Below are positions 1-64,000 of a stretch of 64,000 bases of DNA, in pieces. Within the stretch, counting starts at the first letter, position 1. Every line of letters begins with the position of its first letter. The stretch covers positions 1-64,000 of the forward strand of contig ONOH01000003.1 in assembly GCA_900319405.1 (NCBI GenBank), in the 5' to 3' direction. This stretch comes from an uncultured Bacteroidales bacterium (GTDB lineage Bacteria > Bacteroidota > Bacteroidia > Bacteroidales > UBA932). The position numbers and the translations under genes are program-made. A model generated the notes under the pieces. It saw only the letters and a program-made list of their open reading frames with translations. It did no database searches and was not told where the DNA came from.

Positions 1-211
<211 letters not shown>

Positions 212-478
212 TTACAGGATTGCTAAAATATCGGACTGCTTTACGATGAGGTACTTCTTGTTGTCCACGCTTACCTCGGTGCCGGCATACTTGCCATAGA
301 GAACGGTTTCTCCCACTTTCACTTCCATGGGTTCGTCCTTGGCGCCCGGGCCCACGGCAACAATCTCGCCCTGCTGGGGTTTCTCTTTGGCATTGTCCGG
401 GATGTAAAGGCCCCCGGCGGTCATGGTCTCGGCCTCCTTGGGCTCGATGACCACTCTTGTTCCTAATGGTTTGAGCAT
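212..478 (-). CDS. groS: Co-chaperonin GroES
   Basis: An 88-residue protein, the normal GroES length, starting [13 protein letters not shown]. It carries the mobile-loop region around [14 protein letters not shown] and the core [13 protein letters not shown] and [11 protein letters not shown]. The frame is open further upstream, but the ATG at 478 is chosen because the GroES fold starts there and the upstream codons have no family match. GroES is the heptameric lid of the GroEL chamber. It is the first gene of a groES-groEL operon on the minus strand. A short imperfect palindrome at 545-559 lies in its leader and could be a heat-shock operator. Confidence 0.97.
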
Positions 479-544
479 ACTATTTTGTGTTTTTAAATTG
501 TTTCCTGCCCGAAAACAATCAACTGCTGTGCCATCCTGCCTCAA

Positions 545-559
545 CTGACAAATTGGCAG
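545..559. promoter_or_regulatory. Imperfect palindrome upstream of groES
   Basis: The 15-bp CTGACAAATTGGCAG reads almost the same on both strands (CTGnCAAnTTGnCAG, 12 of 15 positions symmetric). It sits 66 bp upstream of the groES start, between the terminator of the preceding gene and groES. No CIRCE element (TTAGCACTC-N9-GAGTGCTAA) is visible. The role as a chaperone-operon operator is an inference from position only. Confidence 0.35.
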
Positions 560-565
560 AAAGAA

Positions 566-592
566 TTTGCGCGATCCGACGGACCGCGCAAA
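566..592 (-). terminator. Terminator of the beta-helix lipoprotein gene
   Basis: A 13-bp stem with one mismatch (TTTGCGCG.TCCG against CGGA.CGCGCAAA, single-base loop) starts 11 bases after the stop codon at 604 and is followed on the minus strand by TTCTTTCT. It separates the lipoprotein gene from the groES leader. Confidence 0.7.
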
Positions 593-603
593 CAGGAAGT
601 CAG

Positions 604-2868
604 CTAATACTGATAGGCGCCGATATCGATGGACGCTCCCCGCACCTTGCCGTCATAATCCCTGTCCGGAGCGGTGAGGAAAGTTCCCTTTCCGATGGCC
701 GTTCCGCCGGCGGGCAGGTGAAGGTCGATAGTATTTTCCCAGTCGGTGGGCTCCCAAAGATAGCGGACAAACACTTTGTCCGGGTCCGTCTCGTTATAAT
801 AAGGGAATCCGGGATGGGTGGTGGAACCATTGGCATTAAAGAACATATTGTTCTGGATGATTACCTCGGACTCGTCACACTCAGATTGTTTCACGCTAAT
901 GTCCCCTGCCTGGTTATAGGCGGCAATGTTGTTCCGGATGACAATATTTTCGATGGTGGGGTAATTGACATAAATACCCTGCTGCGACATATTGTACACC
1001 GTATTGTTGTAGATATACACATCCTTGATCAGGCCGGTATGGATGCCGTCGTCGCTGTTTTTAGCTACCTTGATGCCGGCCGACTGCACGGTCGCAGGAA
1101 GGGCACTGACGTTGTACACCTGATTGTTGTATATGTAAATGTCACTGACACTGTTCCCCTGCTCGGAAGCCACGGAGATACCGGTGCCGCGGCGGCTGAC
1201 ATAAACAACCTTGTTGCCATAGATAAGAATGTTCCGGCTGAAGGGAACGGATTCTCCGGCACTGAGCAATCCGGGAACTTCTACATCGTAGCCCGCATCC
1301 ACATAGATACCCACATCACCGGCATTTATGATTTCGTTGGAATGGATAACGCCGTTCCGGCTGCCGTTCTTGGCATCAATGCACTCCTTTATAACATTTT
1401 CGACGCGATTTTTATACACCTGAAAACCATCCACCTTACGCAGCGAAATGGCCTCACGGGAGATCTGGGCGCAATTGTTGACATGGTTGCCAAATACGCG
1501 AATATCCTTGGATTCACGTCCCAAAAAGCCCACACCGATACCCGGACCCGGACAATTGTCAATCCTGCAGTTCTCTATTGTCACATGCGAGCTGCCGCAG
1601 ACAATGCCAATTCCAATCATCTGGGAATTCCGGACCGTCAGGTTGCGGATGGTCACCCAATGGGCTCCGGAGTAATCATAGAAATTCGTTCCCGGACCGA
1701 TTAAAGCAAGCAGGGCACCGTCATTCGCATAGCCCAGGGCAACGCCGTCCCCGTCAATAATCGCCTCCTCACCCTCGTAAGAACTGATGATGATGGGGTT
1801 TTCCTCTGTACCGGATTTATGGAGCCAGGCCTTGGCCTTGTAGGTTCCGCCGCGCAGATAGATGTGCGTACCGGCATCGGCCCTGTTGAAGGCTTCCTGC
1901 AAGGTTTTGAGCGGGGACTCCATGGTGCCTGAATTGCTGTCGTTGCCATCCGTCGCCACATACAGGGTATTGATGGGCGTAGATTCCACCGTCTTCAGTT
2001 TCTGGGGAGGAAGCGCCGGATGGGTGCCGTCGGTTCCGGGCCGGATGCTGTACATCTGGCCGTTTTCCATCGTCGCACTGCGATTCAACATCCAGTTGTA
2101 CGTGTCATCACCCCGTCGGACCCGGATGTCCAGTTTGCTGTTTGTCCGTCCGGCATCGGTCAGGTGCAGAGCCAGGTAAACATTCTGGTTCAGACAGCCG
2201 CCGGTGGTAGTAAGTTCTCCGGAAAAAACAACGGGACCTTTGTTCCCGCTGAAGGATTCGCCGTTGAAAACAGCGTTGGAGTGCACGGCCTCTCCGCAGA
2301 TGGTAAGACCCAGCGGCTGGTCAGACGCCGTATCGTCCGTGAAAAGCTTTAATCCGCGGGCCAGGCGAAGGATGACCAATGCTGCCGATACTTCGGGCGA
2401 GTCTTCCTTGCCGGAGGCATTGCCTACCAGCGGAATCAGGCTGCCCAGCTGTTCCACCGTTCCATCCTGACTTCCCAGCAGCATGGCCCAGACTCCTTCG
2501 GCGGATGCGGATCGGTACGGATAGCAGATGGTATAGGGAGTGTTGTCGGGGAGGAAGCTGGCCTCGTTTAGAAACCGGGCCGACGAGGTTCCCTCTCCGT
2601 CGGAGAGGGTGAAACGTTCGTTCACATATTCACTTCCATTATAATAGATGACGGATATGGCATCATTGTTGCCCCAAAGGGTCTTTAAGGCGGCAGCCTC
2701 CTCCTGCATTGTCACTTTGGAAGTGGGCGGGAGCTGGGCTCCAAGTTCTACACGACGCGATACAGGGCCTTCTACGGGCGTTTCGACAACTTCCTCCACG
2801 GGAGTCATCGGTTTAACGCAAGAGAACAAAACAGCCAGGGCGGCAATAATCAGGAACAATCTCTTCAT
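604..2868 (-). CDS. Surface lipoprotein: fimbrillin-like N-terminus and right-handed beta-helix
   Basis: A 754-residue protein. The start at the ATG 2868 gives a clean lipoprotein signal ([17 protein letters not shown]); a TTG at 2880 in the same frame is less likely. Residues of about 40-280 look like the fimbrillin/Mfa-like region common in Bacteroidales ([17 protein letters not shown] and similar strands). After about residue 300 comes [20 protein letters not shown], the entry motif of DUF1565/pectate-lyase-like proteins, followed by many turns with N-x-I-x-N-N ladders ([31 protein letters not shown]). This predicts a parallel beta-helix displayed on the outer membrane. Such proteins bind or cleave acidic polysaccharides, but no catalytic set can be assigned here, so the substrate is unknown. 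It has its own terminator and lies downstream of the DUF3737 gene on the same strand. Confidence 0.8.
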
Positions 2869-3026
2869 CCTTTCGTTCAAAAATCGTTGTCAGGTATCTC
2901 TTTTGCCTTTGTTTTAGGGCTTCCTGCGATAATATCCTCCATCTCGAAGATAATCACCTCGCAGCGGGGAGATGTGTAAGTCTCTGGTTGTGGGGTTTTC
3001 ATAAATAGCTATGTTTAGATTCGTTT

Positions 3027-3881
3027 TTACAATCCTTCCACGCAGTGGATGGAGCAGTTGCCGGGGCCCTTGATGTTCTCGTCCAGGATAATCTCTCCGA
3101 TGGAGCCGGCGCGCACAAAGCCGCTCCGGGGATTCTTCACCGAAACGATGTGGCCCTTGACCGTGGCCTGTACGGAAGAGTACTCGAAGGCCAGGTCGGC
3201 GTCCGGCTCGAAAATGCAGTCCTCGAGAACGAGGTTCTCGCAGTAGCACAGGGGCTGGGTTCCGCCGATGCGGCAGCGTACCAGGCGCAGGTTTTTGGAA
3301 TACCACGCCAGAAATTCGCCGTTGATCACGGAATCGTACACCGTTATGTTCTCGCTCTCCCAGAAGGCATCCTTGGTCTGGAGGTTGGCATTGCGGATGA
3401 CCGCATTGCGGGCATACTGGAAAGAGTAGTTTCCGTGCAGTTCGTAACCGTCGATGTCGATGTTGTCACAGTGCATGAAGATGTAGTTGGCATCGGCCGT
3501 ATAGACATTGCGGAGCTTGATGTCGGAGCAGTCCCAGAAGGTTTCCTGGGCCATGGGCATCCGGACATTCTCCAGATAGACGTCGCTGATGCGGCGGAAC
3601 ATCTTGGGGGCCTCCACCAGGGTATCGTACATTTTGCACCCCCGGCTGTACCACAGGGCGGCGCGGGCTCCCTCCTTGAAAAGGCAGTTGCGGACGGTGA
3701 AGCCGTCGCACTCCCAGAAGGGATATTTTCCGTTGAATTCACAGTGGAGAGCTTCGATATCGGCCCCTTCCTTGAGGGAAGATTCCCCGGGCCCTATTTT
3801 TACGTTTTCCAGACGGAGGCCGTCTTTTTTACAATATAGAGGGCGCTCCCCCTCAAAATATTGATCCTTGATTTGTTCCAT
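3027..3881 (-). CDS. DUF3737 family beta-helix-like protein
   Basis: 284 residues from the ATG at 3881 (MEQIKDQYFEGERPLYC). The sequence is built from short repeats of about 20 residues with an aromatic or Cys turn (FWECDGFTVRNCLFK, FWDCSDIKLRNVY, FMHCDNIDIDGYELH, FWESENITVYDSV). This is the pattern of DUF3737, a single-stranded beta-helix family found in gut Firmicutes and Bacteroidetes. There is no signal peptide, so it should be cytosolic. The biochemical function of the family is not known to me. A TATCTTTG -7 box lies 8 bp upstream of the start, and the gene is divergent from the MalY-type gene. The beta-helix lipoprotein follows 158 bp downstream on the same strand, so the two may be co-transcribed. 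Confidence 0.85.
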   Translation of the reverse strand: MEQIKDQYFEGERPLYCKKDGLRLENVKIGPGESSLKEGADIEALHCEFNGKYPFWECDGFTVRNCLFKEGARAALWYSRGCKMYDTLVEAPKMFRRISDVYLENVRMPMAQETFWDCSDIKLRNVYTADANYIFMHCDNIDIDGYELHGNYSFQYARNAVIRNANLQTKDAFWESENITVYDSVINGEFLAWYSKNLRLVRCRIGGTQPLCYCENLVLEDCIFEPDADLAFEYSSVQATVKGHIVSVKNPRSGFVRAGSIGEIILDENIKGPGNCSIHCVEGL

Positions 3882-3889
3882 AGCGGGTG

Positions 3890-3897
3890 CAAAGATA
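3890..3897 (-). promoter_or_regulatory. -7 box (TATCTTTG) of the DUF3737 gene
   Basis: On the minus strand TATCTTTG fits the Bacteroidetes TAnnTTTG -7 consensus and lies 8 bp before the ATG at 3881. No clean TTTG -33 element is seen at the right distance. Confidence 0.55.
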
Positions 3898-3966
3898 CGC
3901 AAAAAATATCACTTGAGTTTCTCGCAATTTTTATTATTTTTGTACAAAACAATTGCTATTTTGCCG

Positions 3967-5151
3967 ATGAAATACAATTTTGACCTCTGCCCGGACCGCC
4001 GGGGAACCGAAAGTGTGAAATGGGACCTGTATCCCGGAACGCTGCCCTTGTGGGTGGCCGACATGGACTTTAAGATTGCGCCGGAAATCCAGCAGGCCCT
4101 GCAAAAGAGGCTGGACCACGGCGTTTTCGGCTACGAACTGGTCCCCGACGCCTATTACGAAGCCATCGGCCGATGGTTCGGTGCCCGCCACGGCTGGGAC
4201 GACATCACCCGGGACAGGATTGTCCCCACCACCGGCGTCATCGCCGCCTACAGTGCCGCCATCAAGGCCATGACGGTGCCCGGCGACGGCGTGATGGTGA
4301 TGACCCCGTGCTACAACGCCTTTTTTCCCGCCATCCGCAACAACAAGTGCGTCCAGCTGGACAATCCGCTCCAATTTGACGGAAAGCGGTACATCGTGGA
4401 CTGGGACCATTTCGAAAAGACGGCCGCCCGGGCAAAAGTGCTGCTGCTGTGCAATCCGCACAACCCGGCCGGCCGCGTCTGGACCCGCGAAGAGCTCCTG
4501 CTGATGGCCGAAATCTGCCGCCGCAACGGGGTTTTCGTCATCTCGGACGAGATTCACTGCGAGCTGACCTACCCCGGCCACGACTACACCCCCTGGGCCA
4601 CCCTGCCGGAAGAGTACGTGGCCCATTCCGTTTCCTGCATCTCCCCCACCAAGGCCTTCAACATCGCCGGCATCCAGATTGCCAACATCTATGCACGGGA
4701 CCCGCAAATCCTGGCCAAAATGGACCGGGCCATCAACGACAACGAGTGCTGCGACGTGAACATCTTCGGGGTCACGGCCCTGATGGCCGCCTATAACCAC
4801 GGAGGAGCCTGGCTGGACGAGCTCCGGGAATACCTTTTCCACAACGCCCGCACCGTCTCCTGCTTCCTGGAGGACGAGCTTCCGCAGGTGAACGTACCGC
4901 CGCTGGAGGGCACCTACCTGATGTGGCTGGACTGCCGCACCGCCCTCCGAAAGGACGAACCGCTGGAAGGCTTCAGCCGGCGTTTCGGAAAACACCTGCA
5001 GGAGAAAGTCCAGCTCACCCTGAGCGAAGGCTCCATCTACGGAGCGGCCGGGGAAGGCTTCATGAGACTGAACATCGCCTGTCCCAGAACCCGTCTTCTG
5101 GATGCCATGCAAAGATTTATCGCCGGTTTTGAAAGTTACAGATATGCGTAG
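3967..5151 (+). CDS. MalY/PatB-type PLP-dependent C-S lyase or aminotransferase
   Basis: 394 residues from the ATG at 3967 (MKYNFDLCPDRRGTES); the open frame extends further upstream but lacks homology there. It shows the MalY/PatB hallmarks: LPLWVADMDF near residue 27, GVFGY, the NPHNPAGRVW segment near 163-172, SDEIHCELTYPGHDYTP near 193, and the PLP-binding lysine K229 in SPTKAFNIAG. Members cleave cystathionine or cysteine with release of homocysteine or sulfide, or act as aminotransferases, in the cytosol. The last 8 bases overlap the start of the macroglobulin gene, so the two are probably transcribed together although their roles are unrelated. The precise substrate cannot be told from sequence. 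Confidence 0.9.
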   Translation: MKYNFDLCPDRRGTESVKWDLYPGTLPLWVADMDFKIAPEIQQALQKRLDHGVFGYELVPDAYYEAIGRWFGARHGWDDITRDRIVPTTGVIAAYSAAIKAMTVPGDGVMVMTPCYNAFFPAIRNNKCVQLDNPLQFDGKRYIVDWDHFEKTAARAKVLLLCNPHNPAGRVWTREELLLMAEICRRNGVFVISDEIHCELTYPGHDYTPWATLPEEYVAHSVSCISPTKAFNIAGIQIANIYARDPQILAKMDRAINDNECCDVNIFGVTALMAAYNHGGAWLDELREYLFHNARTVSCFLEDELPQVNVPPLEGTYLMWLDCRTALRKDEPLEGFSRRFGKHLQEKVQLTLSEGSIYGAAGEGFMRLNIACPRTRLLDAMQRFIAGFESYRYA

Positions 5152-8100
5152 AATCCTCTTTCTGGCGGCAGCCCTCGCCGCCCTGGTGGCCTGCGGGCCC
5201 AAAAAGCAAAGTCAATCCCCTTCGGCCCAGGAATTCGGTGCCTATATCAAGGCCTACACCGGCGGCATCGTGGCCGATGACGCCGTCATCCGGCTGGAAC
5301 TCGCACAGGATGCCGCCACCGGGGAGAACGGCACCCTTCCGGATCCGGAGAAGCTGATGAGCATCTCTCCTTCCCTTGCCGGCCAGGCGCTGTGGAACAG
5401 CCCTTCCTCGCTCTCCTTCGTCCCCGAAGAGGGAGCCCTGAAGCCGGGCACCACTTACAATGTCGATTTCCTTCTGGGCAAGGTCGTAAGCGGCGCGCCC
5501 GAGGCCTTCCGCTTTGCCATCACGGTGAAGGGACGGGAGGAAACCGCCTCCGAAAACCCCGCTCCGCACGCGCCCAAGGAGGGTTTTCAGCTGCTGAGTT
5601 GCCAACTGGAGGAGGACCACATTTCCCTCCGTTTCAGCGACCCTCCCGTGAACGCCAACAAGAAGGGCCTGGTGGAAGTGTCCGGCGTCACGCGCTATTA
5701 TATCCAGGCCGAAGATGAAGAGCTCCGGGTTTATTTCGAAGGCCGGAATGCCGATATCCTGCTCCGGCTGGATCCCGCCCTCAAAAATGCCGAAGGAGAA
5801 AGCCTGGGAGAGGAATGGACCCACCAGTTCCCCCTGGATGAGGAAAAACCGGCCGTGGAGCTTCTGGTAAGCGGAAACATCCTTCCTGACCGGGAGAAGC
5901 TCATCCTCCCCTTCCGGGCCGTGAACCTCAGTTCCGTAGAGGTACGCATCGTGAAGATTTACGAGAAAAACGTGCTGATGTTCCTTCAGGACAACGAACT
6001 GGGAGGCAGCAGCAATCTTCGCCGCAGCGGCCGCCTGGTCTATAAGGGAGACATTCCCCTGGACGCTTCCAAGGACCTTCGCAAGTGGAATACCCACAGT
6101 CTGGACCTGGGTGGTCTCCTGAAGAAGGAACCCGGCGCCCTCTATCGCATCCGCCTGAGTTTCCGCCTGGACCAGAGCTTGTACGGCGGTCGGGAAGCCC
6201 TTCTTCGCCCTTCCAGCGGAAAGCCTTCCCGTGAGGATGAGGCCGTATGGGACGAGGCCGTCTCCTACTACTGGGACAACGACTACGACTGGGAAAACTA
6301 CAACTGGAAAGAGGCCGACGACCCCAACAAGGCATCGTACTACATGGACAGCGACCGCTTCCCTTCGGTGCAGCTGATGACCAGCGATATCGGCCTGATG
6401 GCGCAGTATGCCGGCGGGCGGGAAATCTGGCTTACGGCCACCGACCTCATCACCGCCCGGCCCCTGTCCGGCGCCCAGGTGGAGGTGTTTGACTTCCAGC
6501 TCCAGAGCCTCGGGAAGGGAAGCACCGACAAAAACGGAATGCTCACCTTGGAAAACCTCCCCCGCAAACCCTTCGCCGTGGTGGCCAAGGCCGGCGGTAA
6601 TACCGCTTACCTAAAAGTGACGACGGGCAACGAGCGTTCCTTGAGCCGCTTCGACGTGGGAGGAGAAACCCTGCAGCAGGGCATCAAGGCTTTCCTGTAC
6701 GGGGAGCGCGGTGTGTGGCGTCCCGGAGACACGGTGCACCTGACGATGATTCTTTCCGACAAGGGGAAGACCCTGCCGGAAGACCATCCCGCCACGCTGG
6801 AACTGTACTCCCCCGAAGGTCAGTTCTACACCCGCATGGTCCGCAAAGGCACCGACGGGTTCTACGCTTTTGACATCCCGACCAAGGAGCAGGATCCCAC
6901 CGGCTACTGGAATGCCTATGTCAAAGTGGGCGGCAGCACTTTCCACAAAACCCTGCACATCGAAACCATCCGCCCCAACCGCTTCAAGGTAAACACCGAA
7001 TATCCTTCCGTGCTGGAGGCGGGACAAGTGGCTGCCTTCCCCCTATCGGCCTCCTGGCTCACCGGAGGCGCGGCCTCGGGCAGTCCCGCCAGGGCCGATA
7101 TGACCCTCTGGAAAACCAGCGGCAGCCCCTTCAAGGGTTTTGAGGACTACTGCTTCAACAATCCTTCCTCCAACTTCTCCAAGGCGGAGTACCAGTTGTT
7201 CAAGACCAAACTGGACGACGCCGGAAAGGGCAGCGCCCAGATTCGTCTTCCCCAGGCCGAAGAAGCCCCCGGTATGCTCAGGGCCTTTATCGTCACCTCC
7301 GTGGAAGAGCCCGGAGGAGGAGAGAGTTTCACCACCCAGACCCTTCCCTTCTCACCCTTCAGCGCCTATGCGGGTATCCGCCTTCCAAAGGGAGAGTTCC
7401 TGGAAACCGGCAAGGAGCACAGCCTCCGCGTGGCCGTGCTGGACCCGCAGGGTCGGCGCCTGAAAGGCCGTACGGTGGAATACCGTGTGTTCAAGACCGG
7501 CTGGAACTGGTGGTGGGACAATCCGGGAGGAGACCTGGACGCCTATGTGAGCGGTAAGTACGTTAAAACCGTCCTTTCCGGAACCCTCACCTCCGCGGCC
7601 GAAGACAACGTCATCTCCTTCAAGGTGGCCGACGAGGCCTGGGGCCGATACCTCCTCCTGGTCAGGGACAAGGAGTCGGGCCACGTGAGCGGCAGTTTCT
7701 TTACCGCCGACTGGGGAGAATACCGGGGCCGCGCCAACCGGCAGGACCCCGAATCTCTCACGATGCTCCGTTTCTCCACGGACAAGCCCGCTTACAAGGC
7801 CGGGGAAACCGCCACCGTGTATATTCCGGCCGCCAAGGGCAGTCAGGCGCTGGTCTCCCTGGAGAACGCCGGCGGGGTAATCCGCCGCGAATGGGTGAAC
7901 ACCTCCGACAAGGACACGCCCTGGCGTTTTACCGTAGAACCCTCCATGGCCCCCAACATTTATGTGCACGTGACGCTTCTGCAGCCCTATGGTTCAACGG
8001 TGAACGACCTTCCGCTGCGCCTGTACGGGGTGCAGCGCATCCAGGTGGAAAATCCCGAAAGCCATCTGGAGCCCGTCATGGACCTTCCCCGCGTCATCCG

Positions 8101-10252
8101 CCCCGAGGAGGAATTCACCGTGAAAGTGTCGGAAAAGAGCGGACGGCCCATGACCTATACCCTGGCCATCGTGGACGAGGGCCTGCTGGACCTCACCGCC
8201 TTCAAGACACCCGACCCCTGGGAAAAGATGTACCGCAGCGAAGCCCTGGGCGTCAACACCTGGGATCTTTACGACCAGGTGGTGGGAGCCTTCAGCGGAC
8301 GTTTCTCGCCCCTGGCCGCCATCGGCGGTGACGAGGACGCCCTGCGCAGCGCCCGCAAGGACAACCGCTTCAACCCGGTGGTGCTTACCCTTCCGCCCAA
8401 GACCCTCGCAAAGGGCACCGATGTCCTGAAACTGAAACTGCCCATGTATGTGGGCAGCGTCCGCGCCATGCTGGTCGCCGGCCACGAAGGCGCCTACGGC
8501 CATACCGACAAGACGGTTCCTGTCCGGAACCCTCTGATGCTGGTCACCACCCTGCCGCGCGTGCTGGGGAGCGATGAGGAAGTGTCGGTTCCGGTGAACG
8601 TGTTCGTGATGGAAGACGGCGTGGACGAGGCCGAAGTCACCCTGGAAGCCGAAGGACCCGTAGTCCTCACCGGACCCGCCACACAGAAACTGAAATTCGA
8701 CGCCAAGGGAGACCGGCTCATCCACTTTGGCCTGAAAGCCCGGGAGGCCGAAGGCACCGCCCGTATCAGGGTAAGCGCCGTCTCCAAGGGTCACAAGGCC
8801 AGCGAAAGCATTGTCCTTGACATCCGGAACCCCCACGCGGAAATAACCCTTTCCGAGAACTTCTCCCTCCCGGCCGGGGCTTCCCGACAGCTGCAGCCCG
8901 GCACCCTCCAGCTCTCCGCCTTCCCTGCCCTGGATGCCCGCAGTCTATTTATCCGGATGAGGGATTACCCTTACGACTGCGGAGAGCAGCTCAGCGCCCG
9001 GGGGCTCACGCTCCTGCACCTGCTGCCGCTGTTGAACGAGGCCGACGCCGCCGAAGCCAAGGCCCTGCTGCCCGGCATCGTGAACCGCCTGTACGCCCGC
9101 CAACTGGCCGATGGCGGCTTCGCCTATTGGAGCGGTCCGCAGTCCAGTACCTGGGTCTCTTCGATGGCCGGTCTCTTCCTCACAGAAGCCGCAGCCGCCG
9201 GAATAGAGGTGAACAAGGGTGTCCTCAAGGCCTGGAAAGCCTATCAGCAGAAGACCTCCAAGAACTTCCGCGTGACCGCCGGGGAAGGATTCGCCCAGCA
9301 GGACGAGGCCTTCCGCCTGTACACCCTCGCGGTGGCCGGAGCCCCCTCGCAGCCCGGCATGAACCGCCTCAGGGAGTCCGAAAAACTGTCGGGGCAGGCC
9401 CGCTGGGTCCTGGCATCGGCCTACGCCGTGAGCGGAAAGAAATCGCTGGCCGAAGGCCTTCTGAACGATGCCGGACGGGATTTCCCGGAATACAAGCCCT
9501 ACAACATCACCTACGGAACGGCCCTCAGGGACCGCTATCTGGCCCTGCAGGCGCTGGTGCTCACCGGACGCATCACCGAAGCCCTGTCACTGGCTACGGA
9601 GACCCTGCCGGGTCGCTGTCTCTCCACGCAGGAGAGCGCCTTTGCCGCCATCGCTTACGGCACCCTCTACGACAAAGTGCCCACCCAGAGCTTCCAGGCC
9701 GATGTGGACGGCCAGACACTGACCAGTGTCAAGAGCCGCCTCGCAGCACCCGTGAAAGCCTCCGTGAAAAACCTTTCCGAGGGAATCATTTACGGAACGC
9801 TGTGCCGGGTGAGCCGGGAGCCGATGAAGGCCCGGGGCAACGGCCTGAAGCTGGAAGTCTCCTACCGGGGAGAAAACGGCGCGCCCGTTACGCCCGCCTC
9901 CCTGAAACAGGGCACCCGCTTCACCGCCACGGTGAAAGTGAGTTCCCTCCTGGCCGGGAGAGACCTGGAGCAACTGGCCCTGAGCCTGCGTATCCCCTCC
10001 GGCTGGGAAATCGTGAACGAGCGTCTCACGGGCGGGGTTGACGATTCCGAAGGCTACGACCACAAGGACATCCGGGACGACCGGGTGAACTGGTTCTTCG
10101 GCCTTCCGGCCAGCCGCTACAAGACCTTCACCGTGGAACTGCGGGCCGCCTACGAAGGCAGCTACGTAATGCCCGCCATCGTATGTGAAGCCATGTACGA
10201 ACCGGCCATTAACGCCTCTACCGGGGCCGGCACCGCCGTCGTCTCCCGATGA
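5144..10252 (+). CDS. Bacterial alpha-2-macroglobulin lipoprotein with thioester
   Basis: 1702 residues from the ATG at 5144, opening with a lipoprotein signal (MRRILFLAAALAALVAC). The length and order fit bacterial alpha-2-macroglobulins: macroglobulin beta domains, a bait-like region, the A2M middle domain, and an alpha-helical thioester domain. The thioester motif is intact, Cys1279 in YDCGEQLSARG. These proteins trap attacking proteases in the periplasm by forming a covalent thioester bond after bait cleavage. The stop codon overlaps the pbpC start (ATGA), reproducing the known pairing of macroglobulin with PBP1C, which is thought to couple protease defence with cell-wall repair. An acidic, aromatic stretch near residues 367-400 is rich in Trp, Tyr and Asp. 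A second macroglobulin at 21272-26419 lacks the thioester. Confidence 0.93.
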   Translation: MRRILFLAAALAALVACGPKKQSQSPSAQEFGAYIKAYTGGIVADDAVIRLELAQDAATGENGTLPDPEKLMSISPSLAGQALWNSPSSLSFVPEEGALKPGTTYNVDFLLGKVVSGAPEAFRFAITVKGREETASENPAPHAPKEGFQLLSCQLEEDHISLRFSDPPVNANKKGLVEVSGVTRYYIQAEDEELRVYFEGRNADILLRLDPALKNAEGESLGEEWTHQFPLDEEKPAVELLVSGNILPDREKLILPFRAVNLSSVEVRIVKIYEKNVLMFLQDNELGGSSNLRRSGRLVYKGDIPLDASKDLRKWNTHSLDLGGLLKKEPGALYRIRLSFRLDQSLYGGREALLRPSSGKPSREDEAVWDEAVSYYWDNDYDWENYNWKEADDPNKASYYMDSDRFPSVQLMTSDIGLMAQYAGGREIWLTATDLITARPLSGAQVEVFDFQLQSLGKGSTDKNGMLTLENLPRKPFAVVAKAGGNTAYLKVTTGNERSLSRFDVGGETLQQGIKAFLYGERGVWRPGDTVHLTMILSDKGKTLPEDHPATLELYSPEGQFYTRMVRKGTDGFYAFDIPTKEQDPTGYWNAYVKVGGSTFHKTLHIETIRPNRFKVNTEYPSVLEAGQVAAFPLSASWLTGGAASGSPARADMTLWKTSGSPFKGFEDYCFNNPSSNFSKAEYQLFKTKLDDAGKGSAQIRLPQAEEAPGMLRAFIVTSVEEPGGGESFTTQTLPFSPFSAYAGIRLPKGEFLETGKEHSLRVAVLDPQGRRLKGRTVEYRVFKTGWNWWWDNPGGDLDAYVSGKYVKTVLSGTLTSAAEDNVISFKVADEAWGRYLLLVRDKESGHVSGSFFTADWGEYRGRANRQDPESLTMLRFSTDKPAYKAGETATVYIPAAKGSQALVSLENAGGVIRREWVNTSDKDTPWRFTVEPSMAPNIYVHVTLLQPYGSTVNDLPLRLYGVQRIQVENPESHLEPVMDLPRVIRPEEEFTVKVSEKSGRPMTYTLAIVDEGLLDLTAFKTPDPWEKMYRSEALGVNTWDLYDQVVGAFSGRFSPLAAIGGDEDALRSARKDNRFNPVVLTLPPKTLAKGTDVLKLKLPMYVGSVRAMLVAGHEGAYGHTDKTVPVRNPLMLVTTLPRVLGSDEEVSVPVNVFVMEDGVDEAEVTLEAEGPVVLTGPATQKLKFDAKGDRLIHFGLKAREAEGTARIRVSAVSKGHKASESIVLDIRNPHAEITLSENFSLPAGASRQLQPGTLQLSAFPALDARSLFIRMRDYPYDCGEQLSARGLTLLHLLPLLNEADAAEAKALLPGIVNRLYARQLADGGFAYWSGPQSSTWVSSMAGLFLTEAAAAGIEVNKGVLKAWKAYQQKTSKNFRVTAGEGFAQQDEAFRLYTLAVAGAPSQPGMNRLRESEKLSGQARWVLASAYAVSGKKSLAEGLLNDAGRDFPEYKPYNITYGTALRDRYLALQALVLTGRITEALSLATETLPGRCLSTQESAFAAIAYGTLYDKVPTQSFQADVDGQTLTSVKSRLAAPVKASVKNLSEGIIYGTLCRVSREPMKARGNGLKLEVSYRGENGAPVTPASLKQGTRFTATVKVSSLLAGRDLEQLALSLRIPSGWEIVNERLTGGVDDSEGYDHKDIRDDRVNWFFGLPASRYKTFTVELRAAYEGSYVMPAIVCEAMYEPAINASTGAGTAVVSR

Positions 10253-12444
10253 TTTCCTACCGTCATTCTGAGCGTAAGCGAAGAATCTTCACCGGCCTGG
10301 CAGCCCTCCTGCTGCTGGGCTGGTTTTTCTGCCTGCCCCGGAACCTGTTCAAGGGGACCGTCTATTCCACCGTAGTGGAGAGTGCGGAAGGGGAACTCCT
10401 GGGCGCGCGCATCGCCGAAGACGGTCAGTGGCGCTTTCCCCCGGCCGACACCGTTCCCGAACGTTTCGCCAGGGCCCTGGTGCAGTTTGAGGACCGATGG
10501 TTCCGCTGGCATCCGGGAGTGAATCCCGTGGCCCTGGTGCGGGCCGCCGTGGACAATGTCAGGGCCGGCCGCGTAGTGAGCGGCGGAAGCACACTCACGA
10601 TGCAGGTAATCCGGCTTTCGCGCGGCAAGGAGCGCACCCTGCGGCAGAAGATGATAGAAGCCGTACAGGCCACCCGGCTGGAGCTTCGCTGCAGCAAACG
10701 GGAAATCCTCGCGCTCTATGCCGCCCACGCACCCTTCGGGGGCAATGTGGTGGGGCTGGAAGCGGCGGCCTGGCGGTACTTCGGCCGGCCCGCCTCCGAA
10801 CTGTCCTGGGGAGAAGCCGCCACCCTGGCTGTTCTTCCCAACGCCCCCGCCACCATGCATCCAGGACGCAAGCGGGAGGCCTTGCTCCGGAAACGGAACC
10901 GGCTTCTGGAAAGGCTGTTACGGCACGGGGACATAGACCCCGACACCTACGAAGCCGCCCTGGCCGAAGACCTTCCCGAAGCCCCGCTTCCCCTCCCGGG
11001 ATGGGCCTCCCATTATGTAGAGCACTGTCCGCGCGGAGAGAGGACGAGAACCGCCATCCGCCTGCCGCTCCAGAAAGCCGTGGAGGCGGCCCTGGACCTG
11101 CGCTCAGAAGAACTCGCCCGCGAAGGCGTGGCCGATATGGCCGCCCTCGTCATCGACAACCGCAGCGGGGAGGTGGTGGCCTATGTGGGCAATGCGTCCC
11201 CCGGGCGGCAGCGACCGGGGATGCAGGTGGACGTGGCGGCATCGGCCCGGAGTACGGGCAGTATTCTGAAACCCTTCCTGTATGCCGCCGCTTTGCAGGA
11301 AGGCGTGATTCTGCCGCGGACCCTGTTGCCCGACATTCCCGTGAACCTGGGCGGCTTTGCGCCGCAGAACTTCGACCGCCAGTTCTACGGCGCCGTCCCT
11401 GCAGACGAGGCGCTGGCCCGCTCCCTTAACCTGCCTTCAGTGTTCCTGCTGCGGGAATATGGCGTTCCCAAATTCCACGCCCTTCTACAGAAGGTCGGGC
11501 TCACTACCCTTGGCCGAGAACCCTCGTGGTACGGGCTTTCCCTCATCCTGGGCGGCGGCGAGGCCCGCCTGGACCAGATTACGGCCGCCTACAGCAGTCT
11601 GGTCCGCGATTACCTCTCCGCTCCGGAGGGAAACGGGAGCTGGAACCCGGTGGCCCTGTGGTATCTGTTTGAGGCGCTGAAAGAGGTGAACCGGCCCGAT
11701 GAGCTGGACTGGCGGCTCATCCGGAGCATCCGGAAGGCGGCGTGGAAAACCGGCACCAGTTACGGCTTCCGCGACGCGTGGGCCGTGGGAATGACGCCGG
11801 AGTACACTATCGGCGTGTGGGCCGGCAATGCCCAGGGGCAGGGCGTCCCCGGACTCACCGGCGCCCGTACGGCCGGGCCGGCGCTCTTCGACATCCTGAA
11901 CATCCTCCCCGAAAGCCCCCGCTGGTTCCCCGAACCCTCCGGTCTTTCCGGGAACGGCGAAGAATCCGTCTTTGCGAGCGTTTGCCGGGAATCGGGCTTT
12001 CTTGCCGGGCCGGACTGCCCGGACCCGGAAGACATCCTCATCCCCCGGGCCGGCGAAGAGAGCGATCCCTGTCCCTACCACAAAGGCGGAGACTTCGTGC
12101 TGCCGCCTGCGATGGAATGGTTCTATCGGTCCCATCATCCGGAGTACAGCGGTGCGCGGTCGGCCTCCACGGAGAGCGAAATCCAGTTCATCTACCCTTC
12201 GGCCGGCAGCATCCTCTACCTTCCCCGGCAGATGAGCGGGGCAGTGGAAGGCGTGGTGTTCCGGGCGGCGCACCATAAAGCAGATGCCACCCTCTGGTGG
12301 CACCTGGATCAAACGTATGTGGGGGAAACCCGCCTCATCCACCAGCTTCGGCTGGCCCCTTCCGTGGGGAGGCATACCCTCACCGTAGTGGATTCGGAAG
12401 GCAACACCGCCAGTGTGGGGTTCACGGTGGCGGCTTCGCACTAA
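10249..12444 (+). CDS. pbpC: Penicillin-binding protein 1C (transglycosylase/transpeptidase)
   Basis: 731 residues. After a short cytoplasmic N-terminus there is one membrane helix (about residues 15-29). A GT51 glycosyltransferase domain follows, with catalytic Glu81 in QFEDRWFRWHPG and GGSTLTMQ at 112-119. The transpeptidase domain has Ser338 in STGSILKP, SLN at 392-394 and KTGTS at 500-504. The C-terminal part matches the PBP1C-specific domain. The enzyme polymerises peptidoglycan at the inner membrane. The ATG overlaps the macroglobulin stop by four bases. Residues 5-13 (RHSERKRRI) are encoded by a copy of a dispersed short repeat (10262-10288), so the extreme N-terminus may be a late addition. 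The gene ends one base from the convergent alkaline phosphatase gene. Confidence 0.94.
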   Translation: MISYRHSERKRRIFTGLAALLLLGWFFCLPRNLFKGTVYSTVVESAEGELLGARIAEDGQWRFPPADTVPERFARALVQFEDRWFRWHPGVNPVALVRAAVDNVRAGRVVSGGSTLTMQVIRLSRGKERTLRQKMIEAVQATRLELRCSKREILALYAAHAPFGGNVVGLEAAAWRYFGRPASELSWGEAATLAVLPNAPATMHPGRKREALLRKRNRLLERLLRHGDIDPDTYEAALAEDLPEAPLPLPGWASHYVEHCPRGERTRTAIRLPLQKAVEAALDLRSEELAREGVADMAALVIDNRSGEVVAYVGNASPGRQRPGMQVDVAASARSTGSILKPFLYAAALQEGVILPRTLLPDIPVNLGGFAPQNFDRQFYGAVPADEALARSLNLPSVFLLREYGVPKFHALLQKVGLTTLGREPSWYGLSLILGGGEARLDQITAAYSSLVRDYLSAPEGNGSWNPVALWYLFEALKEVNRPDELDWRLIRSIRKAAWKTGTSYGFRDAWAVGMTPEYTIGVWAGNAQGQGVPGLTGARTAGPALFDILNILPESPRWFPEPSGLSGNGEESVFASVCRESGFLAGPDCPDPEDILIPRAGEESDPCPYHKGGDFVLPPAMEWFYRSHHPEYSGARSASTESEIQFIYPSAGSILYLPRQMSGAVEGVVFRAAHHKADATLWWHLDQTYVGETRLIHQLRLAPSVGRHTLTVVDSEGNTASVGFTVAASH
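10262..10288 (+). repeat. Dispersed short repeat inside the pbpC start region
   Basis: GTCATTCTGAGCGTAAGCGA (first 20 of 27 bases, ending in AGAATCT) is nearly self-complementary (GTCATTCTGAGCG... pairing with ...GAAGAATCT only in part). It resembles a short sequence often seen between and inside genes of Bacteroidetes metagenomes, recognised by its translation as HSE-x-SEES or HSERKRRI. A diverged partner copy lies at 22559-22583. Confidence 0.45.
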
Positions 12445-12445
12445 G

Positions 12446-13582
12446 CTACTTCACCTGCAGGAGTTTCAGAATCTTCTGGGCCACCTGCTCATTTCCCTGG
12501 ACACCCATGAAATCCTGGGCGTGCGGGCCGTAGGAGAAGATGGGAACGGGCGTGGCGGTGTGCCAGGTGCTGATATAAACACCTTCCTCGTTTCCCTTCT
12601 TGGGGTCTCCGTCCCATACCACCAGACCGCCGGTCTCGTGGTCGGCCGAAATGACCACCAGGGTGTTTCCGTCTTCGTCGGCAAACTTGATGGCCTCGGC
12701 GATCGCCTTGTCAAAGTCCAGCAGTTCCTTCACGGCGCTGGGGAAATCGTTGCTGTGGCAGGCCTTGTCGATGCGGGCGCCCTCCACCATCAGGAAGAAG
12801 CCCTTTCCGTCTTTGGTGCGCTCGTTCAGGAAGTCGATGGCCTGGCGGGTGGCGCGGGGCAGGAAGTCCGTGCGGCCTTTCACGATGTAACCGGTCTCCA
12901 CGGCAGGCGGCAGCACGCCCACACGGTCGGCGGCCCCGATTTTGGAATCCTCCAGGGAGTTCACCACCGTAAATACCTTATGGATGGCCTTCTGGGTTTC
13001 CAGCGGACGGGCTTCGAAGACCTCCTTGCTGCCGGCGGCGAAGTACTTGAGGACGCTGGCGGGAAGGTCGGCCCAGATTTCGTCGGTCATCCGGCGATGC
13101 TCCTGGTGGGCGAAGAAGGCGGCGGGGGTGGCGCCGTTCAGGTCATCCGTGGAGACCACGCCGGAAATGACGCCGTACTTGGCCACCTGCTCAGGGATGT
13201 TGGGATGGGGACGCTTTTTCAGGTCCATGCCGATGGAGCCGTTGTAGGTCTTGGAGCCCGACGAATAGGCGGTGCCGGAGGCGGCACTGTCGGTGATGAA
13301 GGCATCGGCACTCTTGGTAGTCACCCAGCCCATGTGCTTGAGGTTGAAGTAGGTGAGCTCCTCGTTGTTGGCAAAGTAGCCGGCCGCAATCTGGGCCAGG
13401 CCCGTGCCGTCTCCAATCATCAGGATCACGTTCTTGGGCAGGTACTGGGCCCCGTCCGAAGAGTAGGTGGGATGATAGGAACCCTGTGCGGGAACGCCCT
13501 CGATGGAGCCTTTTACAATGTTCTGCGCGTTCAGCGAGAAGGCGGCAAGGAAGGCGGCCGCCAGAAGGAAAAACTTTTTCAT
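12446..13582 (-). CDS. Alkaline phosphatase (PhoA family), secreted
   Basis: 378 residues with a cleavable signal peptide (MKKFFLLAAAFLAAFSLNAQ). It shows the alkaline phosphatase core: metal ligand Asp58 in LMIGDGTG, nucleophile Ser99 in TDSAASGTAY, the EGARIDKACHSND metal cluster near residues 270-282, and the C-terminal ADHETGGLVV motif. It hydrolyses phosphomonoesters in the periplasm. At 378 residues it is shorter than the 450-residue E. coli enzyme but within the bacterial range. Its ATG overlaps the stop of the PrsW-like gene by four bases, so the two form an operon. It ends tail to tail with pbpC, with one base between the stop codons. Confidence 0.93.
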   Translation of the reverse strand: MKKFFLLAAAFLAAFSLNAQNIVKGSIEGVPAQGSYHPTYSSDGAQYLPKNVILMIGDGTGLAQIAAGYFANNEELTYFNLKHMGWVTTKSADAFITDSAASGTAYSSGSKTYNGSIGMDLKKRPHPNIPEQVAKYGVISGVVSTDDLNGATPAAFFAHQEHRRMTDEIWADLPASVLKYFAAGSKEVFEARPLETQKAIHKVFTVVNSLEDSKIGAADRVGVLPPAVETGYIVKGRTDFLPRATRQAIDFLNERTKDGKGFFLMVEGARIDKACHSNDFPSAVKELLDFDKAIAEAIKFADEDGNTLVVISADHETGGLVVWDGDPKKGNEEGVYISTWHTATPVPIFSYGPHAQDFMGVQGNEQVAQKILKLLQVK

Positions 13583-14301
13583 TGTTCGTCTATTGTTGTT
13601 GTATCATAAGAATCCGCAATGAGGTGCTTTTTCATGTGCTCGCGGCCCCATTTGAGCAGCCAGAAACACAGCAGCAGGATGGCGATGGCGATAACCCCGC
13701 TCAGCTGCTCGGACACCTGCTGGGTCATGGCAATCCAGTCGTACACGCCGTGGCCGATGACCGGATACAGCCACATCTTGATTCCGGCGCCCGGGGCGCG
13801 GTAGCGGTCGAAACGGTGCAGGGAGAAATAATAGCCCATCACCACCGCAAAACCGAAGTGGGCCGGGATGGCCGTCAGCGAGCGGCTGATGCCCACCGTT
13901 ATCCACTGGGAACCGGCTGCAAAGAGGTATTCGACATTCTCGAAAGCAGCGAAGCCCAGGCCGATGCAGGCTGCATACACGATGCCGTCCATCCGCTCGT
14001 CAAAGTCCCTGCACTTGCGCAGGAACAGCCACAGCAGCACCAGCTTGGCCGTCTCCTCCGGGATGGCGGCACCGAAAAAGGCGCAGCGGAAAGCATCCGA
14101 CAGGGAATGGATTTCCTGGGGAAACAGCCCCATGTTCATAAAAGGAACCGAAATCAGGAGCGAGGCAAAAACCGAGGCGCCACCGTAGAAAAACGCCTTC
14201 ACCAGGTTCTTGACGGGTTCCCGCTGCAACTTATCCTGCTGATAAGTGTAGTACAATAAAATCAGGGCAGGCAAGATGGCCAACGCGATCACTGAAAGCA
14301 T
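13579..14301 (-). CDS. prsW: PrsW-family intramembrane glutamic protease
   Basis: 240 residues with about seven hydrophobic segments. The family signature is present: PEETAK with Glu82-Glu83, GFAAFENVEYLF around residues 116-126 with Glu121 and Glu124, and histidines at AHFGFAVVMGYY and VIGHGVYDW. PrsW proteases cut membrane-bound anti-sigma factors or similar regulators within the membrane; the target here is unknown. The gene is followed, with a four-base overlap, by the alkaline phosphatase gene, and is divergent from tRNA-Val. The C-terminal tail is charged and cytosolic. Confidence 0.88.
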   Translation of the reverse strand: MLSVIALAILPALILLYYTYQQDKLQREPVKNLVKAFFYGGASVFASLLISVPFMNMGLFPQEIHSLSDAFRCAFFGAAIPEETAKLVLLWLFLRKCRDFDERMDGIVYAACIGLGFAAFENVEYLFAAGSQWITVGISRSLTAIPAHFGFAVVMGYYFSLHRFDRYRAPGAGIKMWLYPVIGHGVYDWIAMTQQVSEQLSGVIAIAILLLCFWLLKWGREHMKKHLIADSYDTTTIDEQ

Positions 14302-14341
14302 ATCGTCATTTCGTTTTGAGCCCGCAATTTAGCGATATTTT

Positions 14342-14372
14342 TTTGCAAATTCAAGAAAACTTGCTACCTTTG
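14342..14372 (+). promoter_or_regulatory. Bacteroidetes-type promoter of tRNA-Val
   Basis: TTTG at 14342-14345, 19 bp, then TACCTTTG at 14365-14372: an exact match to the -33/-7 pattern of this phylum. The tRNA begins 13 bases later. Confidence 0.85.
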
Positions 14373-14385
14373 CAATCCGCGAATC

Positions 14386-14460
14386 GGGCGGTTAGCTCAG
14401 CTGGTTCAGAGCACCTGCCTTACAAGCAGGGGGTCACTGGTTCGAATCCAGTACCGCCCA
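14386..14460 (+). tRNA. tRNA-Val (anticodon TAC)
   Basis: A 75-nt cloverleaf folds without gaps: acceptor GGGCGGT with ACCGCCC, D stem GCTC/GAGC, anticodon stem CCTGC/GCAGG around the loop CTTACAA, and T stem ACTGG/CCAGT around TTCGAAT. The anticodon TAC reads valine codons. The terminal CCA is not encoded (discriminator A, then CAA). No duplicated 3' end was found, so it has not served as an integration site here. Confidence 0.97.
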
Positions 14461-14471
14461 CAACCCAAAAA

Positions 14472-15680
14472 TCAAAGGAGTCCGTCTTCGCGGGCGCGGG
14501 AGATCAGTTCGACGGTGTTGGAAACGTCGAATTTTACCAGGAGTTTTTTGCGGTACCATTTGATGGTTTCGGGGCTCAGACACAGCGCTTTGGCTATCTG
14601 GGGAGAGGTATAACCCTTGGACAGCAGGTCCAGAATCTCCTTTTCGCGGACCGAGAGAAGGCTATTTCTCGCACCGGAATGCATATCCCCGATGGCCTCC
14701 TCCAGGACGGTTGAAACTTCCGTATGCTCTTTCCGGGACCTGCGCAGTTTGCGAAGGAGCGCAAGAAAAACCACAAGGAGAAGAAGCAACAGGACGGCCC
14801 CGGCAACCATCAGCATCAACTGCCTCCGCTGGGCCAGAAGGACGCTCGACATATATTCGTAGTTTTCCTTGCTGAAGCCGAGTTCCTCCTTCTCGTGTGA
14901 GGAGAAGTACTCATCGGCCTGGCGCAGGTAGCGGAGGGCCTTCCACGTCCGGCCTTTCATCATATAAACCCGCCCGAGTCCCTTTTGGGCCATCGCCACC
15001 ATCAGAGAATCTCCCTGCGCGTAGTCCAGGGCTTTTTCATAGGCCTGGAGGGCTTTCCCGGGCTCTTCCAGTTCCACCCAGGTTTCGCCGATATTGTAAT
15101 GGAGAATGGCATTGCTCCGGTTCCACCCATATTTGTCGAAAATGGCTCCGGCCTTCCCGTACCACTCCATCGCCTGGGGGATGGAGTCCATCACATTGTA
15201 CAAATTGCCGATGGCCCCGTACAAGGCCGACCGGGTGTCGTCAACTTCCTTTTCGGAATAGCCCTCCGGATTTGTCGGGGAAGCGGCGTTTCCTGCCATT
15301 CTCTCCACGGCCGCGAGCGCTTTCCGGTAATAAAAAAGGGAGCTGTCGTGCTGCTCCGAGGCCCAGAAGCACTGACCTATGTAGCGGAAGGCATCGGCAT
15401 TGGCTTCTTCCCATCCTCTGGGCTCGGAAATGGAAAGGGCCTTGTGCGCATAGAAAATGCATTTTTCGCCGTTCAAGGCACTGTAACCCATCATCAAGTC
15501 CCGGCAGGCACGGTTCAACCGGACCAGCTGCTCGTCGGAGGCGCGGTCCACCTGTTGTGGCGTCCATCGGCCCACCTCCCTTTCCAGGGAGTCCAGCTTG
15601 TGTCCGCGGTGGTCGTTATAGGCGGCAGCCGCGCCCAGAGAGAGCAGCATTGCAAGCATCGCCATCAGAAAACGTCTCAT
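14472..15680 (-). CDS. Membrane-anchored TPR regulator with LuxR-type helix-turn-helix
   Basis: 402 residues from the ATG at 15680. Order: signal or anchor sequence (MRRFLMAMLAMLLSLG), TPR-like helical repeats at about residues 60-270 (YYRKALAAVERMAGN, YNIGETWVELEEPGKALQAYEKAL, GRVYMMKGRTWKALRYLRQAD), a membrane helix at about 288-309, a basic linker, and a LuxR-type DNA-binding domain at about 341-398 (LSVREKEILDLLSKGYTSPQIAK). This architecture is common in Bacteroidetes, where the sensor is periplasmic and the DNA-binding domain cytosolic. The ligand and regulon are unknown. It is divergent from the OmpA-type gene, which is a possible target. Confidence 0.85.
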   Translation of the reverse strand: MRRFLMAMLAMLLSLGAAAAYNDHRGHKLDSLEREVGRWTPQQVDRASDEQLVRLNRACRDLMMGYSALNGEKCIFYAHKALSISEPRGWEEANADAFRYIGQCFWASEQHDSSLFYYRKALAAVERMAGNAASPTNPEGYSEKEVDDTRSALYGAIGNLYNVMDSIPQAMEWYGKAGAIFDKYGWNRSNAILHYNIGETWVELEEPGKALQAYEKALDYAQGDSLMVAMAQKGLGRVYMMKGRTWKALRYLRQADEYFSSHEKEELGFSKENYEYMSSVLLAQRRQLMLMVAGAVLLLLLLVVFLALLRKLRRSRKEHTEVSTVLEEAIGDMHSGARNSLLSVREKEILDLLSKGYTSPQIAKALCLSPETIKWYRKKLLVKFDVSNTVELISRAREDGLL

Positions 15681-15769
15681 AATGCAAAAATACTCAAAAA
15701 CTTGCAATTTCGGGAAATTATCTGCCCATTCCCCCCCTTTGGGGTGGTGCTTTTCAAGGATAGATTTGC

Positions 15770-15777
15770 TATATTTG
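15770..15777 (+). promoter_or_regulatory. -7 box (TATATTTG) of the OmpA-type operon
   Basis: TATATTTG fits TAnnTTTG and lies 30 bp before the ATG at 15808. A TTTG occurs at 15738-15741, but 28 bp is too long a spacer, so the -33 element is uncertain. Confidence 0.5.
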
Positions 15778-15807
15778 TGGAAATATGACATCAAATCTGC
15801 ATTGGAT

Positions 15808-17112
15808 ATGAAAAAATTATTGCTTTCCCTTGCCGTTATCGCCCTTGCCTGCGGAACGGCCGATGCCCAGGGCTTTCTGAGAAACCTGGGTGAAAGAGCC
15901 AAAAGAGCCGCCGAAGAAAACATCGGCAGCAAAGTGGAAAAAGGCGTGAACGATGTGCTGAACGGCAATACGAAGAAAAAAGGAAAACAGGACGAAGAAA
16001 CCCCAGAAGCCAAGGAGGCCGTTGCCGCCGGCCCAGAGCAAGCACCTCAGAAGAAGCAGGTTCAGACCTCTTACGCCAAAAGTGATTTTGTGCCCGGCGA
16101 CGAGATTTTCTTCGAAGACGATTTTGCCGGTGAGCAGATGGGTGAATTCCCGTCCAGATGGGACCTTATCAACGGCTATGCTGAGGTAGGCTCCATCGAA
16201 GGACGCAAGCTCATCGCCTTTACAGATGACGGCAGCGGAGCGGTTATCCCCTTGATGAAGGAGCCGCGCGCCTTCCTTCCGGATGTATTCACGCTGGAAT
16301 ATGATGTATTCCTGGGGATTCCCGGAGATTATGAGGACGAGCGCGAAAGCGGAAGCAATACGCTCTCCCTGGTCTTTGCCAACGATGAGGCTGTGGACTT
16401 TAATGATCACGAAAGTGGAACCATCGACTTCTATTACAGGGGAGACGGTTCTTCCAGTATTACCTGGGATATCTTGAAGCCGGACGCCACCTCTTCTCTT
16501 CGAGGGAGAAAGGAATTGGGGCTGAACGACGGCCTTACGGATTACAATGGTAAGGACAATCCCCTGAAGCCCGGAGAATGGAATCATTTTGCCTTCTCTT
16601 TCAATAAGCGGGCCTTCAAAGGGTATATCAATGGCCAGCGAATCATCAACATCCCCCTGGCCCTGGCACCCAAATGCTTCTGGTTCAGCCATACGGGCAA
16701 CTATATCTACAGCGGCGTTTCCAATATCCGACTGGCCCAGGGGGCCGTTCCGCTTTATGACCGACTCTCCAGTGAAGGCAAGATTGTCACTTACGCCATC
16801 ACTTTCGAGACCGGCAAGGCCGACCTTAAGCCCGAATCTATGGTGGAAATTGCCCGCATCGCCAAATTGATGAAGGAGAACCCCAACCTGGCATTTGAAG
16901 TACAGGGACACTGCGATGCCACGGGCTCCGACAAGGTGAACGACCCGCTGTCCCAGAAGCGGGCCGAGGCCATCGTGGCCGCCCTGGTCGAAGAAGGAAT
17001 TGCGGAATCCCGCCTCAGCCCTGTGGGCAAGGGTTCCCACGAGCCCATCGCTTCCAACAGCACGGACGAAGGCCGCGCCAAGAACCGCCGGGTGGAATTT
17101 GTAAAGAAATAG
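15808..17112 (+). CDS. Exported OmpA-domain protein with jelly-roll-like middle domain
   Basis: 434 residues from the ATG at 15808; the longer upstream frame covers the promoter and is rejected. The signal peptide is MKKLLLSLAVIALACGTADAQ. A Lys/Glu-rich linker (residues 25-85) is followed by a domain of about 200 residues resembling concanavalin/LamG-type beta sandwiches (FEDDFAGEQMGEFPSRWDL, KPGEWNHFAFSFNKRAFKGYINGQR). A C-terminal OmpA peptidoglycan-binding domain runs from about residue 325 (ITFETGKADLKPES, GHCDATGS, LSQKRAEAIVAALV, KNRRVEF). It probably links the outer envelope to peptidoglycan. The exported helical protein at 17118 follows five bases after the stop and is surely co-transcribed. 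Confidence 0.87.
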   Translation: MKKLLLSLAVIALACGTADAQGFLRNLGERAKRAAEENIGSKVEKGVNDVLNGNTKKKGKQDEETPEAKEAVAAGPEQAPQKKQVQTSYAKSDFVPGDEIFFEDDFAGEQMGEFPSRWDLINGYAEVGSIEGRKLIAFTDDGSGAVIPLMKEPRAFLPDVFTLEYDVFLGIPGDYEDERESGSNTLSLVFANDEAVDFNDHESGTIDFYYRGDGSSSITWDILKPDATSSLRGRKELGLNDGLTDYNGKDNPLKPGEWNHFAFSFNKRAFKGYINGQRIINIPLALAPKCFWFSHTGNYIYSGVSNIRLAQGAVPLYDRLSSEGKIVTYAITFETGKADLKPESMVEIARIAKLMKENPNLAFEVQGHCDATGSDKVNDPLSQKRAEAIVAALVEEGIAESRLSPVGKGSHEPIASNSTDEGRAKNRRVEFVKK

Positions 17113-17117
17113 TTCCT

Positions 17118-18221
17118 ATGAAAAAGACGCTTGTTACCCTTTTCGCGCTGGCGATGTGGCTTCCCGCCAAGGCCCAGATGACCCCCGAGGCCGTGATGGC
17201 GATGACCCCCGACCTGCCGTCCACTGCCGCCCTTCTCAATCACTGGAAAGAACACCACGACCCGAACCGTACAGAGGCGCCGGATTCCGATATCCTGAAC
17301 GAATTTATGGAGGCCTGGAACAAGGCAAATGACCAGATTCAGGATATGCAGGCCAAAACCCTTGCGACCGGTATCCAGCGGGACGTGATGGCCGGAAAAG
17401 TGGCAGGTACCAACAAGACGGCCAGCCAGGTTTCCGGCATGAGCGAAGCGGAGGCGAAGGCGCTGGCCCAATCCACGATGAAAGGGCGCCTGGGCGGGCT
17501 GGGACTCAGCCAGGCCGATCTTGCCAAAATGCAGAGCGGCAAGCTGAGCAAAGCTGAAGAGGAAGCCCTGGCCAGCAAGATGATGGCGGCGAAAACCGGC
17601 GGGCTCACAACCAAGGACATCGAGGCGATGTCCCATATGACGGACGAAGAGCGGGCCGCCTTCATGCAGGAATCTGGCCTGGGCGAGTCGATGACCGCCA
17701 AGATGAATGCCGACAAAGGCAAGCGCGCGTCTTCCCAGAAACAGTATCAACTGGTTACAGAGATGAATTCACTCTCCCAGAAGGAATACGCACTCCAGCA
17801 AAAGGCCTTCGGAATGATTGAATCGGCCCGGAAGGAAGGACTCTCGCTTTTTGACAGGAAGTATCGGAAAGCGCACGAAGCCTACGAGGCTGAAATTCAG
17901 GCATTGGTTGGCCCTGCTGAGGAGGATAAAGCAGCGGCGGATCGCCTCCACGCGGTTCTGACGGCGAGATTCAATAATATGACTCGGTTCTATGCCGAAT
18001 ACATCCCGATGTACCGTGATGCCGTTGCCGGCGCCATGGACTGCAGCCGTGCCCAGCTCCTGCCCGTCAAGAAGCAGCGGCAGGAGGTGATGGAAAAGCT
18101 CTATGCCCTCACAAAAAGCGCCGAATACGCCATCTCGGATTCGGTCCCTTTCGAGGCTTCCAGCCTGTATTTCGAACTGTCCGAGGAGATCGTGGACTTT
18201 GAACTGGACTTACTCCGCTAG
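17118..18221 (+). CDS. Exported alpha-helical protein of unknown function
   Basis: 367 residues with a signal peptide (MKKTLVTLFALAMWLPAKAQ). The mature part is rich in Ala, Met, Lys and Glu and predicted almost wholly helical, with repeated short helices (SEAEAKALAQSTMKGRLG, SKAEEEALASKMMAAK) and longer charged helices toward the C-terminus. I do not recognise a family. It begins five bases after the OmpA-type gene and ends before a strong terminator, so the two form a bicistronic unit and probably work together in the periplasm. Confidence 0.8.
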   Translation: MKKTLVTLFALAMWLPAKAQMTPEAVMAMTPDLPSTAALLNHWKEHHDPNRTEAPDSDILNEFMEAWNKANDQIQDMQAKTLATGIQRDVMAGKVAGTNKTASQVSGMSEAEAKALAQSTMKGRLGGLGLSQADLAKMQSGKLSKAEEEALASKMMAAKTGGLTTKDIEAMSHMTDEERAAFMQESGLGESMTAKMNADKGKRASSQKQYQLVTEMNSLSQKEYALQQKAFGMIESARKEGLSLFDRKYRKAHEAYEAEIQALVGPAEEDKAAADRLHAVLTARFNNMTRFYAEYIPMYRDAVAGAMDCSRAQLLPVKKQRQEVMEKLYALTKSAEYAISDSVPFEASSLYFELSEEIVDFELDLLR

Positions 18222-18228
18222 CCCAATC

Positions 18229-18270
18229 GGCCCGGAAACACGCAGTGAGTGCGCTTCCGGGCCTCTTTGC
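18229..18270 (+). terminator. Terminator of the OmpA-type operon
   Basis: GGCCCGGAA (18229-18237) pairs with TTCCGGGCC (18255-18263), with a further CGC/GCG inside, followed by TCTTTGC. It begins 8 bases after the stop codon. Confidence 0.75.
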
Positions 18271-18280
18271 TGAAACTTGC

Positions 18281-18323
18281 AAAATGTAGCCAAGATGTAG
18301 CCAACTTGGAAAAGAAATCGGCC
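18281..18323 (+). repeat. 43-bp direct repeat, left copy
   Basis: Matches 20788-20830 at 41 of 43 positions, in the same orientation. Internally it holds two near-tandem ATGTAGCCAA units. Both copies run into a hairpin. The pair brackets the ATPase and membrane-protein/XRE genes. Confidence 0.8.
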
Positions 18324-18348
18324 TCTCACACACGTGAGAGGCCGATTT
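18315..18348 (+). repeat. 15-bp perfect hairpin at the end of the left direct repeat
   Basis: AAATCGGCCTCTCAC (18315-18329), loop ACAC, GTGAGAGGCCGATTT (18334-18348). It could act as a terminator but lacks a long T run. Confidence 0.75.
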
Positions 18349-18421
18349 AAGTGGAGCACAGGAGGCTTTATCTGTGCGCTTAATATTCTGATAGCTAATT
18401 GTTTATGGCGTTTTTCATTCG

Positions 18422-18470
18422 GATACCATAGCGAAATCTAGGACAAATGCACAGATTTCGCTATAGTATC
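18422..18470. repeat. Palindrome downstream of the ATPase gene
   Basis: GATACCATAGCGAAATCT (18422-18439) pairs with 18453-18470 at 17 of 18 positions around a 13-base loop. The core ATAGCGAAATC recurs in the palindrome upstream of the same gene (19960-20014). It ends five bases from the ATPase stop codon. Confidence 0.8.
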
Positions 18471-18475
18471 TCCTA

Positions 18476-19912
18476 TTATTCGGAGACAAACAAATCGTCC
18501 ATAGTGACGACCGGGCCAAGGTCTCCGGCGTACTTGTTTCCTTGTACGCCATAAGGACTGACCATAGTCAGGGATAGCGTGTAGGAAGTTTTCGTCTTGC
18601 TTCGGAACAGTTCCCGCCGAACGCGCATTTCTTCCATATATGAAGTCTTGATCACAAACGGGACAGAAGAATACTTCATTTCACAAAGGTTGATGACCCT
18701 GTCTGCACGTTGGATAACCAAATCGATCTGGCCTCCAGTCTCGTCATTATTCTTCGGCACATAGGACCACGCCGATACATCGCTCTCGATACCGGAGATG
18801 CCCAGACGCCGCTTGATTTGCTCAATATGGTGCAGACATACCTGCTCGAAGGCATATCCATACCACGACTCCCGCTTTTGATCTCTCATTAGCGTCCAAG
18901 CGTGGGGGTTGGGTACGTGATTACCGCCGACGAAGCGAAGGTAGAAGAGAGAATACATATCTGACAACTGATATAAAGCCCCTTTCTTCTTTCCTCCATA
19001 AGGGTGGTACATTCGCAGAAAGTCGCAGCGGCAGAGGTTTTCCAGTACCTTTGTCAATGCCTGGTTATCAGGGATCTCGAGTCCTGAGACAATCTCCTTA
19101 CGCGTCAGCCCCTTCAGTTTGGAGGCGAGCAGTTCCACAACTCTTGTGTACAGTTTCGCATCATTGAAAAGGGAACGGTATAGGAAATCGTATTCGCCTC
19201 TGAGTTCCCCCTCCATCGTGAAGAACAAGCGGTCGATGTTCTGCATGATGCTGTAGTCTTTATCCAGCATTTGCAAATAATAAGGAGTGCCGCCCAGTGC
19301 CATATAGCACTGCATAATCTGTTGTCTGTCCCAATCGAAACCTGTGCTGCTAAGGTACTGTTCTGTTTCGTAAAGATTGAAAGGATACAGTGGTATACGT
19401 CTTGTGACTCGGTTGTGGAGCCCCCCTTTGTCGCCAAGGAGTTTGTTGATCATCCAAGTGGTAGCTGATCCGCAAACGATGAGTTTCAGGCCCTTGACGG
19501 TAGATCCCCACATGTTCCAGAAAGACTCCAGAGCCCGGATGAAGTCGGACTTTGGTGTATCGTACCAGGGCAACTCATCGATAAATACCAGGATTCTCTC
19601 TTTTTTCAGGGTGGAAAGATATTCCTTCAGACAGTTGAAGGCTTCGAACCAGTTCTTGGGATGCGGTTTTTTCTTTCCGGAATAAGATGCAATCTGCCTG
19701 GAGAACTCCCTGAGCTGCTTGTCCCTGGCAATCTGGTAGATGCCAGAGGCATAAAAGTCAAACCTATCGCTGAATAATTCTTTCACAAGAAATGTTTTTC
19801 CTACTCTTCGGCGACCGTAGATAGCAACGAATTCCGCCTTATCAGAGTCATAGCATTTCTGCAGAATTTCCTGCTCCCGCTTGCGTCCTATGATTGATGC
19901 TTTGTATTCCAT
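18476..19912 (-). CDS. AAA ATPase with C-terminal DUF234/PD-(D/E)XK-like domain
   Basis: 478 residues. The N-terminal ATPase domain (ATPase_2 type) has Walker A GRRRVGKT at 33-40 and Walker B VFIDELPW with Asp112-Glu113; CGSAT at 147-151 is the sensor region. A winged-helix-like middle follows (KGLTRKEIVSGLEIPD). The C-terminal DUF234 part carries a nuclease-like GGQIDLVIQRADRVINLCEMK with Asp397, Glu411 and Lys413 in a D-x(n)-E-x-K arrangement. Such ATPases are abundant and often multi-copy in Bacteroidetes and archaea; their function is unsettled. The gene is less GC-rich than its neighbours and is flanked at both ends by palindromes with the same core. With the 43-bp repeats around it, this points to acquired DNA. 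Confidence 0.88.
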   Translation of the reverse strand: MEYKASIIGRKREQEILQKCYDSDKAEFVAIYGRRRVGKTFLVKELFSDRFDFYASGIYQIARDKQLREFSRQIASYSGKKKPHPKNWFEAFNCLKEYLSTLKKERILVFIDELPWYDTPKSDFIRALESFWNMWGSTVKGLKLIVCGSATTWMINKLLGDKGGLHNRVTRRIPLYPFNLYETEQYLSSTGFDWDRQQIMQCYMALGGTPYYLQMLDKDYSIMQNIDRLFFTMEGELRGEYDFLYRSLFNDAKLYTRVVELLASKLKGLTRKEIVSGLEIPDNQALTKVLENLCRCDFLRMYHPYGGKKKGALYQLSDMYSLFYLRFVGGNHVPNPHAWTLMRDQKRESWYGYAFEQVCLHHIEQIKRRLGISGIESDVSAWSYVPKNNDETGGQIDLVIQRADRVINLCEMKYSSVPFVIKTSYMEEMRVRRELFRSKTKTSYTLSLTMVSPYGVQGNKYAGDLGPVVTMDDLFVSE

Positions 19913-19930
19913 ACGTCAATACTTATGGTG

Positions 19931-19938
19931 CAAAGATA
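19931..19938 (-). promoter_or_regulatory. -7 box (TATCTTTG) of the ATPase gene
   Basis: On the minus strand TATCTTTG lies 18 bp before the ATG at 19912. The upstream palindrome begins 21 bp further out, where the -33 region would lie, so it could serve as an operator. Confidence 0.6.
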
Positions 19939-19959
19939 CATGTTTTAATTGAATTAATA

Positions 19960-20014
19960 GCCGATAACATAGCGAAATCCTTCTTTGTTTACGAGATTTC
20001 GCTATCATATCGGC
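19960..20014. repeat. Palindrome upstream of the ATPase gene
   Basis: GCCGATAACATAGCGAAATC (19960-19979) pairs with 19995-20014 at 18 of 20 positions around a 15-base loop. It shares the core ATAGCGAAATC/GATTTCGCTAT with the palindrome at 18422-18470. Confidence 0.8.
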
Positions 20015-20052
20015 GGAAATTTTGTAAAATGTAGATAAAATGTAAAGCGCCC

Positions 20053-20082
20053 TTTGCATTTAGAAAAATATACTTAACTTTG
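20053..20082 (+). promoter_or_regulatory. Promoter of the membrane-protein/XRE pair
   Basis: TTTG at 20053-20056, 18 bp, then TAACTTTG at 20075-20082; the ATG follows 24 bp later at 20107. Confidence 0.75.
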
Positions 20083-20106
20083 CATTGAACTCATAAACGT
20101 ATCGAC

Positions 20107-20577
20107 ATGAAACAAAAAAATCTTCTTATGCCTAACGGCTGCCAGCGGGCGGGCTGGTGGATGTTGATCTTGATTCCTGTAATTCTCGGTTGTTACTATG
20201 TATTGTATGCTTTCTTCCGGGAAAGCGCACTATTTGCCCTTGTAAATAATAACAGCCGTTATATGACTATGACACTGGGTATTGTGGTAGTAGTATCTTT
20301 GTTCCTTATCTGTCTTTCCAAGGAGAAAACAGAGGACGAAATGATTTCGGCTCTCCGGATGCGGACTGTTACGATTATAGCGTATATCCTGTTTTTCTCC
20401 ATACTTGTCTACTTGCTGTACTGGTCACTTGATGCTGGGTTTAGATTCGGCCATTCCTGGGACACTATCTTTTTCTTGCTGCAGGCTTTAACATGGCCCC
20501 TCTTCTTCGCTCCTGTCCTCTACATTGCCATATTCAAGGTAATGCTCTGGCATTCAAAAAAAGATGAAAGGCAATGA
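20107..20577 (+). CDS. Small four-helix membrane protein paired with an XRE regulator
   Basis: 156 residues with four predicted membrane helices (WMLILIPVILGCYYVLYAF near 18; MTLGIVVVVSLFLICL near 56; TIIAYILFFSILVYLLYW near 85; FFLLQALTWPLFFAPVLYIA near 122). The short soluble loop SKEKTEDEMISALRMRT resembles the loop of small DUF2178-like membrane proteins that occur next to YozG-type regulators in Firmicutes and Bacteroidetes. No enzyme motif is seen. Its stop overlaps the start of the XRE gene (ATGA), so the two proteins are made together. The pair may sense a membrane state and report to the regulator; this is inference. Confidence 0.78.
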   Translation: MKQKNLLMPNGCQRAGWWMLILIPVILGCYYVLYAFFRESALFALVNNNSRYMTMTLGIVVVVSLFLICLSKEKTEDEMISALRMRTVTIIAYILFFSILVYLLYWSLDAGFRFGHSWDTIFFLLQALTWPLFFAPVLYIAIFKVMLWHSKKDERQ

Positions 20578-20774
20578 AGAACAATTTAAGGGTCGAGAGG
20601 GCCATTCTTGACATTACCCAGCAACAACTGGCCGAAGCCGTCGGCGTCAGCCGCAACACCATTATCTCCATCGAATCCGGGAGATATGTACCATCCACCG
20701 TGCTTGCCCTAAAAATAGCCAGATACTTTGGCAAACCGCTTGAAGTCATTTTCCAACTAGAAGAGGACGAGTAA
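20574..20774 (+). CDS. XRE-family transcriptional regulator (YozG-like)
   Basis: 66 residues that are almost entirely a Cro/C1-type helix-turn-helix: LRVERAILDITQQQLAEAVG, then VSRNTIISIESGRYVPSTVLALKIARYFGKPLEVIF. This size and the FGKPLEVIFQLEEDE ending are typical of the small regulators co-encoded with a membrane protein. It overlaps the upstream gene by four bases. It probably represses its own operon. Confidence 0.9.
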   Translation: MKNNLRVERAILDITQQQLAEAVGVSRNTIISIESGRYVPSTVLALKIARYFGKPLEVIFQLEEDE

Positions 20775-20787
20775 GATTTCAGGCCCG

Positions 20788-20830
20788 AAAAATGAAGCCA
20801 AGATGTAGCCAACTTGGAAAAGCAATCGGC
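20788..20830 (+). repeat. 43-bp direct repeat, right copy
   Basis: Matches 18281-18323 at 41 of 43 positions. It is followed by a hairpin, GCCCCCACG (20828-20836) against CGTGAGGGC (20839-20847) with one mismatch, which mirrors the hairpin after the left copy. Confidence 0.8.
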
Positions 20831-20837
20831 CCCCACG

Positions 20838-20969
20838 TGCGTGAGGGCAGGCTGGGATGAGAAAGTCTCCGGCCGTCACCTCAAACGGTTTGTTGCCACA
20901 GAGAAAAGACATCTTCCCACCCTTGCAGAGTAGATGAACGGGTAGTCTTTGTCCCCTTTGAACCTTCAA
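20838..20969 (-). pseudogene. Remnant of a cupin-type (AraC-like sensor?) domain
   Basis: On the minus strand the frame reads VHLLCKGGKMSFLCG, NKPFEVTAGDFLIPACP: the strand-turn pattern and V-x-A-G-D-F-L-I-P of a cupin fold, as in the sensor domain of AraC-type regulators. It lacks a proper start, and after ACP it runs straight into the hairpin and 43-bp repeat. The coding similarity is therefore cut at the repeat boundary. The family assignment is tentative. Confidence 0.4.
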
Positions 20970-20974
20970 ATTAG

Positions 20975-20996
20975 ACCACCGAAAGGTGGTTTTATT
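20975..20996 (+). terminator. Hairpin terminator, plus strand
   Basis: ACCACC, loop GAAA, GGTGGT followed by TTTATTATTT. It could end transcription from the XRE operon. Confidence 0.6.
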
Positions 20997-21271
20997 ATTT
21001 CATAAGGTCAAACGCGCGGATAGCCTTTTCCATTATACACAGAACGCTTTCAATGGCATTATGACACTTCTGAGAGGTAAGGGTTTCACGCAGTGCAAAC
21101 ACAAGGGTTCCGAATGGAGAACAGCCTTGGCACAGGACGCATATCCCTGGGTGAATCTCATCGCCTTGGGAGAAGACCAGACCGTCTGGACCTTGTACGG
21201 TATCCATAATGTCGCAGGCAGCCATCGGCCCGCACCCGTAGCTGCTGCTACGCCACCCTGGCCTGGAAGCG

Positions 21272-24200
21272 TTATTGCTCGCTGGCCAAAGGCGGGCGAT
21301 AGGCGCTGTTGGCCCGGTAGTGGGGCGCGTACAGAGACTCGATAACCGTAACGGGAGCCACAAAACTGCCCGCCTGCTGGACAAAGAATTCCTCGGTCAG
21401 CACCGTATTCTCCTCGGGATAGGAATCGAAGTAGAACTCCGTGCAGGAGGCTTTCACATTGCGGTATCCTTGCGGGAAGAAGCTCCAGGAGGCGTTGCGG
21501 CGGACCCAGCCGATGAAGCCGTATCCCAGGTGCCCGGAAAGCTGCTGCACGGGACGGAGGGAGGCTTCACGACCGGCGGTGAGTTTGACGAAACTCCGGT
21601 TCTCGGCATTCCAGATGTGATACTTCACCACAATCTTGTCTCCCACTTTCACCGCTTCTCCTTCCCGGAGCTCCACCAGATTGCCTTCCGTTTCCTTGTA
21701 GAACCTGCGTTCCAGACGGAAGCCGTTTCCGCTGGCTTTCACTTTCCGGAAAGGTGCCTGGTACGTGGACGATAGCGTCAGCACCCGGGTGTCCAGAACA
21801 GCCTCAGAGCCGTCCAGAATAGAGGTTATGGCATCGATATAGGCCGGCTCGGTATCCCAGTGCTGCGTCTCTTTCTGAAGCATCAGCCAAAGCCGGATTC
21901 CGTCGGCAAGGTCGGGAGAATAGCGGGAAAGAAGGTCGCAGAGGAGGGCGTGGGCGTAGGCTTCGCTTTCCATCAGCCCGCGCCAGGGCATCACGGCATT
22001 GGGATAGTACCAGCCGCCGTCACGGTGCTCCACGGCATATTCCAGGAGGGAGGCCGCATCGGCCTGCATCGATTTGCGTAGGGCCGACGGGAGGTTCGCA
22101 CCCCACGCTTTGGCCAGCGCGAGACCCTTGTCTCCTGCAAGGAGGTTCTCAAGGGTAAGCAGGCGGCGGCTCTTGGAGAGAATCTGGCCCTTGAGGCCGC
22201 GGCCGTCCTTTTTGGAAGGTGTCAGATAATCCGCAAGCCATTTCCGGAATTCCGTCATGCGCTTCTTTTCGGTCTCGGAAACCGCTTTTACCTCGAAGGG
22301 AATTTCGGGATAGAGGGAGCGGATGTGGCAGTACTGTGCGTCGGAAAGGGCGCCGTACCAAAGTGGACGGCTTGTGTCGAACTGCTCCTTGTCCAGGTAT
22401 CTGACGGACGAGGCCAGGTCCGGAACCTCGAATCCGCGGGCCCGGAGCTTGGCTGCCCGCTCCAGCATCACGGCCGTGATGGACGGGGAGGATTTCATTC
22501 CCTCGAACCAGCCGAAACCGCCGTCCCCGTTGCGGCAGGCCAGGATTCTGGTCAGCAGGGATTCTTCTGTAAGTTCCGAATGGCAGCCGTCCGGAAGGAT
22601 TCTCCCGGCCATCCGGCGGATGTACCACGCCTCAGAGAGGGAGAGAACGTCCTTTCCGGAGGGTTCCACGTGCGAAGGAATGGCATCCCGTACCATATCC
22701 AGCACGGTGATTTCCTTCAGGCCGGCGTTCGATGCCGGCACGTTCACGAAGCGGCTCCGGAGGTCTTTCAACAGGTCTTCACGGGACATTCCGCTGCGAA
22801 GGACGGCCGAATGGGCCTCTACCAGCGCCTGGGCGGCCGGATACACCGGAACCGTCACCTGCACGGCATCGGAAAAATCGGAAGCCTTGAAAAGGGCCTT
22901 GAGGGTCAGGTCGCCGGGATGGTCGGGGGTTGTCACCCGGAAGGTATGGGACAGGACTTCCCCGGGCTTGACGGTCACGGGAACCATCTGGGAAGCGGCA
23001 GCCGCCTTCCCGGAGGATGTCTCCAGCACCAGGGTGCCGGAAACCGGCTCTTCGGCCATACTGGAAAGGGTGAGCACGCAGTCATACACGTCTCCCCTGT
23101 ACATGAACCGAGGCTCCGTCAAGGCCACTTTCACCGGGAGCGACACCACCATCTCCTTCTCCGTCAAGGCATTGTGCATTTCCTTGTCGTGCGCGAGCAC
23201 CCGTACATAATAGGTAGAGAGCTTGTCGGATGTGCGGAAACTGAAATCCAGGGTGCCGTCGGCCGAAGGACGTAGCTGCGGCTGGAAAGTGAGGGCCGTG
23301 GAGAAATCGCTGCGGAGAAGGGCGCTCCCCCCTTCCTCCGGCACCAGGTCCATCGCCGAATTGGCATCCTTGGCAAGAGGCGCAGGCGAAGCGGAGACCA
23401 TCCTGGCATAAGGCAAGGATTCCTCTTCGACAACATCCTCCATTACGCCTCCCAGGCTTTTGGTACGGTACATCCTGTGCTCCACATAGACCCTTCCCAC
23501 CCTTCCGCAGACACTCTCCACGAAAAGATGGTCCACCGACACGTCCCGGGTGTGCACCAGCGGCCAATTATTGGTCTGGATGGCATCCAGGCTCTTGTCC
23601 CAGGCAGCAGCCAGGACCTCGGTCCCGGGGACTGTCCTGACGGAGAAAGCGTACAGTGTACCGGGATATGCCTTGTCCTGGAAGCGGGTGAAATGCAGCG
23701 GCAGGCTGAAACGGTCTTTCTCCCGGCGGAACTGCCAGTCATAGTTTACAGCCTTGTCATGAATGAAATAGAATACCTGCAGACGCACCGCGTCAGGATA
23801 GGAGTCCTTATAGTCGAAACGGATGTCTTCGATTGTTCCGTCGGCCACTTCCAGTTTCCGGGATTCCAGCACCTGACGGTTCTCCCCGTAAAGGAGCAGG
23901 AGGGCATAGGCCTTCCCTTCAGAGGTGCCGATGCGGGCCGATACCGGCTGCCCGGAGGCCAGGGTGAGCGGCCCGGGAATGAATACCCGGCTCAGCTGCG
24001 GCATCAGCGTACTGTCCCCGGCGGGAATACAGTAGAAGTGGAAATAGCGCGTCCGTTTCGTCGTTTGTCCGTCTTTCAGCGTGGCCTCCACCTCGGCCTT
24101 CATCCTGTAGAATCCGCCTCCCGGCAGCTCGAAAGCGAGGTCTTTGCCGGACGGGGTTTCACCCTCGGCCAGGACACTCTCGTCGGCCTTCATCAGGCTG

Positions 24201-26419
24201 TATTTCACGATGCCTGGAACAGCGTTTCCGGCTCCGTCCCGAGCCTCCAGCTTCAGCCGGAGCGACGTTCCCAGGAGGGTATAGCGCGCGCTTTCCGTAG
24301 TCGTGTAATGATAGTATTTATTCGCGTTGGGGACAAGGTCTGCCACGGCGTCATCCGTAACGATGGCTTCCACCGACAAAGATTTGCCCACGAAATAGCC
24401 GTTGGTGAAGCTGAGCGTTTCACCGCTGGCGTCCGTCACCTTCACCTCCGCGTGGTAATAACCCGAATCATTGGTCTTGGTCGGGAAAGTGAAGCGGAAG
24501 CCGTTATCGGCCGATACGACTCCTTCCTCCTCCAGGATAGTATCTCCGAACAAACTGATTTTGAGCGCGATGCGGCTTCCCGCAAGGCTGTGCCCGGAGA
24601 AGGAGGTGAGCTTGCCGCTCACGGGCACATCGTCTCCGGCAAGATACAGATGCTCCACCGGATCGAAGCTAAGCTCGAAACTGGGCAGCACGAATTCGTC
24701 CACCCGGAAATAAACGGTTTCCAGTCCGGAAATGGAGAGGCTGAAACGGCCGTTCCGGGCACCCCGGGGCAGCACGAACCGGCCCGAGACGGAGCCGAAT
24801 TCGTTGGTGGTGAGCGTGAGTGCCTGCAAGCGCTTGCCTTCGGAGTCCTTCAGGCAGGCCTCCACTTCCATTCCCTCCACCACGGAGAAGGATTGCCGGG
24901 GATCGCCCCGGAACACGACGGCCTTGAAGCGGACCGTGTCTCCGGGATGATAGGCTCCCTGATCCCGGTAGATATGGCAGCGGGTACGGTCTCCCTCGGA
25001 ATAGGAAAAACGATCCGAAAGGCCGACCGGCCTGCTCTTCCGGTCTCCGCTGACAGCCTTCAACGTCAGATAGGCATCCTTTTCTTTCTCCATCGCCTTT
25101 ACGAAGGCCTGCGGCAGCGGTGTAAAGCCGTCCATCTTCATGCTGGTGGATGCCAGCACCTTGTCTCCATTGAGAAGATGCAGGGTGACCTTGCGAAGCG
25201 GCTCCCCGCTGTCATGATCGGCCACGTACACCTTGTGACCCTGGGCATCCTTGCGGGTGGCGATGGAAAGGGTATAATGCGTGTAGCCATCCTGGGAGAT
25301 GAGTTTTCCGTTAACCGCCTCGACGGTATAGTCCCCGTCTTCCAGATCCGGCATCTGAAGGGTGAGCGTATCCTTGACATAAAAACTGCCGATGGGATTC
25401 ACCGCCTTCCAGGTTTTGAGGCTCTTCTGCCCGGAGCGAAGGGTGACCGTGGCCCGGTCCAGGTTCCGCAAAAGGACGATGATCCGGTCTTTTTCCGTAT
25501 ATACATACAAATCCTTTGCGTTGAGGGTGCGTACAAGTTCCTCGGGGTACTTGCAGCCGGCGGCGATATCAGCCTTCGTACCCTTGTAGCCGCGGCGCTC
25601 TTCCTCCAGGGTCTGTGCAGTCCGGCAAAGGGAGCGGTACTGGTCGGACGTGGCTTTCCGGTCTGTGAGAAGTTCTTCCTTCCGAATCCTCAGGAGTTCG
25701 GCCTTGGCATAGACCGAAACGGCCTTTCCAGTATATTGATTGGCAAAAGAGGCCAGCTCACGACGCTGGTCTTCCCAACGGAATCTCCCCGAAGAATGGC
25801 GACGGATGAGGGTATCGAACTCCAGGGCAGCCTCGTTGGGATAGACACCCTTGATTTCTTCCAGGAGCGCCTGGTACACTTCGTCGGTTTCGGAAATCAG
25901 GGACCCGCGGCCGGTAAGGACGCTCCACAGGACATACTCCCTGTCGCTTCGCACAAAAGGGGGAAGCGTTCCGCCAAGGTAGCGCTGGATGTCCCGGTAA
26001 AACTCCGGGGTGCGGCCCTGGAAGCGGTGGAGGTTTTCCTTCACATAGGCCCAGAGCTGGTCCGAAGACGCGCGATTCCAGGCGTTCATCCAGTGGAAGG
26101 TGACAATGGGCTCGTCAAAGGCTTTCACCTCCTGCTCCAATTCCCGGCGAAGACGGTCCTGTTGCTTCCAGTCCCGCCGCGAAACCGTATTGACATAAGC
26201 GGTGGCGGCATCGTAGAAATCGACCGGAAGACGCTTTTCCCGGGCTTCCTTTTTGATCCGGGACAATATTTCCGCCTCTTTCTGGGGGCGGTCGGCCCTG
26301 GCGGCCTCTTCGTACTGCTTCCACAGACCGGTGAGTTTGTGACCGTCATTCATAGGCGAGGCAATGGCTGCGGTACCGGTCAGGATGGCCAGTAACCAGG
26401 TGACGAGAGTCCTTATCAT
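21272..26419 (-). CDS. Large alpha-2-macroglobulin-like protein without thioester
   Basis: 1715 residues with a signal peptide (MIRTLVTWLLAILTGTAAIA) and no lipobox. About 330 helical residues (TPR-like N-terminus) are followed by macroglobulin beta domains (YHPGDTVRFKAVVFRGDP near 490, the MG2 signature; YLAGDDVPVSGKLTSFSGHS) and an A2M domain with TLDFSFRTSDKLSTYYVRV. The helical domain that normally bears the thioester is present (RNGDGGFGWFEGMKSSPS) but no C-G-E-Q motif occurs. It should be periplasmic and may act non-covalently or in export of surface proteins. A short CHSELTEESLL segment (from 22559-22583) looks repeat-derived. It follows folC on the same strand across 45 bp. Confidence 0.87.
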   Translation of the reverse strand: MIRTLVTWLLAILTGTAAIASPMNDGHKLTGLWKQYEEAARADRPQKEAEILSRIKKEAREKRLPVDFYDAATAYVNTVSRRDWKQQDRLRRELEQEVKAFDEPIVTFHWMNAWNRASSDQLWAYVKENLHRFQGRTPEFYRDIQRYLGGTLPPFVRSDREYVLWSVLTGRGSLISETDEVYQALLEEIKGVYPNEAALEFDTLIRRHSSGRFRWEDQRRELASFANQYTGKAVSVYAKAELLRIRKEELLTDRKATSDQYRSLCRTAQTLEEERRGYKGTKADIAAGCKYPEELVRTLNAKDLYVYTEKDRIIVLLRNLDRATVTLRSGQKSLKTWKAVNPIGSFYVKDTLTLQMPDLEDGDYTVEAVNGKLISQDGYTHYTLSIATRKDAQGHKVYVADHDSGEPLRKVTLHLLNGDKVLASTSMKMDGFTPLPQAFVKAMEKEKDAYLTLKAVSGDRKSRPVGLSDRFSYSEGDRTRCHIYRDQGAYHPGDTVRFKAVVFRGDPRQSFSVVEGMEVEACLKDSEGKRLQALTLTTNEFGSVSGRFVLPRGARNGRFSLSISGLETVYFRVDEFVLPSFELSFDPVEHLYLAGDDVPVSGKLTSFSGHSLAGSRIALKISLFGDTILEEEGVVSADNGFRFTFPTKTNDSGYYHAEVKVTDASGETLSFTNGYFVGKSLSVEAIVTDDAVADLVPNANKYYHYTTTESARYTLLGTSLRLKLEARDGAGNAVPGIVKYSLMKADESVLAEGETPSGKDLAFELPGGGFYRMKAEVEATLKDGQTTKRTRYFHFYCIPAGDSTLMPQLSRVFIPGPLTLASGQPVSARIGTSEGKAYALLLLYGENRQVLESRKLEVADGTIEDIRFDYKDSYPDAVRLQVFYFIHDKAVNYDWQFRREKDRFSLPLHFTRFQDKAYPGTLYAFSVRTVPGTEVLAAAWDKSLDAIQTNNWPLVHTRDVSVDHLFVESVCGRVGRVYVEHRMYRTKSLGGVMEDVVEEESLPYARMVSASPAPLAKDANSAMDLVPEEGGSALLRSDFSTALTFQPQLRPSADGTLDFSFRTSDKLSTYYVRVLAHDKEMHNALTEKEMVVSLPVKVALTEPRFMYRGDVYDCVLTLSSMAEEPVSGTLVLETSSGKAAAASQMVPVTVKPGEVLSHTFRVTTPDHPGDLTLKALFKASDFSDAVQVTVPVYPAAQALVEAHSAVLRSGMSREDLLKDLRSRFVNVPASNAGLKEITVLDMVRDAIPSHVEPSGKDVLSLSEAWYIRRMAGRILPDGCHSELTEESLLTRILACRNGDGGFGWFEGMKSSPSITAVMLERAAKLRARGFEVPDLASSVRYLDKEQFDTSRPLWYGALSDAQYCHIRSLYPEIPFEVKAVSETEKKRMTEFRKWLADYLTPSKKDGRGLKGQILSKSRRLLTLENLLAGDKGLALAKAWGANLPSALRKSMQADAASLLEYAVEHRDGGWYYPNAVMPWRGLMESEAYAHALLCDLLSRYSPDLADGIRLWLMLQKETQHWDTEPAYIDAITSILDGSEAVLDTRVLTLSSTYQAPFRKVKASGNGFRLERRFYKETEGNLVELREGEAVKVGDKIVVKYHIWNAENRSFVKLTAGREASLRPVQQLSGHLGYGFIGWVRRNASWSFFPQGYRNVKASCTEFYFDSYPEENTVLTEEFFVQQAGSFVAPVTVIESLYAPHYRANSAYRPPLASEQ
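22559..22583 (-). repeat. Diverged copy of the dispersed short repeat, in the second macroglobulin gene
   Basis: Read on the minus strand, CATTCGGAACTTACAGAAGA(ATC) resembles the repeat at 10262-10288 (CATTCTGAGCGTAAGCGAAG then AATC). It encodes CHSELTEES, the peptide pattern typical of that repeat in frame. Confidence 0.35.
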
Positions 26420-26436
26420 AATTTCTCATTTCTAAA

Positions 26437-26451
26437 TCTGTCCTAGACAGA
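26437..26451. repeat. Short palindrome between folC and the macroglobulin gene
   Basis: TCTGTC-CTA-GACAGA is a perfect 6-bp inverted repeat in the 45-bp gap. It could be an operator or a weak stem. Confidence 0.4.
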
Positions 26452-26464
26452 ACAAGATTCGTAC

Positions 26465-27832
26465 CTAAGCGCCGAACAAGGGCAGGGACTCGGCCACAAC
26501 GAAAGTGCTGCCCCCGATGTAAATGAGCGGCGGGGCGGGTTTTTCGGCCGATGCGCTCCGGCTCAGCTGTTCCGACAGGTCCTTGGACAGGCGCACGGCC
26601 ATCTGCACGGCCTGGCGCACGGCGGTAAAGGCGTAGGCCCGCACCGCTTTTTCCTCTCCCCTGCGGAAATCCCGGAAGCGCTCCATCACCACCTCGGCCC
26701 GGAGGGCGCGGGGAGTGTCGGGAGCGGTGAAAATGTAGGTGGCGTCATCCGGCATCAGGGGGAGGATGGCATCCAGATCTTTATCGGCCATTACGCCGTA
26801 CACGATGATGAGCGATGAGAAACGGCCGTCCAGGAGGAGCTGCTGCAGCTGGGCGAAATTGTATTCCAGCGCCTGGGCGTTGTGGCCGATGTCGGCAATC
26901 ACGAAGGGTTGGGTGGACAGGCGCTCCCACCGGCCGTGGAAATCCATTTCCCGGGCCGTGTGGATAATGCCCTCCACGGCGGCGGAACTGTCCTGGAGGC
27001 GCTCCAGACCGGGCTGGTCCCGGAGGTAGTCCAGGGCGCAGAGGACGGTCCGGAGGTTTTTCTCCTGTACCCGGGCCTGCAGATCCATCTCCCGCAGGAT
27101 GGCCGCGTGGCGGTACCAGAGCGAAGGGCGCTCCATGTTGGCATAAGTGAGCGGGCAGAACATCCAGGCCTTTTCTTCAAAGACGGGGTCGGTCTCGGGC
27201 TTGCTTTCCCCCACCACCACCGGTACGCCCAGCTTGAAGATACCGGCTTTCTCGGCCGCAATCTTCGCCAGGCTGTCTCCCAGCATCTCGCAGTGGTCCA
27301 GGCCGATGGAAGTAATCACCGCCAGGCTGGGATGCTCCAGGATGTTGGTGGAGTCCAGGCGCCCTCCCAGACCGGCCTCGATGACGGCGATGTCCACCCC
27401 CTCATCGGCAAACCATTTGAAGGCAAGGCCGGTGGTTATCTCGAAGAAGGAAAGTTCGTGGGCGATGATCCATTTCATCCACTCCGAGAGGAAAGTGAAG
27501 ACATACTGCTTGGGAATCATTGCTCCGCCTATCCGCATCCGCTCGCGGAAATCGAGGATGTGGGGAGATGTAAAAAGTCCAGCCTTGAGACCGCATGCCT
27601 TGCAGGCCGATGCCAGCATATTGGCCACCGAGCCTTTTCCGTTGGTTCCGGCTACGTGGACGCTCCGGAAGCGGCGGGAGGGGTATCCCAGCGCCTGGTC
27701 GAAGGCCTGCATCCGCTCCAGTCCGGGCTTGTAGGCACCGGAGGTGAAACCGTCTTTCTGTACCGAGGGGAAGCGGATGAAAATATCCTGAATCAGCTTC
27801 CGGTATTCTGCTTCTGAAAAATTCAATTCCAT
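26465..27832 (-). CDS. folC: Folylpolyglutamate synthase/dihydrofolate synthase
   Basis: 455 residues starting MELNFSEAEYRKLIQD. The FolC signatures are clear: P-loop GTNGKGSVA at 62-70, FTSPHILDFRERMRIGG, EITTGLAFKWFADEGVDIAVIEAGLGGR with the LGGRLDSTN box, ITSIGLDHCEMLG, AAEKAGIFK, and the C-terminal ADIGHNAQALEYN. The enzyme adds glutamate to dihydropteroate and reduced folates in the cytosol. It is divergent from the AIR-synthase-like gene, sharing a 62-bp promoter region, and is followed by the second macroglobulin gene. Confidence 0.96.
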   Translation of the reverse strand: MELNFSEAEYRKLIQDIFIRFPSVQKDGFTSGAYKPGLERMQAFDQALGYPSRRFRSVHVAGTNGKGSVANMLASACKACGLKAGLFTSPHILDFRERMRIGGAMIPKQYVFTFLSEWMKWIIAHELSFFEITTGLAFKWFADEGVDIAVIEAGLGGRLDSTNILEHPSLAVITSIGLDHCEMLGDSLAKIAAEKAGIFKLGVPVVVGESKPETDPVFEEKAWMFCPLTYANMERPSLWYRHAAILREMDLQARVQEKNLRTVLCALDYLRDQPGLERLQDSSAAVEGIIHTAREMDFHGRWERLSTQPFVIADIGHNAQALEYNFAQLQQLLLDGRFSSLIIVYGVMADKDLDAILPLMPDDATYIFTAPDTPRALRAEVVMERFRDFRRGEEKAVRAYAFTAVRQAVQMAVRLSKDLSEQLSRSASAEKPAPPLIYIGGSTFVVAESLPLFGA

Positions 27833-27860
27833 TTCTTTACAAAGATAGAAAAAATCCTTG

Positions 27861-27890
27861 TTGTAATCTGCCGAAATTTGCTTAATTTTG
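27861..27890 (+). promoter_or_regulatory. Promoter of the AIR-synthase-like gene
   Basis: TTG at 27861-27863, 19 bp, TAATTTTG at 27883-27890. Only four bases separate the box from the ATG at 27895, so the transcript would begin at or next to the start codon. Confidence 0.6.
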
Positions 27891-27894
27891 TGCT

Positions 27895-29010
27895 ATGACA
27901 GATTTGCTGAACAGCATTTATATCATCGACGGGGTGCAAAAGCCCCTGTCACCCGCCCGTATGCTGCGGGAGTGCTCCGTGGAGCCTCCGCTGGAGCCCG
28001 ACGGAGACCCCCAGACCCTGGCCGACGAACAGCCGGACCTCAAACCCGACAATTTTGTCTTCAAGGAATCGGCCGTCCGCACCTATGCCGCTGCCCAGGA
28101 GGAGGGAAAGCACGACCTGCCGCTCCCTTTCGCCGGGCCCTGCACCGCCTCCAAGGTGGCCCAAGCCCTGATTGACGCCATCTGGATGAGCGGCCATTTC
28201 CGCCTGGGAGACCTCAGCCTGAAGGCCGACTGGAAGTGGAATACCCGGGAAATGGGCAATGCCGCCGCCTTCTACGCTTCCGTGGAAAGCGCCTGCTCCT
28301 ACCTGGACGCCCTGGGGCTGAAACTGGACCGTTACAGCCTCTGCAACGGCCAGCCATCTGTCAGTTTCAAGGCCGGCACCGTGGCCGAGGAAGAAGCCTC
28401 GGAAGAGGAAGAGAACTCCCTGTTCCGGGAACTTCCCTACCGGACGGCCAATCCGCGCATCTCGCGCCGCCGGAAAACCCATGCCACACTGGTTCCGGAA
28501 AGTTCCGACTGGCTCATCTACATTCCTTTCGACAGCTGCGACTACCGTCTGGGAGGATCGGCCCTGGCGCAGGCGACGGGGGCCCATCCTTCCACCGCGC
28601 CCGATGTGAGCGACGCGGATTATTTCATCGACTGCTACGAGGTGGTGCGCGAACTGGTGGAAGACGGCATCGTGAAGGCCGGCGCAACGGTGGGAAACGG
28701 TGGCCTGATGGCTTGTCTCCGCGCAATGACCGAAGGCGGTACCGGGGCCGACATCAGCATCCGGAACATCTGCAAGGCCTATGGAGAGGAATCCCAGGTG
28801 CGGGTGCTCTTCAGCGAAGTGCCCGGCGTGGTGATCCAGATTGCCGATATCGACTACGACTATATCGACGCGGAACTCATCCTCCAGGATGTGGTGTATT
28901 TCCCCATCGGCCACCCTTCCGCCTCCCACGGCGAAGTGCGCCTGACAGAAGCCGTTGAAATTCCGCAAATTCTTGAATCTTTGTTAAATACCCTCGAGGG
29001 AGAAGACTGA
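27895..29010 (+). CDS. AIR synthase-related (PurM/PurL-like) protein
   Basis: 371 residues. The C-terminal half resembles the AIRS_C domain of PurM/PurL-type enzymes: DADYFIDCYEVVRELVEDG, VKAGATVGNGGLMACLRAM, ADISIRNICKAYG, VRVLFSEVPGVVIQI and VVYFPIGHPS. The N-terminal half (FAGPCTASKVAQALIDAIWM, MGNAAAFYASVESACSYLDALG) corresponds loosely to the N-terminal AIRS fold. A charged insert (EEEASEEEENS) lies in the middle. The protein is far shorter than PurL and is not a full PurM; its substrate is unknown. The phoH-like gene starts two bases after its stop, so they share an operon. Confidence 0.7.
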   Translation: MTDLLNSIYIIDGVQKPLSPARMLRECSVEPPLEPDGDPQTLADEQPDLKPDNFVFKESAVRTYAAAQEEGKHDLPLPFAGPCTASKVAQALIDAIWMSGHFRLGDLSLKADWKWNTREMGNAAAFYASVESACSYLDALGLKLDRYSLCNGQPSVSFKAGTVAEEEASEEEENSLFRELPYRTANPRISRRRKTHATLVPESSDWLIYIPFDSCDYRLGGSALAQATGAHPSTAPDVSDADYFIDCYEVVRELVEDGIVKAGATVGNGGLMACLRAMTEGGTGADISIRNICKAYGEESQVRVLFSEVPGVVIQIADIDYDYIDAELILQDVVYFPIGHPSASHGEVRLTEAVEIPQILESLLNTLEGED

Positions 29011-29012
29011 AA

Positions 29013-30338
29013 ATGCCCAAAATTTTTGTTCTCGACACCAACATCATCCTTCACGACTACAAAAGCGTGAAGAGTTTCCAGGACAACGACATCGTCATTC
29101 CCATGGCGGTGGTGGAAGAACTGGACAAGTTCAAAAAAGGGAACGATGCGCTCTCTTTCAACGCCCGCGCCTTCATGCGGGAAATCACCAGACTCACGGA
29201 CCGGCAGAAGTTCGGAAAGCGGGGTGTTCCGCTGGGGAAAAAACTGGGCTACATCAAGATTGAACCCAACCACCCCTTCGCCCCGGAGTTTCAGGATCTG
29301 TTCAAGGACGACATCCAGGACCACCGGATTCTCGCTACCGCCATGTGGGTGCGGGACAACAATCCCGATCGCTTCGTAGCCCTGGTCACCAAGGACATCA
29401 ACCTCCGTCTCAAGGCCAAAGCCGCCGGAATGGAGGTGCAGGACTATATGAGGGACCGCCTGGACGACGAGGTGATGGAGAACCTGGAAAAGGAGGTCAT
29501 CAGCATAGAAGCCTCTTCGGAAGCCGTACAGCGCCTGGCCTACGGACAGGACAACAGCTTGGACTGGAAAGAAGTCTCTGCAAAGGAACCCTCTCCCAAC
29601 CAGCTGTACAAGTTCAACCTGGGCGGGGAGTCGGTCTGCGCCCGCTACGACGCCTCGCGCAAGGTGATTGCGCTGGTGCGCAGCCGTGAGGCCTACGGTA
29701 TCCGCCCCCGGAACGACGAACAGAAGTTCGCCCTGGACGCCTGCCTCAACCCCCGCATTCCGCTGGTATCGCTCACCGGCGGCGCCGGAACGGGAAAAAC
29801 CCTGCTGGCCCTGGCCGCCGCCCTGGAACAGGCCGATGACTTCGACCAGATCATCCTCTCGCGCCCCACGGTGGTGTTGGGCGGGCAGGACATCGGCTTT
29901 CTGCCCGGAGACCAGCGCTCCAAGATGAGCCCTTACATCCAGCCCCTGATGGACAACCTGGACGTGATCAAGCGCTGCTTCAAACCTTCCAGCAAGCAGG
30001 CCCTCAGACTGGACGCCATGCTCAAGGACGAGCGGCTGCTGATTTCCCCGCTGGCCTACATCCGCGGCCGCTCCCTGGGAAAAGTCTATTTCATTGTGGA
30101 CGAAGCCCAGAATCTCACTCCGCACGAGGTGAAAACCATTATCACCCGGGCCGGAGAAGGAACCAAGATGGTATTCACGGGTGACATCTTCCAGATAGAC
30201 CAGCCTTACCTGGACCAGTGGTCCAACGGCCTCACCCACCTGGGAGAGAAGATGAAGGGCCAGCCGCTCTTCCAGCACGTGTTCCTCCGCAAGGGAGAAC
30301 GCTCCAACCTGTCCGACATCGCTGCCAAACTGCTGTAG
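29013..30338 (+). CDS. PIN-domain PhoH-like ATPase (YlaK/PhoH2 type)
   Basis: 441 residues. An N-terminal PIN nuclease domain (residues 1-140) has the acidic residues Asp8 in FVLDTN, Glu in VVEELD, and ALVTKDINLRLKA. A PhoH ATPase domain follows from about 220, with Walker A GGAGTGKT at 256-263 and Walker B FIVDEAQN with Asp363-Glu364. PhoH2 proteins act as RNA helicase/ribonucleases. The start (MPKIFVLDTNIILHDYKS) is two bases after the upstream stop. A 6-bp hairpin overlapping the stop codon (AGGCAC GGAA GTGCCT) may end the transcript. Confidence 0.93.
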   Translation: MPKIFVLDTNIILHDYKSVKSFQDNDIVIPMAVVEELDKFKKGNDALSFNARAFMREITRLTDRQKFGKRGVPLGKKLGYIKIEPNHPFAPEFQDLFKDDIQDHRILATAMWVRDNNPDRFVALVTKDINLRLKAKAAGMEVQDYMRDRLDDEVMENLEKEVISIEASSEAVQRLAYGQDNSLDWKEVSAKEPSPNQLYKFNLGGESVCARYDASRKVIALVRSREAYGIRPRNDEQKFALDACLNPRIPLVSLTGGAGTGKTLLALAAALEQADDFDQIILSRPTVVLGGQDIGFLPGDQRSKMSPYIQPLMDNLDVIKRCFKPSSKQALRLDAMLKDERLLISPLAYIRGRSLGKVYFIVDEAQNLTPHEVKTIITRAGEGTKMVFTGDIFQIDQPYLDQWSNGLTHLGEKMKGQPLFQHVFLRKGERSNLSDIAAKLL

Positions 30339-30448
30339 GCACGGAAGTGCCTTGCGCAGAACAGTTTTTTGTAAATAGGTGAAATTCAGCCCGTTGCCTT
30401 ACAGATTTGAAAATAAAAATATTTATTATTAACAAATTGTAAGAAAAG

Positions 30449-30479
30449 TTTGTTTTTAGAATAAAAGATTGTAACTTTG
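30449..30479 (+). promoter_or_regulatory. Promoter of a candidate small RNA
   Basis: TTTG at 30449-30452, 19 bp, TAACTTTG at 30472-30479: a full match to the phylum consensus. The next coding gene starts only at 30627, after a strong terminator. Confidence 0.75.
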
Positions 30480-30485
30480 CCCTTG

Positions 30486-30571
30486 GACATTGAAAACATT
30501 TCAAGTCCATTTGTTAAGTTCGTTTTATATACCTGAACGGCACCCTTGGGGAGGGGTGCCGTTCTCTTTTT
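30486..30571 (+). ncRNA. Candidate small RNA, about 85 nt
   Basis: A strong promoter at 30449-30479 would start transcription near 30486, and an 11-bp terminator stem with a T run ends at 30571. In between lies no ORF of note but a stem GGACATTGAAA/TTTCAAGTCC (30484-30507). The downstream regulator has its own promoter beyond the terminator, so this is a separate short transcript or a constitutive attenuator. The exact 5' end is an estimate. Confidence 0.5.
30535..30571 (+). terminator. Strong intrinsic terminator
   Basis: GAACGGCACCC (30535-30545), loop of eight bases, GGGTGCCGTTC (30554-30564), then TCTTTTT. Confidence 0.9.
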
Positions 30572-30577
30572 GCGCGC

Positions 30578-30609
30578 TTTGTGTTTTTCTGGGATATTTG
30601 ATATTTTTG
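30578..30609 (+). promoter_or_regulatory. Promoter of the TPR-HTH lipoprotein gene
   Basis: TTTG at 30578-30581, 20 bp, TATTTTTG at 30602-30609; the ATG follows at 30627. Confidence 0.75.
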
Positions 30610-30626
30610 TAAAAAAGATTTAGAAA

Positions 30627-32408
30627 ATGAGTCGTTTTGCATTTCCAGCTGTTTCGGCATTTGCTTTGTCGGCATTGTTGTTGTGTTCTTGCATGGGGTC
30701 GATTGGCAAACGTATGGATGTAATTGAGTCACAGATGGAGACAAATCCGCACAACGCTTATGAGGAATTGTGCGGGATATCTTCAGCAAATTTGAACACG
30801 GAAGCCCTGCGTGCACGATACTCCATTTTGATGTCTCTGGCAATGGATAAGAATTATATTGATGTCTCAAATGATTCTCTTATCCGGATAGCTGTCCATT
30901 ATTACCGTGACAGGAATGAACCAAGATATAGAATGCTTGCGGAGTACTCTTTGGGAAGGGTACAACGTAATGCCGGTGACAATACGGGAGCCATCGTGTC
31001 TTTCCTTCAGGCAAAAACATATGCAAAACAGATTTCGGATTACCATTACTGGGGCCTTTCAGCGCGTAATATCGCCCAATTGTACGGAGAATGCAACGAT
31101 GAGGATTCTGAACTGATCTATTATAAGGAATCACGTGATGCATTCAAAGCCGGCTCAAATGTGAGGTACGCCGCGTATTCGCAATTAGGAGAGGCCAGAG
31201 CCTACATGGCAAAAGGGGCCTTCGCCGCTGCAGACTCGTTGTTGGGCTTTTTGGAACAATATGCACACGAAGAAGAGAATAACCATCTGTTGCAACTCGT
31301 TTTGAAGGATCAGGCATATAACAACCTGTCTTCCCCTAACGGTTCTCCGCAGAAGGTGATTGCAAAGTACCGCGAGGCAGAGCGTGTCGGAAAGTTGAAA
31401 AAGACAACAGCCGACTATGGTACCCTGGCACTGGCCCATGAACTGATGAACCACCCCGACTCCGTCAAACTCTATCTTGTAAAGGCAGAGGCATCTTGTT
31501 TTTCTGATTTGGATTCAGCGCATTTTTATAATAAACGAGCTTTGATTTATCAGCACCAGGGCAAGTATGAACAGGCTATCATTCAAATGAAAGAAGTGAT
31601 AGCGCTTCACAACAGGATGGTTTTTTCCCGCGAGAACCAACAGATTGCCAATGCAATCAGTGACTACAGCCAGCAGGAGGCCGAACGGTATGAGGCGCTC
31701 GCCAGACTTAGACTTGTTTTTTTGATTCTGTTGTGCTTGGCTCTTTTCGTCTTGTGTCTGGTGTTCTTTGAAGTCTTACGGATACGCCGCCGGAGAATTG
31801 AAGAGCAGAACAGAATCATAAAGGAAAAAGAGCAAAGGATTGATGAGGATTTGGCCCATATTCAAGAAATATCGGAAGAGTTACAGAATCATCGCAGCAG
31901 CAGCTCCGAAATGGCGAAAACCATCAACGGTCTGATTTTGGAAAAAATTCAGATTGTAAAAAGTTGTGCCGATGTTTACGACTCCGTCAAGAATGGGGAA
32001 AGGTCAGGAACGGGTGACCCTTATCGTTTTTTGGACAAGGATCCCCAGAAGCTAAAATACGAGGAAATGCAGCGATTCCTTTTGTCACTGCAGTTGTTCA
32101 GGAGAGACGATGCAATGTTTGAAATGATGGAAGAAAGCGTAAACAAATGGAGAGGTGATATTATGCAAAAGCTGAGAAGAGCATGTGCAAAAGAATCGAT
32201 GCAGAAGCCGCAGTTCGAAGAAGAAGATTTTCGCATTCTTATGTTATTATACTCCGGAATCCCGGCTACAACGATTGCCTTTCTGATGGAAATGAGTCAT
32301 TCTGCCATCCGTACAAGAAAAACCAGATATAAAGAACGACTCCAGCAATCGGATATCCCCGACGGCAAGTTTTTTGCCCAGGAATTGGCCTGTTTTCCCA
32401 TTGTTTAG
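30627..32408 (+). CDS. TPR lipoprotein regulator with C-terminal helix-turn-helix
   Basis: 593 residues with a lipoprotein-like signal (MSRFAFPAVSAFALSALLLCSC). TPR-like helices fill about 60-350 (MLAEYSLGRVQRNAGDNTGA, YAAYSQLGEARAYMAKGAF, RALIYQHQGKYEQAIIQMKE). A membrane helix lies at 362-383, a coiled coil at about 390-430 (RIEEQNRIIKEKEQRIDEDL), and a DNA-binding-like end at 529-575 (EEDFRILMLLYSGIPATTIA). This matches Bacteroidetes TPR regulators of the DUF6377 kind, with the sensor outside and the DNA-binding part inside. The AT-rich codon use differs from the flanking genes. A short secreted peptide is encoded 123 bp downstream, a possible ligand or product. Confidence 0.8.
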   Translation: MSRFAFPAVSAFALSALLLCSCMGSIGKRMDVIESQMETNPHNAYEELCGISSANLNTEALRARYSILMSLAMDKNYIDVSNDSLIRIAVHYYRDRNEPRYRMLAEYSLGRVQRNAGDNTGAIVSFLQAKTYAKQISDYHYWGLSARNIAQLYGECNDEDSELIYYKESRDAFKAGSNVRYAAYSQLGEARAYMAKGAFAAADSLLGFLEQYAHEEENNHLLQLVLKDQAYNNLSSPNGSPQKVIAKYREAERVGKLKKTTADYGTLALAHELMNHPDSVKLYLVKAEASCFSDLDSAHFYNKRALIYQHQGKYEQAIIQMKEVIALHNRMVFSRENQQIANAISDYSQQEAERYEALARLRLVFLILLCLALFVLCLVFFEVLRIRRRRIEEQNRIIKEKEQRIDEDLAHIQEISEELQNHRSSSSEMAKTINGLILEKIQIVKSCADVYDSVKNGERSGTGDPYRFLDKDPQKLKYEEMQRFLLSLQLFRRDDAMFEMMEESVNKWRGDIMQKLRRACAKESMQKPQFEEEDFRILMLLYSGIPATTIAFLMEMSHSAIRTRKTRYKERLQQSDIPDGKFFAQELACFPIV

Positions 32409-32483
32409 TGCCCTGTAACAGCGAATATTCTATAATATACTAATAATCAAATGGTTACTATAGAAAATGTAACACTGTTTTTC

Positions 32484-32514
32484 TTGTACGAAAAAATTCT
32501 TTTATAGAACTTTG
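32484..32514 (+). promoter_or_regulatory. Weak promoter before the small peptide gene
   Basis: TTG at 32484-32486, 20 bp, GAACTTTG at 32507-32514 (one mismatch to TAnnTTTG). It lies 17 bp before the ATG at 32532. Confidence 0.4.
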
Positions 32515-32531
32515 CAACAAATCATTATATT

Positions 32532-32660
32532 ATGTTGCAGAGAGTATTCTTGTGTATCCTTTCATTTACACTGCATATTGTATCGGCCGCTTCCTCTACA
32601 ATTGGTATAAACAGTCCGCAAGACGGCGGTGTTATGATGATAGCTGATATCCGCAGATAG
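32532..32660 (+). CDS. Small secreted peptide (42 residues), unknown
   Basis: The frame reads MLQRVFLCILSFTLHIVSAA then SSTIGINSPQDGGVMMIADI and RR. The first 20 residues look like a complete signal peptide with an S-A-A cleavage site, leaving a mature peptide of about 22 residues. It lies between the TPR-HTH regulator and the serpin, with its own weak promoter, and the serpin's -33 box starts five bases after its stop. It may be a signal peptide for the regulator, or the leftover 5' end of a decayed gene. I know no family. Confidence 0.45.
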   Translation: MLQRVFLCILSFTLHIVSAASSTIGINSPQDGGVMMIADIRR

Positions 32661-32665
32661 CTTGT

Positions 32666-32696
32666 TTTGAGTATTGTCATTTTCTTCTTATATTTG
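32666..32696 (+). promoter_or_regulatory. Promoter of the serpin gene
   Basis: TTTG at 32666-32669, 19 bp, TATATTTG at 32689-32696: an exact consensus match, 74 bp before the serpin ATG. Confidence 0.8.
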
Positions 32697-32770
32697 TATT
32701 TGTAAAGGTTTCGTCTTTTGGTGCGAATTATTTGCCAAAACGGAATAATGATTCATTCGTTCATAAAACT

Positions 32771-34057
32771 ATGAAACAACGTATTTTTACTCTATTTATC
32801 ACTCTGACAGCCTTGTTTGTTGCCTGTACCAAAGCGCCGGTGGCGTCCGAGGATATGACCCCGGAAGAACCCGAAGCTCCCGCCATCGAAGAGGAGAGCC
32901 CGCTGCAGGTATCGCCCATCCGCCTTTCCACGCCCGAGAAGAGTGTGGCCCTGTCTGGAAATGAATTCGGCAAAAAGGTCTTCTCCTGCCTGGTGGAAGA
33001 CACCGGAGGGAAGGACATCCTTTTCTCTCCCCTGAGCCTTTCGCTGGACCTGGCCGTTTGTGCAAGCGGTGCCTCGGGCAACACGCAGACGCAGATGTAT
33101 ACGGCCATGGGGTTTGCCGACAAAGACCCGGAGACCATAGCCGACTACTACCAAAAGATGACAGAGGCCTTGCAAACGGCAGATCCGGGCGTCCGCTTTA
33201 CCAGCGCCAACTCTATCTGGGTTCATCATGATTATACCTTGAGAGATGCTTATGTGAAACATGCAAAAAACCGCTACGACGCACATGTCCAATCCTTGGA
33301 TTTAAGTGTCAAGGAGAGCCTGGGCTTGATCAACTCCTGGTGTAAGGAAAAGACAGAAGGCCTGATAGACAAGATGCTCGATGACAGCCAGGACCCCAGA
33401 TTGCCCAGCGCGGCTTACCTTCTCAACGCCATTTATTTTCAAGGCGGCTGGTCCAAGGCGTTCGATGAGAAAACACAGGATGCCGTGTTCCACTCGGCAA
33501 AAGGAGACCGTATGGCAACCTACATGCAAGGAGTGGAGTATTATGGGTATCGGGAAAAAGAGAAAGTTCGGATGGTTTCCGTCAACTATGGCGGCGGTTT
33601 GTACCAACTGGTGATAGCCCTTCCCGACATCGGTGTTTCCACCACAGAAGCGCTTGCATCTTTGGAGCCAAATGATTTCTTCGGTCTTCCCACGCTGGAC
33701 CCGGTGACTCTGCGTATACCGGAATTTTCCATCTCCTACAATGCCGTCAGCGAATCGCTGATTCCCGCACTGAAGAAATGCGGCATTGTGGACGCTTTTA
33801 GTGGGAATGCATCCTTTGCCGGGATGTTTACCAATAATCTTCAGTTCTTAATTGGAAACGTGGAGCAAAAGAGTTTCATAACCGTAGACCGTAAAGGCAC
33901 GGAAGCCGCAGCTGTTACAATGATAGCGATTTGCAACAGTACGGGAGAAGCGTACACTCCGGTTCCCAGGACCCTGGTTGCAGACCGCCCCTTCCTCTTC
34001 GCCCTGGTAGAGAGTTCATCCCGCACCATTCTGTTCCTGGGGCAGAAGAGCCTGTAG
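32771..34057 (+). CDS. Serpin (serine/cysteine protease inhibitor) lipoprotein
   Basis: 428 residues from the ATG at 32771, whose lipoprotein signal (MKQRIFTLFITLTALFVAC) supports this start over the upstream frame. Serpin features: NEFGKKVFSCLVEDTGGKDI then LFSPLSLSLDLAVCASGASG, NSIWVHHDYTL, the breach/shutter segments, and the C-terminal RPFLFALVESSSRTILFLGQ. The hinge of the reactive-centre loop, GTEAAAVT at 376-383, has small residues as in inhibitory serpins. The loop continues MIAICNSTGEAYTPVPRT, so the P1 residue is uncertain. Tethered to the envelope, it probably protects the cell from host or microbial proteases. Its role fits with the two macroglobulins in this window. Confidence 0.93.
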   Translation: MKQRIFTLFITLTALFVACTKAPVASEDMTPEEPEAPAIEEESPLQVSPIRLSTPEKSVALSGNEFGKKVFSCLVEDTGGKDILFSPLSLSLDLAVCASGASGNTQTQMYTAMGFADKDPETIADYYQKMTEALQTADPGVRFTSANSIWVHHDYTLRDAYVKHAKNRYDAHVQSLDLSVKESLGLINSWCKEKTEGLIDKMLDDSQDPRLPSAAYLLNAIYFQGGWSKAFDEKTQDAVFHSAKGDRMATYMQGVEYYGYREKEKVRMVSVNYGGGLYQLVIALPDIGVSTTEALASLEPNDFFGLPTLDPVTLRIPEFSISYNAVSESLIPALKKCGIVDAFSGNASFAGMFTNNLQFLIGNVEQKSFITVDRKGTEAAAVTMIAICNSTGEAYTPVPRTLVADRPFLFALVESSSRTILFLGQKSL

Positions 34058-34142
34058 AAATGAATTACATCTTCCCCTTCCCGCGTTGGACACCCAGGAT
34101 TTCCTGATTCGGCGATAAAAAAGGCCATAGGACGAGTATCTG

Positions 34143-34183
34143 AAGGTCCTCAAACTCCGCATGACTGAAGTTTGAGGACCTTT
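34143..34183 (+). terminator. Terminator of the serpin gene
   Basis: AAGGTCCTCAAACT (34143-34156) pairs with AGTTTGAGGACCTT (34169-34182) around a 12-base loop; it is followed by TGATTG, so the T run is short. Confidence 0.75.
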
Positions 34184-34263
34184 GATTGTATGTGTGTGCT
34201 ATCCTTTTTGCGCGCTGCGCGCGCTTCCATAAAAAACCGTTTCATTTTTCACGAAAATAGTAT

Positions 34264-34271
34264 TATCTTTG
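34264..34271 (+). promoter_or_regulatory. -7 box (TATCTTTG) of ppdK
   Basis: TATCTTTG lies 57 bp upstream of the ppdK ATG. No clear TTTG stands at -33. Confidence 0.6.
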
Positions 34272-34328
34272 CACGTTTGGGACGATTATTCTTAAAATAA
34301 TTATAAAACAAAACTAAATTCTAACAAA

Positions 34329-37061
34329 ATGGCAGAAATTAAGAAAAGAGTCTATCGCTTCGGCGGAAAGCATGCCGAAGGCGACGGCAAGATGAGAGAA
34401 CTGCTGGGAGGCAAGGGTGCCAACCTGGCCGAAATGAATCTCCTGGGAATGCCTGTACCGGCCGGCTTTACCATCACCACCGAATGCTGCACGGAATACT
34501 ACCGTCTGGGTGGCGGTTACACCCCCCAGCTCCGCGCCGAGGTGGCATCGGCCCTGGAAGCTACGGAAAAGATCATGGGCAAGAAGTTCGGTGACGAGAA
34601 CGATCCTCTCCTTGTTAGCTGCCGCTCCGGCGCCCGTTCCTCCATGCCGGGCATGATGGACACCATCCTCAATATCGGCCTGTGCTCCAAGACCATCCCC
34701 GGGATGATCAAGAAGACCGGCAACCCCCGTTTCGTCTATGACGCCTACCGCCGTCTCATCATGATGTATTCCGACGTCGTGATGGAGAAGGCCGAGGGCA
34801 TCGAGCCCGCCGACGGCCAGGGCATCCGCCAGCAGCTGGACCGGATGATGGAAGAGGTCAAGAAGGCCAACGGTTACAAGAGCGACACCGAACTCACCGC
34901 CGACCAGCTCAAAGACCTGGCCGAAGCATTCAAGGTACGCATCAAGGAAGTCCTGGGCGTAGAGTTCCCGGACGATGCCAAGGCCCAGCTGTGGGGCTCC
35001 ATCGGCGGCGTATTCAAGAGCTGGAACGGCAAACGCGCCATCCGCTACCGCCAGATCGAGCACATTCCCGATGACTGGGGAACGGCCGTGAACGTGCAGT
35101 CCATGGTCTTCGGCAACATGGGAGACACCTCCGCCACCGGCGTGGCTTTCTCCCGCAACCCCGCCAACGGCGACAACAAGTTCTACGGTGAGTGGCTCAT
35201 CAACGCCCAGGGCGAAGATGTGGTGGCCGGTATCCGCACCCCCAACCCCCTGAACGAAGCCACCAAGAGCGAGAAGAACAAGAACCTGGCCTCCCTGGAA
35301 AAGGCCATGCCCGAGGTTTACAAAGAGCTGGACGACATCCGCAAGCACCTGGAAGACCACTTCCACGACATGCAGGACATCGAGTTCACCATCCAGGAAG
35401 GCAAGCTGTGGATGCTGCAGTGCCGCGTGGGCAAGCGCACCGGCCTGGCCGCCCTGCAGATGGCCGTGGATATGGTAGAGGAAGGCCTCATCGACGAGAA
35501 GACCGCCGTGATGCGCCTGGCCCCCGGCCAGCTGGACGAGGTCCTTCACCCCATCCTGGACCCGGCCTCCGAGAAGAAGGCCACCGTCCTGGCACAGGGT
35601 CTGCCCGCTTCCCCGGGCGGTGCCGTAGGCCAGATTGTCTTCACCTCCGAAGACGCCATCCGCTTCAACCAGGCCGGCAAGAAGTGCATCCTGGTCCGTG
35701 AAGAGACTTCCCCCGAAGACATCGACGGCATGCACGCCTCCGTGGGTATCCTCACCGAGCGCGGCGGCATGACCTCCCACGCCGCCCTGGTGGCCCGTGG
35801 CTGGGGCAAGTGCTGCATCGTAGGCTGCGACGCCCTCAAGATCAACTTCAAGACCAAGACCGTCAGCTTCGCCGGTGTGGACAAGACCTTCAAGGAGGGA
35901 GATTTCCTTTCCCTGAACGGCGCCAAGGGCCTGGTGTACGAAGGCGCCATCGAAACGATGGACGCTTCCGAGAACCCCCTCTTCGGCAAATTCATGTCCA
36001 TGTGCGACAAGTTCCGCAAGCTGGGCATCCGCACCAATGCCGACACTCCGGAGGATGCCGCCCGCGCCCTTAAGTTCGGCGCCCAGGGTATCGGCCTGTT
36101 CCGTATCGAGCACATGTTCTATGGCCGCAACTCCGAGCAGCCGCTCTCCAAGCTCCGCAAGATGATCCTCTGCAACACCGACGAGGAGCGCAAGTCCGCC
36201 CTCGCAGAGCTGGAACCTTATATGAAGGCCGCCGTCAAGGAAACCCTCCGCGTGATGGATGGCAAGCCGGTGGTGTTCCGACTGCTGGATCCGCCGCTTC
36301 ATGAGTTCGTTCCCCAGGGTGAGGACAAGAAGAAGGAACTGGCCAAGGATCTGGGCATCTCCGTGAAGGAAGTGGAGAAGCGTGGAGAAAGCCTGCATGA
36401 GGTGAACCCGATGATGGGTCACCGCGGCGTCCGTCTGCACGTGAGTTTCCCGCTCATCGCCGAAACCCAGTACCGCGCCATCTTCGCCGCCACCGCCGAA
36501 CTCCAGAAGGAAGGCCTGCACCCGCATCCGGAGATCATGATCCCCGTCACCATCAGCGCCCGTGAGCTCAGCTTCCAGAAGGTGATCTGCGACCGCATCA
36601 AGGCCGAGGTAGAGGCCAAGACCGCCCAGCTCATCGACTACCAGTTCGGTACGATGATTGAAATCCCCCGCGCCGCCCTCACGGCCGACCGCATGGCCCG
36701 TTCCGCGCAGTTCTTCAGCTTCGGCACCAACGACCTCACCCAGATGACCTTCGGCTTCAGCCGTGACGATATCGGCACCTTCATGGGTGACTACCTGGGC
36801 AACAAGATCCTCGATGCGGATCCGTTCCAGACCATCGACACCAAGGCCGTCGGCCAGCTGGTCAAGATTGGCGTAGAACGTGGCCGCAGCTGCCGCAAGG
36901 ACCTCCAGTGCGGTATCTGCGGAGAGCACGGCGGAGACCCCAAGTCCATCGAGTTCTTCAACACCATCGGCATCGACTATGTGAGCTGCTCACCGTTCCG
37001 CGTGCCCATCGCCCGCCTCGCTGCGGCCCAGGCCCAGATCAAGCAGAACCCGAACGCGTAA
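34329..37061 (+). CDS. ppdK: Pyruvate, phosphate dikinase
   Basis: 910 residues, full length for the family. N-terminal nucleotide-binding domain (VYRFGGKHAEGDGKMRELLG, ISS-type GMPVPAGFTITTE, SCRSGARSSMPGMMDTILNIG), central phosphohistidine domain with His484 in GGMTSHAALVARGW, and C-terminal PEP/pyruvate domain (NPMMGHRGVRL, FGTNDLTQMTFGFSRDD, CGICGEHGGDP). It interconverts pyruvate and PEP with ATP and phosphate in the cytosol. The last codons after AAAQAQI (KQNPNA, stop) come from an inserted element. A second copy of the 3' end, encoding ARLAAAQAQILQSK and a stop, lies at 40268-40313 before the apparent original terminator. Confidence 0.97.
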   Translation: MAEIKKRVYRFGGKHAEGDGKMRELLGGKGANLAEMNLLGMPVPAGFTITTECCTEYYRLGGGYTPQLRAEVASALEATEKIMGKKFGDENDPLLVSCRSGARSSMPGMMDTILNIGLCSKTIPGMIKKTGNPRFVYDAYRRLIMMYSDVVMEKAEGIEPADGQGIRQQLDRMMEEVKKANGYKSDTELTADQLKDLAEAFKVRIKEVLGVEFPDDAKAQLWGSIGGVFKSWNGKRAIRYRQIEHIPDDWGTAVNVQSMVFGNMGDTSATGVAFSRNPANGDNKFYGEWLINAQGEDVVAGIRTPNPLNEATKSEKNKNLASLEKAMPEVYKELDDIRKHLEDHFHDMQDIEFTIQEGKLWMLQCRVGKRTGLAALQMAVDMVEEGLIDEKTAVMRLAPGQLDEVLHPILDPASEKKATVLAQGLPASPGGAVGQIVFTSEDAIRFNQAGKKCILVREETSPEDIDGMHASVGILTERGGMTSHAALVARGWGKCCIVGCDALKINFKTKTVSFAGVDKTFKEGDFLSLNGAKGLVYEGAIETMDASENPLFGKFMSMCDKFRKLGIRTNADTPEDAARALKFGAQGIGLFRIEHMFYGRNSEQPLSKLRKMILCNTDEERKSALAELEPYMKAAVKETLRVMDGKPVVFRLLDPPLHEFVPQGEDKKKELAKDLGISVKEVEKRGESLHEVNPMMGHRGVRLHVSFPLIAETQYRAIFAATAELQKEGLHPHPEIMIPVTISARELSFQKVICDRIKAEVEAKTAQLIDYQFGTMIEIPRAALTADRMARSAQFFSFGTNDLTQMTFGFSRDDIGTFMGDYLGNKILDADPFQTIDTKAVGQLVKIGVERGRSCRKDLQCGICGEHGGDPKSIEFFNTIGIDYVSCSPFRVPIARLAAAQAQIKQNPNA
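37010..37040 (+). repeat. Left attachment-site repeat (attL-like) in the ppdK 3' end
   Basis: 31 bp starting CGCCCGCCTCGCTGCGGCCC, repeated at 40268-40298 with a single mismatch (T37022 against C40280). It encodes ARLAAAQAQI in the ppdK frame. Confidence 0.88.
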
Positions 37062-37105
37062 GGGATTCAGGGATTTCGAGAGAGAAACCTCAACTCATTG
37101 ATTGG

Positions 37106-37140
37106 AAGGAGTTTGTCTGGTTGGCAGGCTCCTTCTTTTT
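37106..37140 (+). terminator. Replacement terminator after ppdK, supplied by the element
   Basis: AAGGAG (37106-37111) and CTCCTT (37129-37134) with additional inner pairs, followed by CTTTTTT. Confidence 0.6.
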
Positions 37141-37178
37141 TGCTTTCAGCGTAGGTCGAACCTTTTAAAAGAGAGCGC

Positions 37179-37307
37179 GTTTACAAAGTGTTTACAGTTT
37201 TCAGAACTTGTGTTTACACCTGTAATTCATTTAAACACAAGAAATTATGGCATCTTTCAAAATCTGTGTCAGAGTCAAAAGACAAGATGCTCTGTACCCT
37301 GTTTACA
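37179..37307 (+). repeat. Cluster of TGTTTACA repeats at the element's left end
   Basis: GTTTACA at 37179, TGTTTACA at 37189, 37211 and 37300 (the last inside the integrase gene). Two further copies lie at the right end. The spacing and position fit arm-type binding sites of a tyrosine recombinase. Confidence 0.55.
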
Positions 37308-40012
37308 TCCGAATCACGCACAACAGGCAAGTCGGATACATCAAAACCGACAAATGCGTAGGCAAAGAAGGTCTCAAGAAAGGAGAAGTCGTCGATCCCC
37401 ACGTTCTTGCATACTGCTCCAAGGAAATCCTGCGATACATTGAAGCCTTGAATGCCGTCAATCTCTCTAGTCTCACCGTCTCTGAAATCGTGACATTTCT
37501 GAAAAAAATGGACGAGGAGATTTCTTTCTCGGAGTTTGCCCGGTTCTATGTTCGCCGGATGAGCATTGAATGGAAGATGGAACGAAATGCCAAAAATTAC
37601 CAGCTAGCACTTCGTTCTTTGGAACTCTTTATGGACCGCGACAACATTCTATGCCCACAACTCTCCGGGAAAGTCATTCAAGACTGGATTACGGATTTAG
37701 AAAAGCACTATCATAGAGCCAAAGAAATGTATCCGACTTGTGTGAAGATTATGTTCAACGCCATTTTGGACGAGTATAACGACTACGAAAAGGGCGTAAT
37801 TCGGATAAAAAACAATCCCTTTCGAAAGATTCGGATACCAAAAGCTGATACGCCTGACAAAAGAGCCTTAGACATTGATACGCTGAGGAGATTCTTCTTC
37901 GGAGAATTGCCACCTTCTAAAATGGTCGCACCCTTGCCTGAACTAAGCAGAGATGTTGCCGAAATGGTGTTTTGCCTGGCTGGAATCAACACGGCAGACC
38001 TTTATTTAATGAAGAAGGAGTGCCTACGCGATGGTGTTCTTTGCTATCATCGGCAGAAGACAAAAAAGTTCCGCAGAGACGGCGCTTACCTTGAAATCCG
38101 AGTTCCAGAACGTCTGCTTCCTCTCTTTGAAAAGTATAAGTCAGATGACGAATACCTTTTTTGCTTCAGCAAGCGACACCAGGATCTTGACTGTTTTAAT
38201 ATCAACGTCAACCGAGGACTAAAACGCTATTGTACCCATAATGGGCTTCCTCCAATATGCATCTACAACTTCCGGCACTCATGGGCGACTATCGCCCGGA
38301 ACAATTGCGGAGCTTCTACCGAAGAGGTCGGATTTGCCATGAACTCCTGGATTTTTGATTATCTTTGTATCTGGACCATAAACATCCGCGCCATGATCAG
38401 ACTGACTAAACTCCTTCTTCTTTTTATACTGCCGCTTCTTTACGCATGCACCCAGAAAGAACAGGAGGTGCGAGTCGAATCAGTAACTATAAGTCAGTCT
38501 TCGGTGGAAATAGAAATTGGCAAGACCCTTCAACTTAGCGCCACGGTCTATCCCTCTACGGCAACTAGGAAAGACGTCACCTGGTCCTCCACTAAGTCTT
38601 CTGTGGCGTCTGTTAGTTCATCTGGTCTAGTCACGGCGGCCAGTGAAGGAACGACAACGATAACTGCCTCCGCCGATGGAAAGAAGGGAGAGTGTACCGT
38701 TTCTGTGGAGAAGGGATTTGTAGCGGTATCAGAGGTTAGATTAAATAGAACTGAACTAACTCTCAATATCGGCGAAGAGAATAGGCTGATTGCTACAGTC
38801 CTGCCGGAGGATGCTACGAATAAAACCCTATCATGGACGTCTTACTCTCCCCATGTTGCTACTGTTGATGAGAAAGGATTAATTAAAGGCCTTTCTGTTG
38901 GTAAGGCTCGTATCTTTGTATCAACCAATAACCCAATCATTTCTGCCAGTTGTTTTGTGACTATTACAGAACCCGTTATAGAATTTGAGGATCCTCTAGT
39001 CGCATTAAAATGTATTGCACATTGGGATACAAATGGAGATCATTTCCTTTCTTTCAAAGAAGCAGAGTCCGTTGAGTCGTTAGGTTCCGTTTTTAACGAA
39101 AATGGAGAATCATCCCACATTGAAAAGTTCAATGAACTAAGGTTTTTTACTGGGCTAAAGAGAATAGAGGAAAAGGCTTTTTACTACTGTGTTAACCTCA
39201 ATGAGATTACTCTTCCTAATAGCATTGAGTCCATCGGAGAAATGGCTTTCTATGCAAATGTCAACCTAGAGCATCTTACTATTCCGAATACTGTTTGTTC
39301 CATTGAGTCCGGTGCTTTTGGCGACTGTCGAAGATTACGAGAGATAGAGCTCCCGAAGGGTTTGAAAAGAATTGAAAAAGGGACCTTCGTTCGATGTCAG
39401 AGTATGGAGAGCATATCTTTTTTATGTGATGAATTAGAAATGATTGAAGAGAGTTCTTTTTTACAATGCGTTTCTTTAACCTCCATTTCACTGCCTGATT
39501 CAGTAAAGGAGATTGGTGATGGAGCTTTCTCCAATTGTTTCAATCTTAAAACGGTTTGCTTTCCTGAATCACTTGAACAAATGGGAGACAAAGTATTTTG
39601 GCTTTGTAATAGACTTGAGAAGCTATCCGGAAAAAACACTTCGGAAGATGGACGATGTTATGTGCTCAATGGGGAGTTAAAAGGGTTCGCTCAGGAAGGG
39701 CTAACATCCTATTCTTTACCGGTAGGAATAAGAAAAATAACGAGCGAATTCTTTTATTCGTGCTCTATGTTAACTTCAATTGCTCTTCCCAAGTCAATTG
39801 AACAAATCGGAGGATATGCATTTCATCATTGTGATATGCTGACAACTGTGTACTGCTATGCCAATAGGCCTCCAAAAGTCGAAACGCCCATCGATTTATC
39901 ATCTGTTCCACTCTCAAATCTCTATGTACCGGACGAAAGTGTAGACACTTATAAGATTGATGATGGTTGGAAATGGTATGCCGATTATATAAGACCAATT
40001 AGTGAATTATAA
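37247..40012 (+). CDS. In-frame fusion: truncated tyrosine recombinase plus BspA-like lipoprotein
   Basis: A single 921-codon frame. Residues 1-about 366 are a Bacteroidetes tyrosine recombinase: arm-binding domain (MASFKICVRVKRQDALYPVY), SAM-like core (FSEFARFYVRRMSIEWKMER), LAGINTADLYLMKKE, the YHRQKTKKF lysine box, and the arginine box YNFRHSWATIARNN. It stops at EEVGFAMN, exactly where the second histidine and later the nucleophilic tyrosine should follow. The frame then passes through promoter-like DNA into a lipoprotein signal at codon 383. The recombinase half should be inactive for strand cleavage. The lipoprotein may be made from the fused frame, but more likely from its own start at 38393. 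The junction is near 38346. Confidence 0.8.
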   Translation: MASFKICVRVKRQDALYPVYIRITHNRQVGYIKTDKCVGKEGLKKGEVVDPHVLAYCSKEILRYIEALNAVNLSSLTVSEIVTFLKKMDEEISFSEFARFYVRRMSIEWKMERNAKNYQLALRSLELFMDRDNILCPQLSGKVIQDWITDLEKHYHRAKEMYPTCVKIMFNAILDEYNDYEKGVIRIKNNPFRKIRIPKADTPDKRALDIDTLRRFFFGELPPSKMVAPLPELSRDVAEMVFCLAGINTADLYLMKKECLRDGVLCYHRQKTKKFRRDGAYLEIRVPERLLPLFEKYKSDDEYLFCFSKRHQDLDCFNINVNRGLKRYCTHNGLPPICIYNFRHSWATIARNNCGASTEEVGFAMNSWIFDYLCIWTINIRAMIRLTKLLLLFILPLLYACTQKEQEVRVESVTISQSSVEIEIGKTLQLSATVYPSTATRKDVTWSSTKSSVASVSSSGLVTAASEGTTTITASADGKKGECTVSVEKGFVAVSEVRLNRTELTLNIGEENRLIATVLPEDATNKTLSWTSYSPHVATVDEKGLIKGLSVGKARIFVSTNNPIISASCFVTITEPVIEFEDPLVALKCIAHWDTNGDHFLSFKEAESVESLGSVFNENGESSHIEKFNELRFFTGLKRIEEKAFYYCVNLNEITLPNSIESIGEMAFYANVNLEHLTIPNTVCSIESGAFGDCRRLREIELPKGLKRIEKGTFVRCQSMESISFLCDELEMIEESSFLQCVSLTSISLPDSVKEIGDGAFSNCFNLKTVCFPESLEQMGDKVFWLCNRLEKLSGKNTSEDGRCYVLNGELKGFAQEGLTSYSLPVGIRKITSEFFYSCSMLTSIALPKSIEQIGGYAFHHCDMLTTVYCYANRPPKVETPIDLSSVPLSNLYVPDESVDTYKIDDGWKWYADYIRPISEL
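38360..38367 (+). promoter_or_regulatory. -7 box (TATCTTTG) of the BspA-like lipoprotein, inside the fused frame
   Basis: TATCTTTG lies 25 bp upstream of the lipoprotein ATG and right after the recombinase/lipoprotein junction. A TTTG at 38333-38336 is 23 bp away, slightly too far, and lies within the recombinase part. Confidence 0.55.
38393..40012 (+). CDS. BspA-like surface lipoprotein (Big2 and leucine-rich repeats), internal start
   Basis: 539 residues from the ATG at 38393, starting with a lipoprotein signal (MIRLTKLLLLFILPLLYAC). This internal start is preferred over the fused upstream start because the signal peptide and a promoter box lie here. Two Big2-type immunoglobulin-like domains follow (VTISQSSVEIEIGKTLQLSA with TWSSTKSSVASVSSSGLVTA; VRLNRTELTLNIGEENRLIA with LSWTSYSPHVATVDEKGL). 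BspA-type leucine-rich repeats of about 23 residues then run to the end (GLKRIEEKAFYYCVNLNEIT, SIESIGEMAFYANVNLEHLT, SVKEIGDGAFSNCFNLKTVC). Such proteins are surface adhesins or binding proteins. It appears to be the cargo of the ppdK element. Confidence 0.8.
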   Translation: MIRLTKLLLLFILPLLYACTQKEQEVRVESVTISQSSVEIEIGKTLQLSATVYPSTATRKDVTWSSTKSSVASVSSSGLVTAASEGTTTITASADGKKGECTVSVEKGFVAVSEVRLNRTELTLNIGEENRLIATVLPEDATNKTLSWTSYSPHVATVDEKGLIKGLSVGKARIFVSTNNPIISASCFVTITEPVIEFEDPLVALKCIAHWDTNGDHFLSFKEAESVESLGSVFNENGESSHIEKFNELRFFTGLKRIEEKAFYYCVNLNEITLPNSIESIGEMAFYANVNLEHLTIPNTVCSIESGAFGDCRRLREIELPKGLKRIEKGTFVRCQSMESISFLCDELEMIEESSFLQCVSLTSISLPDSVKEIGDGAFSNCFNLKTVCFPESLEQMGDKVFWLCNRLEKLSGKNTSEDGRCYVLNGELKGFAQEGLTSYSLPVGIRKITSEFFYSCSMLTSIALPKSIEQIGGYAFHHCDMLTTVYCYANRPPKVETPIDLSSVPLSNLYVPDESVDTYKIDDGWKWYADYIRPISEL

Positions 40013-40222
40013 AGTGAATTTAGACATTCGATAATGCTCTATCAATCAACCATTTAATGGTTAACTAAATATTTATACAGATAGAATAGGGGTTATCGTG
40101 AAATTCCTGAAAAAAGCGACAAGGCCATCTTGGATTCTTCAGCGAGATTGACGACCTTTGTTATTGACAAACACAAGAACCGAGATACTGGAAACTCGAG
40201 CAAACGGCAGTTTTTAGGGCAT

Positions 40223-40241
40223 TGTTTACAGTATGTTTACA
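40223..40241 (+). repeat. TGTTTACA repeats at the element's right end
   Basis: Two copies, 40223-40230 and 40234-40241, 27 bp inside the attR-like repeat. Together with the left cluster they frame the element. Confidence 0.55.
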
Positions 40242-40267
40242 GCGCGAACGTAAGTGATTGATTTTCA

Positions 40268-40298
40268 CGCCCGCCTCGCCGCGGCCCAGGCCCAGATC
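40268..40298 (+). repeat. Right attachment-site repeat (attR-like)
   Basis: Matches 37010-37040 at 30 of 31 positions. Continued, it reads ARLAAAQAQILQSK and a TAA stop, the apparent original C-terminus of ppdK. Confidence 0.88.
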
Positions 40299-40332
40299 CT
40301 GCAGAGCAAGTAAGAGCTGAATCTTTCCCCGA

Positions 40333-40360
40333 AAACCGGCCTCCCTGGGCCGGTTTTTTT
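40333..40360 (+). terminator. Original ppdK terminator, also facing the GH53 gene
   Basis: AAACCGGCC, loop TCCCTG, GGCCGGTTT followed by a run of T; the mirror side has TTTTC, so it can work for the convergent GH53 gene as well. Confidence 0.85.
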
Positions 40361-40364
40361 GTTG

Positions 40365-41522
40365 TTACGGGGCGAAGACGTCCAGGACGGAGGTCGGGGC
40401 TCCGGCGGGAGTGAAGGCACCCTGGTCGTAGGCATTCCAGGGACGGGTCTGGGGCGTGCCCGTGTACTTGGTGAGTTCGGCCGGTTTGGAATAGATGTCG
40501 GGCTTCCAGCTTCCGTCCACCTCCGGCTCCCAATAGAAGACGCCGGCGCATTGGTCCAGGTTCCGGACCTCGTCCATAAAGGATTTCAGAATCGACCGGG
40601 CCGTGGTTTCGGAAGCCTGTGTCCTGACACCGGTCTCGGCTATCATCACGGGGACTCCGTAATCGGCCATCACCTTTTTTATATAGGCGAGGGCGTACTG
40701 GTTCATTTCCGCGGGGGTGAGGCTTTTTTCCTTGCCGTCTATCCACATCTTGCTTTCGTACTGGGGGTAGTGGGAGAAGGCAATCATATCGAACTTTCCG
40801 CCCTTGGCCTTGAAATCCTCCAGCCACATGGGGTTTCCATAGGAGGCGCTGAAAAAGGCGCTGTTCAGGTGCGGCATCACAAAGGCCGACGGATACACCG
40901 ACTTGGCGGCCTCGTAACCGGCGTTATATAGCCTGACAAAGTTCGCCAGGTCTATCCGCTCGTTCTTCCAGACGGCTTGCCCGGCCGGATAAAGCATCCC
41001 TTCGCGGGTCTCGTTGCCAATCTGCACCCACTTCACCTCCACGCCGGCGCTCTTGAGCGCGGCCAACACGTCCCGGGTATGCCCGCTGACGTGCGCGACC
41101 ATTTTCTCCGGATCGGACACATCCGCCTTCCAGGCCGACGGTACCAGCTGGCGGGAGGGGTCGGCAAAGAAATCGCTGTAATGGAAGTCTATCATCAGGG
41201 ACATTCCGGCGGCCTTAACTTTTCGGGCGACGTTCAGCACGTCTTCCCGGCCGCTCCAGCCGCCATAAGGATCCACCCAGACGCGCAGGCGGATGGCGTT
41301 GAAGCCGCAGTCCTTGAGCACCTCGAGAAGGGGTGCCGCCGTACCGTCCTTTTTCTTGAAGCTGCGGCCACCTGCCTCCATTTCAGAGGCCCAGCTGATA
41401 TCGGCCCCCCGGGCAAAAGCATCGGAGGGAGCGGGCTCCGATTCAGGTTCCGGAGAGGGTTTGACGGAAGATCCGCAGGAGAGAAAGGCAAGCAGCGCTG
41501 CCAGGAAAGCTGTTTTTTTCAT
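40365..41522 (-). CDS. GH53 endo-beta-1,4-galactanase lipoprotein
   Basis: 385 residues with a lipoprotein signal (MKKTAFLAALLAFLSC) and a Pro/Glu linker. The GH53 barrel starts FARGADISWASEMEAGG and includes FNAIRLRVWVDPYGG, MIDFHYSDFFADP, the acid/base Glu171 in VQIGNETREG, and the nucleophile Glu296 in PVMIAETGVR. The C-terminal FYWEPEVDGSW is also typical. It cleaves beta-1,4-galactan side chains of pectin, probably at the cell surface. It is a single gene, facing the ppdK element across a shared terminator. Confidence 0.95.
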   Translation of the reverse strand: MKKTAFLAALLAFLSCGSSVKPSPEPESEPAPSDAFARGADISWASEMEAGGRSFKKKDGTAAPLLEVLKDCGFNAIRLRVWVDPYGGWSGREDVLNVARKVKAAGMSLMIDFHYSDFFADPSRQLVPSAWKADVSDPEKMVAHVSGHTRDVLAALKSAGVEVKWVQIGNETREGMLYPAGQAVWKNERIDLANFVRLYNAGYEAAKSVYPSAFVMPHLNSAFFSASYGNPMWLEDFKAKGGKFDMIAFSHYPQYESKMWIDGKEKSLTPAEMNQYALAYIKKVMADYGVPVMIAETGVRTQASETTARSILKSFMDEVRNLDQCAGVFYWEPEVDGSWKPDIYSKPAELTKYTGTPQTRPWNAYDQGAFTPAGAPTSVLDVFAP

Positions 41523-41564
41523 CGTTCAAAGTTAGGGATTCGGTAGCGGAAATCAAAGAGAAGG

Positions 41565-42212
41565 CTAGCGGTACAATTCGCGAAGGACGGCCAGGGACCT
41601 GACCTGGACAGACTGTTCCGTATGATAGGAAAGATACTGTAAAAGACAGTCGCAGAGTTCGTTCCGTGCAACGCCGCTCAGGGGCACGAGCATACTTTCC
41701 CCGAAGTCTTTTTCCAGGAAAAGTTTCAGTTCCCGAAGCTGTTCCTTGGCAAAAGGGGCGATATCGTCAAAGCCCGGCCGGAAACCGAGGGCCCCGGCCA
41801 GTTCCAGGAGGAAACGGATATGGAAATTGGCAAAGTCGCTTTCCAGTTCGTTCAGGGTAAGGATGGAACCCAGGCACCATTCGTACAGGCCATCCTCGTA
41901 ACTGCCGTCCCGCAGAATGCGGAACAGCACCTCCGACAGGAAGAGGGTCATCGTATTCTTATGAAGGTTGCCGCGGATTCCCTGAAGGGCGTCCTTGAGC
42001 CGGATGCCGCGAAGGCTCCAAAGGGTGGATTTGGGGTTTTCCACCACATCGGCCTCCAGAATATTGAGCGGGAGGAAGAGGGCCATCCCGGCCTTTTTTC
42101 CGGGCCTTACCAGAAAGCCGCGCCGGCCGTGTTCGCGCGAAAGGGTGTGCACCACAAGCGCGTTCTCCCCCACCTTGGTGGTGGCCAGCACAATGAGTTC
42201 GATATTATCCAC
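41565..42212 (-). CDS. recO: DNA repair protein RecO
   Basis: 215 residues starting with GTG at 42212 (MDNIELIVLATTKVGENALV). The OB-fold N-terminus (VHTLSREHGRRGFLVRPG) and helical C-terminus (LLELAGALGFRPGFDDIAPF) match the Bacteroidetes RecO form, which lacks the zinc cysteines at this length. RecO loads RecA on SSB-coated DNA with RecR. It overlaps the end of rdgB by eight bases, so translation is probably coupled. Confidence 0.9.
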   Translation of the reverse strand: MDNIELIVLATTKVGENALVVHTLSREHGRRGFLVRPGKKAGMALFLPLNILEADVVENPKSTLWSLRGIRLKDALQGIRGNLHKNTMTLFLSEVLFRILRDGSYEDGLYEWCLGSILTLNELESDFANFHIRFLLELAGALGFRPGFDDIAPFAKEQLRELKLFLEKDFGESMLVPLSGVARNELCDCLLQYLSYHTEQSVQVRSLAVLRELYR

Positions 42213-42798
42213 GCAAGAATTCCGCCATGGCGCGAAGGGCCTTTCCGCGGTGTGAGATGCGGTTTTTCACCTCCTCGCCCAGTTGGGCATTGGTCTGGGA
42301 ATATCCCTCCGGGATAAAAATGGGGTCGTAGCCGAAGCCGCCGCTGCCAGCACGCTCCAGGGCGATGTGCCCTTCCATCACCCCGTCGAAAAAATGATGC
42401 CGACCGCCGATGATGAGCGTCACCGAGGTACGGAAACGGGCCGATCGGGGGCAGTCCATCCCGGCCTCTTTCTCCCGGCGGGCCATTTCGGCCAGCAGTT
42501 TGTCCATGTTGGCCCGGGCGTCGTGGCCGGGACCGGCATAGCGGGCCGTCTCCACGCCGGGAGCGCCGCCCAACAAATCGACCTCCAGGCCCGAATCATC
42601 GGCAAAACAATCCAGGCCGGTCCGCTTGTAGATATAGTCTGCCTTCTGCAGGGAATTGGCGCGCAGGGTGGTGCCGGTTTCGGGAATCTCTTCGGTAATT
42701 CCCACTTCTGCGGGAGTAACGAGCTCAAAACCCTCGCCCAGAATTTCTGCCGCTTCCCGGAGTTTTCCGGGATTGCCCGTTGCAAAAACAAGTTTCAT
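42205..42798 (-). CDS. rdgB: RdgB/HAM1-type non-canonical purine NTP pyrophosphatase
   Basis: 197 residues from the ATG at 42798 (MKLVFATGNPGKLREAAEIL). Family motifs: ATGNPGKL, NSLQKADYIYKRTGLDCFAD then DSGLEVDLLGGAPG, GSGGFGYDPIFIPEGY, and ISHRGKAL near the end. The enzyme hydrolyses ITP, XTP and dITP to monophosphates, keeping them out of nucleic acids. A TATCTTTG box (42822-42829) lies 23 bp upstream. recO follows with overlap. Confidence 0.96.
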   Translation of the reverse strand: MKLVFATGNPGKLREAAEILGEGFELVTPAEVGITEEIPETGTTLRANSLQKADYIYKRTGLDCFADDSGLEVDLLGGAPGVETARYAGPGHDARANMDKLLAEMARREKEAGMDCPRSARFRTSVTLIIGGRHHFFDGVMEGHIALERAGSGGFGYDPIFIPEGYSQTNAQLGEEVKNRISHRGKALRAMAEFLRG

Positions 42799-42821
42799 AT
42801 CACGATACCGATTATCCTTCA

Positions 42822-42829
42822 CAAAGATA
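42822..42829 (-). promoter_or_regulatory. -7 box (TATCTTTG) of rdgB-recO
   Basis: On the minus strand, 23 bp before the rdgB ATG; it lies only 13 bp from the oppositely directed box at 42843-42850. Confidence 0.6.
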
Positions 42830-42842
42830 GCACATTTTTTGT

Positions 42843-42850
42843 TACCTTTG
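42843..42850 (+). promoter_or_regulatory. -7 box (TACCTTTG) of the S41 protease gene
   Basis: Seven bases before the ATG at 42858, implying a very short leader. Confidence 0.6.
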
Positions 42851-42857
42851 TGCAGTT

Positions 42858-44483
42858 ATGAAACGAATCAGTCTTGTGTTGGTCGCCCTGGCGGCCTTTT
42901 CCTTCGGCGCTTTTGCGCAGTCCAAAAACTTCTCCCTGGGCAAATGGGTAGAGGTTAACAACGCCATTCTCAAGGAATTGAACAAATCCTATGTAGACTC
43001 CCTGGAAGTGGGCCGCATCGAGCGGGCTGCCATCGACGCGATGCTGGGAGCCCTGGATCCCTATACCGTTTATGTTCCGGAAGAAGAGCAGGAAGATTTC
43101 CAGATGATGCTCAGCAGCACCTACGGAGGTGTGGGCGCCATCATCTACAAGCCGGACGTGAACGGAAACGTCATCATCAACGAGCCTTATTTCAACTCCC
43201 CGGCCGCCCGTGCGGGCCTGCGCTGCGGGGACGAGATCGAGGCCATCGACGGAGAAAGCACCCACGGCCTGCAGAGCGCGGATTGCAGTGAGAAAATGCG
43301 CGGAAAGCCCGGCACCACCGTGGTGCTGAGGGTGAAAAAACTCCGCAGCGGAGACAGCTGGAAGGCCGGCGAGGTGGTGGACGTCCCCGTCGTTCGCGAG
43401 CGCATCGTCCTTCCCTCCATGGAATATGCCGGAATGCTCAACGAGGCCGACGGCTATATCTTCCTGAGCAAATTCACCGAAGGTGTGGGCCAGGAAATCC
43501 GGGATGCCTTCGGCAGGCTCAAGGCCCGGGGAATGAAGCGCCTGGTGCTGGACCTTCGCAGCAACGGCGGCGGCGTGATGGACGAAGCCGTGAACATCGT
43601 CTCGCTTTTCGTTCCCAAGGGATCCGTCGTTCTCACCTCCAAGGGGAAATCGGCCAGGGAGCAGGTTTACAAGACCACCACAGACCCCATCGATACCGAA
43701 ATTCCCATCCTGGTGCTGGTGGACGGCGGCAGCGCATCGGCCTCGGAGATTGTATCGGGTGCCCTGCAGGACTATGACCGCGCCACCATCGTGGGCACGC
43801 GCACCTATGGAAAGGGCCTGGTGCAGAGCATCCGTCCCCTTCCCTACGACGGACAGCTCAAGGTGACCACCGCCAAATACTACACCCCTTCGGGCCGATG
43901 CGTCCAGGCCATCGACTACTCCCACCGCAACGAAGACGGCAGCGTGGGCCACATCCCCGACTCACTTACCCACAGCTTCACCACGGCCCACGGCCGAACG
44001 GTGCGGGACGGCGGCGGCATCACCCCGGACTTTGTCGTCAAAGCCCACCGCTATTCCCGCCTCACCTACTCGGTGGTGTACAGCGGCGTGCTGGAAGAAT
44101 ATGCCCTGGAGTACGTGAAAAAACACGCGTCCATCCCCGCCGTGGAAGACTTCCATTTCACCGATTACGAAGACTTCATCGCTTTTGCGGCCGACAAGAA
44201 ATTCGACTACCGCTCCCAGGCCCGGGCCCTTTTTGACGAAATGAAAAAGTCCCTGGCCGAAGACGGACTCACGGAAACCCTCTCCGGAGAACTGGGGGCC
44301 CTGCAAAAGTCTCTGGAAATGGACAAGGAAACCTTCCTGCGCCTGAAAAAGGAGGAAATCATCCCCTTCATTGAAGAGGAGATTGCAGTGCGCTACTATT
44401 TCCAGGAAGCCGGCATCCGGGTGCGCCTGCGCTACGACAAGCAACTGCACGAAGCCCTCAAACAACCCGCCATCAGCTGGTAG
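42858..44483 (+). CDS. S41 family C-terminal processing protease
   Basis: 541 residues with a signal peptide (MKRISLVLVALAAFSFGAFAQ). A PDZ domain covers about 80-175 (GGVGAIIYKPDVNG, SPAARAGLRCGDEIEAIDGE). The catalytic domain has LRSNGGGVMDEAVNI, the serine motif GGSASASEI at 290-298, and Lys319 in TYGKGLVQSI. A C-terminal helical extension follows (FDEMKKSLAEDGLTETLSGE). These periplasmic proteases cut near the C-termini of proteins with nonpolar ends. The leader is only about seven bases after the -7 box. It is divergent from rdgB-recO. Confidence 0.94.
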   Translation: MKRISLVLVALAAFSFGAFAQSKNFSLGKWVEVNNAILKELNKSYVDSLEVGRIERAAIDAMLGALDPYTVYVPEEEQEDFQMMLSSTYGGVGAIIYKPDVNGNVIINEPYFNSPAARAGLRCGDEIEAIDGESTHGLQSADCSEKMRGKPGTTVVLRVKKLRSGDSWKAGEVVDVPVVRERIVLPSMEYAGMLNEADGYIFLSKFTEGVGQEIRDAFGRLKARGMKRLVLDLRSNGGGVMDEAVNIVSLFVPKGSVVLTSKGKSAREQVYKTTTDPIDTEIPILVLVDGGSASASEIVSGALQDYDRATIVGTRTYGKGLVQSIRPLPYDGQLKVTTAKYYTPSGRCVQAIDYSHRNEDGSVGHIPDSLTHSFTTAHGRTVRDGGGITPDFVVKAHRYSRLTYSVVYSGVLEEYALEYVKKHASIPAVEDFHFTDYEDFIAFAADKKFDYRSQARALFDEMKKSLAEDGLTETLSGELGALQKSLEMDKETFLRLKKEEIIPFIEEEIAVRYYFQEAGIRVRLRYDKQLHEALKQPAISW

Positions 44484-44517
44484 TCGCCTTCACGGCTGCC
44501 CATCAAGCGTCGCCGGA

Positions 44518-45810
44518 TCAGATCTCCCGCCAGACGTACACTTTGTCTGCGCGGCGGGGGTGGATGCGGTCGCCGGGGGTGGCGTCGGCGTTGATGTGGT
44601 CCGTGGGCATCGCATCCAGCGGAACGGCCACGGAACAGCGGACGCCCTGGCGGGCCACGTCGGAGCTCTCGTAGTCCACGCGCAGGTCGTCGGCCCGGGC
44701 TTCCAGCATTCCGGTGGTGGGGCCGATGAAAAGGAGCCGGTCCCCCCGGTGAAGGTCTATGGCCTCTACCTGGATTTCTGCCACATTAATCTTTGAAAAC
44801 CAGTTGGTCACCTTTCCAAGATATACTTTTTGAAGGGTGGCGCTGCTGCCGTATTTGGCACTCCATTCCCCCAGATACGCGCCCAGGTAGTAGCCGTCCC
44901 AGAAGCCCCGGTTGAAAACGGTGGCGAGGCGTCCTTTCAGCGAAGCACCCAGTGAAGGGGTGAAAGTCCCTTCCGCCACGGCGTCGGCGGCCTGCCGATA
45001 GCATTCGGCGGTGGTTTTTACATAGTCTGCGCTGCGGGCCCGACCCTCGATTTTGAACACTTTTACGCCGGCCTCCACGAACTTGTCCAGAAATTCGATG
45101 GTGCAGAGGTCCTTGGGGGAGAGAAGGTATTTGTTATCGACATGAATCTCGTTCCCGGTTTCGTAGTCGGCGAGCAGATAGCCTCTCCGGCAGGCCTGCA
45201 GGCAGGCGCCCCGGTTGGCACTGGCCGCGTAAGCATCCAGCGAGAGGTAGCACTTTCCCGAAACGGCCATACAGAAGGCTCCGTGGGAAAACATCTCTAT
45301 GCGGACAAGCTTTCCGGAGGGGCCGCAGATGTGCCGGGAAACGATGGCCTCGTGAATGGCCTTTACCTGACGAAGGTCCAGCTCCCGGGCCAGCACCACG
45401 ACATCGGCCCACTGGGCGTAAAAACGCAGCGCCTCGATGTTCGAAATGCTCAATTGCGTGGAAATATGCACTTCCAGGCCGATTTTCCGGCAGTACAGGA
45501 TGCAGGCCATATCGGAGGCGATGACGGCGTCCACCCCGGCGGCCCGGGCGCTGTCGAGGGTATCATAGGCCTCCTGAAGTTCCTCGCCGTACAGGGTAAT
45601 GTTGAGTGTCAGATAGGCCTTGATACCATAGGAGCGGCAGATGCGCATTATCTCCGGCAAATCTTCCCGCGAGAAGTTTCCGGCCGAGTGCGAACGCATA
45701 TTGAGACGGCCGATACCGAAGTAAACGGAGTCAGCTCCACCCTCGATGGCGGCCACCAGACAGTCGAAACTGCCGGCCGGAGCCATTATTTCCAATTCTT
45801 TTTTTTGCAT
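44518..45810 (-). CDS. Peptidase U32 family protein (RNA-modification type)
   Basis: 430 residues from the ATG at 45810 (MQKKELEIMAPAGSFDCLVA); an upstream TTG in frame is less likely. U32 motifs are present: GGADSVYFGIGRLNMRSHSA, the signature EMFSHGAFCMAVSGKCYLS with cysteines, then NRGACLQACRRGYLL and YLLSPKDLCTIEFLDKFVEA, VFKIEGRARSADYV. Members of this family in enteric bacteria take part in hydroxylation of tRNA or rRNA, with the cysteines as likely iron-sulfur ligands; older annotation calls them collagenases. It is divergent from the porin gene. Confidence 0.9.
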   Translation of the reverse strand: MQKKELEIMAPAGSFDCLVAAIEGGADSVYFGIGRLNMRSHSAGNFSREDLPEIMRICRSYGIKAYLTLNITLYGEELQEAYDTLDSARAAGVDAVIASDMACILYCRKIGLEVHISTQLSISNIEALRFYAQWADVVVLARELDLRQVKAIHEAIVSRHICGPSGKLVRIEMFSHGAFCMAVSGKCYLSLDAYAASANRGACLQACRRGYLLADYETGNEIHVDNKYLLSPKDLCTIEFLDKFVEAGVKVFKIEGRARSADYVKTTAECYRQAADAVAEGTFTPSLGASLKGRLATVFNRGFWDGYYLGAYLGEWSAKYGSSATLQKVYLGKVTNWFSKINVAEIQVEAIDLHRGDRLLFIGPTTGMLEARADDLRVDYESSDVARQGVRCSVAVPLDAMPTDHINADATPGDRIHPRRADKVYVWREI

Positions 45811-45816
45811 GGGATG

Positions 45817-45824
45817 CAAAGGTA
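45817..45824 (-). promoter_or_regulatory. -7 box (TACCTTTG) of the U32 gene
   Basis: On the minus strand TACCTTTG ends seven bases before the ATG at 45810. Another short leader. Confidence 0.55.
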
Positions 45825-45837
45825 CACAATTTATTGC

Positions 45838-45845
45838 TATCTTTG
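45838..45845 (+). promoter_or_regulatory. -7 box (TATCTTTG) of the porin gene
   Basis: 21 bp before the ATG at 45867, on the strand opposite the U32 box. Confidence 0.6.
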
Positions 45846-45866
45846 CCAGCGCTAACCATTGGACTG

Positions 45867-46838
45867 ATGAGAAAATTCATTCTGACCCTCCTGATTTCCC
45901 TGGCTGCCAGCCTTTTGGCGCAGGCCCAGGTGGAGTATTTGTACATTGAGGCGATGGGCAGCGCCCAGCTTCATGGGAAGGAACCCTCGCTGGTCGGAGA
46001 CCACCTGATCCTTCATGCAAAAGGGAACATCTCCCCTTCACTCAGGTATCGCCTTCGCCAGCGTTTTTCCATACCCATCTACGACCCCAAGAATCCGCTC
46101 AACGCTACCGATTTTCTCCAGATTACCTGGGACATTTCGCCCAAGTGGAGCCTGGATGCCGGCAAGATGCCCGTCAATATCGGCGGATACGAGTGGGACG
46201 ACGCCCCTACCGAAATCTATTACTGGGGCGATTTCATCAACTCCATCGCCCAGATTTACGCCCTGGCGGGAACGGCCTGGTACCGACCGGCGCCCGGCCA
46301 GAATATCTACCTCCAGTTCTCCCACTCCCTCCTGCATCTGGGACATCCCGATGTTTTCAACGTCGGCCTGGGCTGGTACGGGCAGATCGCTCCCTGGTGG
46401 AACACCATCTGGGGCTTCAACTGCATGGACGACCCCTATCGCCATCGCATGGGATACCTGGCCCTGGGAAACCGTTTTCAAGTGGGTTCCCTGGCGCTGG
46501 AGCTGGATTTGATGTACCGCCGCTCGCTCATCCAGAAATCGGCCGGATTTGACGGCAGCGTGATTGCGCGGCTGGAATACAATATCGGCCGGAAATGGTC
46601 GCTGTTCGCCAAGGGCGGCTGGGACTATAACGACGCCTCCAACGTGGACCCCCAGGGCATTGCCTATGACCAGACCGTGGCTCCCGGCACCCGTTACCTG
46701 TTCGGCGGCGGCGGCATGGAGTACTACCCGCTCGGCAACCCGAACCTTCGCATTCACGCCGTGGGATGGTTCGATGACCGCAGCCGCCTGTTCCACGCCA
46801 CGGTCGGTATGACCTTCCGTTTGAATTTTATCAAATAG
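45867..46838 (+). CDS. Outer-membrane porin (phosphate-selective porin O/P-like)
   Basis: 323 residues from the ATG at 45867 with a signal peptide (MRKFILTLLISLAASLLAQAQ). The rest is amphipathic strands typical of a barrel (SPSLRYRLRQRFSIP, IYLQFSHSLLHLGH, LALELDLMYRRSL, WSLFAKGGWDYND) and ends with an aromatic/hydrophobic strand TVGMTFRLNFIK. DAGKMPVNIGGYEWDDAPTE resembles the plug or strand region of the porin O/P group. The substrate is unknown. The Gate-domain transporter gene starts six bases after its stop, so an outer-membrane channel and inner-membrane transporter are co-expressed. Confidence 0.8.
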   Translation: MRKFILTLLISLAASLLAQAQVEYLYIEAMGSAQLHGKEPSLVGDHLILHAKGNISPSLRYRLRQRFSIPIYDPKNPLNATDFLQITWDISPKWSLDAGKMPVNIGGYEWDDAPTEIYYWGDFINSIAQIYALAGTAWYRPAPGQNIYLQFSHSLLHLGHPDVFNVGLGWYGQIAPWWNTIWGFNCMDDPYRHRMGYLALGNRFQVGSLALELDLMYRRSLIQKSAGFDGSVIARLEYNIGRKWSLFAKGGWDYNDASNVDPQGIAYDQTVAPGTRYLFGGGGMEYYPLGNPNLRIHAVGWFDDRSRLFHATVGMTFRLNFIK

Positions 46839-46844
46839 TTCTAT

Positions 46845-47990
46845 ATGAAAAAGTTACCGATCCGTCGTTCAACGGTGGAAGCCCTGGTATTCCTTCTTCT
46901 CCTTGTGCTGGTCTTCTCCCTCCTGGGTTCCCGGATGGGAAGCGGAAACATGCTCAAGACCATCATGAACACTGCGCACGATCTGCTTCTGAACACGGTG
47001 TTCTACCTGATGGGCATCACCGTTCTTACCGGTGCGCTTTCCAAACTGATGTCGGAGTTTGGCGTGGTGACGCTGCTGGAACGTTTTCTGCGGCCGCTCA
47101 TGAAGCCGCTCTACAACCTTCCCGGCGTGGCGGCCCTGGGTGCCGTGATGACCTTCCTGTCCGACAACCCGGCCATCATCGCCCTTTCGAAGGACAAGAC
47201 CTTCAGCGCGTATTTCAAGAAGTACCAGCTCATCTCCCTGACCAACTTCGGCACGGCCTTCGGTATGGGTTTCGTGGTAATGATCACCATGATCGGCTAC
47301 GGGCAGATTACCGGAGCCCTGGTGGGATTCTTCGGCGCATTCTGCGGCTCCATCATCAGCACCCGCATCATGCAGCGCAGTTGTCTCAAGGCCTATCCGA
47401 AACTGGATTCGCCGGTGCAGCACGAGGTGGCCGAGGTCATTGAGGAAGAACATATCGAAGACGTCAAGAAGGACGGTGTCTTCATGCGTTTTCTGAACGC
47501 CATCCTGGACGGTGGTAAAAACGGTGTGGAACTGGGTCTTCAGATTATCCCCGGCGTCCTCATCATCACCACCGCGGTGATTATGATTACCTTCGGCGTA
47601 GGTCCCGACGGCGTGTATAACGGATCTTCCTCCCAGGGCGTTCCCATCCTGCCCTGGCTGGCCGAGAAGATCCACTGGGTATTCGAATGGCTCTTCGGCT
47701 TCCATCATATGGAACTCATCGCCTTCCCGATGACGGCCCTCGGTGCCGTGGGCGCCGCCCTGGGCCTTCTGCCCACCTTCAACGCCGCAGGCATCCTGGA
47801 CGGCAATGCCATCGCCGTGTTCACCGCCATCGGCATGTGCTGGAGCGGCTTCCTGTCCACCCACACCGCCATGCTCGATTCCCTGGGCTACCGCAAAATG
47901 ATCTCCAAGGCCATCGGCGCACACGCCATTGCCGGACTATGCGCCGGCATCATCGCCCACTTCGTGTACCTGCTGGTTTCGCTGATTTAA
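46845..47990 (+). CDS. Gate-domain (nucleoside recognition) membrane protein, CD0519/CD1768 type
   Basis: 381 residues with about nine membrane helices. It resembles the CD0519/CD1768 family built on the Gate (nucleoside recognition) domain: MGITVLTGALSKLMSEFGVV, LSDNPAIIALSKDKTFSAYF, LISLTNFGTAFGMGFVVMIT, and the second half ELGLQIIPGVLIITTAVIMI and AVFTAIGMCWSGFLSTHTAM. The substrate is not established; nucleosides or small cations have been proposed for relatives. A charged cytosolic loop (EVAEVIEEEHIEDVKKDG) separates the two halves. It follows the porin gene by six bases. Confidence 0.82.
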   Translation: MKKLPIRRSTVEALVFLLLLVLVFSLLGSRMGSGNMLKTIMNTAHDLLLNTVFYLMGITVLTGALSKLMSEFGVVTLLERFLRPLMKPLYNLPGVAALGAVMTFLSDNPAIIALSKDKTFSAYFKKYQLISLTNFGTAFGMGFVVMITMIGYGQITGALVGFFGAFCGSIISTRIMQRSCLKAYPKLDSPVQHEVAEVIEEEHIEDVKKDGVFMRFLNAILDGGKNGVELGLQIIPGVLIITTAVIMITFGVGPDGVYNGSSSQGVPILPWLAEKIHWVFEWLFGFHHMELIAFPMTALGAVGAALGLLPTFNAAGILDGNAIAVFTAIGMCWSGFLSTHTAMLDSLGYRKMISKAIGAHAIAGLCAGIIAHFVYLLVSLI

Positions 47991-48006
47991 TACCGCATTC
48001 AGCTCC

Positions 48007-48048
48007 CCCCGGCTGTACGACAAACGCAAAAAACGGTCAAAATTGCGC
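48007..48048. repeat. Short inverted repeat between the transporter and rnr
   Basis: GTACGAC near 48014 and GTCGTAC near 48050 face each other across about 29 bases. A weak stem, possibly a terminator remnant; no T run follows. Confidence 0.3.
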
Positions 48049-48111
48049 AAGTCGTACGCCATAGCGCGTGTACTTCCAAAAAATCCGGCTAAATGTTTAG
48101 CAAATTATGCG

Positions 48112-48119
48112 TATCTTTG
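48112..48119 (+). promoter_or_regulatory. -7 box (TATCTTTG) of rnr
   Basis: 22 bp before the ATG at 48142. Its final G is the first base of the palindrome at 48119-48139. Confidence 0.65.
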
Positions 48120-48139
48120 TACTCGATAGAATCGAGTAC
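48119..48139. promoter_or_regulatory. Perfect palindrome covering the rnr transcription start and leader
   Basis: GTACTCGAT-AGA-ATCGAGTAC: two perfect 9-bp arms between the -7 box and the start codon, ending two bases before the ATG. It could be a repressor operator, or an mRNA hairpin that controls rnr translation or is cleaved by RNases. Confidence 0.6.
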
Positions 48140-48141
48140 CT

Positions 48142-50223
48142 ATGTCAAGACGCAAGAACAGCCCCAACCGGAAAAACCACAAGAAAAAACGCATTGTTCC
48201 CGAATATGAGGGAACGGTCCTGATGACCCGCGAGGGATTTGCCTTCGTCCGCATCGAAGGACAGGAGGAAGATGTTTATGTCAAGGCCAACAAAACCCGC
48301 GGCGCCCTGCACGGAGACCGGGTGAGGGTGGCCGTAACCCAGGAGAAGGGAGGCCTTGCCAAGCGGCGCAGCGGAGAAATAATCACCATCCTGGAGCGCT
48401 CACAAAGGCCCTTTGTGGGAATTCTCCACATTGTGGGCAAGCAGGCCTGGGTACTGATGAGTTCCAAGACGATGCCCTACGACATCGAGGTCCCCGTCCC
48501 GGAAGGCGGGCAGCGGGGCATGAAGGTGGCGGCCGTGGTGGACGACTGGGAACGCGGAGCCAACTGTCCCAGGGGACACGTCGTGGACGTGCTGGGCATG
48601 CCCGGAGAGAACGAGACCGAAATGCACGCCATCCTGGCGGAGTTCGGCCTGCCCTACCGCTTCGAGAAGTCCGTGGAGAACGCGGCCGACAAAATCCCCG
48701 ACACCATCAGCGACAAAGACCGGAAGGGCCGAAAGGACTTCCGGCAGGTGCTCACCTTCACCATCGACCCCACCGATGCCAAGGACTTTGACGATGCCCT
48801 CAGCTTCCGCAAGCTGGAAAACGGCAATTACGAGGTGGGTGTCCACATTGCCGATGTCACCTACTACGTGCAGCCCGGCACGGAGGTGGACAAGGAGGCC
48901 CAGGTACGCGGTACGTCCGTGTATCTGGTGGACCGCACCGTTCCGATGCTTCCGGAAAAGCTTTCCAACAAACTGTGCTCCCTGCGCCCCGGGGAAGAAA
49001 AACTGTGCTTCAGCGCCGTCTTTGAGATAACGCCCCAGGCCAAGGTGCTGAACCCCTGGTTCGGCCGTACGGAAATCGTCTCCGACTACCGCTTCGACTA
49101 CGAAGGCGCCCAGGCCATCATCGACGCCGGAGCCGAGGCCATGAAGCAGGAATTCGGAGACGGGACCGAGTGCGGAAGGGTTCCGGACAGCGTGAAGGAA
49201 GCCGTCCTTATCCTCAACGGGCTGGCCCTCAAGCTGCGCAAACGCCGCTTTGACAACGGGGCCGTCAATTTCGAACGGCCGGAAATGAAGGTCGATATCG
49301 ACGAAAACGGCAAACCCGTGGGGGTACACCAGAAGTTTTTCAGGGAAGCCAACTGGCTCATCGAGGAGTTTATGCTGCTGGCCAACCGTTCCGTGGCGGA
49401 ATTCGTGGCCACCGGCGGCAAGATGGGCGGAAAGGCCCTTTCCAAGGCCAAGACCTTTGTTTACCGTATCCACGACGAACCCAACCTGGAAAAACTGAGC
49501 GGACTGAGGGATTTCGCCGGTCATTTTGGCTACAAGGTGGGCTCCATTGAAAACGGCAAGGAGATTGCCCGGACGCTGAACAATCTGATGGTGGAAGCCA
49601 AGGACAAGCCGGAACTGGGCGCCATCCAGATCCTGGCCCTGCGCTCTATGGCCAAGGCCTGCTACTCGACCGACAACATCGGCCACTACGGCCTTGCCTT
49701 CCGCTTCTACACGCACTTCACCTCCCCCATCCGCCGCTACCCCGACATGATGGTGCACCGCCTGCTGGCCCAGTACCTGGGCGGAGGGGATTCGGCCAGC
49801 CTGGACTACTACACCCTCCAGTGCAAGCACGCCTCGGAGCGCGAAGTGGTGGCCGCCGAGGCCGAGCGGGAAAGCACCAAATACAAGCTGGTGGAATTCA
49901 TGCAGGACAAGCTGGGGCAGGAATTCGACGGTCACATCTCCGGTGTTACGGAATGGGGCATCTATGTGGAAATCGAGCCCACCAAGATTGAAGGAATGGT
50001 CCCCTACCGCACCATCCGGAGCGACTTCTTCGCCTTTGACGAAGATCACTACCGTGCCGTGGGCCGCCGGACCCACCGTTCCCTCCGCCTGGGAGACGCC
50101 GTCCGCATCCGCGTGAAAGGCACCTCCCTGGAGCAGAAACTCCTGGATTACGAGCTGGTGGAAGACCTGCCCGAAATGGACAAGGCCGACAGCGATGAGC
50201 AGGTAAAACGCCGGAAAAGATGA
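48142..50223 (+). CDS. rnr: Ribonuclease R
   Basis: 693 residues. A basic N-terminus (MSRRKNSPNRKNHKKKRIV) is followed by cold-shock/OB domains (GTVLMTREGFAFVRIEGQEE). The RNB catalytic domain has acidic residues in IDPTDAKDFDDA at 208-219, and includes YYVQPGTEVDKEAQVRGTSV then YLVDRTVPMLPEKLSN. A C-terminal S1 domain covers the end (GQEFDGHISGVTEWGIYVEI). It degrades structured RNA processively 3' to 5'. Its stop overlaps the GH3 start (ATGA), so it heads the glycan-degradation operon. A perfect palindrome sits in its leader. Confidence 0.96.
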   Translation: MSRRKNSPNRKNHKKKRIVPEYEGTVLMTREGFAFVRIEGQEEDVYVKANKTRGALHGDRVRVAVTQEKGGLAKRRSGEIITILERSQRPFVGILHIVGKQAWVLMSSKTMPYDIEVPVPEGGQRGMKVAAVVDDWERGANCPRGHVVDVLGMPGENETEMHAILAEFGLPYRFEKSVENAADKIPDTISDKDRKGRKDFRQVLTFTIDPTDAKDFDDALSFRKLENGNYEVGVHIADVTYYVQPGTEVDKEAQVRGTSVYLVDRTVPMLPEKLSNKLCSLRPGEEKLCFSAVFEITPQAKVLNPWFGRTEIVSDYRFDYEGAQAIIDAGAEAMKQEFGDGTECGRVPDSVKEAVLILNGLALKLRKRRFDNGAVNFERPEMKVDIDENGKPVGVHQKFFREANWLIEEFMLLANRSVAEFVATGGKMGGKALSKAKTFVYRIHDEPNLEKLSGLRDFAGHFGYKVGSIENGKEIARTLNNLMVEAKDKPELGAIQILALRSMAKACYSTDNIGHYGLAFRFYTHFTSPIRRYPDMMVHRLLAQYLGGGDSASLDYYTLQCKHASEREVVAAEAERESTKYKLVEFMQDKLGQEFDGHISGVTEWGIYVEIEPTKIEGMVPYRTIRSDFFAFDEDHYRAVGRRTHRSLRLGDAVRIRVKGTSLEQKLLDYELVEDLPEMDKADSDEQVKRRKR

Positions 50224-52505
50224 ACAGATGGATACTGGCCGGCGCGACATTGGCGATGCTGATGGCCGGATGCGGCAAAAAAACGCCGCTGTACAAGGAC
50301 GCATCCTACCCGGCCGAAGAGAGGGCCGATGACCTGATCGGAAGAATGACGGTGGAGGAGAAGCTGGGGCAGCTCCTGTGCCCCCTGGGCTGGCCGATGT
50401 ATGAAAAGGTGAACGGAGACGTGCAGATTACCGACGCCTACCGCCGCTTTATCCGGGAGCAGCACGGGGGAATGCTCTGGGGCGCCTTCCGGGCCGATCC
50501 CTGGACACGAAAAACCCTGGAGAACGGGCTGAACCCGGCCCTGGCCGTAAAGGCCTACAATGCCTTCCAGCGTTATGCCATAGACTCTACCCGCCTGGGC
50601 ATTCCCATCCTGCTGGCCGAGGAGGCACCGCACGGGCACATGGCCATCGGCACCACTGTCTTCCCCACCTCGATCGGTCTCAGCGCCAGCTGGGACACGG
50701 AACTCCTGCGGGAAGTGGGCGAGGTGATTGGCGAGGAACTGATGGCCGTGGGCGGAACCATCGGCTACGGACCGGTGATTGACCTGTCCCGCGAACCCCG
50801 CTGGTCGCGCGTGGAAGAAACCTATGGGGAAGATATGTTCCTCACCGCCCGGATGGCGGGCGCCCTGGTTAAGGGGGCCTCCTCCAGGGGGGTCATCTCC
50901 ACCCTCAAGCATTTTGTCGCCTACGGCATCCCGGAGGGCGGGCACAACGGAAGCCCCAGCCACATCGGGACAAGGGACCTGGAAGAAAACGTACTGCCCA
51001 CTTTCAAGGCGGCCATTGATGCCGGAGCCCTGAGCGTGATGACCAGCTACAACTCCATCGACGGCATCCCCACCACCTGCAACAAGGAACTTCTCACAGG
51101 CGTTCTGCGGGACCGCTGGAATTTTGAAGGCTTCGTGGTAAGCGACCTCGAGAGCATCGACGGCCTGCACACCAGCCACCGCGTGGCCAAAGACCGGCAG
51201 CAGGCCGGCGAGCTGGCCCTGAACGCCGGTGTGGACGTAGACCTGGGCGCCCACTGCTTTTCCCTCCTGAAAGAATCGGTGGAGGCCGGCCGCGTTTCCA
51301 CAGCCACCCTGGACCGGGCCGTCAAGCGCGTGCTGGTGAGAAAGTTCAAGGCCGGGCTCTTTGACAATCCCTACCTGAGCGAGGACAATGCCCGGGAGGT
51401 CCGCAGCCCGGAACACGTCGCCGTGGCGGCCCGTGCAGCCCGGGAAAGTGTCACCCTTTTGAAAAACAACGGCGTGCTGCCGCTCAAAGCCGGTACCCGG
51501 ATTGCCCTGGTGGGTCCCAATGCCCACAATATGTACAACCAGCTGGGTGACTACACCGCCCCGCAGGACCCCGCCAACATCGTCACGATGCTGGACGGGC
51601 TCCGGAACGCCGGTGCGGCGGTCACGTATGTGAAGGGCTGCGCCGTACGCGACACGCGCTCCCACAGCATCGCCGAGGCCGTGCAGGCCGCCCGCCGCAG
51701 CGACGTGGTGGTGGCCGTGGTGGGCGGGTCATCGGCCAGGGACTTCAAGACGCGCTATGTTGACACCGGAGCGGCGGTGGTGGACGAGACGCTTGTCTCC
51801 GATATGGATGCCGGTGAAGGCTTTGACCGCAGTACGCTGGACCTTCTGGGCCTGCAGCCCCGCCTCCTCGAGGAACTGAAAGCCTGCGGAAAACCGTTGG
51901 TGGTGGTCTATGTCGAAGGCCGTCCGCTGGAAAAGAACTGGGCCGCCGAAAAGGCCGACGCCCTCCTCACCCTCTGGTATCCTGGCCAGGAAGGCGGAAC
52001 GGCCCTGGCCGATGTGCTGCTGGGCCGATACAACCCCGCCGGACGCCTTTCGGTGAGCGTTCCCCGCAGCGTGGGCCAGCTTCCGGTGTACTACAACCGG
52101 AAGATGCCTTACAGCCACGACTACGTGGAAGAGTCGCAGGCCCCCCTGTATCCGTTCGGGTATGGGCTCAGTTATACCACTTTCGAGTATGCGAACCTGA
52201 GATTCCCGGGCGATTCGGTGAGCGTGGATGTCACCAACACCGGCACCCTGGCAGGGGACGAGGTGGTGCAGATTTATGTGCGGGACCTGGTGGCCTCCAC
52301 CGTCCGGCCGCGCAAGCAGCTGTGCGGTTTCCGGCGGGTTTCCATCGGCCCGGGAGAATGCGTTACCGTTACGATTCCCCTGTCGCGCAGCGCTTTCGAA
52401 CTGGTGAACGCCTCCTATGAGCGGGTGCTGGAAAGCGGAGAATTTGAAATCCAGGCGGGCGCCTCTTCGGAGGACATCCGCCAAACAATAAACGTTTCAT
52501 TATGA
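50220..52505 (+). CDS. GH3 beta-glucosidase-type lipoprotein
   Basis: 761 residues with a lipoprotein signal (MNRWILAGATLAMLMAGC). GH3 layout: an N-terminal barrel with ILLAEEAPHGHMAIGTTVFP, LSREPRWSRVEETYGED, KHFVAYGIPEGGHN, and nucleophile Asp309 in GFVVSDLESI; a C-terminal alpha/beta domain (LPLKAGTRIALVGPNAHNMY); and a fibronectin-III-like end (LYPFGYGLSYTTFEY). It removes beta-linked glucose or xylose from oligosaccharides, at the envelope. It overlaps rnr upstream and lacZ downstream by four bases each, so it is translationally coupled on both sides. Confidence 0.93.
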   Translation: MNRWILAGATLAMLMAGCGKKTPLYKDASYPAEERADDLIGRMTVEEKLGQLLCPLGWPMYEKVNGDVQITDAYRRFIREQHGGMLWGAFRADPWTRKTLENGLNPALAVKAYNAFQRYAIDSTRLGIPILLAEEAPHGHMAIGTTVFPTSIGLSASWDTELLREVGEVIGEELMAVGGTIGYGPVIDLSREPRWSRVEETYGEDMFLTARMAGALVKGASSRGVISTLKHFVAYGIPEGGHNGSPSHIGTRDLEENVLPTFKAAIDAGALSVMTSYNSIDGIPTTCNKELLTGVLRDRWNFEGFVVSDLESIDGLHTSHRVAKDRQQAGELALNAGVDVDLGAHCFSLLKESVEAGRVSTATLDRAVKRVLVRKFKAGLFDNPYLSEDNAREVRSPEHVAVAARAARESVTLLKNNGVLPLKAGTRIALVGPNAHNMYNQLGDYTAPQDPANIVTMLDGLRNAGAAVTYVKGCAVRDTRSHSIAEAVQAARRSDVVVAVVGGSSARDFKTRYVDTGAAVVDETLVSDMDAGEGFDRSTLDLLGLQPRLLEELKACGKPLVVVYVEGRPLEKNWAAEKADALLTLWYPGQEGGTALADVLLGRYNPAGRLSVSVPRSVGQLPVYYNRKMPYSHDYVEESQAPLYPFGYGLSYTTFEYANLRFPGDSVSVDVTNTGTLAGDEVVQIYVRDLVASTVRPRKQLCGFRRVSIGPGECVTVTIPLSRSAFELVNASYERVLESGEFEIQAGASSEDIRQTINVSL

Positions 52506-55447
52506 TAAGCTTCCTTGTTGCCGCCCTCCTTCCCTTCTGGCAGGACATCCAGACCACTTCCGTCAATGCCGATACGCGCCGCACGGAGGTGGTGTACTTC
52601 GCCTCCCGCTCCGACGCCCTTTCCAAGGGCTTTCGGGAAAGCGAGAACTACCTGAGCCTGAACGGGGAATGGGATTTCCGCTATTATGACAATATTCTGG
52701 AGGCCGAAAATGCCCCCGCTTCCTGGGACAAAATCCAGGTTCCGGGAAACTGGGAGGTTCAGGGCTTCGGGACCCCCATCTACGTGAACCATCCGTACGA
52801 GTTCTGCCCCCGCCCCACGCAACCGGTTGCGGGAGACCTCCCCCAGGAAATCCCCGGCGCCTGGTACCGTCGCAGCTTCACGTTTCCGGAAAGCTGGAAA
52901 GGGCGCGAGGTGTACCTGAACCTTTGCGGCAGCAAAAGCGGCACCTACGTTTATGTAAACGGCCGGCTGGCGGGTTACAGCGAGGATTCCAAGAACCTGG
53001 CCCGCTTCCGCATCACGGAATTCCTCCGGGCCGGTGAAAACACCCTGGACCTTCGGATTTTCCGCTACTCACAGGGCACTTTCCTGGAGTGCCAGGATTT
53101 CTGGCGCATCTCCGGGCTGGAGCGGGACGTCTACCTTTCCAGCGAGAAAAAACACAGCGCCTTCGACTTCAGCGTGGTGTCCACCCTTAGCGAAGACCTG
53201 GGCACCGGCGTTTTCCGGCTGCAGCTGCGCGCATCGGCCCCGGTGGAGGCGGCTTACGAGCTCATCGACAGGGACGGGAACACCCTGGCCGACGCATCCT
53301 TCAGCTTCAACGGCAGCCGCACCACGGTCACCGACAGCCTTCCCGGCGTGCGTCCCTGGAGCGCCGAAAGCCCCGAACTCTACACCCTCCTCCTGAAAGT
53401 GAACGGGGAGTACACCCGCTTCCCGGTGGGCTTCCGCCGGCTGGAAATCCGGAAAGAGGACGGCGTGAGCCTGTTTCTGGTGAACGGGCAGCCGGTGAAA
53501 TTCAAAGGCGTGAACCTCCACGAGCACAATCCCTACACGGGCCATTACGTGACCCGGGAGAACATTCTGGAAGACCTCCTTCTGATGAAACAGGCCAACA
53601 TCAATGCCGTCCGCACCTGCCACTATCCCCAGCCACGGGAGTTCTATGAACTCTGCGACTCGCTGGGCTTCTACGTCTATGACGAGGCCAACATCGAATC
53701 GCACGGAATGGGTTACAAGCCGGAGCGCACCCTGGGAAACAAGCCGGAGTGGTATGCCAAGCACCTGGACCGCATCCTGAATATGTACTACCGCACGGCC
53801 AACTACCCCTGCGTGACCCTGCTGTCGCTGGGAAACGAGGCTGGAAACGGGGTCAATTTCTACAATGCCTACCGGGAACTCAAGGCCCTGGAAGAGAGGG
53901 GACAGAACCGTCCCGTGGTGTATGAGAGGGCCGAGTATGACTGGAACACGGACCTCATCGTCCCCCAGTATCCCGGGGCCGAATGGTTCCGCCGGATGGG
54001 CGAGACGTTCACCGAGCGTCCGGTATGCCCCTCCGAATACAGCCACGCGATGGGCAATTCCAACGGTTCGCTGGACTGGCAGTGGGAGCAGATTTACGCC
54101 TACAAACAGCTTCAGGGCGCCTTTATCTGGGACTGGGTGGACCAGGGCCTGTACGACCGGGAACGCGGATGGACCTACGGCGGAGACTATGGCGTCAACG
54201 CTCCCTCCGACGACAACTTCTGCTGCAACGGCATCGTGAATCCGGACCGGGAACCGCATCCCGCCTTCTATGAAGTGAAACACGTTTACCAGAATGTCTC
54301 CGTGACACCGGTGGATAGTCTGGAAGGTGTTTTCTCCGTCTTCAACCGCCACTATTTCACAGACCTGGGGAAGTACAAGCTCCGCTACTGGGTGGAACGG
54401 GATGGCAAGCGCCCTTTCTGGTGGCTGCGCCGGAGCCTCCGTTTCCGGACCGCCCCCCAGACGGCCGAAACGTTCCGTGTCAAGCTTCCCCGGATGAAGC
54501 GTCCCGGAGAATACCGCATCTTCTTCGAGGTGCTGGAAGGCTCTTCCGTAGTGGCCTGCGACGAATACCTTCTCAAAGACTGCTCCGTTCCCAAAACCAT
54601 CCGGGCCAGGGGGGAACTCAGCTACACCGAGGGGGACACCCGCATCGTGGTGCGCGGAAAGAAAGTGGAGCTGGTCTTTGACAAGACCACCGGCTGCGTC
54701 GTTTCCTGGCAGGTGAAAGGGGCCGATGCCGTGCTGCCCGGCTTCGGGGTGCAGCCCAACTTCTGGCGCTCCCCCACCGACAACGACTACGGCAACCGCG
54801 CGCCCCGGCGCCTGGAAGAGTTCCGCACGCTGCAAAAGCCCGCCGCCGTGCGGGCCGCCGCCGGAGCCGACGGCACCGTGGTCATCACGGTCAGGGGAAG
54901 CGGTGTGCGCGCCGAGGAGAACTGGACCGTCTTCCCCGACGGCACCCTCCGGGTGGAGGTGACCACCGCCCCTTCCGGGGATACGGAAATTCCCCGCCTG
55001 GGCCTTCGTTTCCACGTGGCCGATGACGCTTTCTCCTACTTCGGCAAGGGTCCGGTGGAGAACTACTGGGACCGCTCCAGCGGCGCCTCCAAGCGCATTT
55101 GGAAGGCATCGGCCCGGGAAGAATATTTCCCCTATGTGCGTCCGCAGGAGACGGGACACCACATCGGCACCTCGTGGCTGAAGATCGGGAAACTCACCGT
55201 CCGGAGCACGGAAGAATTCGAGTTCAACGCACTCCGCCAGACGGTGGAAGACCTGGACGGCGGTCTTACCAAGAGCCAAACCCATATTTCAGACGTGCCG
55301 GAGCGCGATTTCACCGAAGTCTGCATAGACTACCGGATGACCGGCGTGGGCGGATACGACAGCTGGGGTTCCCGTCCCGAAAAAGCCAGAAGCCTGTGGG
55401 CCGATCAATCCTACACCTATTGTTTTATTCTGAACTATGAAAAGTAA
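52502..55447 (+). CDS. lacZ: GH2 beta-galactosidase (LacZ type)
   Basis: 981 residues. It begins MISFLVAALLPFWQD, a possible signal sequence. Jelly-roll sugar-binding domain (NGEWDFRYYDN, VPGNWEVQGFGTPIYVNHPY), immunoglobulin-like domains, and a barrel with acid/base Glu446 in SLGNEAGNG and nucleophile Glu512 in CPSEYSHAMGN follow. The C-terminal LacZ small-chain domain is present (FWRSPTDNDYGNRAP, GKGPVENYWDRSSGAS). It hydrolyses terminal beta-galactosides; N-glycan antennae are a plausible target given the mannosidases. Four-base overlap with GH3 and eleven-base overlap with the patatin gene. Confidence 0.93.
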   Translation: MISFLVAALLPFWQDIQTTSVNADTRRTEVVYFASRSDALSKGFRESENYLSLNGEWDFRYYDNILEAENAPASWDKIQVPGNWEVQGFGTPIYVNHPYEFCPRPTQPVAGDLPQEIPGAWYRRSFTFPESWKGREVYLNLCGSKSGTYVYVNGRLAGYSEDSKNLARFRITEFLRAGENTLDLRIFRYSQGTFLECQDFWRISGLERDVYLSSEKKHSAFDFSVVSTLSEDLGTGVFRLQLRASAPVEAAYELIDRDGNTLADASFSFNGSRTTVTDSLPGVRPWSAESPELYTLLLKVNGEYTRFPVGFRRLEIRKEDGVSLFLVNGQPVKFKGVNLHEHNPYTGHYVTRENILEDLLLMKQANINAVRTCHYPQPREFYELCDSLGFYVYDEANIESHGMGYKPERTLGNKPEWYAKHLDRILNMYYRTANYPCVTLLSLGNEAGNGVNFYNAYRELKALEERGQNRPVVYERAEYDWNTDLIVPQYPGAEWFRRMGETFTERPVCPSEYSHAMGNSNGSLDWQWEQIYAYKQLQGAFIWDWVDQGLYDRERGWTYGGDYGVNAPSDDNFCCNGIVNPDREPHPAFYEVKHVYQNVSVTPVDSLEGVFSVFNRHYFTDLGKYKLRYWVERDGKRPFWWLRRSLRFRTAPQTAETFRVKLPRMKRPGEYRIFFEVLEGSSVVACDEYLLKDCSVPKTIRARGELSYTEGDTRIVVRGKKVELVFDKTTGCVVSWQVKGADAVLPGFGVQPNFWRSPTDNDYGNRAPRRLEEFRTLQKPAAVRAAAGADGTVVITVRGSGVRAEENWTVFPDGTLRVEVTTAPSGDTEIPRLGLRFHVADDAFSYFGKGPVENYWDRSSGASKRIWKASAREEYFPYVRPQETGHHIGTSWLKIGKLTVRSTEEFEFNALRQTVEDLDGGLTKSQTHISDVPERDFTEVCIDYRMTGVGGYDSWGSRPEKARSLWADQSYTYCFILNYEK

Positions 55448-56348
55448 AAATGTAGCCCTGGTCCTTTCCAGCGGCGGTCCACGGGGATTCGCCTACATCG
55501 GCGCCATCGAGGAACTGCTCGATCGCGGATACAAGATCAGCTCCATCGCCGGAGTCAGCGCCGGTTCGCTGATTGGCGGCATCTACGCCGCAGGCGGACT
55601 GGACGCCTTCAAGGAATGGCTTTTCGGCCTGGATCCGATGGACGTGGTTACCCTGATGGATTTCTCCCTGAGCCGCAACTATCTGGTCAAGGGAGAGAAG
55701 GTAATCCGGACCATCAAAAAAAGGGTGCCGGAAGTCAATATCGAAGACCTTCCCATTCCGTTCACGGCCATTGCCACCGACCTTTTCACCGGAGAGGAAG
55801 TGATTTTCCGTGAGGGGCCGCTGTTCGAGGCCATCCGCGCTTCCATTTCCATACCCTCCATGTTCAAGCCGGCCGAATACAGAGGCCGTACGCTGGTGGA
55901 CGGCGGAATTGTAAACACCTTCCCCCTCAACCGCGTGCAGCGCACTCCCGGAGACATTCTGGTAGGATTCAACGTGAACCAGATTGACATCTCCGCCGTC
56001 CAGGAGTTCCTGGACAACCGCGCCGCCATCAACAAAAAAAAGACCGACGGCAACCTTCTCGGGCGCATCCAGGCCTCCATCCAGGAGCTCCGCCTGATCG
56101 CCGACGGACGTGATGAGCATCTTCCGGTATCGGCCAATGAAAATTACTTCAAGATTCTCCAGCGCAGCTTTGGCATCATGAACGGCGCCCTGGCCCGGAT
56201 GGGGATTGACCTTACTCCGCCGGACATTCTGGTGGACCTCCCTTTTGACACTTACCACGGCGTATACGGCTATTCGCACGCGCAGGAAATCGCCCAAATC
56301 GGGCGCAATCTTATGGCAGAGGCCCTGAACCGATACGAAAATGCCTAG
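55437..56348 (+). CDS. Patatin-like phospholipase (RssA/YlbK type)
   Basis: 303 residues without a signal peptide. The patatin catalytic dyad is visible: glycine-rich SSGGPRGFAYIGAIEEL at 11-27, nucleophile Ser41 in GVSAGS, and Asp155 in LVDGGIVNTFPL. It hydrolyses acyl esters of membrane lipids in the cytosol. It starts inside the end of lacZ (overlap 11 bases) and ends overlapping the LacI-type gene, so it is embedded in the sugar operon although its role there is unclear. Confidence 0.92.
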   Translation: MKSKNVALVLSSGGPRGFAYIGAIEELLDRGYKISSIAGVSAGSLIGGIYAAGGLDAFKEWLFGLDPMDVVTLMDFSLSRNYLVKGEKVIRTIKKRVPEVNIEDLPIPFTAIATDLFTGEEVIFREGPLFEAIRASISIPSMFKPAEYRGRTLVDGGIVNTFPLNRVQRTPGDILVGFNVNQIDISAVQEFLDNRAAINKKKTDGNLLGRIQASIQELRLIADGRDEHLPVSANENYFKILQRSFGIMNGALARMGIDLTPPDILVDLPFDTYHGVYGYSHAQEIAQIGRNLMAEALNRYENA

Positions 56349-56883
56349 AACCATCACCATCAAGGATATTGCCAAAGAAGCCGGTGTCTCCGTAGCGCTG
56401 GTCTCCTTCGTGATGAACAATCGCCTGGAGGCCGACGGCAAACCCAAGTACCGTGTGGGCGAAAGTACCCGGGAGCATATCCTGGAGGTAGCCCGGCGGA
56501 TGAATTACCGTCCGGTGGCCAGAGTGCTCCGACGGCAGATGCGGAGCGTAGTGGTGGGAGTGATCCTGCCGGATGCCTCGGATCCGTATTACGGACAGTT
56601 TGCCTCCCGGCTGGAAAGGCTCACCCTGCCGGAGGGATGTACGCTGCTGTTTGCCTACTCGCAGCAGGACCCGGTGCGATTCGAGCGCCTTTCCGACCTG
56701 TTTCTCACGCAGAAGGCCGATGCCCTGGTGGTGGTCCCCATCCCCGAAGATAAGGAGGGGCTCGAGGAAATCCGCAGGTCGGGACTTCCCTGCGTGGTGC
56801 CGGTCCGGGAAGATGATCCGCTATCGGCCGCGGCCGAATGTGCCAGCCGTCTTCTGAGACTCCTGCAAGAACAAAATCTTTAG
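56341..56883 (+). CDS. Half-length LacI-type regulator
   Basis: 180 residues: a complete LacI helix-turn-helix (TITIKDIAKEAGVSVALVSF, VMNNRLEADGKPKYRVGEST), the hinge (ILEVARRMNYRPVARVLRRQ), and then only the first lobe of the sugar-binding domain (VVVGVILPDASDPYYGQFAS, LTQKADALVVVPIPEDKEGL). Normal LacI proteins have about 330-340 residues, so the second lobe is absent. No leftover of it is seen before the GH130 gene, which begins three bases later. It overlaps the patatin gene by eight bases. It may bind DNA without a normal sugar switch, or act as a partner of another LacI. Confidence 0.88.
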   Translation: MPRTITIKDIAKEAGVSVALVSFVMNNRLEADGKPKYRVGESTREHILEVARRMNYRPVARVLRRQMRSVVVGVILPDASDPYYGQFASRLERLTLPEGCTLLFAYSQQDPVRFERLSDLFLTQKADALVVVPIPEDKEGLEEIRRSGLPCVVPVREDDPLSAAAECASRLLRLLQEQNL

Positions 56884-56886
56884 TAT

Positions 56887-57891
56887 ATGGATATGAATAC
56901 TCTGAAAATCGTAGCCCCCGTGCTACCCAACCTCCCCTGGGAAGACCGGCCGTCCGGATGCGCCGCTCCCCTCTGGCGCTACTCCAAGAATCCGGTGATT
57001 CCCCGGGACCTGCTGCCGGACTCCAACAGCATTTTCAACAGTGCCGTCGTGCCCTTCAAGGACGGATTTGCCGGTGTTTTCCGCTGTGACGACACCAACC
57101 GCCGGATGGCCCTCCACGTGGGTTTTTCCAAGGATGGAATCCACTGGGACATCAAAACGGAGGTGCTCCGCTTCACCGGGGCCGACCCGGAAGTGGCCGA
57201 ATGGGTCTATGGCTACGACCCTCGCGTGACCCTTCTGGACGGCAAATACTGGGTGAGCTGGTGCAACGGCTACCACGGCCCCACCATCGGCCTGGCGTGG
57301 ACGGAGGATTTCGAGACCTTCCACCAGGTGGAAAACGCCTTCCTCCCCTACAACCGCAACGGTGTGCTGTTCCCGCGTAAAATAGGCGGCCGCTACGCCA
57401 TGCTTTCCCGTCCTTCCGATACGGGCCACACCGCTTTCGGCGACATCTTCTACAGCGAATCTCCCGATATGGAGTTCTGGGGACACCACAGGCACGTGAT
57501 GGCGCCCGCCGCATTTGAGGTAAGCGCCTGGCAGTGTATGAAGATTGGCGCCGGTCCCATCCCCATCGAGACTTCCGAAGGATGGCTCCTGCTGTACCAC
57601 GGCGTGCTGCGCAGCTGCAACGGCTATGTCTATAGCTTCGGCAGCGCCCTGCTGGATCTGGACCAGCCCTGGAAAGTCCTCTCCCGCAGCGGTCCCTACC
57701 TCCTGTCCCCCCAGACCCCGTACGAGTGTATGGGAGACGTTCCCAACGTAGCCTTCCCCTGCGCTGCCCTCACCGACAGTGCCACCGGCCGCATCGCCGT
57801 CTATTACGGCTGTGCCGACACCGTCACCGGCCTCGCCTTCGGCTACATCCCCGAAATCGTGGACTGGACCAAAAAGCACAGCATTTTGTAG
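56887..57891 (+). CDS. GH130 beta-mannoside phosphorylase
   Basis: 334 residues, five-bladed propeller pattern typical of GH130: [30 protein letters not shown], the catalytic Asp111 in [32 protein letters not shown] then PSDTGH, and [20 protein letters not shown]. These cytosolic enzymes phosphorolyse beta-1,4-mannosyl-glucose, beta-mannobiose or Man-beta-GlcNAc, giving mannose 1-phosphate. With the alpha-mannosidases around it, an N-glycan core substrate such as Man-GlcNAc is reasonable but not proven. It lies three bases after the LacI-type gene and 15 bp before GH92. Confidence 0.93.
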
Positions 57892-57906
57892 AAACGACCC
57901 CGCTGT

Positions 57907-60120
57907 ATGAAAAGAATCGTCGTATTTGCTGCGCTGCTCCTGCTGGCCGTAGGGCTCAGGGCGCAGACCGAGTGGGTGAACCCGTTTATCGGCACTTCCA
58001 ATTTCGGTGCCTGCAATCCCGGAGCGGTGCTGCCCAATGGAATGATGAGCGTAACGCCCTTCAATGTGATGGGCTCGCAGTTGAACACCTGGGACAAGGA
58101 CAGCCGATGGTGGAGCACCCCCTATGTAGCGGAGAACAGCTTCTTCACCGGTTATGCGCACGTGAACCTCTCCGGAGTGGGTTGTCCCGAGCTGGGGAGC
58201 CTTCTGACGATGCCCACCACCGGACCGCTCCAGGTAGATTACCACCTTTACGGCAGCGAGTACAAGGACGAGGAAGCACATCCCGGATACTACAGCGTAC
58301 AACTTCTGAACGGCGTATTTTCGGAAGCCACGGCAACAACCCGCACTTCCCTGGAGCGTTATACCTTCCCGGCCGGTGAGGGCAACATCCTCCTGAACCT
58401 GGGAGAAGGCCTTACCAACGAAAGCGGCGCCACCGTGCGACGCGTTTCCGATACCGAGGTGGAAGGCTCCAAACTGATGGGAACCTTCTGTTACAACCGA
58501 AATGCCGTTTTCCCGATTTACTTCGTACTGCGGGTAAGCAAGGCTCCCTCCAGCGCCGGTTACTGGAAAAAACAGCGTCCTATGACCGCCGAAGCCGCCT
58601 GGGACTCCGATGCCGGCAAGTATAAACTGTACCGGAATTACGCCCGCGAGATGAGCGGAGACGATATCGGCTGCTGGTTCCATTACGACAACTTGCAGGA
58701 AGGGGAGCAGATTCTGGTGCAGATGGGCGTCTCTTTCGTGAGCATCCAGAACGCCCGCGAGAACCTGGACGCCGAGCAGCAGGGCTTCCAATTCGAGGCG
58801 GTCCGCGCCAAGGCCGATGCCACCTGGCAGCAGCACCTGGGCCGCATCTGCGTGGAAGGCGGAACCGACGACCAGAAGACCATCTTCTACACGGCCCTCT
58901 ACCATACGCTTCTGCATCCCAATGTGCTCAACGACGTCAACGGCGAGTATCCGCTGATGGAATCCGGTGCCGGCGTGGGCCGGGTGGAGCCGGGACGAAC
59001 CCGCTACACCGTCTTTTCCCTTTGGGACACCTACCGCAACCTGCACCAGCTGATGACCCTGCTCTGGCCCGAGAAGCAGACGGACATGGTGCGCTCGATG
59101 ATAGACCAGTACCGCGAATGGGGCTGGATGCCCAAGTGGGAACTCTTCGGCAGGGAAACCTGGACGATGGAGGGAGACCCCGCCATCTGCGTCATTGCCG
59201 ACACCTGGCTCCGCGGCCTGCGGGACTTCGACATCGAAACCGCCTACGCAGCCTTCCTGAAGAGTGCCGATACCCCCGGCGCCGACAACCGGATGCGTCC
59301 GGACAACGATCCCTATGTGGTGGACGGCTACATTCCGCTGGGGTATTTTGCCGGAGACTTTTCCGGGGACAACTCCGTTTCCCACGCCCTGGAGTATTAC
59401 GTGGCCGATTATGCCCTCTCCCGCCTGGCTGCCGACCTGGGCCGTTCCGATGACGCCGCCCGTTTCTATCGGCGTTCCCTGGGTTACAAGAACTACTACA
59501 GCGCCCAGTACAAATGCCTTCGGCCCATCAATCCTGACGGCACCTTCCTCACCCCCTTCAACCCCGAGGACGGGGCCGATTTCTCCAACGCCCCCGGCTT
59601 CCACGAGGGAAGCGCCTGGAACTACAGTTTCGCCGTACCACACGACGTGACCGGCTATGCCAAGCTGATGGGCGGCCAGAAAGCCTTCATCGACAACCTC
59701 CAGCACGTGTTTGATGAGGGGCTGTACGACCCCGCCAACGAGCCGGACATCGTCTATCCCTACCTGTTCAGCCGCTTCAAGGGAGAGGAAAAACGCACCT
59801 GGACCGCCGTGGAGAACATCCTGGCCCGGCATTATAAGAACGCCCCCGACGGCATTCCCGGCAATGACGACACCGGCACGATGAGCGCCTGGGCCGTATT
59901 CTCGATGCTGGGCTTCTACCCCGACTGCCCCGGAGAGCCGTACTTCACCCTTACGCGCCCCAGCTTTTCCAAGGCTGTGATTTCTCTGCCCGGAGGCGCA
60001 GAACTGGTGGTGAGCCGGTCATCGGCCCAGTCCGCCCGCGCGTTGGTGGACGGCCGCAACAAAGGCTTTCGCCTGTCCCACCGGGACCTTATCTCCACCA
60101 AGGCCATCCGCTGGAAATAG
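57907..60120 (+). CDS. GH92 alpha-mannosidase (exported)
   Basis: 737 residues with a signal peptide (MKRIVVFAALLLLAVGLRAQ). GH92 markers: WVNPFIGTSNFGACNPGAVL, HVNLSGVGCPELGSLL, YTVFSLWDTYRNLHQLMTLL, PKWELFGRETWTMEGDPA, GNDDTGTMSAWAVFSMLGFY and PDCPGEPYFTLTRPSFSKA. It is a calcium-dependent exo-alpha-mannosidase acting on alpha-1,2 or related mannose links of N-glycans or yeast mannan in the periplasm. It is the last gene of the operon, converging on GH125. Confidence 0.94.
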   Translation: MKRIVVFAALLLLAVGLRAQTEWVNPFIGTSNFGACNPGAVLPNGMMSVTPFNVMGSQLNTWDKDSRWWSTPYVAENSFFTGYAHVNLSGVGCPELGSLLTMPTTGPLQVDYHLYGSEYKDEEAHPGYYSVQLLNGVFSEATATTRTSLERYTFPAGEGNILLNLGEGLTNESGATVRRVSDTEVEGSKLMGTFCYNRNAVFPIYFVLRVSKAPSSAGYWKKQRPMTAEAAWDSDAGKYKLYRNYAREMSGDDIGCWFHYDNLQEGEQILVQMGVSFVSIQNARENLDAEQQGFQFEAVRAKADATWQQHLGRICVEGGTDDQKTIFYTALYHTLLHPNVLNDVNGEYPLMESGAGVGRVEPGRTRYTVFSLWDTYRNLHQLMTLLWPEKQTDMVRSMIDQYREWGWMPKWELFGRETWTMEGDPAICVIADTWLRGLRDFDIETAYAAFLKSADTPGADNRMRPDNDPYVVDGYIPLGYFAGDFSGDNSVSHALEYYVADYALSRLAADLGRSDDAARFYRRSLGYKNYYSAQYKCLRPINPDGTFLTPFNPEDGADFSNAPGFHEGSAWNYSFAVPHDVTGYAKLMGGQKAFIDNLQHVFDEGLYDPANEPDIVYPYLFSRFKGEEKRTWTAVENILARHYKNAPDGIPGNDDTGTMSAWAVFSMLGFYPDCPGEPYFTLTRPSFSKAVISLPGGAELVVSRSSAQSARALVDGRNKGFRLSHRDLISTKAIRWK

Positions 60121-60183
60121 CACGCAGGCCTTTGTGTGCCGCGGAAAGGGGAACAGGCGCATCCCCTTCCGGCGCAAGTTTCA

Positions 60184-61590
60184 CTACTTGATGCTGTTCA
60201 GGAGGGAGAGCTTGCCGTCGGCAACAAGTTTGAGGACGAGTTCGCCGAAGAGGGTGTTCTGCCAGGCGAACCAGGGACGGGTGAAGTTGGTGGCGTCGTC
60301 CTTGTGGAAACTTTCGTGGATAAAGCCGGTGCCGGCGTCGGTGCGAAGGAGCTGCTCCACGCAGGCTTTGATTTCCGCATCGTCGGTGGCGGTGAAAGCC
60401 TTCATCATAATGCTCATCGGCCAGATGGCCTCCTTGCCGATATGCGGGCCGCCAATACCCTCCCCTGCCTTGCCGCGCCAGAAGTACGGATTGGATTCAC
60501 TCCAGACGAAGCGGCGGGTGTTCTGGGCGATGGGGTCGGAGGCCATCCCGGGCTCCAGGTACGTCAGGGCCAGCAGGGACGGCACGTTGGCATCGTCCAT
60601 ACAATAGGCATTGCCGAAACCGTCCACCTCGAAAGCGTAGATGTCTCCGAACTCGGGATGGTGTACGACGGCGTGTTTTTTCAGGGCAGCCTCCACCTCA
60701 GTGGCCAGGGCGGTGCAGCGGGCGGCCAGGGCGGCATTCCCGTTCACCTCGGAGAGAATTTCGGCCGCCTTGCGCAGGATGCTCACCGCAAAGAAATTGG
60801 AAGGAACCAGGAATTCGAACTGGGTGGCATCGTCGGAAGGGCGGAAGCTGGAGGCGATAAGGCCTACCGGTTTCACGGGATGGCCCAGCCCCACGCGGGC
60901 CTTGGTGTCCAGCTGGCGGTCAGTCACACGGAGGAAGAAGTACGGCCCGTCGCCGTCCTTCCGCTGCTGGGTGGTGAAGGTTTCCAGGATGGTTTCGATG
61001 GTCTTGAGCCAGAGGTCGTCGAAAACGGAAGTGTCCCCGGTCACCTTCCAATAATGGTGAGCCAGGCGCACGGGATAGCAGTGGGAGTCGATTTCCCACT
61101 TGCGCTCCCATACGTTGGGGTCTTGCGGGGTGCCCGTCTGGTCATCGTCCCCGTGGTCTCCGGTGGGCCCCTGGTTGAAGGCGTTGGCGTAAGGGTCTAT
61201 GTTGATGAGCGTGAACTGCTGGCGAATGACGCCGGCTACCATCTTGCGAAGATGCTCGTCATCCTTGCACAGATCTACATAAGGCCATACCTGCGCACCG
61301 GAATCCCGGAGCCACATCGCGTGAATGTCTCCGGTATATACGAAGGTGAGCCCGGTGGACTCGTCGTAATGCACCGTGGTATCCAGGGTGTTGGGGAAGC
61401 AGTTCCGGAACATCCAGCGGAGCTTGGGGTTGGTGAGCTGGGGAGCAATCTCGGCAATCTTGGCCTCGACGGCTTCCGAGACGAAGAGGCGGTCCTGAGG
61501 AGCCGGACGCTGGTCGGGATACTTCTGCGCGCAGGCCGTCAGGCTCACGCAAAAGACAAGCAAGGAAAGCGTAATACGTAACATATTCAT
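60184..61590 (-). CDS. GH125 exo-alpha-1,6-mannosidase lipoprotein
   Basis: 468 residues from the ATG at 61590, which gives a lipoprotein signal (MNMLRITLSLLVFCVSLTAC). GH125 motifs: RWMFRNCFPNTLDTT, FVYTGDIHAMWLRDSGAQVW, WEIDSHCYPVRLAHHYWKVT, GLIASSFRPSDDATQFEFLV then PSNFFAV, IGKEAIWPMSIMM, and GFIHESFHKDDATNFTRPWF. These are metal-independent exo-alpha-1,6-mannosidases that complement GH92. It lies downstream of the minus-strand GH92, with a hairpin in the gap that may lower read-through. Confidence 0.94.
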   Translation of the reverse strand: MNMLRITLSLLVFCVSLTACAQKYPDQRPAPQDRLFVSEAVEAKIAEIAPQLTNPKLRWMFRNCFPNTLDTTVHYDESTGLTFVYTGDIHAMWLRDSGAQVWPYVDLCKDDEHLRKMVAGVIRQQFTLINIDPYANAFNQGPTGDHGDDDQTGTPQDPNVWERKWEIDSHCYPVRLAHHYWKVTGDTSVFDDLWLKTIETILETFTTQQRKDGDGPYFFLRVTDRQLDTKARVGLGHPVKPVGLIASSFRPSDDATQFEFLVPSNFFAVSILRKAAEILSEVNGNAALAARCTALATEVEAALKKHAVVHHPEFGDIYAFEVDGFGNAYCMDDANVPSLLALTYLEPGMASDPIAQNTRRFVWSESNPYFWRGKAGEGIGGPHIGKEAIWPMSIMMKAFTATDDAEIKACVEQLLRTDAGTGFIHESFHKDDATNFTRPWFAWQNTLFGELVLKLVADGKLSLLNSIK

Positions 61591-61608
61591 TATCAATCGT
61601 TTGTAGAA

Positions 61609-61637
61609 AATCCTCTGCACTTTTTGCGCAGAGGATT
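61609..61637 (-). terminator. Hairpin between GH92 and GH125
   Basis: AATCCTCTGC (61609-61618) and GCAGAGGATT (61628-61637) form a 10-bp perfect stem; on the minus strand TTTTC follows. An intercistronic terminator or mRNA-stabilising hairpin. Confidence 0.65.
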
Positions 61638-61646
61638 ATACGTAAA

Positions 61647-63902
61647 TTATTGATTATTAGCCGATTGCAAATCACCAGCAGAGGCCATGGAATAGGGTTT
61701 GTCGGCGGGGTCGGTGCCGCGGGTATAGGAGGGTTGGGCCGACATGCCGAAACGGAGCTTAGCGCCATCCACCAGGTCTTTGTGTTCCAGGTAGTTGTGG
61801 TTCCAGGCCTTGCCGTTGAGGGTAAGGCTCTGCACATAGTAGGCCTCGTCGCCGTTGTCAGGAGCGTCGATGAGCACATCACCGCCGGGAAGGTGCAGGA
61901 CGGCTTTCCTGAACAGCGGGGTACCCAGGGCGTACTGGCCGCTGCCGGGGCACACGGGATAGAAGCCCAGGGCGCTGAATACGTACCAGGCCGATGTCTG
62001 GCCGTTGTCCTCGTCCCCGCAGTAAGCATCGGCCCAGGGGGTGTAGAATTTCTCCATCACTTCGCGCACGCGGGCCTGGGTCTTCCAGGGCTGGCCGCTC
62101 CAGTCATACAGATAGAGCATGTGCTGGATGGGCTGGTTGCCGTGGGCGTAGTTGCCCATTCCCATCACCGTCATTTCGATAATCTCGTGGATGGGGAAAC
62201 CGTAGTAGGAGTCGTCGTACTTGGGCGGCATCACGAACACGTTGTCCAGCGTGGCGTTGAAGGCATCCTCCCCGCCCATCAGGCCGATCAGGCCCTGGAT
62301 GTCGTGGAAAACGCTCCAGGTGTAATGCAGGCTGTTTCCTTCGGTGAAGTCTCCGCCCCATTTCAGGGGCGAGAAGGGACGGCGGAAGCTGCCATCGGCC
62401 TGGCGGCCGTTCATCAGGCCCACCTCCGCATCATAGAGCTTGCGGTAGTTAAAGGCGGCCTGCCTGTAGGGCTCCAGTTCCTGCGGAGACTTGCCCAGGG
62501 CCAGACCCAGCTGCCAGATGCACCAGTCGTCGTAGGCATATTCCAGGGTACGGGCAGCGTTTTCCTTGATTCCCACATCACAGGGGACATAGCCCAGCTC
62601 GTCATAATACTCCCAACCCAGGCGGCCGGTGGAACTGGCCTCGGGATGCACCGCGTGGGCGTCGTGCAACACCGCTTCCCAGAGTTTTTCCACGTCATAG
62701 CCGCGGATGCCCTTCAGGTAGGCATCGGCCACGACGGAGGCGCTGTTGTTGCCCACCATGCAGCCGCGGTGCCCGGGCGAAGCCCACTCGGGCAGGAATC
62801 CGCTTTCCAAATAATCGTTCACCAGGCCTTCCTGCACGCGGGCCGATACCTCCGGATACAGCAGGTTCATCAGCGGGAAGAGGCTGCGGAAGGTATCCCA
62901 GAAGCCCGTGTCGGTGAAGAAGTAGCCCTTTTCGATGCGACCGTTGTGCGGGCTGTAGTGGACGCGCTCCCCGGCGGCGTTGATTTCCGAAAGGTCCCGC
63001 GGGAAGAGGACGCTGCGGTAGAGGCAGCTGTAGAAGGTGCGAAGGTGGTCGATGTTGCCGTCTTCCACCTCGATGCGGCCGAGGGTCTCGTTCCAGACCT
63101 TCCTTGCCGATGCCTTGACGGCCTCGAAGCCACCGGACACCTCCTTCAGGTTCAGGAGAGCCTGTTCGGCCGAGATGAAGGACGATGCCACCTGGAGGTT
63201 CACCACCTGGCCCCGGACGGTCTTGAAGCCCACGAGGGCGACGTCTTCCCGGGCGGGAAGGGCCTCCAGGGGTGTGTCGGACTTGACTACGAACCAGTTT
63301 TTGAAACCTTCGGCCACGCCGCCGTGGTTGTGGACGGTGTAGCCGCAGAGGGTATGGGCATCGGCCAGTTCCACCTGTCCGCCCTCGAAGGCGTCCACCA
63401 CCAGGTAGGAGTCCCCTTCCGGATAGGTGAGGCGGAAAGCGGCCGCATGGGAAGTGGGGGTGAGTTCGGCGGTAACGTCGTGATCGGCCAGATAGACGCT
63501 GTAATAGTAGGGGGTTGCCTTTTCCGCCTTGTGGGAGAACCAGCTGGCGCGGGCGTCCTGGTCCCACACGGGGCCGGTGGTCACGGGCATGATGGAGAAG
63601 GCGCCGTAGTCATTGATCCAGGGACTGGGCTGGTGCGTCTGCTTGAGCCCGCGGATGTGGGTGGCATCATAGCGGTACGTCCATCCGTCTCCGTTTTTAC
63701 CGGTCTGCGGTGTCCAGAAATGTGCGCCCCAAGGCACGGCCACGGCCGGATAGGTGTTGCCCGTGGAGAGCTGGAACGAGGAGAGCGTCCCACCCATCGT
63801 GTTTACATAATCTACCGGATCGGTTTTGGGCTGCGGACTTTCCTGGCAGCAGGCCCAGGCCACAAAGAGGGCCACAAGGGGAAAAAGAAAGCGTTTCATC
63901 AT
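61647..63902 (-). CDS. GH92 alpha-mannosidase lipoprotein
   Basis: 751 residues with a lipoprotein signal (MMKRFLFPLVALFVAWAC). GH92 markers: DYVNTMGGTLSSFQLSTGNT then YPAVAVPWG, YSCLYRSVLFPRDLSEIN, GFWDTFRSLFPLMNLLYPEV, GGDFTEGNSLHYTWSVFHDI, CGDEDNGQTSAWYVFSALGF and YPVCPGSGQYALGTPLFRKA. It is a second exo-alpha-mannosidase, clearly diverged from the one at 57907, so the two probably prefer different linkages. It is followed by GH125 on the same strand. Confidence 0.94.
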   Translation of the reverse strand: MMKRFLFPLVALFVAWACCQESPQPKTDPVDYVNTMGGTLSSFQLSTGNTYPAVAVPWGAHFWTPQTGKNGDGWTYRYDATHIRGLKQTHQPSPWINDYGAFSIMPVTTGPVWDQDARASWFSHKAEKATPYYYSVYLADHDVTAELTPTSHAAAFRLTYPEGDSYLVVDAFEGGQVELADAHTLCGYTVHNHGGVAEGFKNWFVVKSDTPLEALPAREDVALVGFKTVRGQVVNLQVASSFISAEQALLNLKEVSGGFEAVKASARKVWNETLGRIEVEDGNIDHLRTFYSCLYRSVLFPRDLSEINAAGERVHYSPHNGRIEKGYFFTDTGFWDTFRSLFPLMNLLYPEVSARVQEGLVNDYLESGFLPEWASPGHRGCMVGNNSASVVADAYLKGIRGYDVEKLWEAVLHDAHAVHPEASSTGRLGWEYYDELGYVPCDVGIKENAARTLEYAYDDWCIWQLGLALGKSPQELEPYRQAAFNYRKLYDAEVGLMNGRQADGSFRRPFSPLKWGGDFTEGNSLHYTWSVFHDIQGLIGLMGGEDAFNATLDNVFVMPPKYDDSYYGFPIHEIIEMTVMGMGNYAHGNQPIQHMLYLYDWSGQPWKTQARVREVMEKFYTPWADAYCGDEDNGQTSAWYVFSALGFYPVCPGSGQYALGTPLFRKAVLHLPGGDVLIDAPDNGDEAYYVQSLTLNGKAWNHNYLEHKDLVDGAKLRFGMSAQPSYTRGTDPADKPYSMASAGDLQSANNQ

Positions 63903-63918
63903 ATGCGGATTATTCTTG

Positions 63919-63926
63919 TAAAGATA
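63919..63926 (-). promoter_or_regulatory. -7-like box (TATCTTTA) of the minus-strand GH92 gene
   Basis: One mismatch to TAnnTTTG, 16 bp before the ATG at 63902. Confidence 0.4.
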
Positions 63927-63945
63927 ATCATTCTTGCCGATATAG

Positions 63946-63978
63946 CAAAAAGGCCGGCCCCCGGAAAGGGGCCAGCCT
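63946..63978 (-). terminator. Terminator of a minus-strand gene beyond the window edge
   Basis: AGGC.GGCCCC with GGGGCC.GCCT around CGGAAA, followed on the minus strand by TTTTTGC. It ends transcription entering from beyond 64000. Confidence 0.75.
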
Positions 63979-64000
63979 CGAAAGAATAAGCGATTCCGAT

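Follow-up and report, generated by a model that had tools for sequence, protein, structure and literature searches.

A probable remnant or non-autonomous derivative of a ppdK-site integrative element in an uncultured Bacteroidales bacterium

Organization of the ppdK locus

The window, which is the whole 64-kb stretch of DNA that was analysed, carries on its forward strand the gene of pyruvate phosphate dikinase, ppdK (34329-37061), encoding 910 aa with the Pfam domains PEP-utilizers_C, PPDK_N and PEP-utilizers, the last codons of which appear to have come with an inserted element. Near its end lies the first copy of a 31-bp repeat, CGCCCGCCTCGCTGCGGCCCAGGCCCAGATC (37010-37040), taken as attL, and the second copy, CGCCCGCCTCGCCGCGGCCCAGGCCCAGATC (40268-40298), is taken as attR. 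The two agree at 30 of 31 positions, the single mismatch being that reported in an earlier note on this DNA, and a repeat search stretches the pair to 38 nt at 92%. Both copies stand in frame with the last ppdK codons. The left copy closes the 910-aa protein with KQNPNA-stop (37041-37061), and the right copy reads ARLAAAQAQILQSK-stop and ends in the tail ILQSK, with LQSK-stop at 40299-40313; the reading frames thus bear out the earlier claim that the right copy restores a ppdK C-terminus while the left one runs into a different tail.

Terminator-like stems stand behind both ends (37104-37136 and 40331-40358), within regions assigned as the terminator brought by the element (37104-37143) and the host ppdK terminator (40331-40360). 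The strong terminator that had been claimed after the right end is represented by a stem, but the scan behind it found four sites in comparison with 3.2 expected in shuffles and is little proof alone. Just inside both element ends there are GTTTACA repeats, three on the left (37179-37219) and the right-hand TGTTTACAGTATGTTTACAG (40223-40242), which may serve as arm sites of an integrase. The 3.26-kb insert contains one long open reading frame (37247-40012, 921 aa), a chimera of an integrase part (37247-38344), a junction (38345-38392) and a cargo part (38393-40012), and it closes with a conserved right end (40104-40267). On the reverse strand beyond the insert, the host right flank (40365-42822) carries a GH53 gene, recognised by Pfam, followed by two genes that we take from their protein sequences to be RecO-like and Ham1-like.

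A truncated integrase joined to a lipoprotein gene

Residues 1 to 366 of the reading frame align end to end with tyrosine integrases. Its three nearest counterparts in the genus (genomes G383, G070 and G354) are 47-49% identical to it, and the closest integrase among the viral and genome loci collected below (locus L147) is 54% identical. The reading frame matches a PHROG integrase at E 4e-17; no Pfam integrase was matched at E 0.001, and the integrase profile found no PDB relatives at E 0.01. The gap from the ppdK stop to the integrase is 186 bp, and it spans 168-335 bp in family loci with a recognised stop.

The three intact relatives run about 125 residues beyond the point of truncation. 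The box-III histidine and the catalytic tyrosine, invariant in 48 of 48 full-length relatives (39 of them distinct), are both absent in the window. Length and an FRH filter, in which neither residue played a part, selected 47 of these sequences from among 114 loci; G354, present twice, completes the set. At the position of the first arginine usual in tyrosine integrases, all 48 have A, G or C, and IntDOT likewise lacks this arginine. The remaining 366 codons of the window's integrase are open and free of stops, and a profile of the three intact C-termini found no C-terminal remnant downstream. As the catalytic tyrosine is missing, movement of the element by itself is unlikely; very small as the earlier note called it, it is not a compact intact element. 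The stretch 40087-40261 was considered as a split-off C-terminus and ruled out: the same profile matches nothing there, the frame is broken by indels between species, no Pfam family was hit at E up to 1, and the best tblastn hit against a set of loci had E 0.44.

The product of the cargo part is lipoprotein-like, with a signal judged by eye, and has two Big_2 stretches as well as leucine-rich repeats of the BspA type (LRR_5); it is in frame with the integrase. Ahead of the cargo ATG, TATCTTTG at 38360 resembles the Bacteroidota -7 box, TAnnTTTG; boxes of this type number 29 on both strands of the 64 kb. A putative promoter of its own for the cargo gene is probable from this sequence. BspA-like surface lipoproteins share with this cargo the combination of Big_2, LRR_5 and a lipoprotein-like N-terminus, but here the gene lies inside an integrated element, right behind a broken integrase. 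No BspA gene was detected by tblastn (E 1e-6) in 15 other ppdK-downstream loci (L089-L103).

An uninterrupted ppdK in a relative

The evidence for an empty site is one relative, G142. Its contig C91 (locus L046) carries a ppdK with 89.9% nucleotide identity to the window's, ending AQIQQSK, and directly behind it GH53, RecO-like and Ham1-like genes are arranged as they are to the right of the insert in the window, with no insert between. The proteins are 68%, 87% and 84% identical to their counterparts, respectively, and when the insert is taken out of the window, the alignment with G142 is unbroken across the junction. An uninterrupted ppdK, which the earlier note had proposed to look for, thus exists in this one genome, where it runs straight into the same flank genes. 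G142 is the only one of 27 loci searched with GH53 beside ppdK, and the sole relative among those compared by DNA that matches the right flank beyond the ppdK end. Other species have different genes downstream of ppdK.

From the empty site of G142, it follows that the right tail and terminator would be native and the left tail and terminator element-borne. The latter assignment rests on the G142 comparison, since KQNPNA is also the native ppdK tail in G165. The sequence at 37041-37065 has 23-25 bp in common with the ppdK ends of G165, G375 and G410. In G219, G414 and G162, the ppdK end is followed, at a distance of no more than about 70 bp, by sequence similar to the left terminator. The spare ppdK end looks as if it had been taken up from the gene ends of other species.

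The repeat is not a matter of chance, because it recurs in frame at the protein level, a relative has the empty site, and a homolog of the ppdK-site integrases lies just inside the left copy. Judged by sequence comparison, the element is integrated at the ppdK 3' end with the gene end regenerated, and the site-specific insertion proposed earlier is upheld by the repeats, the G142 site and the integrase.

The family of ppdK-site integrases

Among 400 genomes of the genus, 38 have an integrase match at E 1e-12. Only G383, G070 and G354, besides the window, reach at least 45% integrase identity, and all three integrases lie directly downstream of ppdK. With the alignment of the four integrases as query, 51 viral and 63 genome loci were collected, 114 together, some of them near-identical sequences. 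Where at least 400 bp of upstream sequence made a locus assessable, a ppdK end was found within 600 bp in 48 of 57 genome loci (G354 standing outside this count) and 11 of 32 viral loci. Family loci of Phocaeicola vulgatus ATCC 8482 (L200), Bacteroides congonensis and Prevotella amnii are all at ppdK.

The ppdK 3' end is the insertion site of PvCTn-like conjugative transposons with such integrases (Ortanez & Degnan 2024, PMC11005914); that paper reports 19 conjugative transposons at the site, along with five elements of other kinds, and also mentions loci stripped of nearly all conjugation genes. The view in the earlier note that ppdK is an unusual target is thus contradicted by this published site and by the 48 of 57 loci, and its suggestion of searching for other elements at ppdK ends was fruitful, as elements with related integrases are found there. 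Among the literature matches listed, this is the only paper on ppdK as an element target. Neither the available part of PMC11005914 nor those matches hold an account of a small, integrase-broken lipoprotein element at ppdK, and no listed match treats BspA cargo of such islands by its title or the start of its abstract.

The published 20-bp attB motif of the PvCTn-like elements is GYSGCNCARGCKGCHRTHGA (PMC11005914), from which the window core differs, counted by hand, at 5 (left copy) or 6 (right copy) of 20 positions. Within 700 bp upstream of the integrase, this motif is matched with at most two mismatches in 22 of the 30 loci without a nearby ppdK and with three mismatches in four; L139, L165, L210 and L214 have nothing better than four, and the opposite strand gave 3 to 8 mismatches as a control. 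Five of the 22 (L121-L124 and L158) carry an identical attB-type motif.

In L147, the integrase lies 204 bp behind ppdK, with the same TGTTTACA repeats in the gap. Overall, TGTTTACA occurs nine times in 6.8 kb of ppdK-integrase gaps vs eight times in 139 kb elsewhere. As a family-wide arm motif it was rejected, for it lies in the gap between ppdK and integrase at only three of 29 loci, and others have TTTAGAG-type repeats.

The family also includes larger and smaller members. In G354 there is a prophage of about 64.9 kb that appears complete, with portal and terminase genes; it is bounded on one side by a ppdK end and on the other by a direct repeat of 14 bp, which restores the tail of ppdK. 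L215 and L220 are short or internally deleted integrase remnants at ppdK. A second att behind ppdK was sought in 21 loci, including G111, with nothing convincing; the longest shared words had 8-11 bases, and five plain shuffles of each gave 7-16, the largest excess being two (L101, 11 vs 9). A downstream repeat of the ppdK end appeared in one of the 114 integrase loci, L149, with 11 bases and outside the ppdK frame. A pairing of serpins with ppdK elements was looked for in 27 loci, of which G111 alone gave a match, at 27%.

The right end and its module

Nine of the 400 genomes contain the paired arm pattern TGTTTACANNNTGTTTACA. Behind it come a ppdK-type att and tail in G410, G248, G160 and G375, as in the window; in G111 the pattern itself lies directly behind ppdK, and in G062, G085 and G158 there is no ppdK within about 1.5 kb, although the G085 contig has a ppdK end at a distance of 4.4 kb. 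IMG/VR has no match to the exact 21-base right-arm pattern.

In the window and in nine more genomes of the 400, a DNA search found a right end that reaches past the bare att; this count is a lower bound in that at most two candidates were scored per genome, and bare-att or very short matches in 85 other genomes were left out. It stands at a ppdK-type att in G248, G375, G410, G233 and partly G160, and away from ppdK in G003, G080, G085 and G298. Between the window and G248, a different species, the 164 bp of the right end are 98.8% identical, with ppdK at only 87.3%, a difference that suggests recent horizontal movement of this end. Split further, the module described below is identical at 57 of 57 positions and the other 107 bp at 98.1%. 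For G410, the right end is 92.1% and ppdK 87.7% identical, so the suggestion is clearest for G248; selection on the right end could also keep the window and G248 ends alike.

The part common to the copies beside tRNA genes (40104-40160 in the window) lies in a block that is about 75 bp long and has about 60 bp left in the window. The block ends in GAGATTGACGACCTTTG, identical in nine aligned copies, and is lacking from the right end of G160. The four copies away from ppdK adjoin tRNA-Met, tRNA-Val, tRNA-Pro or a partial Ala-like tRNA, the last recognised by eye. In four genomes checked, there is one copy per genome. In G003, two copies of an 85-bp repeat holding tRNA-Met enclose an island of 18.3 kb, with the module at its integrase-distal end; the island has a distinct integrase, lipoproteins and a Cas9-like gene, as named by eye. 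For contig C2 of G085, no tRNA-att duplicate of at least 15 bp was found in 23.9 kb. In G375, two copies of the ppdK end stand 13.5 kb apart; this right end is present there too, and no integrase was matched. The left of the two copies is where the contig stops, and its surroundings showed no arm repeats. The G248 and G410 loci are cut by contig ends.

With regard to a structured RNA, 36900-40500 has no Rfam match up to E 0.1, and single-sequence folds of the module differ among the nine copies. Two exact patterns of the module had no match in IMG/VR, and the bare 17-mer had three, none with flanking module sequence.

A wider interpretation, which we offer tentatively and consider rather unlikely, is that the window holds one of a group of undescribed cargo islands of the genus. 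These would share only the 60-75-bp end module by the integrase-distal att. They would employ two or more types of integrase, insert at varied att sites (ppdK, tRNA-Met, -Val, -Pro and an Ala-like tRNA piece), and carry surface lipoproteins and, once, a Cas9-like gene. The module might then be a common recognition site, for packaging, transfer or binding of an accessory factor, letting helpers move islands poor in integrases.

Origin and mobility of the element

We consider it highly probable that the insert is a 3.26-kb remnant or non-autonomous derivative of an element of the integrase family of the ppdK 3' end, with an integrase of the PvCTn type known from conjugative transposons and phages. 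Most likely it is a cargo-bearing, integrase-broken member of this family, either a relic or mobilisable in trans. An intact ancestor would have integrated by tyrosine recombination within the 31-bp region, carrying a spare ppdK end from another species of the genus. The integrase C-terminus would later have been lost along with most of the element, and the interior may have been lost or replaced by the BspA lipoprotein gene. Having no catalytic tyrosine, the element would not move by itself, but an intact family integrase might move it in trans. The moderate identity of the closest integrases given above tells somewhat against this derivation, as do the missing Pfam integrase match, the single empty site with the same flank and the distance of the core from the published attB motif.

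Two finer versions of this explanation can be weighed. The one we somewhat favour is a dead relic, in which a phage or conjugative transposon was deleted down to 3.2 kb, and the lipoprotein gene was left over or landed there. The truncated integrase, the integrase remnants at ppdK in L215 and L220, and the stripped loci mentioned in PMC11005914 are consistent with it. However, the att copies and arm repeats are still neat and the integrase codons have no stops, so any decay would be recent at most.

The second version, a fair possibility though the lesser one, is a non-autonomous cargo element that is still mobile, moved by an intact ppdK-type integrase of a co-resident phage or transposon. 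Cis-mobilisable elements (CIMEs) consist of attL and attR around cargo without a working recombinase, and the insert resembles them in its sequence. Both att sites and the arm repeats are kept, the right end is nearly identical to that of G248 though the hosts' ppdK genes differ, and G375 offers a similar arrangement with no integrase match. However, the host assembly (89% complete) contains no second family integrase, an integrase may be out of view beyond the contig ends of G375, G248 and G410, and the high right-end identity would be expected as well if the element had arrived recently and then decayed, or if this end is under constraint.

A local duplication of the ppdK 3' end around unrelated genes, without site-specific recombination, could draw on the repeat falling in a conserved coding end, but it is very improbable and largely refuted by the empty site and the integrase family, with a ppdK-site integrase at the expected distance, repeats inside both ends and, in other species, a matching right end beside an att of the ppdK type. 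An assembly chimera is equally improbable: the assembly is in 59 contigs and apparently a metagenome bin, and relatives' contigs end near the ppdK site, but removal of the insert restores the G142 gene order over the junction.

Relation to known elements

The insert and the PvCTn-like elements are alike in the ppdK 3' end as target, the regenerated stop, the imperfect direct repeats attL and attR, and a related tyrosine integrase (PMC11005914). The latter are described as intact conjugative transposons with T4SS genes and a BVU3432-3433 regulatory region. The window insert, in contrast, has a single long reading frame, shared by a truncated integrase and a lipoprotein gene; the integrase ends after residue 366 and is not catalytically intact, no T4SS genes appear in the open reading frame list of the 3.2 kb, and the core departs from the 20-bp attB motif. 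No separate reading frame of the BVU3432-BVU3433 kind is evident in that list. Temperate Bacteroidales phages, namely the G354 prophage and the Bacteroides phages BS-TP4 and BKO1-TP3, have an integrase of the same family, and the G354 phage likewise sits in ppdK with its 14-bp direct repeat. These phages have about 64-65 kb, whereas the 3.2-kb insert, with its one long reading frame, shows no structural or packaging genes.

The locus suggests that phages, transposons and small cargo derivatives across Bacteroidales share the ppdK end as a place to dock, and that parts of ppdK-site elements cross species, bringing spare gene ends with them. The end module, which occurs at tRNA genes as well, offers a concrete and testable way into the question of how small islands with surface-protein genes may move in uncultured Bacteroidales of the gut. 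As a target, ppdK was already known (PMC11005914); the less expected part is the right end, the module of which recurs beside tRNA genes in four other genomes, once with a different integrase.

Decay and Relatives of the Integrase

Integrase decay is recurrent at the ppdK site. Three loci (L214, L215 and L220) carry family integrase genes that are truncated or internally deleted, and ppdK is the site of two of these damaged genes (L215 and L220). A 219-kb sequence of Parabacteroides distasonis, filed as a plasmid (NZ_OY725834.1), encodes an integrase 54% identical to that of the window, which equals the highest identity seen for any relative on a chromosome or in a virus.

Lipoprotein Genes and Phages at the ppdK End

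In genome G375 of the host genus (contig C3, 39400-53171, L260), two ppdK-end copies lie 13.5 kb apart, with several lipoprotein-like genes between them, one having the N-terminus MKRFAFYLGIITALVASCS. No integrase match was found in this 13.5 kb, and no arm repeats were found near the left copy, which sits at the contig end. In G111:C9 (L045), the ppdK end is followed by an arm-type repeat that matches the right arm of the window (40223-40242) exactly, and beyond this repeat lie two Big_2/BspA-like lipoprotein genes, a serpin-like gene and others; no family integrase was found at this locus. A lipoprotein/BspA-like gene also follows the ppdK end in G085:C49 (L293), where a window-type left end, comprising terminator and arm repeats, is located 4.4 kb off and does not adjoin ppdK. 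Just upstream of ppdK, the window itself bears a serpin-like lipoprotein gene, identified by eye (32732-34057).

Phages are also present at this site. An apparently complete prophage of ~65 kb, with ORFs 2,000-3,800 aa long, occupies the ppdK end in G354:C9 (L082, L086-L088), and a phage-like stretch in G070 resembles it, its second att not being in view.

An Island at tRNA-Met

An 18.3-kb island in G003:C43 (about 36.2-54.6 kb of the contig; L271/L286/L301) contains its own integrase, a helicase-like gene, two lipoproteins, and a Cas9-like gene with a repeat array, all named by eye. It is flanked on each side by one copy of an 85-bp repeat with tRNA-Met inside, and shares with the window the end module (40104-40160).
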